A stretch of DNA of 64,000 bases from Ianthella basta (taxonomy: Eukaryota; Porifera; Demospongiae; Verongiida; Ianthellidae): assembly GCA_964019415.1 (NCBI GenBank), contig OZ025871.1, forward strand, positions 8,048,713-8,112,712. The letters run 5' to 3'. Positions 1-64,000 of this stretch are shown here, one piece after another. The translations under genes and the position numbers were made by a program. Each line of letters begins with the position of its first letter. Position 1 is the first letter of the stretch. A model generated the notes under the pieces. It was not told where the DNA came from. It saw nothing but the letters and a program-made list of their open reading frames with translations, and did not search any database.

Positions 1-818
1 CCATGTGATAGGTACATGACAGCTGACACCTCAGTGGCTGATCTTGGCTACGTTTGCAATGACAGATGAATGTATTGTTTGTGGGTTCTTAACATCAGTT
101 TTGGCAGATGGATTAACAGAGTAGAAATGTTACTGCATCACTAAATGGACAGTAACAACAATAACAATGGCGTGTTTACCAGTTTTGCTCTATGATGAAC
201 AAACACTATTACTATGAAATATGCACATCTGAACAATGTCACATGACTTCTGAACAATCTGATTGGTCCTTTGTATTTGCAGTACTATAGCTTTGTCTCC
301 ACCCCTGTGTTAGCCATTGTAGAGGAAGTGGAGCTAGGAATGAGGCTACACAGACACATGCACATGCAGTTCTTATAGTTCAGGTATACTGTCTCCAACA
401 GACTATTGTCAAGTAGTGACTGTGTACATCATGCACCAGTTAGCCATCACATTCTACCCTCAATCCACACTGCATTGATGGAGGTGGTCAAATGTATTAT
501 TTGAGATGACCTAAGGCACTCTGTGTACACTGTAGAGATGTGACTCTGACAGGACTTGATGAGCTGTGTATCAGTGTAGTCCTCTGGCTGTGTCTGACCA
601 CATTACATTTCATTCCAACATGTTCAGCTCTAGACATGGTGTGGACTTGGCATGTGTGCTCATCTGCTTGCATGGTATTGTCTCACAGGTGGCTCTCACT
701 TTAGTTGTATTTAATGTGCAGTAGTTAACGTACGTAGCTCCAAATGGAAGCCATCATTTATTATTAATTTTGTAGTGATTTCAACCTGAGTAGACCATGC
801 ACAGTAATGTGTGCACAC
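1..818. other. Upstream flank, no confident gene
   Basis: No long open frame and no recognisable domain. One weak exon candidate lies at about 283-368 on the plus strand: an AG acceptor, then an open frame reading YYSFVSTPVLAIVEEVELG, with a weak GT at 369. It could be an upstream exon of gene A, but nothing confirms this. The bases next to 819 are one copy of the hAT target duplication. Confidence 0.3.
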
Positions 819-3116
819 TAGTGTTGCCACGATATAGGAAAATATGTCTCACGATTATTGTAGGTTTGTATCACGATATATTGTGTATCACGATATATTA
901 ATGAACAATTGGCACAGTGCTCAGATATAAGCCAAACACATAGAGTAATACAGCGAGCGTTAAAGCAAACAAGTGAGGTACATGCATACATGGTTTTCCA
1001 GCTGTTACTCTGGGTTTTCAAAAAGAAAGATCAGTTGGTCAGCATGCTCAGAAGTGAGCCGATTACGCTTGTCAGTGATCACATTCCCTGTCGTGCTGAA
1101 TAGGCGCTCTGATGGAACACTGGTAGCCACGAATGAAAACATTCTTTGCACAAGCTTGCTCATTAAAGGATAGAGTTCCTTACGGCTGCTCCACCATGCA
1201 AGAGGATCTGAGTCTAGATCAGGTGGTGATTCAGCTTTGTACATGTCTAGCTCTTTCTGCACCTTGTCTGAATGTAATGGCAAATGTTGCTGAGTGTGTG
1301 ACTCAAACAACTCTCCGATGATCTTTTCCACTGGACCTTTCTTCTTCTTCGTTGGTGGTTCTCCTTCTATCACTTCCTCGACTTCTGGTGGGTTATCCTT
1401 CTCTGTCTCTTCCATGACTAGAAGCTCATCCTGCACTTCATCAATGATTCTTCTTCGGGTAAGCTGATCAAGAAAGGGGAGTTCCTTGTATCTAGGATCC
1501 AGGAATGTGGTAATATTAAGGATCCTTGCCACAGATGGGGTGCTGTAGCGTTCCTGCAAATCCCTCTTGATGTTTCGCTTCACCTCCTTCACAACCACCG
1601 TGTCGTTCTCTTTGACTTCGAGTGTCCTGTTGACCAGCTTATACAAAAGTGGCTTGACTGTGCTCAGTGTTGGGTAACTTACTGCACCCATTGCTTCTGT
1701 AGCTTGCTGGAATGGCTTCAGGATGTCGACCAGCACCTCAATTACTGACCACTCCTCTCCTTCTGGCATCAAGTGCCTTACTTTCCCATCCATTAGCACA
1801 GCAGCAATGGGTGCCTGCTGCTCCATCAGCCTCTCTAGCATGGCCAGTGTGCTTCCCCAACGTGTCACACAGTCTTGGATGAGCATGTGTTGGGGTAGCT
1901 GGAGCATTTCCTGCTTTTCTCGTAGCTTGTACGTTTCCTTGGTGGACTTCTTAAAATGAGTAACCAGTTTCTTGCAGCGACCAAGAACTCGCTGAACTCT
2001 TGTCACACCAAGGCCTCTACCAATAGAGAGCTGCAGCGTGTGAGCCACACATGGAAAGTGCTCCATTCCCATCAGTCGAAAGGCATTGACCATATTGCTA
2101 GCATTGTCCGTAATGCCTCCACACACCTTTCCTGCAATTTTCCAATCCTCAAACATGGAAGAAAGAACATCCTTTAGTGAGCTAGCATCGTGATCTTGCG
2201 GAATTTCAAGTGTCTGTAGACACTTGCTGTGATGCTTGAAATCACTGTCGACAAAGTGTGCAGTTAGTGATATGTAGGCACGCTGCTGGTGCAATGAGGT
2301 CCACAGATCAGTTGTAACTGCACAGGTCTCGACTGCTGCTAGCTGCTTTTCAATGGCAGCTCTAGTTAAGCGATACTTAGCTGGTATCACTGTGTTAGTG
2401 AAGTACGTGCGGTGTGGGAAGTTAAATCTAGGCTCAGCTAACTGCAACAAGCGCCTGAATGCTGGTTCATCAACCACACTCAAAGGCTGCAAATGAAATC
2501 GGCTGTGGCATCGACCAGCTGCTTGTGCTTCGCACTTTTGTTCGAAAACGGAGTGGATTTCGCGAGCGTTCCACTGATAGTAAGCTGTGTCGACGTTGTC
2601 TTCACCGCGGATGCTCTGCTTGGTCCAGGTTGATCGCCGCTGTCCTGTTGCTGGAGCGCGAGGTACTCCTGTGTGTGGCACCGCTGAAGATGGAACTTCA
2701 GGTTGGTGGTGTTGCCTGAGTAAGCGACAACAGCCTGACATAGTCGGCAAATGGTCTTCTTCTTGTCTGTAATCCTGCCTTTATCATCAGCGGGAAAACC
2801 GAAGTGCTTCCAGATAGCGCTCTTAGTCTGGAAGTTGGGTTTCACGATGAGGTCAAATTCGCTCGCAGTCGACATCTCTCTACACTGACAGAAGGTAAGC
2901 TAACACTGGCCTGCAATAGAGTATCTACTACCGTTTTAGATAGTCTATAGTGTTAGGTGTTAGCTTCCCTACTGCACTAGTCAGCAGAGATTAGCCCTTC
3001 TGCACCAGTCAGCAGAGATTAGGCCAATATCACGACAGAAAGAACACTGCTTTTGTATCGCGATATTGTGTATATATCGCGATATATCGTGTATCGCGAT
3101 TATCGTGGCAACACTA
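819..3116 (-). mobile_element. hAT (Ac-type) DNA transposon, near complete
   Basis: A 2298-bp element with 16-bp perfect terminal inverted repeats (TAGTGTTGCCACGATA at 819 and its complement ending at 3116). Both sides carry the same 8-bp target duplication, GTGCACAC (811-818 and 3117-3124), which fits the nTnnnnAn preference of Ac-like hATs. Subterminal copies of ATCACGATATAT and ATCGCGATAT lie inside each end and are probable transposase-binding sites. It encodes one transposase on the minus strand, broken by a frameshift. Intact TIRs and target duplication indicate fairly recent insertion. A host-domesticated ZBED gene is unlikely because the ends are preserved. Confidence 0.95.
1005..2875 (-). 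pseudogene. hAT transposase (BED finger plus RNase H-like core), frameshifted
   Basis: The minus-strand start at 2875 (MSTASEFD) opens a BED-type zinc finger: an aromatic residue in SAIWKHFGF, a CxxC pair (CRLC) and a HxxxxH pair (HLQRCH). That frame stops at 2480. The catalytic part continues in another frame from about 2490 to the stop at 1005. The join lies where ADFIC meets LQPLSVVDEPAF, a single indel. The core shows TTDLWTS (first Asp, about 2307), GGITDNASN (second Asp, about 2106), a TRWGS motif, and a C-terminal hAT dimerisation region with SVPSERLFST (probable catalytic Glu, about 1107). About 620 residues in all, normal for the family. Function: cut-and-paste transposition. The frameshift probably makes this copy non-autonomous unless it is a sequencing error. 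Confidence 0.93.
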
Positions 3117-3124
3117 GTGCACAC

Positions 3125-4030
3125 TCATTGCTGTCAGACAGAAGATGGAACAGTCTTGTTTCAGAGCCCATTCATGCAGTGTGACTTCATTGCAGTATTA
3201 CATTGTGTTGTTGTTACTACTAATGGGCTGTGTGTGGTGGGAAGTAATATACAGTACTTGATATTCTGTCACTCTGTGGCTGTCCCACTAAGTTGTTGCT
3301 ACAACATGGCTCATTTGTCAGGCGTCTTTAAAACTCGGAATATGGAATAGCGGAATAACAGAATTGCAGAATAACAGAATATCATGTTAAAATGGCAAAC
3401 GACTCATACAAGTGTCGCTGCCGTGAGTTTCTGCCTGGAAAGATTCGAAGTTTGAAGGAAGCGAAGGGAAATGGGCATACTGACAAGTCTTCGTAGGTGG
3501 TTCACACAGAAATGTTTCTTCGAATGAAAACAGAAGCTAATCGCAGTTTCCTCGCAGATAAACTCGAGAAGTCACCTTACAAGCCACCATAGGCTCCGCC
3601 TCTATGAACCCACCATCCACTCAACGGGGAGAGCCTCCATTGCTCGCCCAAGTAGAGCTTCATCCTATCTTATGTCCCAATGCAACCACAGCTACATGTA
3701 CACCACAAGTCTTGCCCCCAAACCCAACACCAGGCAGGCTGTTGGTAGTGGATTTGGAGAGGTCAGTTGTGTTCCCACCTTGAAGATTGCGAGGCTCTAT
3801 CCTCCCCCCCCCCCCCCACACACACACACACACATCTGCCATTATAACATATTATTCCACTATTCCGCTATTCCATTATTCTGTTATTCTGTATTTAATG
3901 TTTTATAGACACTGTCTGACACATGCTCCAAACGTTAGTCACTTTGTGTACACATTTGCATGCAAAATTTGTGCACAATATAGCATAATAATTTGCTGTG
4001 CTCTGTACTGTTTACTGTTCACTCCTGCAG
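3125..4030. other. Flank of hAT element and upstream intron of gene A
   Basis: No exon is supported between the hAT element and the first exon of gene A seen here. The interval holds the foldback repeat at 3344-3900 and a poly-C/(CA)n tract near 3803-3832. A polypyrimidine-poor acceptor (TCCTGCAG) ends it. Confidence 0.5.
3344..3900. repeat. Foldback element with GGAATA-type tandem arms
   Basis: The left arm (3344-3395) and the reverse complement of the right arm (3838-3900) share short GGAATA/CAGAATAA units, and their inner ends match (ATGTTAAAATGGCA against ATGTTATAATGGCA). The interior has a short open frame starting at 3391 (MANDSYKCRCREFLPGK, stop after about 34 codons) and the poly-C/(CA)n tract. 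No clear target duplication was found. This looks like a non-autonomous foldback element of unknown superfamily. Confidence 0.5.
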
Positions 4031-4244
4031 GACTCATCATTAGCACACACACTTGTACACAAGTTTGGAGTGGCAGCTGTGAGAGAAGTAGTCAGGAATA
4101 AGAACATTACAGAGTTCCAACTGGAGCTTTGGAGAGAAGGCCAACAGGTAGTGGATGGTATAATAGCACAACTCACAGCAAATGAGAAGGGGAAGTTCAA
4201 AGTTAAGAAAACTGGATACCCCACCATTGAGCTCTGTCCAGTTG
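4031..4244 (+). CDS. Gene A exon: unrecognised helical segment
   Basis: The acceptor CTCCTGCAG precedes GAC and the donor GTGAGT follows. The 71 codons contain KFGVAAVREVVRNKN, FQLELWREGQQVVDGI and GKFKVKKTGYPTIELCPV, with no stop. It leaves phase 1, which the next exon accepts. It looks like a folded, helix-rich domain, but I do not recognise it. Confidence 0.72.
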
Positions 4245-7200
4245 GTGAGTGGTGCATAGTTAGTCTCCTCTTGCAGTGTCTGTGCTGTGTCTGTCAAGTC
4301 CTCAGTCAGTTGTATCAGAGAAGCAACACCTCATTCCCCAGCTGGCTGTGCTGGGTTGGGTGGGGCTAGCTCTCTCTTGTGTGTGAACCGTGTGTCACCT
4401 GTAGGTGGTGAAGTGAGCTTCTTGCCTGACTGCCTTGAACTGCAGTGCTGTCATTACTACATGAGTGCGCATGTGTAGCAGCCAATGTACATGTATCAGG
4501 ACCTACATTGCTGCCTGAATGCTGTAGTGCAGTCAGTTGAGGTGTAGTAGAGTGCAGATATGCTACTAGATATCTACTAGATATGGTGGTATTGTACTAA
4601 CACTTGAGCACTAATTTAATTTATGGAGCCAAATAAGAGATTTATCCCTCGTGTGTGTAAGGTATGTAAGTACATTACTGAGTGTGGTTAGACTTTGGAA
4701 CACATTCCCATTGTGTGCAAGGAGATCTCCTTATTCATCCCAGTCACTCAAGCACACTACCTTCCCCTCTTGCCCTGTGTGTCTGTCTGTTCACATGCTG
4801 TGGTGTTTGGTGACCTCCTGTAGAGTGAGCCTCATGTAGTGAGATGTCCACTTTCTCTGTCCTTGTCTGTTTCACTCACACACAGGTGACACCTCATCAG
4901 GTGATGCTCCTCACTCAACAGGTTCTCAGCCAACTAATGAGGACACAGTGATGGACCTGGACAGGACTGAGGTCAGTGACATTTCAGAGAGCAGTCTACA
5001 TTGTACCATTTCCAACACAATGCCACAGTTGTCCAGTAGAGCCTGCCCTGTCCTTTGCCCTCCTTATCTATCCTGCATGATGTCTGCAATGTGACTGTTT
5101 ACCTGTACATTGTCTAACTTGTCCTGTGAGTCCCTATACTGGACAGACTGGGACATACTCAGGACATCACTCATACATACATACACTTTAATCAGTGGCT
5201 AACTAGTTGAGCTGCAATTCTCAGTTCTCAGTTATTATTCATCAGCTACTGTACCTTTGTTTATGGTTCATAGTTTAGCACCAGTTGTCACTGGTTATGT
5301 AATGCCAGCCCTCACATGATCCTTCACATGGCAAGTAGGATAACAAGATGGACAAAGAGATTGGTACTCTCTCAAACTGTTTTGTTAGTGATTTTACGTG
5401 TGTACTATGTTTTGTTTCATGAGATACTGCACATGTATAGTGATCACTGATCTTCCCAATGATTGGACCCATTCCCATTCTAACTGTTCATTGACCAGCT
5501 GTCAGGTTTACTGCCAGTTATTACAGTACCAGTTACCAGTTATGGTCCACTGAGTTCACAGCTCTACACACTGTTTGTCTCCATTGGATGTGGACATCCT
5601 CTCTGTGTCCCCTCACAAGCAAGTCCACCCGTAGTTCATGTTAACGTTTACTTAAGTTCAAAGTTGTAACTAAACCTACCCTCCCCAACACAGTCTACTC
5701 CTGATTAATCACTTGTAACCAGGCTGTCATTAATTTTGTCGGCTCAGCCTGCTGAGTAAAAGGACAGCTCTAGCTATTTTCTTGACAGCATCTGAGGAAG
5801 TATGAAAACCAACAGTAGTTAACATGGAGGATGTTCAGCTGTTCACACTTCGCAGTTAACAATTGGATCACAGTACCTGGCACCTTACAGCAATTGCTAA
5901 CTGACAGCAATTGCTAAATGTTAAGCTGACCTTCCTCCCTTATATGGGTTGCATTAGCTACTGTAGTGCTGTCCCACACTGTCCTTTGGTAGGCTGAGGC
6001 ATCGAAATGGCAGTGGGCCTACTTTAAAATACGCTAACACACAGTACTCATACTCATGGTCCATTAGGCTGTTGCCTGCTTCTGTTATAGGAAGAACAAT
6101 AATATTTTTCCACTCATGAGCTTTCATTTTGTACGAATTCATCATTATGCACCCTGAGTTGGAGTGACATTGTGTTGTATGTGTCCTACTGTTAGTGTAC
6201 TGAACCACTGTCTTCACAAACCTAGACCCACCAAGAATCCTATCTGGACTAGCATTCCTCAAATACCATACTGTTTGCCTGTACACCATCTAATGTGTTC
6301 TGTGTGTTCTTCAAGACGTCTCTAGCTAACACACCCTGTCTGTTGGTGTCTTGTTTTCCTCCTTGGATGTGGAGATCCTCTGAACTATATGTAGTGCCTA
6401 CTGAGTCCACAGACCTGGAGTGTCTGCAGAACCAAAATTACTATTACAGAAAGTACGCGCATACTCATGGTCCATGTGGCTGCACCATGGGCTATACTGG
6501 ACCCTTCCCCTACAGTATATTGCTGTAAAGTATGATGACAGGTGTTGACAGGTGTTGTCAGAACGTCTCCTAGTAATCTTGAACCCGACACTTTCTCTCC
6601 TGCGCTGATGCGAATTGTGTGACCAGTTGTATCTTGTAAACACCATGCTCTAACAATAGTCTGGCATGCTGCTACCATCCCAACAAGCGCCCGGGGGGCG
6701 GGTTAAGGGAGGGACGATCTAGCAAGCCAGACGAACTCTAACAATGGCTCAGTTCCAGTACTGAATAGGTGCATGTCCTCCCTGTCATGAAACACAATTT
6801 CCCCCACCAGTCCACACAAACAACATGCTCAGTCAAATGTAGGATAGACTTTGTATGTGTGTGCTCTGTTTGAACTGTTTACCAGTGTCATCTAAGAACA
6901 GGAGAACCTTGTCTTTGTGCACTGGTACCGTTGGCCGCAGTACCTCAACATCTTGTAGCAGGTCAATTCTGCTCACATTCACTGTATGCCATAGACTGAT
7001 GTGGTGTTTGTGTCTGTTCTTGTCTGTATGTCACTGTATTGTGATGGCAGTGGTGCTGATTTCAGTACCTGATATAGACTGTGTGCTTATGCCCATAAAT
7101 GGTTAGGTATAATGTAATCCATGTGTATGTACATACACACACAAATGTCCGCTATCTACCTACCCCTCTCTAGCACCCTCAGACTGTCCTGGCAGGCAGG

Positions 7201-9437
7201 ACCCCAGAGGAGGAAGAGGAGGACAAGGAGGAGGAGGGGACCTCTCTACCTGTAAAGAAGAGTAGAAAACTGGTGCAGGGCCAGGAGGAGGTGGGTGTGG
7301 AGAGGTGCCTGCATGGTACTGTCAATTCACACTGTACCACTTCCTGTTTGGTACAGGCCAACAGCACTGGTCAATTGGAAGACCCCACCTCACAAGTATC
7401 CCCAAGCAATGGTGCTTCTATCACCTCTTCTGCAACAGTAGTCATTGACCTGAGTGATGACTCACAGATGAGCTCCAGCCACTATTACTCACAGGATGAG
7501 GATGAGTATGTTATGCCGCCCAGACCACCGGAGTTCACTCGAGTGGGCGGGTCACCTGACTGGGGAGAGTGCTCAGCCCGCACCAACCTCAGCTACATTC
7601 ACCCACTGAATGCCAAGTACTTGAAGAGAGCCGCCATTAGTCCAGAGGAGAAGGTTGGTCTGGGCAAGTGGTGAATTGAGAGGGGAAGCTGGAGTTGTCA
7701 CTAGCTTCCTGTGGTAACCCTTAATGCTAGCACAGTAGTTGTCCTTGTGAGGTGGGACACATTCAACAGCTGCCATGTGTCAGATTGGGTCAGAGTGCAT
7801 GGCTTGTTTAGTTATATCTCAAACATTATTCCACACTCTTCACTTGTTAGAAGTACTTCGATTCCTCATTCATTAATTCATTTAGTGTGACTTGGTTGCT
7901 GGTATCAGCTTCTGCTTATTTAATAGTGTCAGGTGAGCAAAATGGATGTGCACAGCTTTATGTGCCTCTCTTTCTACTCTCTTATATTAAACAGGTCACC
8001 AGTCTAGTCCCAACCACTCCAACTACTGCCCACCTAAGCACTGGGCAGTTGTTGACAACATTTCCAGCCATCTTGTTTGCCCAACGCTCACTCCCATCCC
8101 AACCTGTCTGTATGACCAGTCAAGCACTGCCAACTGTTTTCACCACTGCTCACTCTACTGTTGCTCCTGAGATGCACGGTCAAGGCAGACTAGGACACCA
8201 CAGCATGCACCAACCCGAGGTGGTGTGGGGACAGCATCAAGTGCAGCAGTTAGCAGCCACACAGTATCAACAGCAGCAGCAGATGTCTACCAGTGAGGCG
8301 GGGCCTACTGGCTCCTCCTCCTCCAATCCCAGTCCCTACTGCAGCTCCTACAGAATTGATCGCCCAGTGGCTGGCATGCCACAGGGTGTGCCATCAGCCC
8401 CCTCTTTGGCACAGGCACATACACAAGTGCAATATGCCAACCTACTTCAGCAACAGCAGATGTTGCTTAACCAATGGCACGGCATGATGCCGCAGGGAGC
8501 CATGCTGGGTCTTCACCCTTCTACCGTGATGACCTTGGAGCAGTACCAGGCCTACCAGACTGCACTGCAGGGCACTCAGGTGCAGCAGTTGAGGCAGATG
8601 GAGCAGACGGCACAGCAGCCCATCACTCCTGAGGTGGGTGTGGTGCAGCAGGCAATGGTGCACCAGACACCTCCCCACCTCACATCACTACAGGACTCCT
8701 CTGTGAGACAGACCCCCTGCCAGTCAGTGAGGAGCCAATTGTCTGCAGGGGACCCTCCCTTACAAGGTGCAGTGCAGTGGTTGGGCATTTGTGTTGAGGC
8801 TTTGAACTACTGAGGGCACCACTGAAGTGAAGTGCATGTCTTTGTGGACACTGCTTCAGTGACACTGTCACTAACACACCAACCAGTTACACATGCAACG
8901 CTACAGGACAGTCATTTGTATACAGCAACAAAATAGTGTTCATTGTCTAACCATGAGCCCTCTGTACTTGGATGTGATTGACATATTAATTTGCTCATCA
9001 ATGGATGGCCTGCCATAGTAATACCCAGTTTCCAGAAAGTCAAAATGTACTGTACATAAATATATATAGTAACCTGTGTTAAGTTACATCTGCTGTCAGT
9101 GGACAATAGCTACATTTTAATGGTAACATTCAGAATGTTTTAGTATAATGCTCTACATGTGTAGAGTGCTGTATGCTGTAACGGTTTTAAATGTTTGCGA
9201 ATTATGTGCAGTTCTGCATAATTTATATCACCACTGTCTGCAGACCCTGATGGATCAGGTCCCTCTGTTGGTAGACCTCCATCATCAAAGGAAAGCAAAG
9301 GAGACAACACAGGGCAAGGTGTGCTTCCATCTACTCCTGATATTATATGACGTACTCCTGATGACATATAACGAGTTCACCAGCTCTCTTCGTGGCATAA
9401 ATTGGGTGTGCTAGATGTTATGGTTACCCTGCAAAAG

Positions 9438-9475
<38 letters not shown>

Positions 9476-10028
9476 CGTGTGTGCGTGTGGGGGGGGGGGG
9501 GGGTATGAAAAATGACTTAGAAATGATTAACTGAAAAGCATGGTGATGAGCAATAGCAACTCAACATTTTGACTCACCTCACTTCTGTGGGTTTCACTCA
9601 GCATAACCAAATCCTTTGTTAGCTAGCTGTATATATCTCGTGAATCTTTGCATGCTCGTAGTACACGATGCAGCTATTTTATGGTCGATAAGGAAACCTT
9701 TTACATATAGCTCTTTTGTCTGTCTTGTGGTTCAGCCTCCTTTGTGCAGATTATGCGTAATCGGGAGAATGCCAAGGCATTCCAAGAAAACATGAATGCT
9801 GCAGGAATTGTAGATAGCCTAGAATTGATAGGATGCATTGCAGAAAGGGTTGCAACTGACATCTGTCGGTCCAAGGACAGGAAAGAAGCCAATAACCACC
9901 TCTTGCAGTATATGAAGAATGATGCAGATGAGCAGACAGTGAAGGCTATTTTCCAAGAAGCTTCTGAACAGACAGACTTCAAAAATATGCAGATTTATGC
10001 TGCCGACATGCTAACTAGACTGCAATAA
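4031..10028 (+). CDS. Gene A (3' part): acidic Ser/Thr/Gln-rich protein with C-terminal CARD-like domain
   Basis: Seven exons (4031-4244, 4886-4971, 7174-7290, 7357-7653, 7995-8766, 9244-9318, 9736-10028) join with matching phases at all six junctions (1,0,0,0,1,1) into about 617 residues ending at TAA 10026-10028. The start lies upstream and was not found. In order: an unrecognised helical N-terminal stretch; an acidic stretch (EEEEEDKEEE) with a basic patch (VKKSRK); a SUMO-interaction-like motif (VVIDLSDDS); a long Ser/Thr/Pro/Gln-rich segment; and a helical domain resembling a CARD. The mix suggests a nuclear or adaptor protein able to contact a death-fold partner. No enzyme domain is visible. 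The family is unknown to me. Confidence 0.7.
4886..4971 (+). CDS. Gene A exon: Ser/Thr/Asp linker
   Basis: The acceptor is CACACACAG and the donor GTCAGT. Phase 1 in and 0 out. It encodes GDTSSGDAPHSTGSQPTNED followed by TVMDLDRTE, a low-complexity linker. Confidence 0.65.
4972..7173. other. Intron of gene A (2.2 kb)
   Basis: No further exon is supported. It contains partly repeated segments (the phrase ACTCATGGTCCAT occurs near 6052 and 6462, and a TTGGATGTGGA phrase near 5585 and 6363) and the short foldback at 6656-6731. Open frames here are short and lack domain signal. Confidence 0.5.
6656..6731. repeat. Short foldback repeat (GTCTGGC...GCTAGA family)
   Basis: Arms AGTCTGGCATGCTG and the complement of AGCAAGCCAGAC flank a GC-rich centre (GCGCCCGGGGGGCGGG). 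Arm sequence matches the larger hairpin at 27561-27644 (GTCTGGCTCGCTAGACCGTC), so both belong to one dispersed palindromic family. Confidence 0.6.
7174..7290 (+). CDS. Gene A exon: acidic/basic segment
   Basis: The acceptor is CCCCTCTCTAG and the donor GTGGGT. Exactly 39 codons, phase 0 to 0. It encodes HPQTVLAGRTPEEEEEDKEE then GTSLPVKKSRKLVQGQEE, an acidic run next to a basic patch that could be a nuclear localisation signal. The next intron is only 66 nt. Confidence 0.75.
7357..7653 (+). CDS. Gene A exon: SUMO-interaction-like motif region
   Basis: The acceptor is TTTGGTACAG and the donor GTTGGT. 99 codons, phase 0 to 0. It carries SATVVIDLSDDSQMSSS, the hydrophobic-core-plus-acidic/Ser pattern of SUMO-interacting motifs, then SQDEDEYVMPPRPPEFTRVG and a more structured end (NLSYIHPLNAKYLKRAAISP). 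Coding status is supported by a long open frame between good splice sites. Confidence 0.8.
7995..8766 (+). CDS. Gene A exon: long Gln/Ser/Pro/Met-rich segment
   Basis: The acceptor is TTAAACAG and the donor GTGCAG. 257 codons plus one base. Rich in Gln (YQQQQQMSTS, LLQQQQMLLNQWHGMMPQG, LRQMEQTAQQ), Ser and Pro, without stops across 772 nt. Composition resembles transactivation or scaffold regions. Probably disordered. Confidence 0.82.
9244..9318 (+). CDS. Gene A exon: short Ser/Gly linker
   Basis: The acceptor is CACTGTCTGCAG and the donor GTGTGC. Phase 1 to 1, encoding DPDGSGPSVGRPPSSKESKG and DNTGQ. It is a symmetric exon, so it could be skipped without a frameshift. Confidence 0.6.
9437..9503. 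repeat. (GT)n microsatellite followed by poly-G
   Basis: Interrupted GT/GC dinucleotides from about 9437, ending in a run of G (about 9489-9503), inside the last intron of gene A. Confidence 0.9.
9736..10028 (+). CDS. Gene A terminal exon: CARD-like domain
   Basis: The acceptor is TGTGGTTCAG. Phase 1 in, 97 codons to TAA. Predicted as six amphipathic helices: ENAKAFQENMNAAG, VDSLELIGCIAERV, ATDICR, DRKEANNHLLQYMKN, ADEQTVKAIFQEASEQT and FKNMQIYAADMLTRL. The helix order and the short stretch before the last helix (QTDFKNMQ, like QTGYPHL in CARDs) fit a CARD. Family knowledge: CARDs bind other CARDs in innate-immune and apoptotic complexes. A DED or other death fold is the main alternative. 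Confidence 0.78.
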
Positions 10029-11324
10029 GGTTTGTATGGGTGTGCACGTACATTACATACCTATCTTTGTTGTGAAACTCTCTAAATGTAAGTGTGAATG
10101 CATTGATACACCTCTAACCCTATGGCCTAAGTAGTGACGGTATAATAGACATCTATAACTATTGTTCCTGAGTCAGTGTCAGTATTTCAACATGTTAAGT
10201 GCACCCATCATGGTAGTCTTATGGAATAGTATTAGTGAAGATGTGTGCGCATGTACTCATGATTGAAACCTTACAACACTTCAGTTAGGTGAATGTATCA
10301 ATTGTCATTAGTGCAGTGTATTCCTTTCCCTCTCCCCTCTCTGACCCTTCCTCCCCTATTCCCTCCCTCCTTCCCACTCCCATCTCCCACCTGGTATCCT
10401 TTCCTCTCTCCATCTCTATCTCGTGCACATCTCATTACAGTGGATTACGTACATACATAAACTCCTACTTAATATGCATCTGTAACCAGGTTCATGCATG
10501 AATGTGTACACCCAAAGCTTTATGTTTTGACTCCCCTGAACATATTTCTAGTATCAACCATAATTTTGTATGTTTTCTACGCTTTGTATAATTTATAGTG
10601 CACTGTATATTTTGTACTCTGGTCCCCTGACTGTAATTTAGGAGTTCATTATTCAACCTCATCATCCGACTGTCATTGTGGATGCAACTGAACCGGAGGA
10701 TCAATGACTGTGCCCCCTTCTGCCATTAGCATGCCCTGAGCCATGGGAGACAAGTAATACATAATTACTGCAGCATTGGCCATGGCTATCAGGGATTGGC
10801 TTTCATGGCATTTTCCATGATAGCTCGTGATCAATTATACAGTCATACACACCCAGCCTGCATGCATGCATGTGCGCATGGGATAATCCATCATAGAAAC
10901 ACACCTGCCCACAATGTACGCCACTTCTGTATAAGAGCCAAAGCCATCTTACCTAATAAATACACAATTTGGCTTTTGTAATATTATACTGCATGCCGGG
11001 TGAATAAAATTACCTTTGTATTTACATATAATGGTATAGCTAACTAAAGGAGGATACATGGTTCTATGGTTACTATTATTAATATTCATACATATTTACA
11101 CGAATGAAGAGGGAGGAACTCTAGATCTCGGTATCCAATTGTAATACGGAATGATGTAATAATATAAGTGGCCACACTCCCTGGAGGTGTGACCAGGAAA
11201 TAAAAGTGAGTTGGGGGCATGTTCAGACTGCCATTATGGATAAGGTCCATTTATAAGCATGCCAAAGTCAAAATGATGTAACAATTTGAAGTCACAGCCA
11301 GTCATGATCATGATATCGATCATT

Positions 11325-11435
11325 TGAAAGGGTTGGTTCTGCATCTTAGCCCTGAAGAAGACCAGAGCATCTGGTCGAAACGTTGGCAAGGTTTTCAACC
11401 CGGTTGTGAAGCTGGTATTGGAGAACCAACCCTTT
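11325..11435. repeat. Foldback repeat with hammerhead-like core
   Basis: Outer arms GAAAGGGTTGGTTCT (about 11325-11340) and AGAACCAACCCTTTC (about 11421-11435) are inverted copies. Between them lies CCTGAAGAAGACCAGA-GCA-TCTGGTCGAAACGTTGG: a CUGANGA box, a 7-bp perfect stem with a GCA loop, then GAAAC. This is the order of a hammerhead ribozyme core, but one extra A follows the first box and no clean cleavage triplet is visible. It may be a decayed retroelement ribozyme. Confidence 0.45.
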
Positions 11436-12103
11436 CTGATGCCTGAGCCAGCTGAGAAGCCCTCACTTCTTGATATCATTTATCAGTTGCATGCGAGATA
11501 TGTCTGACGAAACACAAAGAATGGGTAATAAGTGGCATTAGCATGCAGCTGGCTACATTTGATGGCTGCTGATACTCTATGCAGCTGGAGGTTTCTCTAC
11601 TAGCTATAATCTCTCCTATTTCTTCACTTTACTGTAGCTAAATTTGTAGCTAGCTAGACCTTTGACATATTCATAAATTGCTAGTCATAAGCTGTACAGC
11701 TAGCTATATATATAGCTACATACATAGCTATTGCTATTATTTACCCAACCATGCATGCACTTGAGCTGTTAGGCCATTTAGATCTCGATCTGCTATATAG
11801 GTTCATCATGGATGAACATGCTCGGATTGTGCCTTGAGTGTGCTAAGATGTGCCAGTGAATGATCAGCTGTCTAGTAAAAGTTGATGGTTCAGTTAATTC
11901 ACTTCAGACCTTCTGGGATGCGCTACTATTTGCTCCAAGCTACGTACTTCACACTTTACTTTCATCCTTCTGCATGCATGGCTCAGTCACACTTATTGCT
12001 CAGGCCTAGGTACATCAGGACACTTTGTTTATGCGGGACCCCGGCCATTTCCAAAAAAGTTAAGCATGCAATCAGCCAGTCTATGATTAGGAAGGAAGCC
12101 AAC

Positions 12104-12136
12104 ACCAAACAATCAATCAATCAATCAATCAATCAA
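12104..12136. repeat. (CAAT)n microsatellite
   Basis: About seven tandem CAAT units. Confidence 0.9.
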
Positions 12137-12261
12137 TAACCATAGCTTATCTCCTATGCAGGAAGTTGCTACTATCTTTACAGTATTTAAATATCAATGT
12201 CAATTACTAAGTTCAGTACTGCGTAGATACTAGGATTCTTCTACTAGTCTACTAGGATACT

Positions 12262-12935
12262 CTTTAATTGCAACCATAATTTTATAGCTATAGACTACTT
12301 TAATGGAATGCAGTTGAGAAAATGAATAATATACAATAAACTTTTATTAGCATCTACAAATTGACAGTGAATCAGATCATGCCAATTGGCCCAGTAATAT
12401 AGTACATCTTACATCAATACTGAAAGAATAATCATAGTAACTGTTAAGAATGGGAAACTCTGATCACAGGCACTCATATGATCATTGTAGAAGTTATTTC
12501 AGTGCACACTTTGATGTTTACGTAGCATATCACTCACTATTTGCACTGGAAAAGGCCATATTGCACGCATGTACACACTGTCCACTTTGATAATTATTGT
12601 CATTCTCTTCCCCATGTACTGCTGCCAACACCTCATGCAGAGTGACATGTACCATGGGACCACACCACAGTACACACGCGCACCCTCCACAGCATCAGCT
12701 GTATATCTCCTCAATCCCACCACAACGGACATGGCCAGCACCACCAACCTCTGGTGTGGATCAATATTATTCTGCAGCACAGTAGTGTGTTGCAATGGCA
12801 ACGGGTAACCCATACATCTTGATCTTTGCAACAATATTATATTGCCTCAACCTACTCTATGCATGTGCATGCAAGTCATGTTCTGTCAAATCTACATGAT
12901 GTGTTTATATGCGGATGACCCAGAGGGTCCTTAAA
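12262..12935. repeat. Duplicated block A, copy 1
   Basis: Similar to 18308-18960 and in part to 26337-26660. Shared phrases are GGAAAAGGCCATATTG, ATGGGACCACACCACA and a closing GTGTTT..GGATGACCCAGAGGGTCC. An open frame reads YHGTTPQYTRAPSTASA, related to YGTTPHYTPSKASASSS in the third copy. An old protein-coding exon may underlie the block, but each copy carries different stops. Confidence 0.6.
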
Positions 12936-12984
12936 TCCTTTCAGCCATTGGGCTCACTTGGAGACATCCCATTTTGAGTACTTG

Positions 12985-13263
12985 TAGTCCATGCACCATT
13001 TGAAGGGCAGCACCACTGCATGGGCAGCCAAGGAGGTAGTCTACTGTAATTGACGTACACTATCTTCTAGGTGTACCTGGTGAAGTGCAGTATGGGCGGG
13101 TATGCAGGTGTACTGGATCTTGACCGAGAACAAAGGTCACCCACACTTTGAGATGTTAGCATTGAATGGACAAGGTATCTATGAGACATTTGTAGTGAGA
13201 CTGCCTGTCCTTATGTTCAGTGTCAACCTTTGTTTGCTTGTGTGTGTGTGTGTATGTGTGTGC

Positions 13264-13331
<68 letters not shown>

Positions 13332-13995
13332 ATATGTGCAAGTGTGCAGATTTTTGTGCATGGTTGTGTCTCATTCATATGCTGACCTCTCACCCTCGCT
13401 GTACAGTTCACTGGTAATGCAGCTCAAGCCATCATGGATCACAAGACCTGGGCTGTCTCAGTGCAGGAGAGCAAAATGACAGGATTGCCAAGTATAATTT
13501 CTTGCCTGTTACTGGACTTAGCAAGATCGAAGTTTGCAATACTCTATGTTGAGATTTTATTGTATCATTTTAGCAGTTGTTTGCATGACTTTTAGGGAAA
13601 TGTGTGATTTCTGTGACAAAGTGACACCAGTAATGTTTCCTTGTATTAGCTATAATGTGGTAATTGTACACTACATCTTGCAGTGTGTAGAGTGGCTAGT
13701 GTGTAGGTGTATGTGAGTGAGCATTGCATTGCGTGTGCCACTTTCCTGCAAGCCAATAGCTGTAGGGACATCATACACCACATCTGTGCTGTGTGGCATT
13801 TGTAGGTATGTGTGGTGGACATATTGCATGGCTGCTGGTTATCTGCTTGAGTTGGCATAGACAATAGCAACTGGCTACACTGATCCCCTCTTGTGATCAT
13901 CAGTTTATATTAGTGCATGCAGTCCAGCTTCTTCATTATACTGCATTATCGATTTGAATACACAGCTACGTACTTGAGACCATATGCAAGCATGA
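12985..13995. repeat. Duplicated block B, copy 1
   Basis: Closely similar to 16355-18105. It starts at GTCCATGCACCATTTGAAG and runs through a (GT)n tract to a conserved end (CCTGCAAGCCAATAGCTGTA and onward). Within it, an acceptor TATCTTCTAG at about 13070 is followed by a frame reading VYLVKCSMGGYAGVLDLD with a nearby stop. Copy 2 reads VCLVKCSMGGYAGVHNLG with the same stop. This could be a short terminal exon. Confidence 0.65.
13239..13330. repeat. (GT)n microsatellite
   Basis: About 45 GT dinucleotides with a few GC or AT interruptions, inside block B copy 1. Translated Val/Cys and His/Thr runs from this tract are artefacts. Confidence 0.95.
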
Positions 13996-14284
13996 GCGTC
14001 TTCCTTCACAGCTGAACATGGCATGTGTGTGTGTGCGTGAATGTGCATGTGTGTGTAACCATTGTATATCACAAATGTCAATACCTTAAACTGAAGTGAG
14101 TCCTACTAGATTTGGCCATTGTGTCATGTGCCATGTTTGCTGTATGTTCCTCCCCTGCATGCAGGCAGCAGGAAGGGCAAACGAAGTGCTACAGAAGGTA
14201 CTCCTTTTTTGGCAAAGAAGGGGAGAGGTTACTCCTAATCTGACCATTGTAAATGGACACACACACATATATAGGTATGCTGCT

Positions 14285-14325
14285 GACTGAATACACACAA
14301 CACACACACACACGTACACACACAC

Positions 14326-14421
<96 letters not shown>

Positions 14422-14433
14422 GCACACACACAC
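14285..14433. repeat. (CA)n microsatellite
   Basis: Long CA run with occasional CG and TA interruptions. Confidence 0.95.
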
Positions 14434-14569
14434 ATGAAACACATGTTCATAAACACTCATCCATGTACTGTTCACTCGTTGTCCTGTCTCCAATTCTCCC
14501 AGCACTTCAGACACCACAGGACCACTCCCCAATGTGCACCTTCCCTCAGCAGCCTTTCCCACCACTGAT

Positions 14570-14647
14570 GTAGCCCCACCCACATCCACTGTAGCCCCAC
14601 CCACATCCAATATAGCCCCACCCACATCTATTGTAACTCCACCCCTC
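14570..14647 (+). repeat. 21-bp minisatellite, three and a half copies
   Basis: Units of the form GTAGCCCCACCCACATCCAC begin at 14570, 14591 and 14612, with a partial unit at 14633. On the plus strand they encode VAPPTS-type heptapeptides inside an open frame (TTDVAPPTSTVAPPTSNIAP) that begins after an acceptor at 14502 and ends at TAA near 14668. This may be a Pro/Thr-rich exon, but I cannot connect it to a gene. Confidence 0.75.
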
Positions 14648-14948
14648 GACACAGTCAACAGCAGAAGCTAACAGGTGTGTGTGTTGTTATGGCAACTGGT
14701 TGTATTTGCATTCATCATGCACTCTAGTGTTTGTTGTACAGGCCACTCCCTATTGTATCCCCTACAACCACACTCTCCTGCTGTGTGTCTGGTTGAGTGA
14801 CTGCCAGCATCATGTCTCCACTGTCCTGACCACAGTACCTACCCACTCCTCACACCAACTACATGTCTGAAGAACACTCATGAAATAGGAGGCCACACCT
14901 CAGTGGACTACTAATACCAATGTCATTGTACCCTTCCAACATGCACAT

Positions 14949-14992
<44 letters not shown>
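14949..14992. repeat. (AC)n microsatellite
   Basis: About 22 AC units. Confidence 0.95.
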
Positions 14993-14994
<2 letters not shown>

Positions 14995-15150
14995 CATGTG
15001 AGTCTGTAGTCCACACTTTGTACCAAGTCTGATTATGACCAGACCATCTTCTAGACAACCCTCTTGTCTCCTTGTGGCATCCACTCAACTCTTTCATTAA
15101 TGCTAATATTGAACACTCTCCCCCTCTCTCTTCCTCTACCAATCACCAGG

Positions 15151-15271
15151 AGGTGCAAGCACACACACACACACCATTGCTTGCAGTACTCCTCCCAGTA
15201 CAATATGGATTCCCCTTCTACCTCTGCCCCCACCTCCTCTTCCCCGGACCACTCCCCCCAGCAGCAATCAG
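15151..15271 (+). CDS. Possible Ser/Pro-rich exon of an unknown gene
   Basis: The acceptor AATCACCAG and the donor GTAGGT bracket an open frame with DSPSTSAPTSSSPDHSPQQ. Composition resembles gene A, but phases with the fragments at 14165-14197 (AAGRANEVLQK) and 14503-14668 do not form a consistent chain. It may be a remnant. Low confidence. Confidence 0.25.
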
Positions 15272-15988
15272 GTAGGTCAGGTAGTCCACTGCAGAGTGTG
15301 CACACCTCACCCACTGCATGCTCCATTACTTGAGCTCCGGCTAGCAGGCTATCCCGCTAGACGAACCCAGGGTAGAATGGTGCTCATTGACATGTTGTTA
15401 CACAGTGCACAGATACAGTGCAACCTGCCCAGATGGAGTCTGTCACTCACTGCAACACTTAATGGGCCAGGGCAGGGAAACCTATTTTTTGTACAGCAAT
15501 GTAATTTGTTGCTATGCTTTTGTACGTGAATACCATATTGTTGGTGCAATCTTTTAATTCAATTGTTTATACTCCATTTCACATTTCAACCCATGCAACC
15601 TATACTGTATGTATGCGTGTTCTTCCCCTATTCCTCCCTCTCTTTCCTTTACTCTTCCTCCTCCCCTCCCTCTATTGCAATGTCTGGCAGTGTCAGGTGT
15701 CTCAGTCCTCCAGTAGTGGACCCAACCAAGGAGCGAGCCCCACTCTGTAGAACTACCCTACATTCCACCTCCAAGACACACAAGGTATGGCAGTTTGTGG
15801 ACAGCTTAATTACATAATGCTGACTTGCCGAGTGTCAGTAACATGGTGGTCTGTGCTTGCACACACATTGACTGTGACCACCCACATAGCACTGATGGGA
15901 CAGTGGGAACTCCCTTGGTTTAATTCCTTGAGCTATTCCTTGTGCTGTTCATAGCACTCTACGGTGGACAACAGTGGATGATGTGGCT

Positions 15989-16021
15989 AGTCCATAGGGA
16001 ATTGCTAACTCCCTATGGACT
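15989..16021. repeat. Perfect 12-bp hairpin
   Basis: AGTCCATAGGGA and TCCCTATGGACT are separated by 9 nt. The surrounding sequence is intergenic. Role unknown. Confidence 0.7.
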
Positions 16022-16690
16022 GACCATGTGCTGTGTGTACTAGTCTGTGGCTCGTGTAAGATTATATCATAGTCATGTAAGTGTTTGTAATACTACCAAC
16101 TACCTCGGGCATGCAGTGAGTTGTACATATTCAGTGCCATGCGTGTTGTCTTGCTCATCCCCTGTGTGATGTCATGTCTGCATGATGGATTCAGTGAGTC
16201 CCTCCACTGACCTCTGTGTGCACCCTCTCTCCATGTGACCTTGCACACCATACAGCTATGATGAACTACATCATCACGATGTCCTGATGGTCCTACCATG
16301 GCAGTGGCCACAGGCACCTCCAGGTGGGTGGGGCCAGGGCGGGGCAAGTGGTGAAGTAGTCCATGCACCATTTGAAGGACAGCACCACTGCATGGGCAGC
16401 CAAGGAGGTAGTCTACTGTAATTAGACATACACTATCTTCTAGGTATGCCTGGTGAAGTGCAGTATGGGTGGGTATGCAGGTGTACACAATCTGGGCCGA
16501 GAGCAAACTTCACTCACACTTTGAGATACATAATTAGCATTGAATGGACAGGTGATCTAGGACACATTTGTAGTGAGACTGCCTGTCCTTGTGTTCAGTC
16601 TCAACCTCTGTGTGGTGCGTTGTGCATGCACCACAGTGACTTCAGGTGTAGGTGGTGATTAAGTGCCACCTATGCCTCTCTCTCTGCATG

Positions 16691-16832
<142 letters not shown>

Positions 16833-16966
16833 ATTAAGTGTCAACTATGCCTCTCCATTTCTCATTCACCCAAACACACATTATACACACGCTAGGTAAT
16901 GTGAATATGTTGTGTGTGTATATGTTCACTTGTATGTGTTTGTGCATATGTATGCATGTATGTGGG

Positions 16967-17071
<105 letters not shown>

Positions 17072-17384
17072 CACCAATATACATAACACCCCAACTAATG
17101 TCACTGTGTTATGTGCAGAACTATGCACAGTCAAGCAAAGTATCATTTACAACACATGTATACACACAAAGTGCCCTCCAGACTAATTCTCACAAATGTT
17201 GCTTACAAAAGGAGAGAGGGTGTGTGTGGAGGTAGTACAATAATAACAGTCTTGTGTTTGTAGAACATCTTTTCTGTTAGTAGTAATAACAAGCTGAGGT
17301 TATGTGTATTCTTGGAGGGATGGGAAATTGTTTGTGTGTGTATGTCTGTGATCATGGTGTTTGTGTAACTGTGCATATCTCTGG

Positions 17385-17386
<2 letters not shown>

Positions 17387-17422
<36 letters not shown>
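17387..17422. repeat. (GT)n microsatellite
   Basis: About 18 dinucleotides, inside block B copy 2. Confidence 0.9.
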
Positions 17423-17424
<2 letters not shown>

Positions 17425-18307
17425 ACATGCGTGTGTGGTCTGTGTCAACCTCTCCATACAGTCTGCTTGTAATACAGCCATCATGGATCACAAGACCTGG
17501 GCTGCCTCAGTGCAGGAGAACTAAACGACAAGATTGCTCTGTAAAGGAGAACTTCTTGCCTGATACCATACACCGGACTTAGCTGGACCTAATAGGGCAA
17601 TACTCTGTGCTGACATTTTATTTTACCATTACCTTTTGGCAGTCTTGCAGGACTAATTGTTAGGAAATGTGTGATTAGGGTTACTTTAAGGTATGTACTT
17701 TACCACTAACATTGCACCCAAAAAGGTGACACCAGTAATGTTTCCTTGTATTAGCTATAATGTGGTAATTGTACACTACATCTTGCAGTGTGTAGAATGG
17801 CTAGTGTGTAGGTGTATGTGAGTGAGCATTGCATTGCATGTGCCACTTTCCTGCAAGCCAATAGCTGTAGGGACATCACACCACATCTGTGCTGTGTGGC
17901 ATTTGTAGGTGTGTGTGGTGGACATATTGCATGGCTGCTGGTTATCTGCTTGAGTTGGCATAGACAATTGCAACCGGCTACATCGATCTCCTGTCATGAT
18001 CATCATGCAGTCTATGTTAATGCACGCAGTCTGGCTTCATTGTGTATATAACACATTATTGATTTGAATGCACATGGACTTCAGACCACATGTAACCCTA
18101 GCATCCTCCCTAGGCCTTGTGCACGTGTGCAAGTATGCTTGCCAAATTGTGTTCTTTTGCATAGTATTATTCATGCCAATTGCAAGTCTATAACCCACTC
18201 AAGGTTAATATCTTTGCCATGTCCTTTAGCTCAGCTGGTCTCCAAACATGTGCAGCTGCTCATGATCTTTCAATTGCCCAAAAGGAAGGTGTCATTGACG
18301 TTAAGCT

Positions 18308-19480
18308 TGTCTTTAATTGCCACCATTTTTATAGACTACTTAGAATAATTGTATGCAAATGAGATCATGAATATAATACATGCAACAAACATTTTATCAT
18401 TGTAAAGTTGAAACTGAATAAGACCATGCCATTACATTTTGGCCCACTAATGTGTATCATGCATCAATCTGATCTGATCAGAGAATATATATAAGAACTG
18501 AAAACTCTGATTACAGGCACTCATGACATGTATAGCATATCTCTATTTGCAATGGAAAAGGCCATATTGTGTGCACACATACACTGAGCACTGTTCATGC
18601 ATGTGCTCCACCTTTCATATTTCCTAATCTTCCCCTTGTACAGTACTGCTAGCATCTCAGAGCAACATGCACCATGGGACCACACCACATTATATACACC
18701 CCTTCCATTGCATCAGCTGGCTCCTCCCACCACAATGGACATGGCCCCCACCAACCTCTAGTGTGGCTCCTTGTTTTACTACAACAAAGTAGTGTGTTGC
18801 CATATGCAACTGGTAGTCCATGTAGCTCATAGCAACTACTACGTATGTATAGTTGTCTCAACCTACCGCATGCCTGTGCATGCAAGTCATGTTCTGTCGA
18901 ATCTGATGTGTTTCCAAGTGGATTACCAAGAGGGTTCTCAAACCCATCCGGATCCAGTCCCAGTCCCAATTTGATGCATGTACCTGAAGGTCAATGTGGA
19001 TGTGGAGTGGGGACTGGTATGCTGTGACCTTATTAGGAAAGACCTCATTTTGCTCTGCCAAGATAAAGCTCAGGTAATAATAGCAGTAGACTCTATACAG
19101 TTATTATGTCAGCAGCACTATACAAAGTGGTTGAAACCCAGCTCTTTAATTGTTATTGATACACGTGCACGTTAATTATTTACTAATATGCCACATTATA
19201 GTTTCTCATGCAACCATGCAATCTCATGGTTGTTCAATCAGGCTCATTTCTGTAATTTCTATAAGACATAGTTATGAAAATATGAGTGCCCTCCCCCTCC
19301 CCCAGTAAGAAATGACCAGCAATTCTGAGGATGTAACACACAGTGTACAGGAGTTTGTTTTGGCTATGATGTCAAGTCTTTTGCTGTGTTCTTACTAATT
19401 AGCAGGCAACAGCAGAGAGAAATGCAGATCAAGGGACAGTGCTTTTTCAACAGCAAGGAAGGTGACTATGACTCATATGT
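18308..19480. repeat. Duplicated block A, copy 2
   Basis: Matches 12262-12935 at its start. Its later part (about 18905-19480) matches 26608-27113, including GACCAGCAATTCTGAGGATG and a following acceptor-led segment. No uninterrupted coding frame is left. Confidence 0.6.
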
Positions 19481-19490
19481 GAGCACCATA

Positions 19491-19553
19491 CATGCACCTT
19501 CACAAGTAAGATTACTCATATTATATGAGTGATCTTACTTGTGAAGGTGCATG
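19491..19553. repeat. Near-perfect 31-bp inverted repeat (hairpin)
   Basis: The left arm starts CATGCACCTTCACAAGTAAG (19491-19521). The right arm (19523-19553) is its complement with one mismatch, around a single central base. It could extrude as a cruciform or fold as an RNA hairpin. No flanking duplication identifies it as a transposon. Confidence 0.85.
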
Positions 19554-19874
19554 ACTTGTGTTGATGCGTAGCATGCATGTTTGTCATTCCTGTACGTGCC
19601 AGTGAGGCTGGTGTCATGTCAATACAACCTCAGTGTCACAGGAAATCTGACACCCACTCATGGAGTATCCCCTTGTCTATCTAATTAGACTATCAGGTCT
19701 GTTGCCATTGGCAACCGACTTGTTCACAAGCAGCCGAGAACAGTGTAGTGACCTCCAGTACATGCAGCCACAGGGAGAGGAAAGAAAGGGGTAATTATAT
19801 CCACACAGCTGGGAATTAATTCCTGGATTTCCACTCTGCTACTGATAGAGAAGAAGGGCTAATGATTGCTGCCT

Positions 19875-19955
19875 ATGGATTGATGAATAGCTTGGTGGTT
19901 GAAACTCTGTGAAAGAGTGTAGGCCCCGGGTTTGATTCCTGGCTGTGTGGCTAAT
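19875..19955 (+). repeat. tRNA-like SINE head
   Basis: An A-box-like stretch (TAGCTTGGTGGTT, from 19888) is followed 28 nt later by a B-box-like GGTTTGATTCC (19929-19939), the spacing of a Pol III internal promoter. No complete cloverleaf with acceptor stem was found, so a tRNA-derived SINE or tRNA pseudogene is more likely than a functional tRNA. Confidence 0.55.
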
Positions 19956-20598
19956 TTCTCTTTCCTTTCTCGCCCTGAGGTGTATTTGTGAGTATGCAAT
20001 TGCAAATGCAACATGCATTATACATTAGCATACTGATGGTCATGAGCTGCTGGAAGACTTGCTGTATACACAGTATAATTACAGCCCATATTAATGTGCA
20101 GGCTGTACAGACAATACATAAAATGTGGTGCAATATATGACTGAAGTTTTGCTTGCATAAATGCAAATGTCTGCTTCTAGAAGCTATTCAGTGAAATGTG
20201 CCCACCACATTTTCTGTTATTCATGGGGCAGTTGTGCATGTGGTGTGGGCCAGGCCGGGGCTGGTGAATCACTAACAAGATCACAGTGTGTACACACTCA
20301 TCATATGACTCACCTCCCTGTATGCATGCTTGCATGTCTTGCACCAATTAACTCACTCACTTCAGTTTCCCTAACCACATTTGGCATTGTGTAATATGTT
20401 TTTTAAATATTGTTAGTCCCTTATTGATCTTACCACATGCAAAGGGGAATGCATTCTATACGAAATGACACACCCTTGTAGGCTGAACAATGTGTGTCCA
20501 TCTCATGCTGTGCTGTTCAAGGGTCAGGTACACATGTGGTATTGTGTCTGGGAGCTATATAGGAGATGCAAGAGGGTGGCCCATTACTAAACGAACAC

Positions 20599-20607
20599 TA
20601 TATATAA
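20599..20607 (+). promoter_or_regulatory. TATA box of the secreted-protein gene
   Basis: TATATATAA stands 182 nt upstream of the ATG at 20789. A start of transcription about 30 nt downstream would give a leader of about 155 nt. Inferred from position and sequence only. Confidence 0.5.
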
Positions 20608-20788
20608 GGGAATGTACAAGGCACGTGATTTGACACATTACCTAATGGATTGCCTGGGTGTAGTATTATAGGGTACCTGTGTAGAATGTGTGGCACTTGT
20701 GAAATAAAGAGTTGATCAGATATCTTTCCACTCCTGTGCTTACTCCACTTCACTGTGGCTGAAACCAGTTCCCTGTTCACCTGTTGAG

Positions 20789-20834
20789 ATGAAGCTGTTT
20801 ACTCTCGTTGGGATCTTTGCCACTACTGTTGTTG
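20789..20834 (+). CDS. Signal-peptide exon of a small secreted protein
   Basis: ATG at 20789 begins MKLFTLVGIFATTVV, a typical secretory signal peptide, cut after 15 codons plus one base by a consensus donor GTAAGC. Short first exons carrying only the signal peptide are common in secreted Cys-rich proteins. The next exon is uncertain: the frame of the exon at 21983 needs phase 2, so either one exon between them is missed or the locus is damaged. Confidence 0.6.
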
Positions 20835-21303
20835 GTAAGCATGCATGCAATTAATGACACTAACTTAACATCCGTAGTTGCTTAATTATGCAATGTACTG
20901 TATATATAGCACTGATTGTCTCTAAAGGGTTTAGACACAACCACTATAGGAACTGTATACTCTGGTGAGGCTGACCCAATATGTAGGCACCTCCAGCCCA
21001 TTAGGAAGGCAATCCTGGCTAGTGCTTATATTATGTGAATTACGTGTGAGTAAATTTAGGAGTACATTTCTGGCATTATATGCATGTCTATGTATATCCC
21101 TCTACACATACACATGCTGCTCACAAAAACATGATCACTGATGAATAAATTGAAGGCTCCTCTTGGTCTGCCACACAGCAGCCTATTTACAGCTGGAATC
21201 CATCTTGTATGCCAATTACTTTCACATTTGGGACTGTCCTATCACCACCTACATCACCTCTATTATAGTGCATCACTCTCTCTCCCTATCAATAGATACA
21301 CGG

Positions 21304-21333
21304 TGTCCATGCTGCACTCTATCAGCATGGACA
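21304..21333. repeat. 11-bp perfect hairpin
   Basis: TGTCCATGCTG and CAGCATGGACA flank an 8-nt loop inside the presumed intron. Confidence 0.6.
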
Positions 21334-21982
21334 TGAGAGAAGACTAATCGACATTACAGCAGTGGAAGCAACTTTTAAGTGATCAGAATTTATATCATTA
21401 CTATGATTAATGTTTGTGTTATTATAGCAATTATTTTACTAAACCGCTGACATGACTACCAAAATTACATTTTAAAGTATTCTAAAGCTGTGTAATGCAT
21501 TATTCATTGTAGCTTATAGTGTCAATTGCATGCTGATATAACTTAGGCCTTAAGTTATTGCCGAGCAGAGAGCATAAGTGAGCGAAATGAGGTCATTGAT
21601 CGCTGTCTATTTCATGAGCTTCGCCGATATATGTATCCAATAAATGCGTCACCAGTATACATGGCAGTGCTATATACAAGAACAACACGCACCAGTGCAG
21701 CCACCACCACCACCACCTCCTCCACCAGCTATAGCACCACTACCACCACCATGCATGCACCACCATACAGTCCAGCTTGTTACAATCGCTGTAGCTAGTA
21801 TATGCAGCCGAACATACTAGAAAACAAGTATTTCGAGTTAAAAAAATCCTGGGGTACCTGGGGTTTTCAGCAGAAAGGTGTTTATGCTGTAATGTCTTGG
21901 AGAGGTTGTCCGCATGCTTTAGGATTCTCTCCCCAAGCACAACTCCAAACACATAATCAAATTTCGGCATTTCCTCACCCAG

Positions 21983-22376
21983 CTGTGCCATCTATGATGG
22001 GATCCAGTGCACCTCTGTGTTCGGTCAGGCTAACATCACAGATCCCTTCAGCTCATCAGCTGATTCTACCATTGCCACTCAAGACTGCGATATCAGTAAC
22101 AACATTTACTTTGTCTCGACTGCAGTTGGACAAAACTTCCTGAACCATATCCTACTGCTCTGGTGTATAGCAGTATTCCGTCCTTGCTTGGGCTGTGTAT
22201 GGTGTGGCGGAACTCCAGAGCACTGTTGTCAATGCTTGCAACTGCAGCAGTGCAGATTCTTGCATCGTTAATGGGTTCAACGTTCCAGTTATCACTGCCC
22301 AAAACATAATTGACTACTATGAAGGAAACACTACCACTACTGGAGATGTTTGTGACAGTGGTGTCACTTGCCAGTA
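21983..22376 (+). pseudogene. Downstream exon(s) of secreted Cys-containing protein, frame broken
   Basis: After the acceptor CTCACCCAG an open frame reads CAIYDGIQCTSVFGQANITD and on to FVSTAVGQ. The end, in another frame, reads VNACNCSSADSC, VITAQNIIDYYEG and DVCDSGVTCQ before TAG. The frame changes between about 22130 and 22195. A second decayed copy at 23758 aligns with the middle, so the protein was real. Whether this copy is a pseudogene, has a missed intron or contains sequencing errors cannot be settled here. Confidence 0.5.
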
Positions 22377-23178
22377 GGTGACTATTGGTAAAGATGCATC
22401 ATGCAGATATGCACACAGTTGTTGCACTGTGCATATGACCTTATATACCTCAGCTCTCCCATGAACTGAGCACATGTTTCTTGTCTGAATGGTCAATACT
22501 TTAGTTTCACTAAGTTATACACTAGTACTAATAAATTCAAATTCAGACTAGACAGCTGATTAAAACTGATAGATATGCATTGCCTTAATTGCAAGGAGAG
22601 AATCTACCATACACATGTATTTATTGCTTACCTAGGGTACTATATACAACCCTTGACATAGTCTAGTCATTCATGAATTTTGGGGTATATTACTGTACTG
22701 CTCTAAGGGGAGGTTTCTTGTAGTATAATGCAAGAACTCGAGGCCAGGTTGAAAGACATGCAATGAATCACTGCATGGGTATACATACTATGTCTACTGC
22801 TTGCTACACGTACTAGTATTGGTGACAAAGGAAGGTTCGATGAACAATTAAAGCCCAATATCTACAGATGACAACCATGCAATGATTGCCTCCCCCATTA
22901 TATACTTATCTGCCAAAGATGGAGCCACTGATAGGTGTCATTGTATATAATTATAATAATTATTATAATTGGGGCTCACCAGTGTGGACTACTGGTGGTG
23001 ATTGCAAGGTTGCAGGATAAAGCACTTGTATACCCCTCACTCATGAAACACTCATGGTTCAATGAAAGCAGATGAAGGGACAAATGCAGACAAACATAAA
23101 ATGGAGATTCAGGACCCCGGCTTTGCTGAGACATGCACTGATACTATGTAACAGGCTGGTAGGCATATAAAGCAGCCA
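22377..23178. other. Intergenic DNA
   Basis: No coding signal. An AT-rich palindrome (AATTATAATAATTATTATAA, about 22949-22970) is the only notable structure. Confidence 0.5.
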
Positions 23179-23484
23179 GTGATTCGGTATGTACTTCCTT
23201 TCAATTTATATGTATTGCTTATAAGCACTGTATATTATACAAATCAATGTGCTTCAGATTTCAAGACTTGGGCCAACACCCATTCCTCATGTCAAACTGA
23301 ACTATTCATGGTAACCTTGGTTTGCAAAATAGCTGCCTTGAACAACAGTTGCCCTCTGTACCTTGACCTCACCTGGTGCTGTAAGCTGGTGAATTATAAT
23401 TCAGGCAATATTACATGGCTGTATAAAGCTTGTATTCGTATATGCTTTGCATTGTCACAAGCAATGAATTGCAACAAGAGCTAG
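23179..23484 (+). CDS. Cys-rich open frame of unknown status
   Basis: About 100 codons open, with FKTWANTHSSCQTELF and nine cysteines, ending at TAG after MNCNKS. The cysteine spacing suggests a secreted domain and it lies just upstream of the decayed second copy. No signal peptide or splice chain supports it. Confidence 0.25.
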   Translation: MIRYVLPFNLYVLLISTVYYTNQCASDFKTWANTHSSCQTELFMVTLVCKIAALNNSCPLYLDLTWCCKLVNYNSGNITWLYKACIRICFALSQAMNCNKS

Positions 23485-23757
23485 AGAGCAAAAGTAGCTG
23501 AGTCAATGCTACGTATTTTGAACTCACTCCCTGCATATATCATTGATCATTTTCCCTCTATATTATCTACAGTGCTCTCAACACTGAATGAATTCTAAAG
23601 GAGTTGTTTCTCCAAGGTTAGTATACTAACCCTACTGCAGTCCGATTTTACACAGCAGTAATGGATCATGCAAGAGCTATATGTGTTGTGCTGGTATTCT
23701 GTACATACATACAGTACGTATATTATGTCTCCTCTAATGTACGCTTCCTTCCACCCA

Positions 23758-24050
23758 GCTGCACAATCTACGTGGTAGCCAAAGCACCTCTGTGTTTGGT
23801 CAGGCAAACATCATTGATCTCTTCAGCTTATCAGCTGATTCCAGTGTTGCTTTTTAAGATGTCAATGTCAGTGACACCATTAACTTGTTCCCTGCCATGT
23901 TGAGCCTTGCCAGACCTGCATGAACCACCTACTCACGACCTTGTGTACTTCAGTATTCTTTCCTGCTTTGGCTTGGCATGGTGCAGCCCATCAAAAGATG
24001 CTCTGAAGAGTGTTAAGAAGAGTGTAAGAGTGTTACAGAAGTATACATAA
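23758..24050 (+). pseudogene. Second, decayed copy of the secreted-protein exon
   Basis: It begins with the same acceptor context (CCACCCAG) and aligns with 21983 onward: TSVFGQANI, a matching ADSS stretch, then an in-frame TAA. It retains ACCTACTCACGACCTTGTGT where the other copy has the YPTALVYSS-coding segment. Stops and frame changes mark it as a pseudogene. Confidence 0.6.
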
Positions 24051-24287
24051 TGTAACAGGAAACAGACACACATGCACATTTCAACAAGTTGATCAAAGAA
24101 CAGCATGCGCACAGCTGCTACAAATGACTTGTATGAATTCAAACATGATTGAATAGTAATTATTATAATATTTAGACTACTCTCTATAGTTTGTAGCAAG
24201 CTAGCTCATGACATCTTATATTAATTTTGTTACTCAAACCATGCACTATGTAATTATAATGGTAGTATATAGTTTCAATCCACTAGT

Positions 24288-25258
24288 CAGGGGCGTAGGA
24301 ACACTTTCAAAACTAGGGGGGCCGAAGATAGCAGGTACATGAGAGGTAGAGTTGCGAGCGAAAAAATTTTTGAGGCTAATTAAATTTAGTAGGGAAATGA
24401 GAGTGCGAACCTCACGAGCTCAGTTACAGATCTGCATACTCCTCTATTATATAGTAATTTACATTTCATTAACAGCTATGATGCCAAAAGCAATGCCACC
24501 TGTTGGTTGCATTGCTTTTTCTTCTCTTTGCAGGCTTTTCCAGAAAACTTAGGAGAGATTGCTGAGACAAACAAATATTATAGCGCGGTAGGATATTATA
24601 TTCATACTAGCAGAGTGGCCCGCCTTCGGCGAGCTACGGCACCCAATGCCTGTACCCCGATGCTCTCAGCAACCATGCTACTGCTACGGCTAAAAATATA
24701 ATGATTATCGGTTTAAATTCGAACGTAGGACGACAGCGAATCAACTGGTAAAAAGCGGAAATCGATGGTAACAATAATTAGAAAATGGCCGTCGTCCGCG
24801 AAGGAAAAAGCGGAAATGGACGGATAACTCTCTGTCAACCGCAAGACGAGCGACGTCAACCCCGCTATAACCTGATCCCCGATGCCCCCAGCAACCACAG
24901 CGAGTTTGAGGGCGACGAGCAAGAAACGCGCGCGTATCGCGAACACACACACACAGACACGGTCGGCTCTATATATCAGATTCAGGTAATGTGTCAATTG
25001 CGCAACCAATAAAATGGCTTCCAAGCAAGCCACTAAACCAGAATTTTGAACAACAGGTTTTGTTGGATATAGATCCGAACGAAAATGCTGCGGACTCTTT
25101 CTGTATACTTTGGTGAGATGGCCTGAGCATTTGCTAGCATTTACTAATCAAAGATTGCAGAGGTGAGACAGGGCTAAACATCTATGGGGGCCTGGTCCCC
25201 CCTTGTGAAATCTGGGAGGGCCATGGCCCCCACGGCCCCCATGGTTCCTACGCCTATG
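24288..25258. mobile_element. Non-autonomous TIR DNA transposon, 971 bp
   Basis: The ends CAGGGGCGTAGGAAC and the complement of GTTCCTACGCCTATG are imperfect inverted repeats (13 of 15 match). They are flanked by a 5-bp direct repeat CTAGT (24283-24287 and 25259-25263). There is no transposase. The interior is CG-richer than its surroundings (for example CCGCCTTCGGCGAGC near 24620). The superfamily is uncertain; a hAT-like element with a short target duplication is possible. Confidence 0.7.
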
Positions 25259-25263
25259 CTAGT

Positions 25264-26120
25264 GATGCATCGATTGTATAGGGTAAACAGCAGTTGAGTA
25301 CAGGCAAACAGAGGTTGAACCTACCATTAAATTTTGACCTGAATAAACCACCACAGGTGGATACAGCTCAACCACTACCATATTTACAGTGTAGATAGAT
25401 ATGTGCACGTGTTGTACTGTACATTAATTCATGACATTGTGTAGAAATCAACAATTACAGTTTTTGCCATATTTCACATGCAGGCATTACTGTGAGAGTT
25501 CTGCTGGCAACATGAAGAAATCCTTGATGGGTGGTAACATTGCACTGGTCATTTTTATCTCCATTTCTCTGCTGCCATAGACAACCATCTTGTACATGAG
25601 TGGCTGAGAACAATACTAGAGCAGTATACATAAAAAAATACATAATTATGTGTATAGGATATGTGTAGTGTGTAGTGTGTAGTGTGTAGTGTGTAGTGTG
25701 TAGTGTGTAGTGTGTATTCTGGTAGACCTATATAGCTCTCTAAAGCTGCATTCTGCACTGCGCATGTACACCAAATGTTTCTAATTATAAGCTTGTTGGT
25801 GATTCAATTTTCAGAATTGGTAGACCTAGCTTGGGGTAACACAGGTGCAGGTTAGAGTGCATGAATGGTCACTTGGACACGCCCACTAAGCACTATACAT
25901 TTGTGTGTGTAGTTGGTTTAATTATAATCTTATAGTCACTTGGACTGCAGGTTCACTGTGCGCATCACACAGCTTACCTGTACTTCTTGCACTGGACATT
26001 ATTTAGGGACAACAGGGAGATACAGTACTATATGCTAAACAAGCACAACACCTGAGCCCTGTAGAGGTTCATTACTGTGTTTACAGCACCAGAGAAGTTT
26101 AGTGAGCTTCAAGCTTACGC
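25264..26120. other. Intergenic DNA
   Basis: No gene seen. Contains the heptamer tract at 25663-25715. Confidence 0.45.
25663..25715. repeat. Heptanucleotide (TAGTGTG)n tandem repeat
   Basis: Seven to eight tandem TAGTGTG units. Confidence 0.9.
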
Positions 26121-26141
26121 ACAGTGTTCTCTTCAAATGGG

Positions 26142-26185
26142 TACAAGACGTTTCGATCCGTAGATCTTCATCATTTCAGCTGTAA
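26142..26185 (-). repeat. Second hammerhead-like hairpin motif
   Basis: On the minus strand: TGATGAAGATC, a short loop, GGATCGAAACGTC. The order matches the element at 11325-11435 (xTGAnGAAG, stem, CGAAACGT) with a different, compensated stem sequence, so the fold rather than the sequence is conserved. Confidence 0.4.
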
Positions 26186-26336
26186 TACAAAATTTAGGGA
26201 GTGTGACGGTAAAGAACAACACCAACCAACTAGCATTGTCCATGCACACAAAAGTTACACAAGCACAGCCTATATATGTATGCTCCACTTCACTCTCATG
26301 TATAATTGCTAACATTGTTCCTTCTATATTATAGTT

Positions 26337-27113
26337 CTGCCAGTGCTAGCTCCTCAGAGAGACAAGCTCTATGGGACCACACCACATTACACACCCTCCA
26401 AAGCATCAGCTAGTTCCTCCACAACTGACTTGACCCACCCAGCTCCAGTACGTGTGGAACCACCTTCAATGTGGCACTTTCTGCAACAGCAGTTGAAAGT
26501 GTGTTGCCATGTCACCTTGAAGTACTACTATGTCAGCATTCCCTCTTACCAGTCTGCATGGTACGTTTATACCAAACAGTTGGTGTCAACCCATTGCATG
26601 AAAGATGTGTTTAACTATGGATGACCCAGCTGGTCCCACTTTGACACAAACCTGCATGGAGGTGGATGTGGATGGGAGTGGGGACTTGTGTGCTGTGATC
26701 CTTTAATTAGGAAAGACCTCTTTGCACTCTGCCATAACCAATTTCCTGTTTAGCAGCAGCTTCAACACAGCTAGCTACAAAATTTCTAAGTATTCAGCGA
26801 GTGGAACACATGTCTTTACCGATGTATTCAATTTTTGCTAATCTGGCACTCTACACAATATCACCAAACTCAATCAGGATTACTTGAACAATTTCTGTCA
26901 TTATACCTGTCAATCATGAATTGACCAGCAATTCTGAGGATGTAACACATAGTGTACAGGAGTTGTGTTGATTTGTGTGGACAAATCATTTACTTGGTGT
27001 GCCTTCTGGCTAACAGGCATTGGCAAATGTAGAGGGCTTCTTAGAATTCACCAGCAATGAAGGGGAGAAGCAACTGCTAACAGGGGATGATAGTGTGGTG
27101 TTCTTTGAGTGAG
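26337..27113 (+). repeat. Third copy of block A (possible degraded gene)
   Basis: An acceptor TATTATAG precedes an open frame LPVLAPQRDKLYGTTPHYTP and on to MWHFLQQQLK, with a donor-like GTGTGT. Later parts match copy 2 (GGATGTGGATGGGAGTGGGG and GACCAGCAATTCTGAGGATG). The last segment after GCTAACAG reads ALANVEGFLEFTSNEGEKQL and on to DDSVVFFE before TGA. It is the least damaged copy, but no complete gene can be assembled. Confidence 0.45.
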
Positions 27114-27479
27114 TCTTAGTGGTTAAAAGTACAAGTTAGTAGACATGTCCTTGCAATGTATCTGATGTCTAAAACTGCTCCACACTTCTTCCTTAACTGT
27201 TGATCAATCAGTCTCTGTTGTTTATGCAATGTTAAATGTTGTCTGCCACATGGCAGTGACATGTGATTAAGACAGTTTAAATTTAGTGAGGCCTCCACAC
27301 TAGAGTGTGCCAACTTGCTCTGCCTGATGTTAGCTAGCTAGCAAGCTAGTTAGCTAGGCCATCACCTGTGGGCAGCCCCTTGATGCTGCATGAGCTTGCT
27401 ACCTCAACTGAAAGCTGTTTCGAATGTCCATGTAACTGTATACAGTACTCTAAAAAGTTGACAAATTCATTCATACTTT

Positions 27480-27900
27480 CAGCTTAGTCTCGATCGCCAG
27501 ACCCCCATGCGGATCGCGGAAGTGGGGTCTGGCGCGCGAGTCCAGCAAAATCATGAAAGCCATAGTCTGGCTCGCTAGACCGTCCCATCTAAACGCCGGG
27601 CACTTAGGGCGCGTAGACGGGACGGTCTAGCACGCCAGACTATGAAAACTATGGAGCAATAATTGTGACGTCATATCCGTCATTTTGCGGAATTCCCCTC
27701 CAATTCTTTGGGTCGCAGGTAACTGTGAACGCGATCGGTGTCTTTGGATCCTTCCCCAGGATCTCTGTTGTCACTGAGGACGCCAAGAAGGTGCGATAAC
27801 TTGTACTATATTGGTCCTTCATGGAATTTCCAACTTTCGCTGATAGGCTACTGGTAAGGTGAGTTATCAACTCTACTTCCTGAGAATCGTAGTTTCATCC
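27480..27900 (+). promoter_or_regulatory. CpG-rich promoter region of gene C with palindromic CRE
   Basis: This stretch is much richer in CpG than its surroundings. It contains a perfect cAMP-response element TGACGTCA (27666-27673) and ends in strong donors (GTAAGGTGAGTT near 27855) that could close a non-coding first exon. Open frames exist on both strands, as expected for CpG-rich DNA, and none is convincing. Confidence 0.4.
27561..27644. repeat. 84-bp palindromic foldback element
   Basis: Arms CATAGTCTGGCTCGCTAGAC... (27561-27597) and the complement ending CACGCCAGACTATG (27607-27644) are about 90% complementary. Same family as 6656-6731. A related TCTGGCTACGCGAGAC occurs at 29822. Confidence 0.8.
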
Positions 27901-28116
27901 ATCAAACGTCGCCCTTTACTGAAGTGTGGCGGATCTAATCTCGCTTGCTTTCTTTGTTAATCATTGATTAGTCACGTCCCTTCTCTCTGTATACGCTATG
28001 TTATACCTGTTTGTTTCGTGCCGCCTTCTTTACACGTGTAGACAGATGTATTGCTGACATGCGTTAGATCGAGAGATAATGTCTCTGTCTTGTTCCCTCA
28101 TTCTGTCCTGCTGTAG

Positions 28117-28399
28117 ACCATGAGACCTGATCGGTGTAGAGTGTATACTGCACCTGTCCGCCGCCTCCCTCATACACCCTACATCCTGGTCTACTTCAAT
28201 GATGCCACACTCTGACGTATTGGAAAACAGATGAAGCTCCTTCTGCTAACACAGATTATTGTTGTCTTCATTCTGTATCTACTCCTTTTACTAACACTGA
28301 CAGTTGTTCTCAGTCTGTATTTTCTATATCTGTTGGCTGTGGAAGAGCTCAGCACATCTCCAACACCATCGATATCAGATAGTGGAATGCTAGTGTCAG
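28117..28399 (+). CDS. Gene C candidate 5' exon with hydrophobic segment
   Basis: The acceptor CTGCTGTAG and the donor GTAGGT. An ATG at 28120 opens a 31-codon upstream frame ending at TGA 28213-28215. The main ATG at 28231 begins MKLLLLTQIIVVFILYLLLL, about 40 strongly hydrophobic residues (one or two membrane spans or a signal anchor), then a Ser/Pro-rich EELSTSPTPSISDSG. It leaves phase 1, accepted by 28659. Assignment to gene C is inferred only from phase. Confidence 0.4.
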
Positions 28400-28658
28400 G
28401 TAGGTGCAATGAGTGCTGTATGTACAAGAGTTTGTGGAGGGAGGAATGGGGCAGACCTGAGGATTGTATAATTATGTTACCATCCTGCTGTTGAGAGACC
28501 TCTCTGACTTCATACACTTTGTTATCCAGTTGCTGCTATTGGTGTATTATATGGTAATGACCTCATCTGGAGTAATGAACGTTGATTTCTTCACTTCCGT
28601 GGGTGGATGAAATGTGAGCAGTTAATGTTATCCACTCTTTCTGATATGCCACTCTCAG

Positions 28659-28753
28659 TTGTGCAGATATTTTATGGAGTTCGTATTGGAACTGGTGACT
28701 TCCAACCTCTGCCAAACAAGTGCCTACGTGTGATGATATGGATATGTGATAAG
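28659..28753 (+). CDS. Gene C candidate exon
   Basis: The acceptor CCACTCTCAG and the donor GTGAAG. Phase 1 to 0. Encodes VVQIFYGVRIGTGDFQPLPN and KCLRVMIWICDK. Domain not recognised. Confidence 0.35.
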
Positions 28754-29037
28754 GTGAAGAAGAGTGGCCGATGTGCTGTTGTGTGGTCATGTCAATATGA
28801 TGTACACTGTAGTCAGTGCATGACTCCATTCTTGTGATGTATGGTCATGAGTAAACTGACTAAGCATAGGCAATCACAGAATGCCGGACATTTTCCTAAT
28901 GATCTTAGTCAGCTGCATAATGCAACAAGCTGATTTGCTGATGATCATTGTGTCAAGAAAGCCGTTAGTTTCCACTAACATTATGTACCGTAATGTGTGT
29001 GTAATGTTATGTAACATATTGTATGTACAAATTATGT

Positions 29038-29360
29038 AGACTTGGAACCCACCTGAAGGGCTGGCATTCAGCTAGTTAGTAATTAATGGAATAGATTATA
29101 GCATCATCAGCACAAACCCAATACAGGTAGTTTGCACATGCATGTGTACACAATCTGACCATCCTAGTAGCACCTGCAATCGCGTGTAGCAGGCTGCTAC
29201 AAAGGATTCATGAAGCAAAATCGCTTGATGTGTGAAGGCTAAAATCTCAGCGCCGAATGAATCATGGTCTTCTTTGCCACAGCTTGTGCAATACTGGTAG
29301 TTTTGGGTGGGCAGTTGTCTGGTAATGTGTGGGCATGGAATGCAGTTATCACCCCCTATA
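29038..29360. repeat. Direct repeat, copy 1 (~310-bp dispersed element)
   Basis: It begins ACTTGGAACCCACCTGAAGG and ends ACGCAGTTATCACCCCC-like (CAGTTATCACCCCCTA). The following copy starts 415 bp later. Conserved internal phrases include TAGTTTGCACATGCATGTGT and GTGTAGCAGGCTGCTACAA. There are no terminal inverted repeats, so a SINE or satellite-like unit is likely. Confidence 0.7.
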
Positions 29361-29452
29361 TGGAGTTTTGTGGAACAAGTCTACGGAATGCTCCCAATTA
29401 AATGGACGGTTTTGATTGGTTAAATGCTTAAATTATGGACAAGCTCAAATTA

Positions 29453-29760
29453 CATAGACTTGGAACCCACCCGAAAGGCGGGCATTCAGCTAGTTAGTAA
29501 CTGATGGAACTGATTATAGCATCAATTGATTAACCCAGTACTGGTAGTTTGCACATGCATGTGTACACAGTCTGACTGATCTGGTAGCGCCTGCAATCGT
29601 GTGTAGCAGGCTGCTACAATAAGGTTTCATGAAGGCTAAAAACTCAGTGTCGAACGAATCATGGCCTTCTTTGCCGCAGCTTGTGCAACACCAGTAGTTG
29701 TGGGCGGGCGGTTGCCTGGTAACGTGTGGGTGTGGAACGCAATTATCACCCCCTAGTTCT
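29453..29760. repeat. Direct repeat, copy 2
   Basis: About 85% identical by eye to copy 1, over the same phrases. It is followed by CCAGACCCTTTCC..GGAAAGTGGTCTGG (29797-29826), a small palindrome of the GTCTGGCTACGCGAGAC family. Confidence 0.7.
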
Positions 29761-30142
29761 GGGGGGTCTCTGCACAAACGGTGCATAAGCATTGTACCAG
29801 ACCCTTTCCCCTGGAAAGTGGTCTGGCTACGCGAGACTACTTTCATCTCTCTTGCTTGCATGTATATACCCTGGAGTGTCTCTCTTATTCAGGACTCAAG
29901 ATTGAATACACATGATACAATTTAATTGATATACCATGTGTACAATTTTGTTAACATTGTATACGTATAGTGGTCACAAATTTCTGCAACCACCAACTAG
30001 CATAAAATGCTATTCACCATATGGTGGAAGTGATGGTGACTGTAGTGGTGATGTTCATAATGACTTTACAGAATGTGAGCATTTGGTCACATGACTGAAA
30101 ATGGCATGTTTCCTGTAGTTTAGATTACTTTATTTCCAACAG

Positions 30143-30226
30143 GTTCAAGGATCCTATTGGTCCTCCAGCGTATGCGTTGTTTCTTGCCAAGAGCATCTAC
30201 ATAGGAGTGCAGGATTGCAATCCAGG
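30143..30226 (+). CDS. Orphan exon candidate
   Basis: A strong acceptor (TTTATTTCCAACAG) precedes a frame reading FKDPIGPPAYALFLAKSIYI and GVQDCNPG, with a weak donor GTGTTT. It looks protein-like, but its phase (2) does not fit the exon ending at 28753, so it is left unplaced. Confidence 0.28.
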
Positions 30227-30803
30227 GTGTTTTCTGTGGCTACAAACCTAATCAGAAATTGGCTCAAATACCTGACAGTTTCCTTCAGCATCACTGGTAC
30301 CCCTGTGGAGCAATTGAAACTGCACTAGCCAGGAACAGGAAATTATTGCCAAACGTTTTGCGTCACCCGTGCACTCTGTGCTGTGTTGTCACCCCCATGG
30401 CACCATTGTTTGCACTCATGCATTTCATTCTCTTCTAGTTTCTACCTGTTATCAGCATAACTGTGGCTGTCATTGTCACCTTGATAGTAGATAACATGTA
30501 GTGTGGTCGACAAAATGTGACTGTACTGTCACCATCATTTCTGCTGTAGTGTTGCTGCTGCCTAAAGGGCCCATGACATGCCAAAACAAGTTTCACTTAA
30601 AAGTTACTATACATCAAATGACCACTCTGTGTGACATTATTTTTTTACAATCTGGCTGTAAACGGATGTAAATCGTGGATTTCCTATGCGAAATCGGCCA
30701 TTTTCCCAATTAAATGCGTGGGTTAATGAGCTTTCTTCTCTCTTCACTTGTGACGTCACAAAGGGAGTGGAAGTAGATAGTGATCATACTCTTGTATTGC
30801 TAT

Positions 30804-30914
30804 AATGAGCGTTTCTTCAGACAATTCCACTGACTACGAGGACTCCTTGAACAGCAGAGAAGGAAGCAACGATGAGATAAGGCAAAGCGAGGATGAAGAA
30901 GATATGGAAGGCTA
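30804..30914 (+). CDS. Short acidic open frame inside the THAP element
   Basis: MSVSSDNSTDYEDSLNSREG and on to DEEDMEG, then TAA: 36 codons, very acidic. Probably the truncated start of an accessory frame of the element, convergent with the minus-strand THAP frame. Confidence 0.3.
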
Positions 30915-31500
30915 ATCAGCAACGCTTGGGATAGCTCCCTAGTTACCAGTTTGAGCCTTGTAGCACCTGCCTCGGCGCCTGCGAACGAATGTCCTAGCAA
31001 TGGCTCTGATGAGAATGACGAGGGACCAGTTTGGAGGCTAAATAACACCAATTGGTATGTATTTGCATCAAGCACAAAGAACGTTCTTCTTATGTATCGT
31101 TTCTCTCACACTGTAAACAACTAAGACCCTTTGTAAGCACACCCGCAGGATATGAACCTGTTGCAGCAGCTGCAATACCTTAGAAACAAACTCAGTGTGC
31201 ACGCATATAATATATAGGCCCAACGATACAGGATCATAATGGCATTTAAAATGCTCGATCTGTTCATTGACTTTGTAAAAGTGTCCATCACGAGTACAGT
31301 AGACTTTGCGTGTACAGTGCAGAGACCTTATGTCTGCTGCTGGTGTACACACGAGACCACTGAATACTGTGATGGTGTGTGATAACTCCTCTGTGTGTGG
31401 TTGAACGACTGCAGATACTATGCCAACAGACCTTAATTGAATGAAAATGAAGCCATTCACAAGTTCCGTTATATAATTATTAGCTCAAACATTTCATTGC

Positions 31501-32124
31501 TCATCTAGTACTGACCTGGGCCCTTTTTCTTTTAATTACAGCAAATCTGGAGCTAATTCCAGGGTCACTGGCCTGTAAAGCTTCACAATGAACTGCTGAG
31601 TGTGCCCAGGCCATTGACCCTGTCTTCAGATCAGCTGCCTTGGGGAAAATGGTTGGGATTGCAGTACTCTTAAGGATGCACTTTTTAGGTGGCATTCTCA
31701 TCTCCTCAGAGAGAACAACAGATGACTCAAAGCAGTCTCTGGTTAAGTGTAGACTGCAGACCACTGAATGGTCAGTGGATCCATTCCAGTCAGATCGTCA
31801 TCTTCCTACATTGCTAGACCATTTCGCCTTTCTAGCAGGGTCCTTGGGGAAGGTGTGAAGGCTGAAACCTCCCTCAGTGCTTCTATTACACCCACCAGCA
31901 ACACAGCGATTTTGGCATAATTCCTATCTAGAAGTGTTTGCAAATAAGGACCATAATCGTGGCATTTTCTGTATCTTCGCAGCTGGAATCGTTCCCATTG
32001 TGACGCCATAACACGTCGCCCAACAAAATGTCTGCCTTCCCGAAGCACAATACTGGAAGTGAGCTGTTTTCGACTGTTTGTGTACATTGTGAACGTTTTT
32101 CATTGGCGCCACTGATGTTTTCAT
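31501..32124 (-). pseudogene. THAP-domain transposase fragments
   Basis: The frame at 31501-31764, extendable a little upstream, reads SVVCSLHLTRDCFESS and, after a loop, ILKSTAIPTIFP: the Cys-x2-His pair and the closing AVPTIF-type motif of THAP zinc fingers. Upstream, minus-strand frames (for example MASQWERFQLRRYRKC near 32005) are in other phases. Introns or frameshifts separate them, and no full transposase remains. Confidence 0.6.
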
Positions 32125-32574
32125 TGAATATAGATAACTTGTTTTGGCATGTCATGAGCCCTCTAAGGTAGCCTACCTCCCCTAACCTCCTAATAGTACC
32201 AACACAGTACAGGGTACCTTCTTAGATTTGAAATATTGAATGGCAGTAATAGTGTTAGTAACATACCGTATCCGCTCTAAAATTCGTCATTCTAATTTTC
32301 ATCAGAGAAAAAAATATGCTCAAGTGTACTCTATCGTGACAAATTTCCGGCTCTCTAATTTCCGCCATTGGCATCTAATTTTTGTCATGAACAGGAAGCG
32401 TTCTAAATATTCATTGGAAATGCCTGCAATGTGGCTGCGACGGCCGAGGTACAAAGCCTAGGAACAAAGCCAACAATGCTCGGTACTGAAGTAGGGCATT
32501 ATTTTTACTGTGTTAATGTTTGTGGAACAGTCGTGAACAGATAATTACTAACTGTAATGTACTGGTTCTTGTAG

Positions 32575-32806
32575 GTGTACGTAATTCCTGAAAAGGTGGA
32601 CAGTCTACCCCATCACTTGCTCAGGAAATGTTGCAAGAGATTTAAATTGGTTCTGAAACAGATTGCTGCACCAGTCGCCAAGTCCCTTCAGCAAGCTGTG
32701 GCAGCTGGTCTGTTCATCTGCCAAGTCCTTTCATCACTTCTATCAATAACTGCTCACTCTTGTTCAGCTGAGAGCAAGAGAAGTCACAGTGCAGCTTCAT
32801 CAGCAG
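32575..32806 (+). CDS. Gene C candidate exon: Lys/Ala helical segment
   Basis: The acceptor TTCTTGTAG and the donor GTACAG. Phase 0 to 1. Encodes VYVIPEKVDSLPHHLLRKCC, FKLVLKQIAAPVAKSLQQAV and a moderately hydrophobic AAGLFICQVLSSLLSIT. Family not recognised. It is phase-compatible with 28753 upstream and 32905 downstream. Confidence 0.5.
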
Positions 32807-32904
32807 GTACAGTGAATGTTATGCCAGCAACTGGTCTCCCTATATGCATTGCATAATTATGTGACACATATTACACTAGTGTTGTCTGTTACTGTCAATT
32901 GTAG

Positions 32905-33001
32905 GGTCAAGCTGCCGGCACTGGAAGAACTGCATTTCCAAGTACATGTTTGCTCTCACTCCTTTGAGTATAGTCATTGTCTGCTTTTCAGTTAGGAAGA
33001 G
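32905..33001 (+). CDS. Gene C candidate exon: hydrophobic segment
   Basis: The acceptor CAATTGTAG and the donor GTCAGT. Phase 1 to 2. Encodes a Cys-containing stretch (SCRHWKNCISKY) and a hydrophobic MFALTPLSIVIVCFSV that could span a membrane. Confidence 0.45.
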
Positions 33002-33950
33002 GTCAGTTCTAATGGTAAATACACATCATGCTAGCTGTTGTCATTGTACGTTGTTGCCATGCATTATGTGATGCACAAGGGCCCCGTCACAGGAATGGAG
33101 CGGCTGGAGCCATTTTTCATTTGAAGGCTGACCTGCCTATGGGTACCTCCTACTGCCTGACTGGGTTGGGAGACCACAGATGTGTTGAATAACATGTTAG
33201 CCGTTGGCATAAAAGATTTGGTTAGGATTTAGAGATGTTTCAGGTATCCACAATGTATGTGTATAGAGGTGTCACTGTGTCTATTATAATGTGGTTCTTG
33301 GCAACCTTATATGTTTAGGAAGCCCATTTAGTGATGAAATGCACGTACGATATACATTGTTCTCATTTCATTCCATTTTTCCATGTTCCAATATGATCTT
33401 GCCATAATTTAGAGGTTGGTGTAGGTGATTTAAGATGATGTTAATGGATTAATTGCCTTGTACCATGCTTGCTGCTCCATTGCTTGTTGAATGAGAATGG
33501 TCTGGTCTGATGAAGACTTTTGATTTAATTGCGCTTTGATATATGCCCATGGCCAAGTTTGCATCATAATGATACAGAAGGACCCCTATAATGTGGACAC
33601 TCTTCGGTACAAGAAAAGTGTTCTGATGGGAAGCTTACATTAGTAAAATAGGATGAATTAATCATTGGGACAATTAACAGTGTCCACATTGGGGCGGTTT
33701 CCACCTTTCAGGGGTGTCCACAAGGCTGGGTTCCACTGTAACTATTTTACTTGCCATTATCCTGGTAAGCTGAACATTGGAATGTACTTGCTGATGCATA
33801 CATTATTATGTAGCTTCAATTTCATTGAATAGAGTTTTGCTATACCATTCTAATACATTTTGCAACCATTTTAGGGGAATTCTATTTATTAATTGTGCCA
33901 CGGATATGTAACTTCACTGCTAACAGATTTTGTTATTTCTACTTTCGTAG
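33002..33950. other. Intron of gene C with one MITE
   Basis: Apart from the MITE at 33575-33738 no structure was found. Confidence 0.45.
33575..33738. mobile_element. pogo/Tigger-type MITE, 164 bp
   Basis: The left end CAGAAGGACCCC and the complement of the right end (CAGTGGAACCCA) form imperfect TIRs. Inner GTGGACAC motifs are also inverted. TA dinucleotides flank both sides (33573-33574, 33739-33740). The CAGTGGAACC terminus is typical of pogo/Tigger-derived elements. Confidence 0.7.
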
Positions 33951-34089
33951 CTGCCGAATAGACCAGATCATTATTAATGTGTTACCTGGTGGGCTACCTC
34001 AACAAGTGCAAACAGCCAAGGGGGGTGCCAGAAGGAAGTGCGGTTGTTCATCAAAGTCATTCTCCATTCAGTGGACCTATGAGATACCA
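33951..34089 (+). CDS. Gene C exon upstream of the 2A exon
   Basis: The acceptor TTTCGTAG and a consensus donor GTAAGT. Phase 2 to 0. Encodes CRIDQIIINVLPGGLPQQVQ, TAKGGARRKCGCSSKSF and SIQWTYEIP. Domain unknown. It joins in phase to the 2A exon. Confidence 0.55.
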
Positions 34090-34178
34090 GTAAGTACCAT
34101 GACACTCCAGCTGCATACTACTGCAGCTAGCACAGTGTCATGTTTTGTTCGTAGTCGTTTCCATCACTCCTTGTTACG

Positions 34179-34311
34179 ATGCTCTCCTCACAGGTCCTAC
34201 CCTTGTTGGCTCAGGCTGTATCTGTTGCATTTCTCAGCCTCCTGTTGATCTTGGCTGGAGATGTAGAGGTCAACCCTGGCCCTGGAAAGGGGAAGGAGAG
34301 GGCAGCATCAG
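34179..34311 (+). CDS. Gene C exon: signal-like hydrophobic segment plus 2A peptide
   Basis: Encodes VLPLLAQAVSVAFLSLLLIL, then AGDVEVNPGPGKGKERAAS; the donor is GTTTGT. GDVEVNPGP (34257-34283) matches the 2A consensus D(V/I)ExNPGP, at which ribosomes skip the Gly-Pro bond. Two starts are possible. An ATG at 34179 would give MLSSQ before the hydrophobic segment, like the 2A-type signal sequences known at the N-termini of sea-urchin NLR proteins. Alternatively the acceptor CTCCTCACAG (exon from 34194, phase 0) joins upstream exons, putting 2A inside a longer frame. It leaves phase 1 into the CARD exon. Confidence 0.8.
34260..34283 (+). promoter_or_regulatory. 2A-like ribosome-skipping motif DVEVNPG/P
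   Basis: Eight codons D-V-E-V-N-P-G-P, directly preceded by Gly and a leucine-rich helix as in active 2A sequences. Known mechanism: the Gly-Pro bond is not formed, the upstream product is released and translation continues from Pro. Activity here is inferred from sequence only. Confidence 0.8.
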
Positions 34312-35484
34312 GTTTGTTTTGGAAGCATTGTGGTAGTGTGTGTTGTGGGAAACTTCTTCAGACTGACACCCAATTCAAGTAATATGTGAACTTAGCATTG
34401 GTACGTGTATTTCTTCACCATCTATTAATATGATTATTTGTGCGAACATATAACGGATTGGAAACTTGGCATGTCAGTTACATTTGTGAGGAGATTTGAG
34501 GAAAGGTACACTTATACAGGATATTGGGCTCATATTCGACAAGTACGTATGATGTTATAAGATGAATTAATCAGAATCATATGAATTGGTTACAAGTTTC
34601 TGCACTTGGTAAAATTCTACACATAGCACGAAGTGACCCCTTTCTCAAATCTGCTCACATTTGTTAAAGTTGTTACAATAGCCACAGTGCAGGTTACATC
34701 ACAGTATGCACTGCTCTGTGCTGTATAGATACTTTCTGTGTTTATCATTTCCCCACCTGCCTGAGTGATGTTGAAAACACTTCTCAACATGAGAAATGTT
34801 TAACTGCTGTACTCTAATCTAGATGTGTTTTGTAGCATTAAATCTAACCAGAATACTGGCAAGTGTTTGGAGGAGGAATGTAGACACTAAGTAGAAACCA
34901 TACTCATCACTTTCAACACAGAACTGCATCATGTCTTGAAGTCGTCTGAAAGACAACCAATTGTAATTGTGTGGTACAGGACACTGTTAAGTTTCATAAT
35001 CATGTCTGTGCATGGGTGTGACGCAAGTCTTTAGTATGGAGATTATATAAAATACCATGTAAATTACTGTAGTGCATTCTGGTGGAAAGACTGAATGACA
35101 ATTGTGCTGTGAATGACAAGTCATCATTCACAGCACAATTGCCCTGTCTAACTTCTTCATGGAATTAAGGCGTTCAACTTTCCTGCGCTAAAATACAAAT
35201 GATGATGCAGCCACTCACCAAAAAGATTTGGTTTATTGGTGTATCTTTAGAATGGAATAGTTTAGAGACTAATCCCACTTTGAAAAGTTAGAGAATGCAA
35301 TTGTACTGTTAATGATGTCTTGCTTTGTCAGCCAGCCTTTACACTGAAAGCAAGCATGGTGAAACTGTATTGTTTATAGGACGTAACCTGCATGCAAATT
35401 TCATGCTATGTTCTTTGTGCTGTTATAACACATATGCTCATATGGACTCTTCCTTTACCATATTTGCATCCCCACCATCTTTAG
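34312..35484. other. Intron between 2A and CARD exons
   Basis: 1.2 kb, no further exon. Contains the perfect hairpin at 35099-35141. Confidence 0.5.
35099..35141. repeat. Perfect 18-bp hairpin with 7-nt loop
   Basis: CAATTGTGCTGTGAATGA, loop CAAGTCA, then the exact complement. Intronic. Too short for a typical animal microRNA precursor, but a perfect stem of this length is unusual. Confidence 0.75.
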
Positions 35485-35766
35485 TGTCAGTAATTCTCCA
35501 GAAATATGAAGATGAATTTTTTGAAGTCATTGATGCCAAATGCAATCTACTCCAATTGGTGCGCAAAGGTGTCATCACGCAAGACATTGAAAGACGTATC
35601 ACAGCCAGCAATGATGCTGATGGCAGAGAGATTTTGTTTAATCACCTCAAGCATCACAGCAATTTAGATGCTCTTAGGGAGTACTGTAAGGTCGCCTTTA
35701 AAACAACTGGCTATCCCAATGTGCAGAAACTGGCGGAAAAGATCATGTCTGAGCTGCCACAAGGAG
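35485..35766 (+). CDS. Gene C exon: CARD
   Basis: The acceptor CCATCTTTAG and the donor GTTGGT. Phase 1 to 1, about 94 codons. Six-helix death-fold pattern: VILQKYEDEFFEVID, CNLLQLVRKGVI, TQDIERRITASN, DGREILFNHLKHHS, LDALREYCKVAFKTTGYPNV and QKLAEKIMSEL. The GYPN before the last helix and the LVRKGVIT turn are typical of CARDs. Function: homotypic CARD-CARD recruitment of signalling partners. It directly follows the 2A exon, so after skipping it would be the N-terminal domain of the released protein, beginning with Pro. Confidence 0.85.
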
Positions 35767-36375
35767 GTTGGTTTTAGTTATCTGTGTATCAGTACCCTGT
35801 GCATGTGTTCAGTATATATTATATATTATAGATTCGTGCATTTATCTGTCAGAGTGTATGGTAACACTCAAAGTTGAGGTAGTACAGACTGTCTTGAGTC
35901 CCAATATAACTCTCTATGTAGATGGCCTGTGGTGAACATTACTGCTGCCCCAATAGAAACATATAGGACCTGAATTCGCTGAATCACTGACAAATTTCAC
36001 CAATTGTACTGTGGTTATATGGATTCAGTAAGCAAGCATGTCAGGACTGCGATCTGTGAGGGCCATACCCTGCGAGCAGTGTGCAAGACGGTTGAGAAAG
36101 TCGAGTTTTGTCTTCTCCGTTCTTGTGCACACATAACTCGCAAATAGAAACTGTACAACGCGTAGTTCAAGTGCCAAACCAGAGCAATTCTCTGGGGGTG
36201 TGTGCTTGTGTAGGTGTTGGAGTGCCACGGCAATTTAACTTGCCTTTAGACAGTTTACCTGTGCAACCAATCCAGCCAAAAAGAATCTACCCTCAAAACC
36301 ATGAAAATTAATCACACGAAATATTTTCAACAACGATTTACTTTATACATACAAAAAGCTCATGCGAACAGCTGA

Positions 36376-37933
36376 ATGAGTGTTAAAATGTCTCTACTGC
36401 AGTACCTGCAGCGTACAGACAGTTTACTGGACCCCAGAGGCTCACTTTCGTCCACAGTACAACGTCAATCAATCGCTCATGCGAACCAAGAGGTGCAGGC
36501 AGCCGTGGATTTGGACGTTGAGGTAAAAGAGAGGGGGAAACATGGCCCATACAACTGTTACAGTCTCGGGGATTGTGCTGCCATTGGCAGGTACGCTTCA
36601 CAACATGGTGTGGCTGCTGCAGCAAGGTTCTTTTCATGAAAGTTGAAGAGAACCGTATATGAAACAACCGTATGATTGATCAAAGCTGCGTACCTTCATG
36701 AAGTGCAATGGAAGGGGAATGGTGGACCAGGTGGAGACGTAACAGTGCTTCCCTTGCAGAAGCGCGGTAGACCAGTTCTGCTTGGCTCTGGCATTGATTT
36801 GATGTTCAGTTGTATCGGAAGAAGGTGAGAGATGGAAGTGGAGCCATGACTGCTAGGGTTGCAATGGCAGCTGCAAGGGGTGTTTTGCTGAGCTGTGGCA
36901 AAGCTAATTTAGTGGAATTTGGTGGACATGTTCAGCTCACCAGGCACTGGGCTTATGCACTGTTGAAGCGAATGGATTTTGTCCAGCCGAAAGCAACCAC
37001 TGCCACATGCTCCTGCAGGCTTTGCAATACTGAAGGAGGCCTTCCTCGATGATTTTGTTGAAACTGTGTCAATGGAGGAAGTTCCTACAGAACTGATATT
37101 GAACTGGGACCAAACAGGGATCCGTGTACAGATGGTTGGTGTGAATGACAAGCGCCAGATGACAGCAATTTTCTGTGGTGCCCTTACCGGTGATTTCCTT
37201 CCGGTGCAATTAGTGTACAAGGGGAAGACACCATGCTGCCTACCTCACTTTGAATTCCCTTTAGGATGGCACATCACTCACTTTCTCAATCATTGGTCAA
37301 CAGAGCAGACCATGCTGCAGTACATTGAATACATCATTCTGCCATCATTCAGCAAGTGCATGAAAGATTGCAGCTGGATAAAGATCAACTGGTGGCGGCA
37401 ATTATTGACTATTTCAAGGGGGAAATCACAGAAGCTGTCACCAGCCTCCTCGAGATGAACAATGTCCACGTCTGCCTGCTACCAGCCAATACCACTGATC
37501 TTCTTCAGCCCATGGATATTGCTGTGGTACAGCAAGTATTGAAGCTGCTGATGACATCACTGACATTGAGGAGCTACAGCCTATTGACCTGGGCTTGCCA
37601 GCCCTAAAAGAGATTGGAGCTAAGTGGCTGGTAGAAATGACAAGCTACATCAGCTGTAACTCCCAATTCATAGTCAATGAGTTTTACATGCAGGAATTAC
37701 AGGAGCTTTGGATGCCTACTGCAGTGGTGATCAGCCTGGTGAAGGGACAGGTGACATTGAGGAATCAGGGCATGCTAAACGTGATGAGTCAGAAGAGGAA
37801 GAGACCACAGATGATGAAGATGCATGATCAGGAGTCAGTGATAATTTTGATTTCAGAAAATGAAGAGGTAAACGATGAAGATGGATGTGAGTCAGACAAT
37901 GAAGAAGGGGAAGAGAGCGACCATGAAGACTAA
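36376..37933 (+). pseudogene. pogo/Tigger-like transposase, several frameshifts
   Basis: ATG 36376 begins a frame with a helix-turn-helix-like GPYNCYSLGDCAAIGRYASQ and HGVAAAARFF (stop 36639). The DDE part resumes in another frame at about 36979: LILNWDQTGIRVQMVG (first Asp), TAIFCGALTGDFLPVQLVYK and NHWSTEQTMLQYIEYI. It continues in a third frame from about 37356 (DKDQLVAAIIDYFKGEITEA, then DLLQPMDIAV) and in a fourth to 37933 with an acidic tail. At least three frame changes and internal stops in 36640-36978 mean a dead copy. Terminal repeats were not identified. It lies in the intron between the CARD and linker exons. Confidence 0.85.
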
Positions 37934-40143
37934 GACAGTCAAGAAGGGAAAGAGAACAGTCCGACTATGAAGACTATGAAGAAGAGGATGTGGCGACAGA
38001 TTATGAAGACGATTGTGAGGTACAGATTAAGTTACAGTCATAATAAGAGAGTGACTGTGAAGACATTCAGTGACTGGTAGCTTCTAGACAGTTTGTTGAC
38101 TTATATTCAGTCAGGCTAATAGCTACTGACATAATGTATTTCATTTTCTCAAACACAGCATGCAACACTGTCTGTGCATCATAGTGAAATGTGAGCAAGT
38201 TCAAATATAACACAGACAAATATGGGCATGCATGTGCATACTTTGTTAGCCAACTATAGCTAGTAAGCTATTTCAATAACTGTTTTAATTTCTTAATGTC
38301 ATTGGACTTAGCTGAAAACTTCGCTGAACACAGAATCTTGAGCCCTCCTTGAGGTAGATCGAAAGAATATCGTCATCTATCAGTGACAGTACTCTGAATG
38401 GAGCCTCCTCGCCTCAGAAAGAGCGAGCAAACACGGGAAGTCTTCTTTGGTAGGTGTCCAATCCCCATTGCCTCCTTCTTCACTGCCACAGCATGCCTGT
38501 CCTTAGCGTTTACTGGCCCTCTTTTGCAATCAAGCACTTCCCCATCAGCAGCCTCCCAGGTGTCACGATTCACGTGAAAGCCATGAACACAGAGATCCCT
38601 TTCCTATTCCTCCATTCTCTCTGCGTACGTGACTAAGTTTTGTGTTGACAATTTTTGTGGTTGCCACAGACCACGAAAATATTTTTACACAATAATTTAT
38701 CCCCCAAAAATTTGCGAACACAAACATTTCCCGAATTACAGTATGTTGTGCATTGAACAATGCCATCCTTGTCTGTCTGTGCCTTTCCAAGAATTACCAC
38801 TTGGGCATTTGATGTTGTATTACCAACTTCATTTGTAGTGGTAATTTGATGCAATATCCTTATTAGTACAGATCATGATAGAGTTGTACAGCTGCTCCTT
38901 ATCTTCTCTTTGCGTACCTGTCTGGCTCTGATCCAGCTGAGCCTTCTGAAGAATCATGTGAGCTTACAAAGGTCAAAATTTGGCACACGGATGTTGCATT
39001 ATTTACATACTAATAGGGCATTACCGCATGCTTATACTTCATATGCAGAGGTGAAAGGGCTGTCAATGCATGATGTTGATGACAATACACTAACACTCTG
39101 TAAGCCTTACACTGGTTAAGCAAAATAACCACCGGGCAAGGCTGCTCTATAGGTAAATTGTTACATGAGGAAGCCATTCATCAAAGCAAGCTGCAGTGTG
39201 CTAATTTTGCATAACACCACTGTTTACATTTTCACACCTCATAACACACTGCGTCGAATGGGGCTCTTATTTGCTAACCCAATCACTTTCTAGCCTTAAA
39301 CAAACGTTTTGTTTACTGTTTTAGCAAAATGCATTTGATATTCATCACCTTGTGAACTTTCTCATGACCATTGGCTCTGGAATGATTAGTGCTTGGCACT
39401 TGGAAGCATGGTCATGAACATAAATGAATGCCTAGCACATGTGTATTTTAAGGCAGTGTAATTGTGCATGTACGTAATTGCAATGATGTCTTTAGTGATA
39501 GAGAAACCATGATTCCCTTTCCCGAGTTCACTTGATGGATCAACTTGAAGGTAGGTCTCCCAAGTCCTCTAGTCGTTTAAATCCTAGTACACTCTCTAAA
39601 AAGGAAGTTCATACGCTGCTTGTAGGACTTCTAATCATCTGCCCTAGTGCTGGCTCAAGCGGCGCCGACGCTTTTTCAGTACGAGAGGCCGCTGACAGCT
39701 TTTTTCTTGCGACGCTTCTCGCCTTTCGCCTTGTGCTCCGAGAAGAGTGTGTGCTCTGGTTTCTATAGTAACTTCAGGTTTGGTCAGGTCAGGTTTGTTC
39801 GGTAAATTCATTCGACAGCGAACGAATTCAAGCGCTAATCGCTGCTGCTTGAATTGTAACAAGTCAGTTATAACTAGAACTTGGACATTGGAATATAGGA
39901 TTGAATTGGATAAAGTCATTACTAATATGTACCTGAAGGGAGAGGGGATTGTGAGTACAGCATGGGCACCTGAGTATTTTCAAGGATAGCCATACCAATT
40001 GATTGCTTGCACTAGCTCATGGGTCTCTTCAATTTACTGTTTTACAAATTGTCCTGCTTGTTTTCTGTCCCCATGCGATGATGCACATTCTCAGTTGTCT
40101 ATTGACAAAATTACTGGTTTGTCTGTCTTACTGTACTCTGCAG
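37934..40143. other. Intron of gene C (rest)
   Basis: No exon with good signals. Around 38640-38750 the sequence (GACCACGAAAATATTT ... CCCGAATTACAGTA) looks like one end of an AT-rich MITE, but its partner end was not found. 39650-39860 is locally CG-rich without a supported gene. Confidence 0.4.
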
Positions 40144-40211
40144 ATGACAGAGGAGGAGAAATAGGGCAGCCAGGTGGAGTGTCTACCTTACAATCTAGTA
40201 GAGAAATGGAG
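40144..40211 (+). CDS. Gene C exon: CARD-NACHT linker
   Basis: The acceptor CTGTACTCTGCAG and the donor GTTAGC. Phase 1 to 0, exactly what is needed to connect the CARD exon (ends phase 1) with the NACHT exon (starts phase 0). Encodes DRGGEIGQPGGVSTLQSSRE and ME. Short and without domain signal, so support rests on splice sites and phase. Confidence 0.5.
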
Positions 40212-42578
40212 GTTAGCCCAGCTGAAGTGTAAGGGTTTCTGATATATGTCTGTGCTTATTAGGTGTGTGGGTGTATGTGCCTTCCACCATCATCAATGGA
40301 AGGATATTACTAAATTTTTTGTTGCTGTATTCAACTTACTTCATAATTTTGGGATTGACCTGTTCATGTGCTGAATTTTGAATGCAAGTTAATTATTGGG
40401 TGATTGGCCGTAATGGAATTGGTTCTCTATTTCTTTATTCTGTGCATCCTGTTGCCATGACAACTTTTATATGATTTTTAAATCTTGTGGACTTGTCTTA
40501 AGCTTCGGCGCTGGAGTCTAGATCCGATATTCATTCTCTGTAAGCAGAGTGTGTGAAGGTCTAAAACCAATAGTTCCCTCAGACATGATGTGACATCATT
40601 ATAGAATGCCTTGAGGCCTTAATTGCTACAGGCAAGGCACCATTTTGCAATATGTAGCACACGATTTGATTTCCGTTCTCCACCTAACCCTAACCCTAAG
40701 ACCACACTACATAACAGCAAAGCCATCTGGGATGTGAGACTAGCCCTGCACCATATTTAGAACACTTACCACTTCTAAGAATTGCAAGCCTTACAAAGAT
40801 TACTCTGACAAATATGCATGGAGTTTGCACTCAGACTCCATAAAACCTACAGAAACAAGGGTGTGTAAAAATGTTTCCTACAAGAACAAGGACAGATATC
40901 TAGGGATGGTGGCATGTGCATGGTAAAACCACCTGGCGGAAAAACCCTTCAGTAACAAGGAGGGACCTGTTCCGTGCTACAACCCAGATCAGCGTCCGCT
41001 GACTTCTATTCGCTTTGGATACGTTTTCACCATCCCTGTATACACCTGGCAATATTTTGCCACCCCCACCCCCCCTTGAGCATCATCCCCTTTAGACCAC
41101 CAGGTAGATCTGGCCATGCATATTAACGATTTCTCTACCTTGCTGTGCTCTACAGTCCTACCTGCTTTCCCTTGCCACCAGGTTGGTTCCTGCAAATGAC
41201 TTACTTGTCTACCTTGCTGGGGACTACAGTCAACTTGGGGCTTCTCTCTTCAGTTCCATTGCATGTTTCTGTATAGCTATCTGTTGCATGACCCATGCAT
41301 CTTCCGTAAGGTCAGCATTAACATGCAGCTACGTCTCTTGCTCTGTCATGATAGCTGACATTATGACAAATGAACAAGGCATACTGATTGCTCCAGCTGT
41401 TCGCTACTCTGGTGGCTGCAAATCCTCACACCAACTTTTAGTGCTTATCTCTATAACATCACTCACCTTGTTCACTTCCTGCATGGTCAACACTTGTGAG
41501 GTTCACAGTCCTTAGCTATGCATAGTGGCCTTCAGCCTATCTACATGCACCTGCAGCTACGTATGTGCCTAGGTGTAGTTACATGACTTGCAATTCATTG
41601 CCTTTCCTCCAATTTCTTTATCTCATGTGTACATATGAATTAGTAGCATACAGATGAAGATGAATAGCTGGGATGGACGTGCAGTAGTAAGAGGCACGGC
41701 AAAATTATGCCAGATGTAGGATGGTGAAAATGTATCCAAAGTGTCTTGAAGTCAGCGGACGTTGACCTGGGTTGTAGTACAGAAAGGGGCCCCTCCTTGT
41801 TCCTAATGGTTTTTCGCCAGACAGTTTCCATGAACACATGTCACAATTCCTACAATTGTCCTTGTTTTTGTAGGAAACTTGTTTAGTATGACACACCTAA
41901 CACTTAAATGCTGCCCAATCGGCATCTGAAGGGATTTAGAACACTCTGTACTTGGGCACTTCGTGCCATTAAACTGTTATAGTTTGAAGTGTGAAGGAAT
42001 GCAATAAGGAATGCAATTGTGTGCAGTGATTGCTGAATCAAAGCTTATTTTGTTGAATTTGCTGCCTACAGTATGCATACAATTTGGCACAGTGAACATT
42101 TTTAACTGATGACTACACTTCTGCTATAGTTAGGTTCAATAGTTTAGAATACTGGTGGTTGTTTGCCAGTGCTTATGGATGAGACCTAGTAAACCATATT
42201 TTGTGCAAAACTGATATGCAGATGCTATGCAGGTATGCTTATATTGCAGATCAAATGCGTACGCATCCATTTATATAAATGGACTTTAAATGAGTAACTA
42301 CGTAGTACAGGCAGTGCATAGAGAAGTAGAATGATGAGGTTATACATAAATGTTTTAGAAGGAAATGACTTCAATGAATACATAATTATCTTGCATAAAT
42401 ATTGCATATCATGTGCATGAATTTAAATTAATGAATAATTAATAAGAAAATTTTAGTAAAGAAATTAATAATGTAATTGAACATTAATGATGAATTAAAC
42501 AATCAAATTATATGCACATTCTAGCATTACAGAAGCTAGGTAAGTAAGCATGCAGAAATCATCATAGCAGCTAAACTG
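40212..42578. other. Intron of gene C upstream of the retrotransposon
   Basis: No coding signal. A short telomere-like run lies at 40683-40699. AT-rich sequence at 42410-42530 may be the 3' tail side of the minus-strand retrotransposon. Confidence 0.4.
40683..40699. repeat. Short telomere-like run
   Basis: CCTAACCCTAACCCTAA, nearly three CCCTAA units. Could be chance or a scar of double-strand break repair. Confidence 0.5.
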
Positions 42579-45498
42579 TCACATGCAAGGGAAGTCCATG
42601 GTGGGGCTCCACAGGGCGGTTCCTTGGATGGCTGCTGAGTTGCCCCGCTGGATGGCCACTGAGAGTCGCTTGAGCAAGTACTGGTGAGACGACGGCTCAC
42701 CAGTAGCCTCCATCACCTTGCGAGTCAAGTCTCTAAGGAACGACTCAGATTCAGGTCCAATCACCCCAAGTGTCTCCACTGCAACAGGGACAAAGAAGTG
42801 GTTGCCGTCAAGGTTGGCGTACTTCTGCCTTTTGCGGTACTCGGCCTCAGCTGCGACTGCCCCTGCCTCCCGTGTGGCGAGTGGCTCGTAGGAGCTGGCA
42901 AAAGTGTCCGGACATATGCATGTTGCATCCCAAATCAGAATCTTCCCTCCCCTCCAAGGCAACACTGAGGCCCCATCTGGCCTTTTGCCATCGGAGCGGT
43001 AGAGACCAACAGGCTTAAGATGGGATGGGATCTGGGCTGCGTCAAGGGATCTCTTGACAAGGTCATTAACGGCTGCATGTCGAGAATGGCGGCCCTGGCT
43101 GTAACGGCAGCTGAGTCCATGGGTTCCTAGCTGATCTACCTCAGACCCACACTGAAGGCACTGATGTGGTCGGCAAAGAGGAAGGCCCGGATGCAAACCA
43201 ACAGCAATCCGAGTTGTCTCGTTGTCCATCCGCAGGCCCAGGGGTGCCACAGGGAGAGCGTTCAGCCATACACCCGCACCCCTGCTGGCCACGGCCAGTA
43301 GGCGGGCCCGTGTTCTGGGTTCCGAGGCTGTCTCAAATAGGGTCTCGTAGGAGGCTTCAATCACTGGTGCATCCCATGCCTTCTGTTGGTGTGCACTAGA
43401 TGGAGGGGGCGGAGGCTGCTCGTGTTTTTGGCTCCAATAGTTGAGGCCCAGCTTGATGTATGGTTCTGGGATGCCTTGCAGCCTTGGAGGGAGGATCCCC
43501 TGAATCAGTCCAGTGCAGCCAGCAGCAGAGGCCAAAAAGGCAGATGGTGCCAGCTGAACTGCACTCCTGATGCCAATACCTCCGGATCTCACTGGGAGCG
43601 AGGCTTGTGCCCATGCACTGTCATCAATGCGGGCATTGATGATGTCACCGAGGATGTCACGAAGTGCATCATCAAAAACCTTAAGTTGAGGTGAGGAGAA
43701 ACAGGGAGAGGAGCGTAGGATGTGCATAACTTTGGGGATGACAAAAGAGTGCCGTAACAGGAGCAATGCGTCCTGGGACTGGAGGAGTTGTAGTCTGTCC
43801 CCCATCAGTCTTAGCTTCTCAGCCTTCCTTTGGATGCTGTCATTCACTGACTTGCCTAATGGGGCTCCCAAGATCTCGGCCTCCTCCAACTTCACGGTCT
43901 GTAGGCCTGGTACTTCCTCCATCATTGCTTCCCTGATGCCTATATCATCACATATCAGTTCTGACTTATGGCGGTTCAACTGCAATCCTAACTTTGCTGC
44001 TTCACTCTCTACCCTCTGAAGGTCCTGCAGCACTTCATCTTTATGCCCTCCTAAAGTCCCATCATCTACGTAGAAGATCCGGAGTTCTGATTGTAGGCTC
44101 TTGACAAGGGGATGAATGGTTAGACAGAACAGGAAGCAACCCAAGGGGTCTCCCTGCTGTATCCCCTCTGATGAGTGAATGACCTGCCCACCGCAAAATA
44201 GATTGGATGGCTTCTCGTAGGCTGAGTGGATAAAGTGATACAGTTCTTGAGCTGACTCTCGCACCACATTTAACATACAATCTTGTCTGAGGGTGTTGAA
44301 CGCATTTTGGAAGTCTAGCTTTAGCAGTACGTGACTAGAAGGCAGGTCCTGAATGTACATTTGGGCCGCATGGACAGCTGCCTTGCACCCTTGTGGTATC
44401 CCACAACCCAGTTGAAGGGGTGCCATGGAGGATCCAATGGAGTGGAGGAAGCGGGAGCCCGCACATTTAGCGACCAGGCCACTGCTATGGGCCTGACCCC
44501 CCCCCCCCCCCCCCCCTCCCACCCTTCTTCCCCAAGAGCTATCAGATTAGCACCAAAGAAGAAGGGGCGGACAGCTGTGCGTGTCTTTCCCTGCAGAACT
44601 AAGTTGCTAAAGGCTGTGAGGGATTGTAGCAGTCTCACTCCCCCTCCCTCGGCAGATGGACTGGTTAGGTCTCGAAGGTGCTGTGGATGGATGCTGTCAA
44701 GCCCCCCTGCTGCTCCACAGGGGGAGGAACGAATAGTTTGGGCTACTTCCTCATCTGTGACTATGCAACAAGGGGTGGTCCCTTCTGGGGGTGGTGGGAC
44801 ACAGGAGTTGGGGTGTGGTGGTGGGTGTTTAGCCTTCAGAGCTGTTTTGTCTCCTCATTCAATGGTAGGATGGAGTCACTGGAGCAGGTGAGACGCACTG
44901 CCCCTTTGTAGTCCCCTTCTTCAAGCTTGGTCGAGACTCTGTGGGCCAGGGATCTAAGGGGGTCCTGCACTTGCCGTGGGTTCTGCTGGTTGATGGGTGC
45001 TGGAATCCGCAGGTCACTCTCATCTCTGAGCAAATGATTGACTTCAGTAGCTAAGCTCCTACGGTGACCCCCTCTCCTCCTGCTGGGCAAGCACAAGCAG
45101 CGGGAACCAAACCTGAATAATCGATCCCAAGAGCGATTGTCATTGCACCTTACAACTCCATCCAAGATGTCAGCCAGTTTGTTGGCGCCTTGCACGCGCG
45201 TGGGATCCTCTTCAGGACCTTAGTGGCTGGAGCTGGCTTGAGAGATGAATGTAAGGGGGTAGACGATTACTCCCTTCGTCCGCTGCTGGCTGTACTGAGG
45301 TAGGGGCACTGGCGCTTGGTGGAATCGCAGAGGCGGGAGGAAGGATAGCTGTGGGGCTCCTACCTGAACCAGCACAGCGATCGTTTAGTGGACCGTGACT
45401 CCCGCCTTAGTCACAGGCATTGATCGGCAGCACACAGGACAAGGGGCCCGCGCTGGTTCCCTCAGATCCCTCAGCTCTTCTACATTGTCTTTGTTCAT
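42579..45498 (-). pseudogene. Non-LTR retrotransposon: reverse transcriptase with C-terminal restriction-like endonuclease
   Basis: Minus strand. The N-terminus (ATG at 45498) reads MNKDNVEELRDLREPARAPC with a zinc-finger-like CPVCCRSMPV..GVTVH, then a stop. Further fragments are at 44836-45195. The main frame (to the stop at 42579) has RT motifs: LLKLDFQNAFNTL (motif A), SEGIQQGDPLGCFLF (motif B) and FYVDDGTLGG (catalytic YVDD, 44061-44072). These are followed by a CxxC..H..C knuckle (CLQCGSEVDQLGTHGLSC) and GKRPDGASVLPW..ILIWDATC, a PD-(D/E)xK-like endonuclease. This order (zinc finger, RT, knuckle, endonuclease) fits R2/NeSL/HERO-type elements. It is broken by frameshifts, one near RPIAV and one at a 20-C run. 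Confidence 0.85.
44497..44516. repeat. Poly-C tract (20 C)
   Basis: A homopolymer inside the RT frame, read as poly-Gly on the minus strand. A likely place for slippage or a sequencing-length error. Confidence 0.9.
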
Positions 45499-46771
45499 TG
45501 CAACTTCAAATTACTTTTGAGATAGCTAATAAAAGGTATTCTCATACTTTGATCCTGTCACATCAACAGCAACTCACCGCATAGCACAGATCGAGTCAAC
45601 TTGGAATCAACTCGCACCTTAACACCTTCACACCGCCATCTATTCCATCTATACCATCACGTTGTCAATTGATGATGACAATTATTATAATATTTGTTTC
45701 TGTAGTGCAATGTATTAATATAGACCTGGCCGCATTTACCCTGAGTTGTATTGTGCCTTTGTTTTTTTGCTATTTGTTGATAATAGTAAAATAAAGTAAT
45801 AATAATTATAACTCCAGTGCTGAAAGGCGCTTCTTATTAGAATGGCAAAATTTATGTAATGACCAAGGAGCATCTAGAACGACGCCTAGCACATGTGTTA
45901 GAGCAGAATAGTTGTTGAGCCCACACGTATAGGGTAGCTAATCCTTTCTGGTAGCTCAACTTCTGGCCATCTTTCTGTCTGCCTTTCATTATTCGCTGTT
46001 TCATAGGTTCTCGTTTAACAATGCTTTGTTTGAAGGCATTGTCACGAAAGTTCTTTAGTCGCCACTGGATGTTATTTCACGGAATACAAAACTTCCTTTC
46101 AGTGGGACAAACTCCATGGTGTCTAGCATACAGTACAACGTGCTGCTTTGTTTCGCAGTGTATTGGCATTGAATGGACTTGGCACTTGTGGACTCTTTGC
46201 TATCAATAAGTGCAGGTGCCACCTGGACACCCTCTTTGTCAGCCTGTACCTCACTGAGTTCTTGTGAGCGCTTCCTTGGTCACCCCACAGGTTACTTGAC
46301 TCGCTTAACCACCTTCTCCCATGTTCTGTGGATTTGAATGAAGCAGCGACATAGTCCTCTGTGCTGATGCGGCTAAAGTGGTCCATCAGGGTTACCATTT
46401 CGCAGTCTCATGCTCAGCACGCGGTAGTGCGAAATAACTCATATTCCACTCCAGTAATTTAGGTGTCGCCTAACATTATTTCCAATGCCCAAGTGTGCTT
46501 ACAATTGGAACACGTGCCCTAGGAGGCACTTTAATTGGGGCAGCACCTATATTAGAATTATATGATAGTTTGTTTGATGAGCCAACCACGAAATACTTTA
46601 ACGACAAAATTCCCAAATTATGTTAGTCATCGTGTAGTATAAAGACTATGTTTTGTACACCCGGCAGAAGCAGCCAGCCTACTTCATCATCATCATCATC
46701 ATCATTAAAATGCATAAGAGCCTCTGATCTTACTGATTTAAATATGCTCTTAATCTTGCTTCTCCTTTCAG
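45499..46771. other. Intron upstream of the NACHT exon
   Basis: Contains AT-rich sequence with AATAAAGTAATAATAATTAT near 45790, resembling the 3' tail of a plus-strand LINE, and a (CAT)n tract at 46685-46705. No exon seen. Confidence 0.4.
46685..46705. repeat. (CAT)n microsatellite
   Basis: Seven CAT units. Confidence 0.9.
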
Positions 46772-48422
46772 CAATTTTCCAAGAGAATGCAGGCTCATTA
46801 TGCAAAGATGAAGGTGGTGGATGACAAGTGGCGTAAAAGTCAGTCAATTGAATTTGTCAAATTGTCTTTATCTCGCTTTAAATTGGACTTTCAAGATGCA
46901 CAGAAAAAGTTTGTTGAAGCTATTTCTGATCCGGAGGGGGTTGACAATGTGTATACTGTGGTGAAGAATGCTAAAATCGCGTATGAGGACATTCCGACAA
47001 TGATAAAGGAGTGGAAGCTTGTTGTGATCAGTGGTGCTCCCGGTGTGGGTAAGAGCACACTGGCCAAGAAACTATGTAAAGACATGTCAATGAAGATGAG
47101 TGATCACGAATATAATTTGGTGCTGTTGGTGGAGCTGCGAGATTTGATTGCTCTCAAAGACCTCAATGAGTCTTTTGAACTGCACCATATGGTACAGTTA
47201 TTCTGCAATACAAAGGATAAGGCAGCTAGTATTGCTAAAGAGATGATAGCTAACAGTGGTAGAGGCACCCTTCTCATTCTTGATGGATATGATGAGCTTC
47301 TACAGGAACTGCGTAGGTCTCCTTTCTTCCTCAGTTTACTCATGCATTCTCCTAATTCCTCTCTACCTGAATGTGATGTAGTGTTGACGTCACGCTCCAT
47401 CGTTACAAGTCAAATTTACCAGGTCTTTGATAGTTCTGGCATTGCATGTAATTTTGTGAATGTTGAGGTGTTAGGGTTTACCAAAGGACAGATAACTCGC
47501 TATGCCCAACAGTACTTTAAAGAAGAAGGGAAGCCAGAATTGAAAGATTCATTTGCAGAGAGAATCAGTATGCTACCTCAGATTAGGAGTCTGTGTTCCA
47601 TCCCTATTGTTTTATCTATCATTTGTCGAGTGTACCTGAAACACAATGACCTACCATCTACATTATCAGCTGTCTATGAAAGGTTTGTAATAGACAAGCT
47701 TCTCATCAACTCTGTTATTGCGGGTAGGCCTGGATGTGTTCAGTCTCTGCTGGACCTACCTGATAAACATACATTTTACAGTCTTTGTGAAGTTGCATTT
47801 TTGCGAGTCAAGGAGCAGAAGGTAGTGTTTTTGATGGATGATGGCCAGATGGTGGGAATTTCTTCAGCATACTCTGACCGTGCTAATGGATGTGGGCTGC
47901 TAACAGCAAGACCGGTTAATGAGTTTGGTTTTGCAGTAGTTGCAGTTGACAGTTTCTACTTTATCCATTTGACAGTGCAGGAGTTCCTCAGTGCCATCCA
48001 CATCTCTAAATTGGACATTGCAGCTCAGAAGGAGATCTGGAGTGAGTACCTTGGACAGCCCCACATGGCCCAAGTATGGAAGTTCTTCTGTGGGATCACC
48101 AGACTAGAGAATTTTGAAGCTTTGCAGCTGAACTCAAAAGTTAGTGATAAAGAGGTCTTAGTACAGTCTCTCTTTGAGTCACAGAATAGTGCTGTGACTA
48201 AAGAGGCAATGCAGGCAGCTTTCGGTGACAGCCCAACAGTGAAACCGAGGAGTCCATACAGTACAATTGCCTATGGTTACTGTTTGCAGCAACACAAGAG
48301 CATGAAGAATCTCACCGTCAATTGTGCAAGAAGTGTGCGTATTCGCCTTGGCAACCTTCTCTCTCCTGTGCTTCAGACAGCTTCTGGTTTGCACTTGATA
48401 CTCTGTAACTGTCACCCTAAAG
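46772..48422 (+). CDS. Gene C exon: NACHT ATPase domain of an NLR-like receptor
   Basis: The acceptor TCTCCTTTCAG and the donor GTGAGC, phase 0 to 1, 550 codons in one exon. Counting from the Met at 46787: a helical lead (1-75), Walker A GAPGVGKST (83-91), Walker B LLILDGYDELL (about 160-170), a sensor-like VVLTSRS, the NLR signature VEVLGFTKGQITRYAQQYF, the winged-helix SIPIVLSIICRVYL and the late motif FYFIHLTVQEFLSAIH. All are hallmarks of NLR NACHT modules; the DGYDE form is specific to NACHT rather than plant NB-ARC. Role: ATP-dependent self-association of a cytosolic immune sensor. The CARD and 2A exons upstream and LRR exons downstream are phase-compatible. Confidence 0.95.
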
Positions 48423-49962
48423 GTGAGCATAGGATGCATGCAATTGACTGTCTCCATTGTGTGTTGCAATTATTTAATACATGTATTATACTATTCCAAC
48501 TAGCCTTGTGGTAGTGTTTACTAACAAATGGTTCTTGAATTACACTGTGAGTGCTTGTTATTGATGCTGTATCATTCATCTGGATTGCTGGCTCCCTTTG
48601 TATATCAAATCTATGTAGGTAGCATCTATGATTTAACTAACATTAGTAAATTTGAGGTACTTATTGTGTGACCGTGATGCATGAATGATATTCACATTCA
48701 TTGACTGTGAGATATAGCACTTTGCGCTGACTGATCACAGTGGAATTGTCTTTGAAGAATGTATATATAGCTGATTTTGAACCACTTAGCTACAGTGTGC
48801 CTTTAAACTCAATGTATTATTTTGGCAACAGATAATTATGTTAATGAATGTGTAGGTATTCAGTTACTTCTACACATGATAGCATCAACTGTGCTGTTTG
48901 TCTTTACTATTCTAACAGCTGTTCCATCTCAAATGAACCTGATAGTAGAATGTATAGCTTAATGTCTTTTGCTGTAGTGATTCATCTGAAACTGGATGCA
49001 GTTTATTCCTGCATCTCTCTCTACTAGAGAACTTTAGATTTCTTTTACTAGTAACGCGTAACCTGTAACCGCAGTCACAGGTCACATATTTTCACGAATA
49101 TGAGGATAAGTTCGCTTTAGATTTCCCGCATGCGCAACCTGTAACGTGTAAGAAGCCTTTGTTTACTTAGCTCACACAGCTAATCTAGGAGTGTCTCTTG
49201 CAGATGAGATGTAGAAGACAAGTTGCACGTACTCCTATACAATGAAAGGAGACAGCAGCAATGAGGAGGGTGTTTTTGGAATGCCTTGTACGCGCCCAAG
49301 GTCCGGTCAAACGAAACTCTTATTTGCTCTAAAATCTTGGTGCCGCTATATCTGCCAAGTCTTGAAGCTTGCTGCGATGCAGGAGATCACTTCACGGGCG
49401 AGAGCCAGGTCGTGCTTCAGTTCTGGCCACCAAAATAGAGGCATGTTCCATGTTTTCTATAAAAAACAGCTGAACAAGTTGCAGAAGGGATCTGAAAGTG
49501 TTTTCTCCAATCAAGGTGCCAGAGCAGAGGTTGGACTGTACTGTAAGAAAGACGGTACATGAGAAAACTGTGTTATCCGCCATGTACGTGCACAGGTAAA
49601 TTGTATAGGCGTAGAAGCTGGTCTTCAGGTTGAAAACGTGTAGCGCGTAGTGGTGACTTGCGGTTTGCTGTCGCGCACGTGACTTTCCCACACGTTACAG
49701 GTTACGCGTAGGTCAAATTACACAAATCTAAATGTCTCTAATGTCTGTTGTAAGACTTATGTACAGACTGCAATAGGTATAATTATACGTGCTCTGTGTG
49801 CAGCTCTCATACACTTGTTAGCGTTGTCAGTGTCTGCTCTGCAATCGGGCCACTAATAAAATGTTTGGCTCTAGATGCTTAGTAGTGGTTTGCAATGCTG
49901 ATGGGACCCTGCTGCATGATAGCCTTATGTCTTTGCACATTTTGGTGCCTGTCTGTCTATAG
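48423..49962. other. Intron of gene C
   Basis: Holds the TA-flanked TIR element at 49027-49738. No exon supported elsewhere. Confidence 0.5.
49027..49738. mobile_element. TA-flanked TIR element, 712 bp (Tc1/mariner-like MITE)
   Basis: The left end GAGAACTTTAGATTTC and the complement of the right end (GAGACATTTAGATTTG) are inverted, with an inner shared AACGCGTAACCTGTAAC. TA flanks both ends (49025-49026, 49739-49740). No transposase; short open frames inside are incidental. Confidence 0.7.
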
Positions 49963-50037
49963 ACTTAAAAGAAGCTAGCGATTGCCTTGCATCTTCAGCA
50001 GAAGAATTGAGTGCTTCACTTGACTCAAGCATGACAG
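49963..50037 (+). CDS. Gene C exon: short Ser/Ala/Glu linker
   Basis: The acceptor TGTCTATAG and the donor GTAAAC. Phase 1 to 1, 25 codons, DLKEASDCLASSAEELSASL and DSSMT. A symmetric exon between NACHT and LRR. Confidence 0.6.
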
Positions 50038-50904
50038 GTAAACCAGTGTCCTCAACCTCTTTGTATGAGTGTGTTCAGAGCCATGATGTACAGTCTGGTG
50101 GAATGTCTGTTTATTGACTTAGCTGATCTGCTAACAAGTATAAGGTAATGAACCAGCAGAGAGCTGTACTACTCCTGTGACTGAAGTGCTGAAGACTTAT
50201 ACCTGCTGTGCACATGTCACTTCTTCAATTTTCAATGTGCAATTTTGATCTCCATGTATTTGCTTCTCTCTTCTACAATTTAGCTATAATAATCTTGATT
50301 AGATTGAAACAAAGATCAGAAGAAAGACTAAGAGTTTCTCTGTAATCCCATTTATGATTTTTGTATAAAGTATATTGCTCAATGTGTTTGAGATATTTCA
50401 CTGTCCAAGAAGGTGACAAGTATGCAGCAAATACCCTAGCAGTCTGAGAGGAAGGCAGCAGAAAGTAGAGAATGGTATATATGATCATTCGAAGTAAAAT
50501 CTTATTATCTAGCTTTAACATGTGGGCTGGAGCTGTAAACCATTCCATTCCACAGCTATGGCTTGAAAACTGTTGCCACTGCTGGACATCAAAGATGTTG
50601 GGTTCTGTGACTTGCTGAAGAAACCATGCATAGCTAATGCCCACATAGAATAATTCAATATTTCATTTACTAACCATTTTAATCTCCAGAGAGTGAAAAG
50701 CCCCCACAGTGAAGACTGCTGAGCCAAATTGTCAAGGAAGTGCCATTTAACGTTCTTGACTAACTGTGTCACATGACCAAATGAAGTAAAAATTGCCAGT
50801 GTTGTTGATACATGGCCATTAACTTGTAGGACTCTATGGTGCAATAGAGACTGAGGAATTTAGTCTTCTCTAGTAACTTGTGCATTGCCACCTAAATCCC
50901 ACAG

Positions 50905-51035
50905 ATGATCACGTACACAGAAAAGTGGCATGTGTCACTTTAGACGAAACCCAACTTGATGTAGTGTGTGAAAGCATATTCATGTTTAGTCATGTGGAGG
51001 ATCTGAAGTTTACACACATCAAGGACCCCCAACAG
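50905..51035 (+). CDS. Gene C exon: LRR-like, 131 nt, type 2, copy 1
   Basis: The acceptor AATCCCACAG and the donor GTATGG. Phase 1 to 0. DDHVHRKVACVTLDETQLDV, then VCESIFMFSHVEDLKFTHIK and DPQQ. The same exon length, phases and ending (VxxL, HVEELxxxxIxxPQQ) recur at 56177 and 62098. Spacing of Leu/Val/Ile fits leucine-rich repeats. Confidence 0.8.
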
Positions 51036-53164
51036 GTATGGCTGTGGTGCAGTGTGTGTATGGGGTAGGAACAATGGCACTTGATAATTTGAAAGTTTAC
51101 TACAATTTGACTAATCATTATTAAAAATAACTTTGTATCACCAATTGCATTGATCTGGTTAGTATTGACCCATTTGGAGTCCTTTCCATTACTGTATAAC
51201 TTGACAATGTGTAACAATGCATGGATGTGATCACATGCTGTCCTCATACTGTATCTTTACTGAAGATTTGCTGTTACATGCATCATTCCACTGTTGTGAA
51301 TCAAATGCAACATTAGAATTGATGCCTGTGTGTTTTTGCACAGCTGTTTTGTATGTACATATCTTAGGCAAAATGTACTGTAAAGTGGGAATAATTATTA
51401 TAGCAAATTGCTATTTTGTGTTTGTCTTAGTTTAATATATGTATTCACAAGACATGGCATATGAATGGCAATGAACCTATGCATGGTTGGCCACTTTATT
51501 GGCTTCTGATCGAGTGGATCCATAATTAACAGTTGAATAGTTTGTAATACAGTAGTTCAAAGGTGGCCAAATAGGCTAGAACTGTGCCAACTTTAGGCTG
51601 TAAGGTGACTGCTTCCTCTAAACCTGCTTGCCTGCTGCTACATCTCCATTCTGCACTTAAACCAGGGTTTTGACAATGTAAAGCTGTAGTTGCTGTGTGT
51701 AGCGAGGCTCTGAATCTGGGTCATGGGCTTGCATAGCATTTGTATGTATGTGGCCAGCGCTTCAGGAACGCAATTAATGTAACACTTCAGAAATGTAATC
51801 AAATATGGCTACAGCGAGCACATTCTTCAGCTTTCAGGATTCCTGCCTACAGCATGCATTCTCCTTCTTCAGCTTCCAGGACTCAAAGGGCACATGGGGC
51901 ACCTGCTGCATAGCTAGGCCTACCCAATGACACAGCAGTCATCACCAGTGGACGACGTGCACACAGCTGGGCCTTCTTCCAGCTGCTTCAGCGTCCGGAG
52001 GAATGAAAGAAAGTGTGGCTGCTTAGCAACAGGATTTGTCCAATGCAGGCAAATGGACATGGAAAAGTGGAGGCTGTCTCAGCCTGCTGCTATCTCATCC
52101 TGCATGATCCCTCATTTCTAGGGTAAATCTCGGGGTGCTTCCAGTTTGCAAACTGACCCACACATAGCTGACAGCGTTAACTGTTGAAGTTGGCTCTACT
52201 TACAATTGCTCTATATATGCGCATGCCCAATGTGATTCTGCTGACATCTCTTGCATACTTATCACCTGCTTCCACTTGCTTACTAGCGTGGCTTCTGAGT
52301 TAGCTTACAACTAGTATGTAACAGTGGACACAACAGAGTAGCAATGCATGAAATGGCTTCGTACTCTTGCCAGTTTTAGTACACCAGCCAAGTTCATCAC
52401 CATGATCTGGCCTACATCTTTGATAATCGAAAGAACAGGAGTAAAGGCAGCACTTTTGGAAGATCTGTATTGATAAGGGCTCCCCAGATCAGTATAGTCC
52501 CTGGGTATTAGGACAATGAGGTGTGAGAAGACTGCCCCCTTCTAAGAAAGGAGGTGGTGGGGGCCTCAACGCTATGTTGGAAACTTGGACTTGGACACTA
52601 ACACTGCTACCCTAGCACTTCACTGAGTAAGGGTCTATTAAATTGCTTTGGCAGTAAGCAATTATACAATTCTGTTATGTCCTTTCTCTCCACCTTCTAA
52701 TGAGTGCATTTTGTACATAAGATTATCTGCAGTTGCCTCCTCTATGTATAGTGCTGCTGAAGGTAAAAATAGCTAATTGCATGCACAAGGCATCCTGCGG
52801 AGACTTCATAGCTAGCGAGCATTGCAGCTGTCGGTCATCAACTCTCCATCTCTTGAAACATATCTACTTGCATGATCTAGATTTCTATGCAAGCCAGGCA
52901 CATTTTCATCTTAAAATTGCTGCACAGCACCATGCTTACCATGCAATCAAGCTTTTTTATGGTGTTGTGCTTTGCACATGACTTCATCGTGGTAGCTAGA
53001 CTTAGTGTGTGCTGCCGTTCTTGATTGCAGTTGCTTGCTGCTAATTGCACCCATAGATATTGCACATGCACTGCTCAGGCTCGCCCCACAATGCTCTGCA
53101 TTCGTCTACTATGTGAATGTAGTGTGTTTTAAACATGCCATCTTATGAGCCTGTGTGCCGTTTG

Positions 53165-53185
53165 TGACGTCATTAAAATGGCGGG
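53165..53185 (+). promoter_or_regulatory. CRE plus YY1-like composite site, unit 1
   Basis: TGACGTCA (53165-53172) is followed closely by AAAATGGCGGG (53175-53185), a YY1-type core. The same arrangement and spacing occur at 58515-58535. This could be an internal promoter in the intron. Confidence 0.45.
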
Positions 53186-54654
53186 AGACCACGCACACAG
53201 TCGCAGGGGACAAGGGAAATCGTGCCCCACAGAGCTCACACGTTGTCTGTCATTGAAATATTCCACAAGCCACCCAGTGTAGAGGTATCGACAGCGTTTC
53301 GGTTGCTTGTCATCAGTCAGTACAGTTCTCACGGACGTTTGCAGCGAATGAAGTTGGATCGCCCTCTGTTGCAGCGTGTCGTTGCCACCTGCTGCCATCA
53401 ACCATCCTACACCATATTTCCTGGACTTGTGAGGATTGTAAACAGGACTTGTCACACCTTTGGCCCAGGGAAGGCCTGCTTGAAGCTAACCATCTCAATC
53501 TTTGTTTGGACTACGTCGCGCACTTTCGATTGGTTGAATTACTGCCCTACACCCTATAATTGTGCAAGGACTACGGAAGAGCAACACAACAGCTAACCTC
53601 ACTGCATGCATCATCAGCATTTGGAGAACCAGAGATACAGGGCATTAGAGGCAGTGTGTGGTAGGTTTTAATTCCCGCAGGCACTCCATTGCTATGTATC
53701 TTGTCCTCCCTCTGGACCTCCTTCCTTCTGTTTGCCCTCTCATTACTTCATGGCATTTCTCACACACCTCACAGTTGTTCTTTCTCTCAAACCTCTTCCT
53801 CATCACTCCGGCTGCTGTCAGTGCCTGGTTGATTCCCATCTCAGTATGGCCCAACTACTCTACCCATTCCAATCGGGATTCTGGCCTCACCACTCCACTG
53901 ATATTTCACTGCTTCACAATGCCAGCAACTGGTGCCTAACCTTTGACTGAGGTTTACTTGTTGGTGTACTATATTATTTAGATGTGGCTAACACTTCTGA
54001 CACTGCTGACCACTGTCTAATCATTAAAAGGCTAAGCACCATGCATGTCAATCCACAAGCTGTGATTTGGATCCAATCTTGCATTCCTGCACCAAAGCTG
54101 TCTCTGTGGGTGATACTGTATCTGCCCATTACAATTGTATTGTGGGGTGTTCTGCAGGGATCTCAATCTATCATGTCAGTAATGTGTTAACAGTAAGCCT
54201 TCTTTGGGACACTAGCATGGGCACTCCTACCAACCTTGGCAGCTGATGACTGTTGACTTGATGCAATGCTAATAGTGTCAATATTTCACTGTATACAGTT
54301 GTGGTGTATGCAATGCTCATCTTGAGTCATGCCTTGCATTCAAGGTACATAGACTTGTTTTGATTGTAAAATACCAGAAATCATTATTCCTTATCATTGG
54401 TGAAATGTACCTTGATATTTTCTGCCAAAGTTCTTGTTCAAATTTGTTACCACTGATTAGGTTGAAATGGCATCTTAATTAAGCTCTTTCAATCAACCAG
54501 TTCATTAAATGGCTTAATCTCCAAATGTACTAGTAATGGTTACTATGTGACACGTAAGAATGCCATAAAATTTGATGCTAAGGTGTTGGAATTTTACTGT
54601 AATTTAGCCATTGCAGCTACATAATTCCATTTACTGCTAAGTGGTACTGCACCA

Positions 54655-54762
<108 letters not shown>

Positions 54763-55431
54763 TGTCATGTTGGCCTGTATCACTCCCTCAGGAGTGCCAA
54801 CAGCATGGAAGGAAGGTGTGTGTGTCATGCTGTACATTCCTTCACAGTTGATTTCTTTAATGACCTTTATGCTATGACTATCTGTTGAACTAAACCTGCT
54901 AATGTTAAACTATTGTACAACTGATGTGCATTGCCCATTATTTGACTCCTCTTTGCTGACCCTGAGCTTTAGCCTTTAAATGTGTTGCTGATTGTATCAG
55001 ACAGCTGTCTGTGGTTGTGTGTATGGTGTAGAACAACTAGAACAAGCCAAGAGAGGGCACAGCTTTAAGTTTTCTGATCTGCTCATATTCTGTGCAGAAC
55101 TGTCCATATTTTCCTCTTTGTGTGACCACTGGTGTGTTGTTCAAGCTGCACCTTCCAGACTTGTACTGTTCTATTTGCATTTTGCACACCCTGCTACCTA
55201 CACTCAGTCTATGTATTTCTCCTGCTTATACCACGTTTGTTCCCCTATCTCAAGTCTTCACCAGTCCACATCCCTGCAATGGGGTGACCTATTAGCATAG
55301 CTGCTTAGCCTTCACTCCTTCCTCTGTCTCATTGTAAGCCATCCCTCCTTTCACCACCTCCTGCTCTCACAGACTACATATTCTAGATAATTCATATGCT
55401 CATGTGTACTTCACCTCCTTGCTCACTGCAG

Positions 55432-55639
55432 AGCCTGAGCCGTGACCTTCTGGACAAGATGGCTACATCACTAGCTCAGAACAAGACAATGACAAAGCTG
55501 GAGTTGAGCAGTGTTTACCTGACACCCCATGAAGATGTCAAGCTATTCGCCCACCTCCTGTTGGGCCTCAGCAACAACACTACATTGACAGATTTGACAC
55601 TGACTCTACCAGAGCAGTGCTGGGACTGGCCTTGTGATG
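55432..55639 (+). CDS. Gene C exon: LRR, type 1, copy 1
   Basis: The acceptor CTCACTGCAG and the donor GTGAGT. Phase 0 to 1. SLSRDLLDKMATSLAQNKTM, TKLELSSVYLTPHEDVKLFA, HLLLGLSNNTTLTDLTLTLP and EQCWDWPCDG. Helix-turn-strand pattern with TxLxLS and TLTDLTL, as in ribonuclease-inhibitor-type LRRs of NLRs. Confidence 0.85.
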
Positions 55640-55739
55640 GTGAGTTGAATGACAGTGTTTGATGTGTCACACATACCTTGTAAGCTGTGATCATTGTCTG
55701 TAAACTGTAATGTGTACAGCTTGTCATACATTGCCTTTA

Positions 55740-55929
55740 GTGGTCCAGGCTCTCTGCAACCAGTGCTGGTAATGATAATGACCAGTGCAGATACTGACTT
55801 GAAGGGTCTCAAAGCTGTTCTCCTTACAACCTGCACTGTGTGCTACCTGGGTCCTAGTGTTGCATATTGTTGTAGCTTTCTAGTTGTTAGTGACAGCTTG
55901 ATATTGTCCACTTGTGGTTTGATGTACTA
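55740..55929 (+). other. Conserved intron segment with open frame
   Basis: A segment shared with 61661-61850. A frame GPGSLQPVLVMIMTSADTDL is open in both copies, but it lacks compatible phase (needs 2) and differences fall at protein-changing sites without pattern. It could be a relic of another LRR exon. Confidence 0.3.
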
Positions 55930-56176
55930 ATCACTCACACACCTGTCATTTCACTAGGATACTTACATACGTGGGATTAATGCAAGTAGAGATTCACTCA
56001 CTTGTTGTTGATGTAATAGTAATGGTATTAGGTAATTGTACTTGACTGCCAACCATGGCACAACCCATGCAGTTCTAACTCTGTTGTGGAAGGCTTAATT
56101 GTCAATGGTGTGTAAACCTTATAATGGACCACACTCACACTTGTAGCAGCTCATTTACAAACCTTCCTCTCTACAG

Positions 56177-56307
56177 GTAATGTGGTGCAGAGGAGTGTGA
56201 AAAGGGTCACCTTATCACATGTCTCACTTGATGTGGTGTGTGGTGTTGTGGATTACTTTGAACATGTGGAAGAACTGAACTGTGAGGACATCAAGAACCC
56301 ACAGCAG
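56177..56307 (+). CDS. Gene C exon: LRR-like, type 2, copy 2
   Basis: The acceptor CTCTCTACAG and the donor GTACGT. Phase 1 to 0. GNVVQRSVKRVTLSHVSLDV, VCGVVDYFEHVEELNCEDIK and NPQQ. Same 131-nt length as the copies at 50905 and 62098. Confidence 0.85.
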
Positions 56308-58514
56308 GTACGTTTGTATATATTTTACATTCCTGTGGGCATTGTGGATTATGTATGCAGAGTCTGCCAACTCATAAGAGATAACACGCACCTGCTGCCT
56401 TTTATTAGCAAACATTAATGTAATACAAGCCACAATACAAGCTAGCATGCCCTTTGGCAGTGCTTGCTCTGCCTTGCATCACCGGCTGGATGGTGTAGGC
56501 TATCTTGTGCCATTTGACTGGTTCCAGTTGGCCAGCATTGGTGGTATAAATGGTGCCAACTGAAGTTGACACTGGCTGGACAGTGTTGATGTTGTCTGCA
56601 CTGGGCTAGGCCCAACCATGCACATTCGTACATGCACATACGTATGCTGGCAAGTGTGTGTGCAACAGCAATGTGCAGTAGCTGTAGGTGGCAAGGGCCC
56701 TGAGTATCAAAATGTGACTGTCTGATACATTTAACTGGCATGCGAGGAACTCACTACACACAGTGTTAGTACATGACCATAAACAAACAGTGTGAAGTGA
56801 GGTGAGCCCCACTGGCCACAGTAAGCAAATAGAATGTGATAATGTGTATGAATGTGGATGGATTTCAGGTAATCAACACATCTAGCATGCTTGGAAGGTG
56901 AAGAAGAATTGATGTCACAATTTGCTTGTGTTCTGTGTATTTGGTATGTCTGGTATCCCACTCTAACATGTTCAGAAGACATGGCACATGAAGGCAATAA
57001 AGAAAGCATAACTTGTGCATGGCCACTTTGCTGGCTTCTGATCGAGTGGATACATGTGTGCACCTTTTGCTAAACATTCACAGTACACATTTGACCACTT
57101 GTGCATAGACTACCTTGCTGTGTTCAGTCCAGCACTCTATTTAGAATGTGAACAGCATACTTCACTCAAACCAACACACAGTGGACATACTGAAGCCATG
57201 TGTGCACTTGTGGCCTACAGACTGATTTACCCATGGTGGCAGCTGGTGTGTAATTATATAATGGGCCTGCACTAATCTTCACAACAAGCAATGTTTGCTG
57301 TGTCTAGTACAACTTTCAAGACTCTCATTAGGAGTGTGCTCCTTGGGAACAGCATGGACCTCTACTGCCTCCTTTATTGCAGAAGATGGCTTCCATTTTG
57401 AGTGCACATTACTTTTTGGTTCATTGAAAGTTATTAGAAGCAACAATGTATTGGTCTAATGGTAGTAAAGTCAAATGTTAGCAAAGGCATTGGAACACTT
57501 TTATAATAGTTTAGTAACTTAAAGTCTAAAAGTGTTGTGCTCGCTTATACATAGATATGTAGCTTTATGGGATTACTTAAGTCTGCTGCTAATCGGAATG
57601 GTAAAGAACAGTATCTGTGAGGTGTATAATTAACAGTTGAAACGTCTGTAGTACAGTAGTTCAAAGGTGGCCAGATTGGCTAGAACTGTGCCAACTTTCG
57701 GCTGTAAGCTGACTGCTTCCTCTAAACCTGCTTAGCCTGCTGCTGCATCAGTTCTCCATTCTGCACTTAAATCATCCACTAGCACTTGGCTTGTGACGAT
57801 GTAAGGCTGTAGTATGTAACAGTGGACACAACAGAGAAGCAGTGCATGGAATGGCTTCCTACTGTCGCCAGTTTGGTACAACAGCCATGTTCATCACCAT
57901 GATCTGGCCTAGGTCTTTTGTAATCGAAAGAACAGGAGTAACAGCAGCACTTGGAAGATCTGTACCGACTAGGGCTCCTCCGATCAGTGCAGTCCTTGGG
58001 CACCAGGACTGTGAGGTGTGAGAAGACTGAGGGGACCTATCCCCCTTCTAAGAAACTGAAGGAGAGGGGTGCACTGACTTGGACACTATCACTGCTTCCC
58101 TAGCACTTCACTGAGTAAGGTGTATTAAAATTGCTGTGGTTAAAAGCAATTATGCAATTCTGTTATGTCCTTTCTCTCCACCTTCTAATGAGGACATTTT
58201 CAAACCCGTAGTTGCCTCCTCTATGTATAGTGCTGCTTAAGGTAAAAGCTATTTTTTTCTACATTTGGAAGTTGTTGTTGAAGCTGAGACTTCAGTAGTG
58301 ATTCTGAAGTCAGAGGTAGCTACCAGGACATTATAGCTCCAGAGGCTATCACTCAGTCACCTTGTCCACATCCTCCAATCTAGTCATGTCTAGCTCGTGC
58401 ATCTTGTAACTATCCCTTCGTTGTGTGCACCATGCTATGGTGTTTTGTGTCTGCTTAATAAGTGAGTGTAGTGTGTATGTGCCCTCTGTGGCGCTGTATG
58501 TTAGCCGCTATTTG

Positions 58515-58535
58515 TGACGTCATTAAAATGGCGGG
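58515..58535 (+). promoter_or_regulatory. CRE plus YY1-like composite site, unit 2
   Basis: TGACGTCA (58515-58522) and AAAATGGCGGG (58525-58535) with the same spacing as at 53165. Retained although nearby intron sequence differs by several indels. Confidence 0.45.
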
Positions 58536-60037
58536 TGGTCACTCGCGCGGTCGCAAGGAACAAGAGAAGTGGTACTTCACACACAGCTCGCATGTTGTCT
58601 GTGATTGGAACGTACAACAAGCCACCCAGTGTAGAGGTATCAACAGCGCTTCGGTTTCTTATCTGTCAGCACTACTTCTCACGGTGACTTACGAAATTCG
58701 CAGCGGAAAAAGTTGGATCACCCTCGATCTGTTGCAGCGTGTCGTTTCCTCCTGCTGCCAGCAACCATCCTACACCATATTTCCAGTACTGCCCTATAAT
58801 TGTGAAGGACAACTGAAGAGCAACACAACAGCGAACCTCACTGCATGCATCATCAGGATTCAGAGAACCAGAGATACAGGGCATTAAAGGCAGTGTGTGG
58901 TAAGTATTAATTCCACTCCATTGATATGTATCTTGTCCTCCCTCTGGACCTCCTACCTTCTGTTTGCCCTCTCACCACTCCATGGCGTATCTCACACACT
59001 TCACAATTGTTCTTTCTCTCAAGCCTCTTCCTCATCACTCCTACTGCCAGTGCCTACTTCCATCTCTTGCCTGTTTTCATTCCTCACACAGTCCAAGCCA
59101 GTCACTTTCAAGCCCTAACAGCTTTCAACTCTGTAGGCCTTCAATAAGGAATAACTGCTTTCTAGTTTTGAAATGATTCCTCACCACACCCACTGCTGTC
59201 AGTGCCTGGTTGATTCCCATCTCAGTATGGCCCAACTACTCTATCCATTCCAATCGGGATTCTGGCCCTACCACTCCACTGACATTTCACTCCTTCACAA
59301 TGCCGGCAACTGGTGTTTACTTGTTGGTGTATACTATACTATTTAGATGTGGCTAACACTTCTGACACTGCTGACCACTGTCTAATCGGTAAAATGGCTA
59401 AGCACCATGCATGTCAATCCACAAGCTGTGAATTGGATCCAATCTTGCATTCCTGCACCAAAACTGTCTCTGTGGGTGATACTGTATCTGCCCATTAGAA
59501 TTGTATTGTGGGGTGTTCTGCAGGGATCTCCATCTATCATGTCAGTAATGTGTTAACAGTAAGTGTTCTTTGGGACACTAGCTGGGTCACTCCTACCAAC
59601 CTTGGCAGCTGATGACTGTTGACTTCATGCAATGCTAATAGTGTCAATATTTCACTGTATACAGTTGTGGTGTATGCAATGCTCATCTTGAGTCATGCCT
59701 TGCCTTCAGGTACATAGACTGGTTTTGAATGTACAATACCAGAAATCTTTCTTCCCTGTCATTGTTGAAATGTAGTTTGATATTTCTGCCAAAGTTCTTG
59801 TTCAAATTTGCTATCACTGATTTGGTTGAAACTGCATCTTAAGTTCCTTCAATTGACCAGTTCTCAAAATCTTAATCTCCAAATATGGAGATGTACTAGT
59901 AATAGTTACTAAGTCACACGACATAATATTTGAGGTAATGTATTGGAATAACAGTACTGTAATTTAGCCATTACAGCTACATATTTTACTGCTAAGTGGC
60001 ATTGCATCACCATCTCTCTGTCATATTCTTCTATCAG

Positions 60038-60191
<154 letters not shown>

Positions 60192-61052
60192 CATGTGTTC
60201 GTTCCCAGATCACAAAATCCAGATCTCAAAAGGGTAGGTGGGGGGACAGCCAAGAGCTTAGAACAGATACTCTGATGTCGTCACTCAAGGCCGTACCCCC
60301 CCTCCCTCATCTCATGGGTCTTGCAAGCCTATAGATGAGTACCTCTACTGCATGCCATGTGACTGAGATGATAAGGCTAGTGTCTCTGCAGCCAATGGTG
60401 CCACTGGTCTTGTTGCAACCTGTTGGCTTACCATGGGGTTCACGTAGTCACGTCACGTCACAGGGTCTAAGTAGCTACATCTTGGCTGTGGTATTACAAG
60501 AACAAATACAAGTCTTCTACCTGCTACTGTTAAACTATTGTGCAACTGATGTGCATTGCTCATTGTTTGACTCTTCTTTGCCAACCCTGAGCCTTAGCCT
60601 TTTAATGTGTTGCTCATTGTATCAGACAGCTGTCTGTGGTCATGTGTATGCCTTTTAACCAGAACAAGCTGAAAGAGGACACAGCTTTAGGTCTTCTGAT
60701 GTACTCATGTTCTGTGCAGAACTGTCCATATTTTCTTGTTTGTGTGACAGCTGATGTGTTGCTCAAGTTGTACCTTCCAGACCTGTACTGTTCTAATTGC
60801 ATTTGCACACCCTGCTACCTACACTCAGTCTACGTATTTCTTCTGCTTATACCCCATTTGTTCCCCAATCTCAAGTCTTCTCCAGTCCACTTCCCTGCAA
60901 TGGGGTGACCTATTAGCATAGCTGCTTAGCCTTCACTCCTTCCTCTGTCTCATTGTAAGTCATCCCTCCTTTCACCACCTCCTGCTCTCACAGACTACAT
61001 ATTCTAGATAATTCATATGCTCATGTGTACTTCACCTCCTTGCTCACTGCAG

Positions 61053-61263
61053 AGCCTGAGCCGTGACCTTCTGGACAAGATGGCTACATCACTAGCTCAG
61101 AACAAGACAATGACAAAGCTGGAATTGAAGTGTTATGACGTATCACCTAATGAAGATGTCAAGCTATTCACCCACCACCTCCTGTTGGGCCTCAGCAACA
61201 ACACTACATTGCCAGATTTGACACTACGTCTACCACCACAGTGCTGGGACTGGCCTTGTGATG
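61053..61263 (+). CDS. Gene C exon: LRR, type 1, copy 2
   Basis: The acceptor CTCACTGCAG and the donor GTGAGT. Phase 0 to 1; 211 nt, one codon longer than copy 1 in frame. SLSRDLLDKMATSLAQNKTM, then TKLELKCYDVSPNEDVKLFT, HHLLLGLSNNTTLPDLTLRL and PPQCWDWPCDG. The first 20 residues are identical to copy 1; the variable part is concentrated in the middle. Confidence 0.85.
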
Positions 61264-62097
61264 GTGAGTTGAATGACAGTGTTTGATGTGTCACACTGAC
61301 CTTGTAAGCTGTGATCATTGTCTGTAAACTGTAATGACATAATGCTGTCACTTTCACAAGGTTGTTGTCACAAAGATTAAGTGTCCGGCTCAGTCGCTAT
61401 ACCCACCTTCAACCTCTAGAGTTGTGTTGTTGCTTACTTTGTGTAGTATTACCTTTAACTGGCCCTGGGCCACCTTTGTTACAACTGCAGCAATTCCTTT
61501 CCCTGTACATGTAACACATTCATTGTGTCCTGTCTTAGCTTGAATCATCTCAGCTGATCTCAGTGACTACCTAACATAACTAACACAAGTGTACAATGTG
61601 AGGCTGTGCTGTTGTACCAGTTGCAAATAGTTGCTGTAACCACTTCTGTTTGTGCCTTTAGTGGTGCAGGCTCTCTGCAACTAGTGCTGGTAATGATAAT
61701 GACCAGTGCAGATACTGACTTGAAGGGTCTCAAAGCTGCTCTCCTTACAACCAGCACTGTGTGCTACCTGGGTCCTAATGTTTCATATTGTTGTAGCTTT
61801 CTAGTTGTTAGTGACGGCTTGTTATTGACCACTTGTGGTTTGATGTACTAATCACTCACACACCTGTCATTTCACTAGGATACTTACATACATGGGATTA
61901 ATGCAAGTACAGATTCACTCACTTGTTGTTGATGTAATAGTAATTGTAGTAGGTAATTGTACTTGACTGCCAACCATGGCACAACCCATGCAGTTCTAAC
62001 TCTGTTGTGGAAGGCTTAATTGTCAATGGTGTGTAAACCTTATAATGGGCCACACTCACACTTGTAGCAGCTCATTTACAAACCTTTCTCTCTACAG

Positions 62098-62228
62098 GCA
62101 ATGTGGTACAGAGGAGTGTGAAAAGGGTCACCTTAGAGTGGGTCCCACTTGATGTGGTGTGTGGTGTTGTGGATTACTTTGAACATGTGGAAGAGCTCAA
62201 GTGTAAGAACATCGAGACCCCACAGCAG
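62098..62228 (+). CDS. Gene C exon: LRR-like, type 2, copy 3
   Basis: The acceptor CTCTCTACAG and the donor GTATGT. Phase 1 to 0. GNVVQRSVKRVTLEWVPLDV, VCGVVDYFEHVEELKCKNIE and TPQQ. It ends in phase 0 with a donor, so the gene continues beyond the window. Confidence 0.85.
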
Positions 62229-64000
62229 GTATGTGTTTATTTCCTGTGTGTGCATTATATATGCAGATTAGGCAGCTTATCCGCTAACTCATAAGAGGAA
62301 TACAGATAACAAACACCAGAAAACATTGAAGTGCTATACAGTAAGATTGGGTTAGTCCCTATGTGGTCAGACAGTTGAACTCAAAGAGCTTGTTCTTTGT
62401 TCTTGGTTCCCACTTGAATGGCCCCATAGTAACTGGATAGTAACAATGTAATTATTCATTCCCGTCAGCTGTCTGTGCACCAAAAACCTCCAAACTAGTA
62501 TCTCTTCCTCTCCTGACCTCCCTCCCTTGGGTGAGAAGACATGCTCTCAACTCCCTCTCAACCCATGCCCACTGCTCTCCTGTACTTGCCAGACGATATG
62601 TCACATGGTCTCTTCATGGACCTGGTAACTTCACTTGATTGCTTCCTTGCCTCCATCTGTAAGACCTCCTTCATCCTACTTGACGTCTCATGGTGACCTT
62701 TATCTTGTGACCATTTTTAAATTGATACATTGTTCTATTCACTCTTCCTTACATCTTTCCCTCATGTTCACACCTCACACAGTGAGGAGTAGTTATATCT
62801 TTCTCAAGCCTTTGCTATCTGTAGCCTGTTTACCTTTCTGACCTGTGGATCATTCAACTGGAATGCCGTTCTGACACTAAGTGGCAGACATGGCTGCAGT
62901 CCAGTCACTCTGTCACAATCCAGTCCTGAGCTAGGCATGTTTCCTGCTACATGGGCGAGCAAGGAAGCTCATTGTTGGGTTGTGGTGTACGGAACAAACT
63001 GAGCAGCTGCCTTGCTTCTAGTGCACTAAATGTTGCTAGGTTACCACCAAGGAGGTGTGCCTGTTATCCATGGAGGGTAGAGATAATGGAGGTCGGGCAG
63101 AAGGTGCTGAGTTGTACCATAAGTCAATGCCCTAGGCTCACAATCCCCATTTGATGCACTTGATGGATGGTGTTTGTGGTAGGAGCTCACATAGACTTGT
63201 TCACGTATGTAGCTACAATAGCAGGTACGTGACAATATTGGTGAGACTCTGACTGTTGGCTACGTACATAGAACTTTATTCACTTTGATTCCCTAGGATT
63301 GTAGGATGGTAATGTAATTTTCTATAATCTAAGTCACTTTCTCGCCCTCTAGTTGTCATTATAGTGCTGTGTTAACTTCACACCTTTTTCGCTACCTCAC
63401 TTAGGCCTCCTGTCCCGAGTTATGTATGTGTTGTCTAGTCCCTTGTGGGGTCAGTTTGCTGAGCTGTAATGACTCACTATTTGACCTGGGTACCCCACTT
63501 CAATTGTCCCATGACGGGAGAGTAGCAATGTATTTGTCTACATCAGCTGTTTCTGTGTACAGCAATCAGTTGTGGTTCCTCCAAAATAGTCTCTCTGTAT
63601 GCCTCTGCAGACTTTCCTTTAACTGCTGTCAACAACTGTGTATGAACAACTAGCACTCTATTGCTTCTTGTCTTCCCTGGCAATCCTACCCTACACTTGA
63701 TGTCATGTCACACTCTACGTGGACTTCAACTCGGCCACTTTTCACCAAGTCAATCTCTTCATTTGCACTGCTACTGCCATACTCCTTGCTTCCACCTCTT
63801 TACAATGATTTTATTTACGTGATGGCTCATCTATGTACCACCCTTTTCAAACCTTTCATCTCCACCTCTAACAATCTCTCCATATGACGTTCTGCAAATA
63901 CCCAACTCCCACAGCCATATCTTATAGGGTGACACTACCATTGCATTATTTCCATCATCTCTTTTGTATGGACACTCTTTGTCTCCCAACAGTTCTTCAC
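62229..64000. other. Following intron of gene C
   Basis: No exon, transposon end or RNA gene recognised. It contains pyrimidine-rich stretches similar to the introns of both duplication units. The next LRR exon, if any, lies outside the window. Confidence 0.4.

Follow-up and report, generated by a model that had tools for sequence, protein, structure and literature searches.

Does a 2A (StopGo) core encoded directly ahead of a CARD exon split an NLR-type receptor from its leader during translation? The question is raised by a locus within a 64-kb stretch of Ianthella basta DNA (the whole stretch is called the window here), for which the first-pass annotation had described a leucine-rich hydrophobic segment ending in GDVEVNPGP. 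This segment is indeed encoded there (Table 1), and its full core is the only one on either strand of the window. The shuffled expectation for the core in the window, with two mismatches allowed, was 0.02. In the 209-Mb genome the DVExNPGP codon pattern had 307 matches, as opposed to none for the reversed pattern and none for NPAP, in which the Gly codon is exchanged for one encoding Ala; together with the shuffled expectation, these counts rule out a chance match for the window core. DVEVNPGP conforms in the translated frame to the class (D/G/C/N)(V/I)ExNPGP, with in-frame selection (see below). The lead-in ends in AG before the D and, when compared by eye with the available part of PMC12846837, matches the L-rich class known from viral StopGo sequences. 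The stretch AVSVAFLSLLLILAG before the core has a mean hydropathy of 2.54.

Table 1. Features of the 2A-CARD-NACHT locus, with positions in the window
Feature	Positions	Strand	Remarks
2A (StopGo) core GDVEVNPGP	34257-34283	+	break expected between G and the last P
Core part DVEVNPGP	34260-34283	+	preceded by LLILAG
Leader-2A exon	34194-34311	+	phase 0 in, phase 1 out; start probable
CARD exon	35485-35766	+	phase 1 in and out
NACHT exon	46772-48422	+	open
Probable upstream coding exon	33951-34089	+	phase 0 with the 2A exon; 46 codons, basic

When the 2A exon and the CARD exon were joined, an open frame without a stop was obtained (AGDVEVNPGPGKGKERAASVSVILQKYEDEFF...), in agreement with the in-phase junction that had been proposed for them. 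The CARD exon gave no Pfam match. Its AlphaFold2 model (27 sequences) reached a mean pLDDT of 94.9 and displayed a split first helix, which we take to be typical of CARDs. Eight of the 10 best Foldseek neighbours of this model are CARD-containing entries, namely RIG-I, Apaf-1 and their complexes (TMq 0.65–0.79, the best Foldseek E being only 0.47), and the other two are designed proteins. The exon has a predicted CARD fold, and on this model the gene has the N-terminal CARD or DEATH domain that marks an NLR; the relative L023 carries a DEATH exon (PF00531, E = 2e-5). The NACHT exon has an open frame with splice sites, lies 12.5 kb downstream of the core and matches Pfam NACHT (PF05729) with E = 2e-18.

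The remaining parts of the gene as first annotated fared less well. A linker exon between CARD and NACHT was not confirmed: no convincing one was seen in the window, where the candidates shared with the sister locus L085 were ambiguous, and the CARD exit in phase 1 and the NACHT entry in phase 0 are thus left unbridged. One linker exon, of 41 nt, was read by eye at L049. With regard to LRRs, Pfam detected none in two candidate exons and one further stretch, and a motif scan gave no clear result. The proposed CARD-NACHT-LRR receptor is borne out for its NACHT and, as a predicted fold, its CARD; for LRRs no Pfam match was obtained in the exons tested. Similarly, an NLR-type gene behind the 2A core is borne out by the CARD-NACHT order and by the array-wide linkage described below, though not as the complete gene that had been written down.

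A tandem array of NACHT exons and 2A cores

A search with the NACHT exon of the window, in which 75 of 446 candidates were scored and which consequently gives lower bounds, placed at least 56 NACHT exons (the window's included) on a single contig, C4, between 3.97 and 8.32 Mb and all on the + strand. At least one stop was present in the matched stretch of 30 of these 56 matches, the last 30 query residues lying beyond the window's exon end; pseudogenes may thus be present among the units. When the leader exon was used as a DNA query, a search that does not depend on the core alone, 30 near-full-length array copies were obtained; the exact core was present in all 30, and no core-less array copy was found by this search. 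All but one of these copies (29/30) are followed on the same strand by a NACHT exon at a distance of 9.1–24.6 kb, compared with a mean of 9.5 and a maximum of 20 in 10,000 random draws. The array stretch also contains 35 DIETNPGP (T-type) sites. When these are considered together with the V-type cores, to which the window core belongs, 55 of the 56 array NACHT exons have a core upstream (within 40 kb and after the previous NACHT exon): 25 have V only, 24 T only, three T+V, two T+T, one T+T+V and one none. Altogether 57 of 65 core sites have a NACHT exon no more than 25 kb downstream (mean 20.5 and maximum 38 at random); the random controls for core-NACHT linkage leave the duplication of array copies unmodelled. 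Since the copies are duplicates, the counts show that the arrangement was kept and not that it originated repeatedly.

The CARD exons show the same arrangement. A search in which 150 of 652 candidates were scored, again giving lower bounds, identified at least 18 of them in the array; 17 of the 18 are preceded by a V-type core at no more than 6 kb, and for 16 of these a NACHT exon follows within 20 kb. In a second array, on contig C2, a core was found within 14 kb upstream of 26 of the 27 CARD exons but on the other side of only two of the 27, and 14 of the 15 NACHT exons had a core within 16 kb. Nearly every receptor gene found in the array is led by a 2A sequence, which suggests that the animal splits its receptors from their leader during translation.

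T- and V-type core exons both lie upstream of the C4 NACHT exons at 5172081, 6141287, 6853851 and 7453715. Such T+V pairs may be alternative first exons or the leftovers of a lost unit.

On the basis of the observed sequence, exon phases, array linkage and core selection, we infer a transcript structure, a start codon, skipping with its efficiency and destinations of the products, and the reading that we hold to be rather probable is as follows. A predicted StopGo site separates a leader module from the CARD-NACHT receptor, and skipping would give a free receptor plus a minor fused form that could be routed to membranes. The leader module would consist of approximately 46 residues from the upstream exon followed by the Leu-rich hydrophobic stretch. 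Most ribosomes would skip the Gly-Pro bond and free the leader, and the cytosolic receptor would then begin with proline (PGKGKERAAS-CARD), while a minority would not skip, and their product would retain the hydrophobic leader and might reach membranes. The gene would belong to a tandem array of NLR-type units, and nearly all of the units found there share this design, with two leader types. Points against this reading are the 10 of 72 type II homologues without the standard core (see below), the stops in 30 of the 56 array NACHT matches, the one NACHT exon that has no core, the failure to find a linker exon in the window and the lack of an evident start codon behind the acceptor in the window copy. 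Dual targeting of the receptor is proposed here by analogy with the sea-urchin NLRs, as described in the available part of PMC4981915. Of the earlier suggestion that the 2A core is placed to release a CARD-NACHT receptor starting with proline, the placement is supported by the array linkage and the core selection, whereas the short N-terminal signal peptide beginning at ATG 34179 is not (see below).

Leader types and the start of the leader exon

Two types of leader exon were distinguished. The type I exon, which is the kind present in the window, follows an acceptor in phase 0 and continues an upstream exon. The type II exon has a frame running from MPISNEQWRVAVGLW to the hydrophobic stretch before the core, an MPIS-type leader that in the copies measured comprises 129–139 residues up to NPG. 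All 12 T-type sites that were read, out of the 35, are of type II. Given the upstream exon in type I and the 129–139 residues in type II, the released leader product probably exceeds a bare signal peptide in both types. On the reverse strand of L024, up to about position 1600, a third leader (MPISAQEWRVSVGLF...) stands before DVELNPGP and resembles the type II start.

Leaders of this size would also suit a small cellular polyprotein, in which the 2A core separates the receptor from a leader or partner peptide, both of them wanted products, with no dual targeting of the receptor. The first 32 residues of type II have a pN/pS of only 0.06 among six C1/C2 copies, and the upstream exon of the window may add 46 residues to the part before the break. 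However, the upstream part of 12 C4 type II copies is weakly constrained (pN/pS 0.63 for residues 1–32 and 0.77 for the middle) compared with the hydrophobic stretch (0.14), the fold predicted for the type II leader is of low confidence (pLDDT 54), and a hydrophobic stretch kept before the core suits a signal or an anchor as well. We consider this explanation doubtful.

The first-pass annotation had put the start of the leader exon at ATG 34179. If translation began there, the N terminus itself would consist of a short signal-2A peptide, in the style of the sea urchin. This ATG is in frame, AVSVAFLSLLLILAG has the mean hydropathy given above, and six of the eight C1/C2 type I exons that were read do possess an in-frame ATG within the exon (MLSPVV or MLAPVV). 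In the array, though, it reads ATG in 16 of 21 copies and is lost in the other five, whereas the adjoining ACAG acceptor at 34190-34193, in whose pyrimidine tract it sits, is kept in all 21. None of the 21 copies, the window copy included, has an in-frame Met after the acceptor, so the start codon lies upstream or is unusual. Six loci belong to the subfamily closest to the window; three of them lack a Met within the exon, and in the other three the in-exon Met stands no more than 14–17 residues ahead of the core. Together with the conservation of an in-frame upstream exon across subfamilies, these observations make a start at ATG 34179 improbable; the exon probably starts at 34194, and ATG 34179 would be intronic.

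The upstream exon is flanked by the acceptor TTTCGTAG and the donor GTAAGT, and no array copy (0 of 21) interrupts its frame. A homologous exon was present in 13 of the 14 related loci examined, always 154 nt long and open, with a pN/pS of 0.50 in frame, the two remaining frames giving 1.07 and 0.62. The C4 copies, a recent set, gave no coding signal for this exon (dN/dS 0.78 in frame against 0.67 and 0.99 in the other frames). What precedes the core is probably a longer, spliced stretch.

Selection on the core and cores elsewhere in the genome

Selection on the 2A exon was determined for 21 C4 copies, 17 of them distinct, consisting of the window and, as taken from the core lists, 20 of the 29 remaining V-type sites in the array. 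Changes at the three codon positions numbered 28/5/50, and dN/dS was 0.23 in frame as opposed to 1.15 and 3.49 out of frame. Within GDVEVNPGP there was no amino-acid change in any of these copies (dN 0, dS 0.106). A second set comprised 72 type II homologues chosen by whole-exon similarity, with the core not serving as a criterion; many may stem from the same or close species, and the 72 are consequently not independent. The motif [DGCN][VI]ExNPGP is kept in 62 of them, and the 10 that deviate have NPDP (twice), NPSP, NPNP, NPKP, NAGP, SPGP, NPGE, a DMET form and, in one case, no such region. Core entropy was highest at the free position x (1.78), intermediate at V (0.47) and G (0.50), and at most 0.11 at D, E, N and both P. 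This tolerance resembles that reported for viral StopGo in the available part of PMC12846837. The in-frame constraint, the retention of the core in most homologues and the variability of x are the marks of a selected StopGo site.

Homologues with a changed core include P0158, P0161, P0165, P0168, P0172, P0176 and P0184 (NAGP, SPGP, NPSP, NPNP, NPDP, NPKP). They could possibly be always-fused forms or decayed copies.

2A sequences reportedly occur in non-LTR retrotransposons. From the 307 places, 100 were listed, and 20 places on contig C1 were read at length. Two of these 20 have NACHT exons downstream (L025, and L023 with its start only), and a third, L020, was seen by eye to combine a CARD-like frame with a type II leader. 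Of the others, 16 resemble retroelements or fragments of them by eye, and the remaining place is L024. Eight of these 16 were tested, and the frame downstream of the core matched an endonuclease family in all eight, one (L010) just below the cut-off, while three also matched reverse transcriptase. Judging from these frames, some other cores in the genome are located in non-LTR retrotransposons. Other core places are short exons with a hydrophobic lead-in, followed by death-fold and NACHT exons where the downstream sequence was read. For the window core a retrotransposon frame was ruled out, as it is followed by the CARD and NACHT exons and by no endonuclease or reverse transcriptase in frame.

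Two mobile-element frames were seen elsewhere in the window. A reverse-transcriptase frame lies in the long intron at 42579-44854, on the − strand and thus opposite to the core (RVT_1, E = 2.2e-15); the sister locus L085 lacks the stretch from 42.3 to 46.7 kb, which suggests an insertion carried by some copies of the array. A hAT-type transposase frame occupies 1005-2780 on the − strand (Dimer_Tnp_hAT, E = 3.2e-19).

That the core is a mere relic, i.e. that a 2A exon was an ancient acquisition, perhaps of retrotransposon origin, and has since been carried along as the array duplicated, would fit the retrotransposon cores of the same genome (8/8 frames tested) and the duplicate nature of the array copies, but it is very improbable in view of the unchanged GDVEVNPGP at a dS of 0.106, the exact core in 30 of 30 leader copies and, in type II, a core that is kept in 62 of 72 homologues and varies most at its functionally free position.

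A broader claim can be attached to the preferred reading of a StopGo site between leader module and receptor, and we regard the case for and against it as evenly balanced: StopGo may be a standing part of the receptor architecture, in which practically every array unit would give two products, two leader classes, a spliced hydrophobic leader and the MPIS-type leader of 129–139 residues, would serve a single family of receptors, and copies without the core any longer (NPDP, NPSP, NPNP) would be natural forms that always stay fused. If this were true, cellular use of 2A would be routine and not rare in this lineage.

Relation to known 2A systems

In the available part of PMC12846837, StopGo is described as widespread among RNA viruses but seldom found in genes of cells, the sea-urchin NLRs being the cellular example discussed; one L-rich StopGo motif is also reported there to be active in reticulocyte lysate. 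According to the accessible text of PMC4981915, 2A-like sequences occur in about 35% (85/241) of the NLRs of Strongylocentrotus purpuratus, and a 26-residue N-terminal 2A form is found in 14 of 87 NCBI entries. The same source gives approximately 80% skipping in vitro for a sea-urchin NLR 2A leader, and a reporter carrying it was located in the cytoplasm but mainly in the Golgi once the site had been inactivated. 2A leaders on NLRs are therefore already known, the nearest precedent being the sea urchin. Among the matches listed in our search of open-licence papers, none reported a 2A-NLR from a lineage other than the sea urchin. Within the literature searched, three points are new: a receptor array in which nearly every member has a core, the existence of two leader types, and the evidence of selection.

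With its dozens of receptors, in which the core is retained although the leaders have drifted apart, the array amounts to a natural mutational series. It makes testable whether skipping decides the location of an immune receptor, and whether 2A entered receptor genes once or repeatedly, perhaps from retrotransposons of the same genome.

Sponge NLRs such as those of Dysidea avara (PMC12909245, available text) likewise form large families of NACHT proteins whose N-termini are CARD or DEATH domains; the main text of that paper contains neither 'ribosom-' nor 'signal peptide'. In the present DNA the NACHT, CARD and Death domains point to an animal, and a silicatein-like motif had 0 hits, a result that speaks neither for nor against a sponge. 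The 2A of non-LTR retrotransposons (Odon 2013, as cited in the accessible part of PMC11512398) has the same core and is present in this genome, but its downstream product is an endonuclease plus reverse transcriptase, in contrast to the CARD-NACHT protein here. The viral L-rich StopGo, so far as the available text of PMC12846837 describes it, also has the same core, with (A/S/C)G before the D, whereas the predicted site studied here belongs to a host receptor gene. The closest likeness is to the sea-urchin NLRs as presented in the accessible text of PMC4981915, which share the hydrophobic lead-in and a D(V/I)ExNPGP core ahead of death-fold and NACHT genes in a large family. There, 2A activity has been measured, while in the present array it is predicted. 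In the sea urchin the 2A sequence stands at the N terminus, whereas here the core exon probably lies behind a further coding exon, and two leader types are found. Finally, in contrast to the roughly 35% of NLRs in the sea urchin, the core is present at 55 of the 56 NACHT exons of one array.
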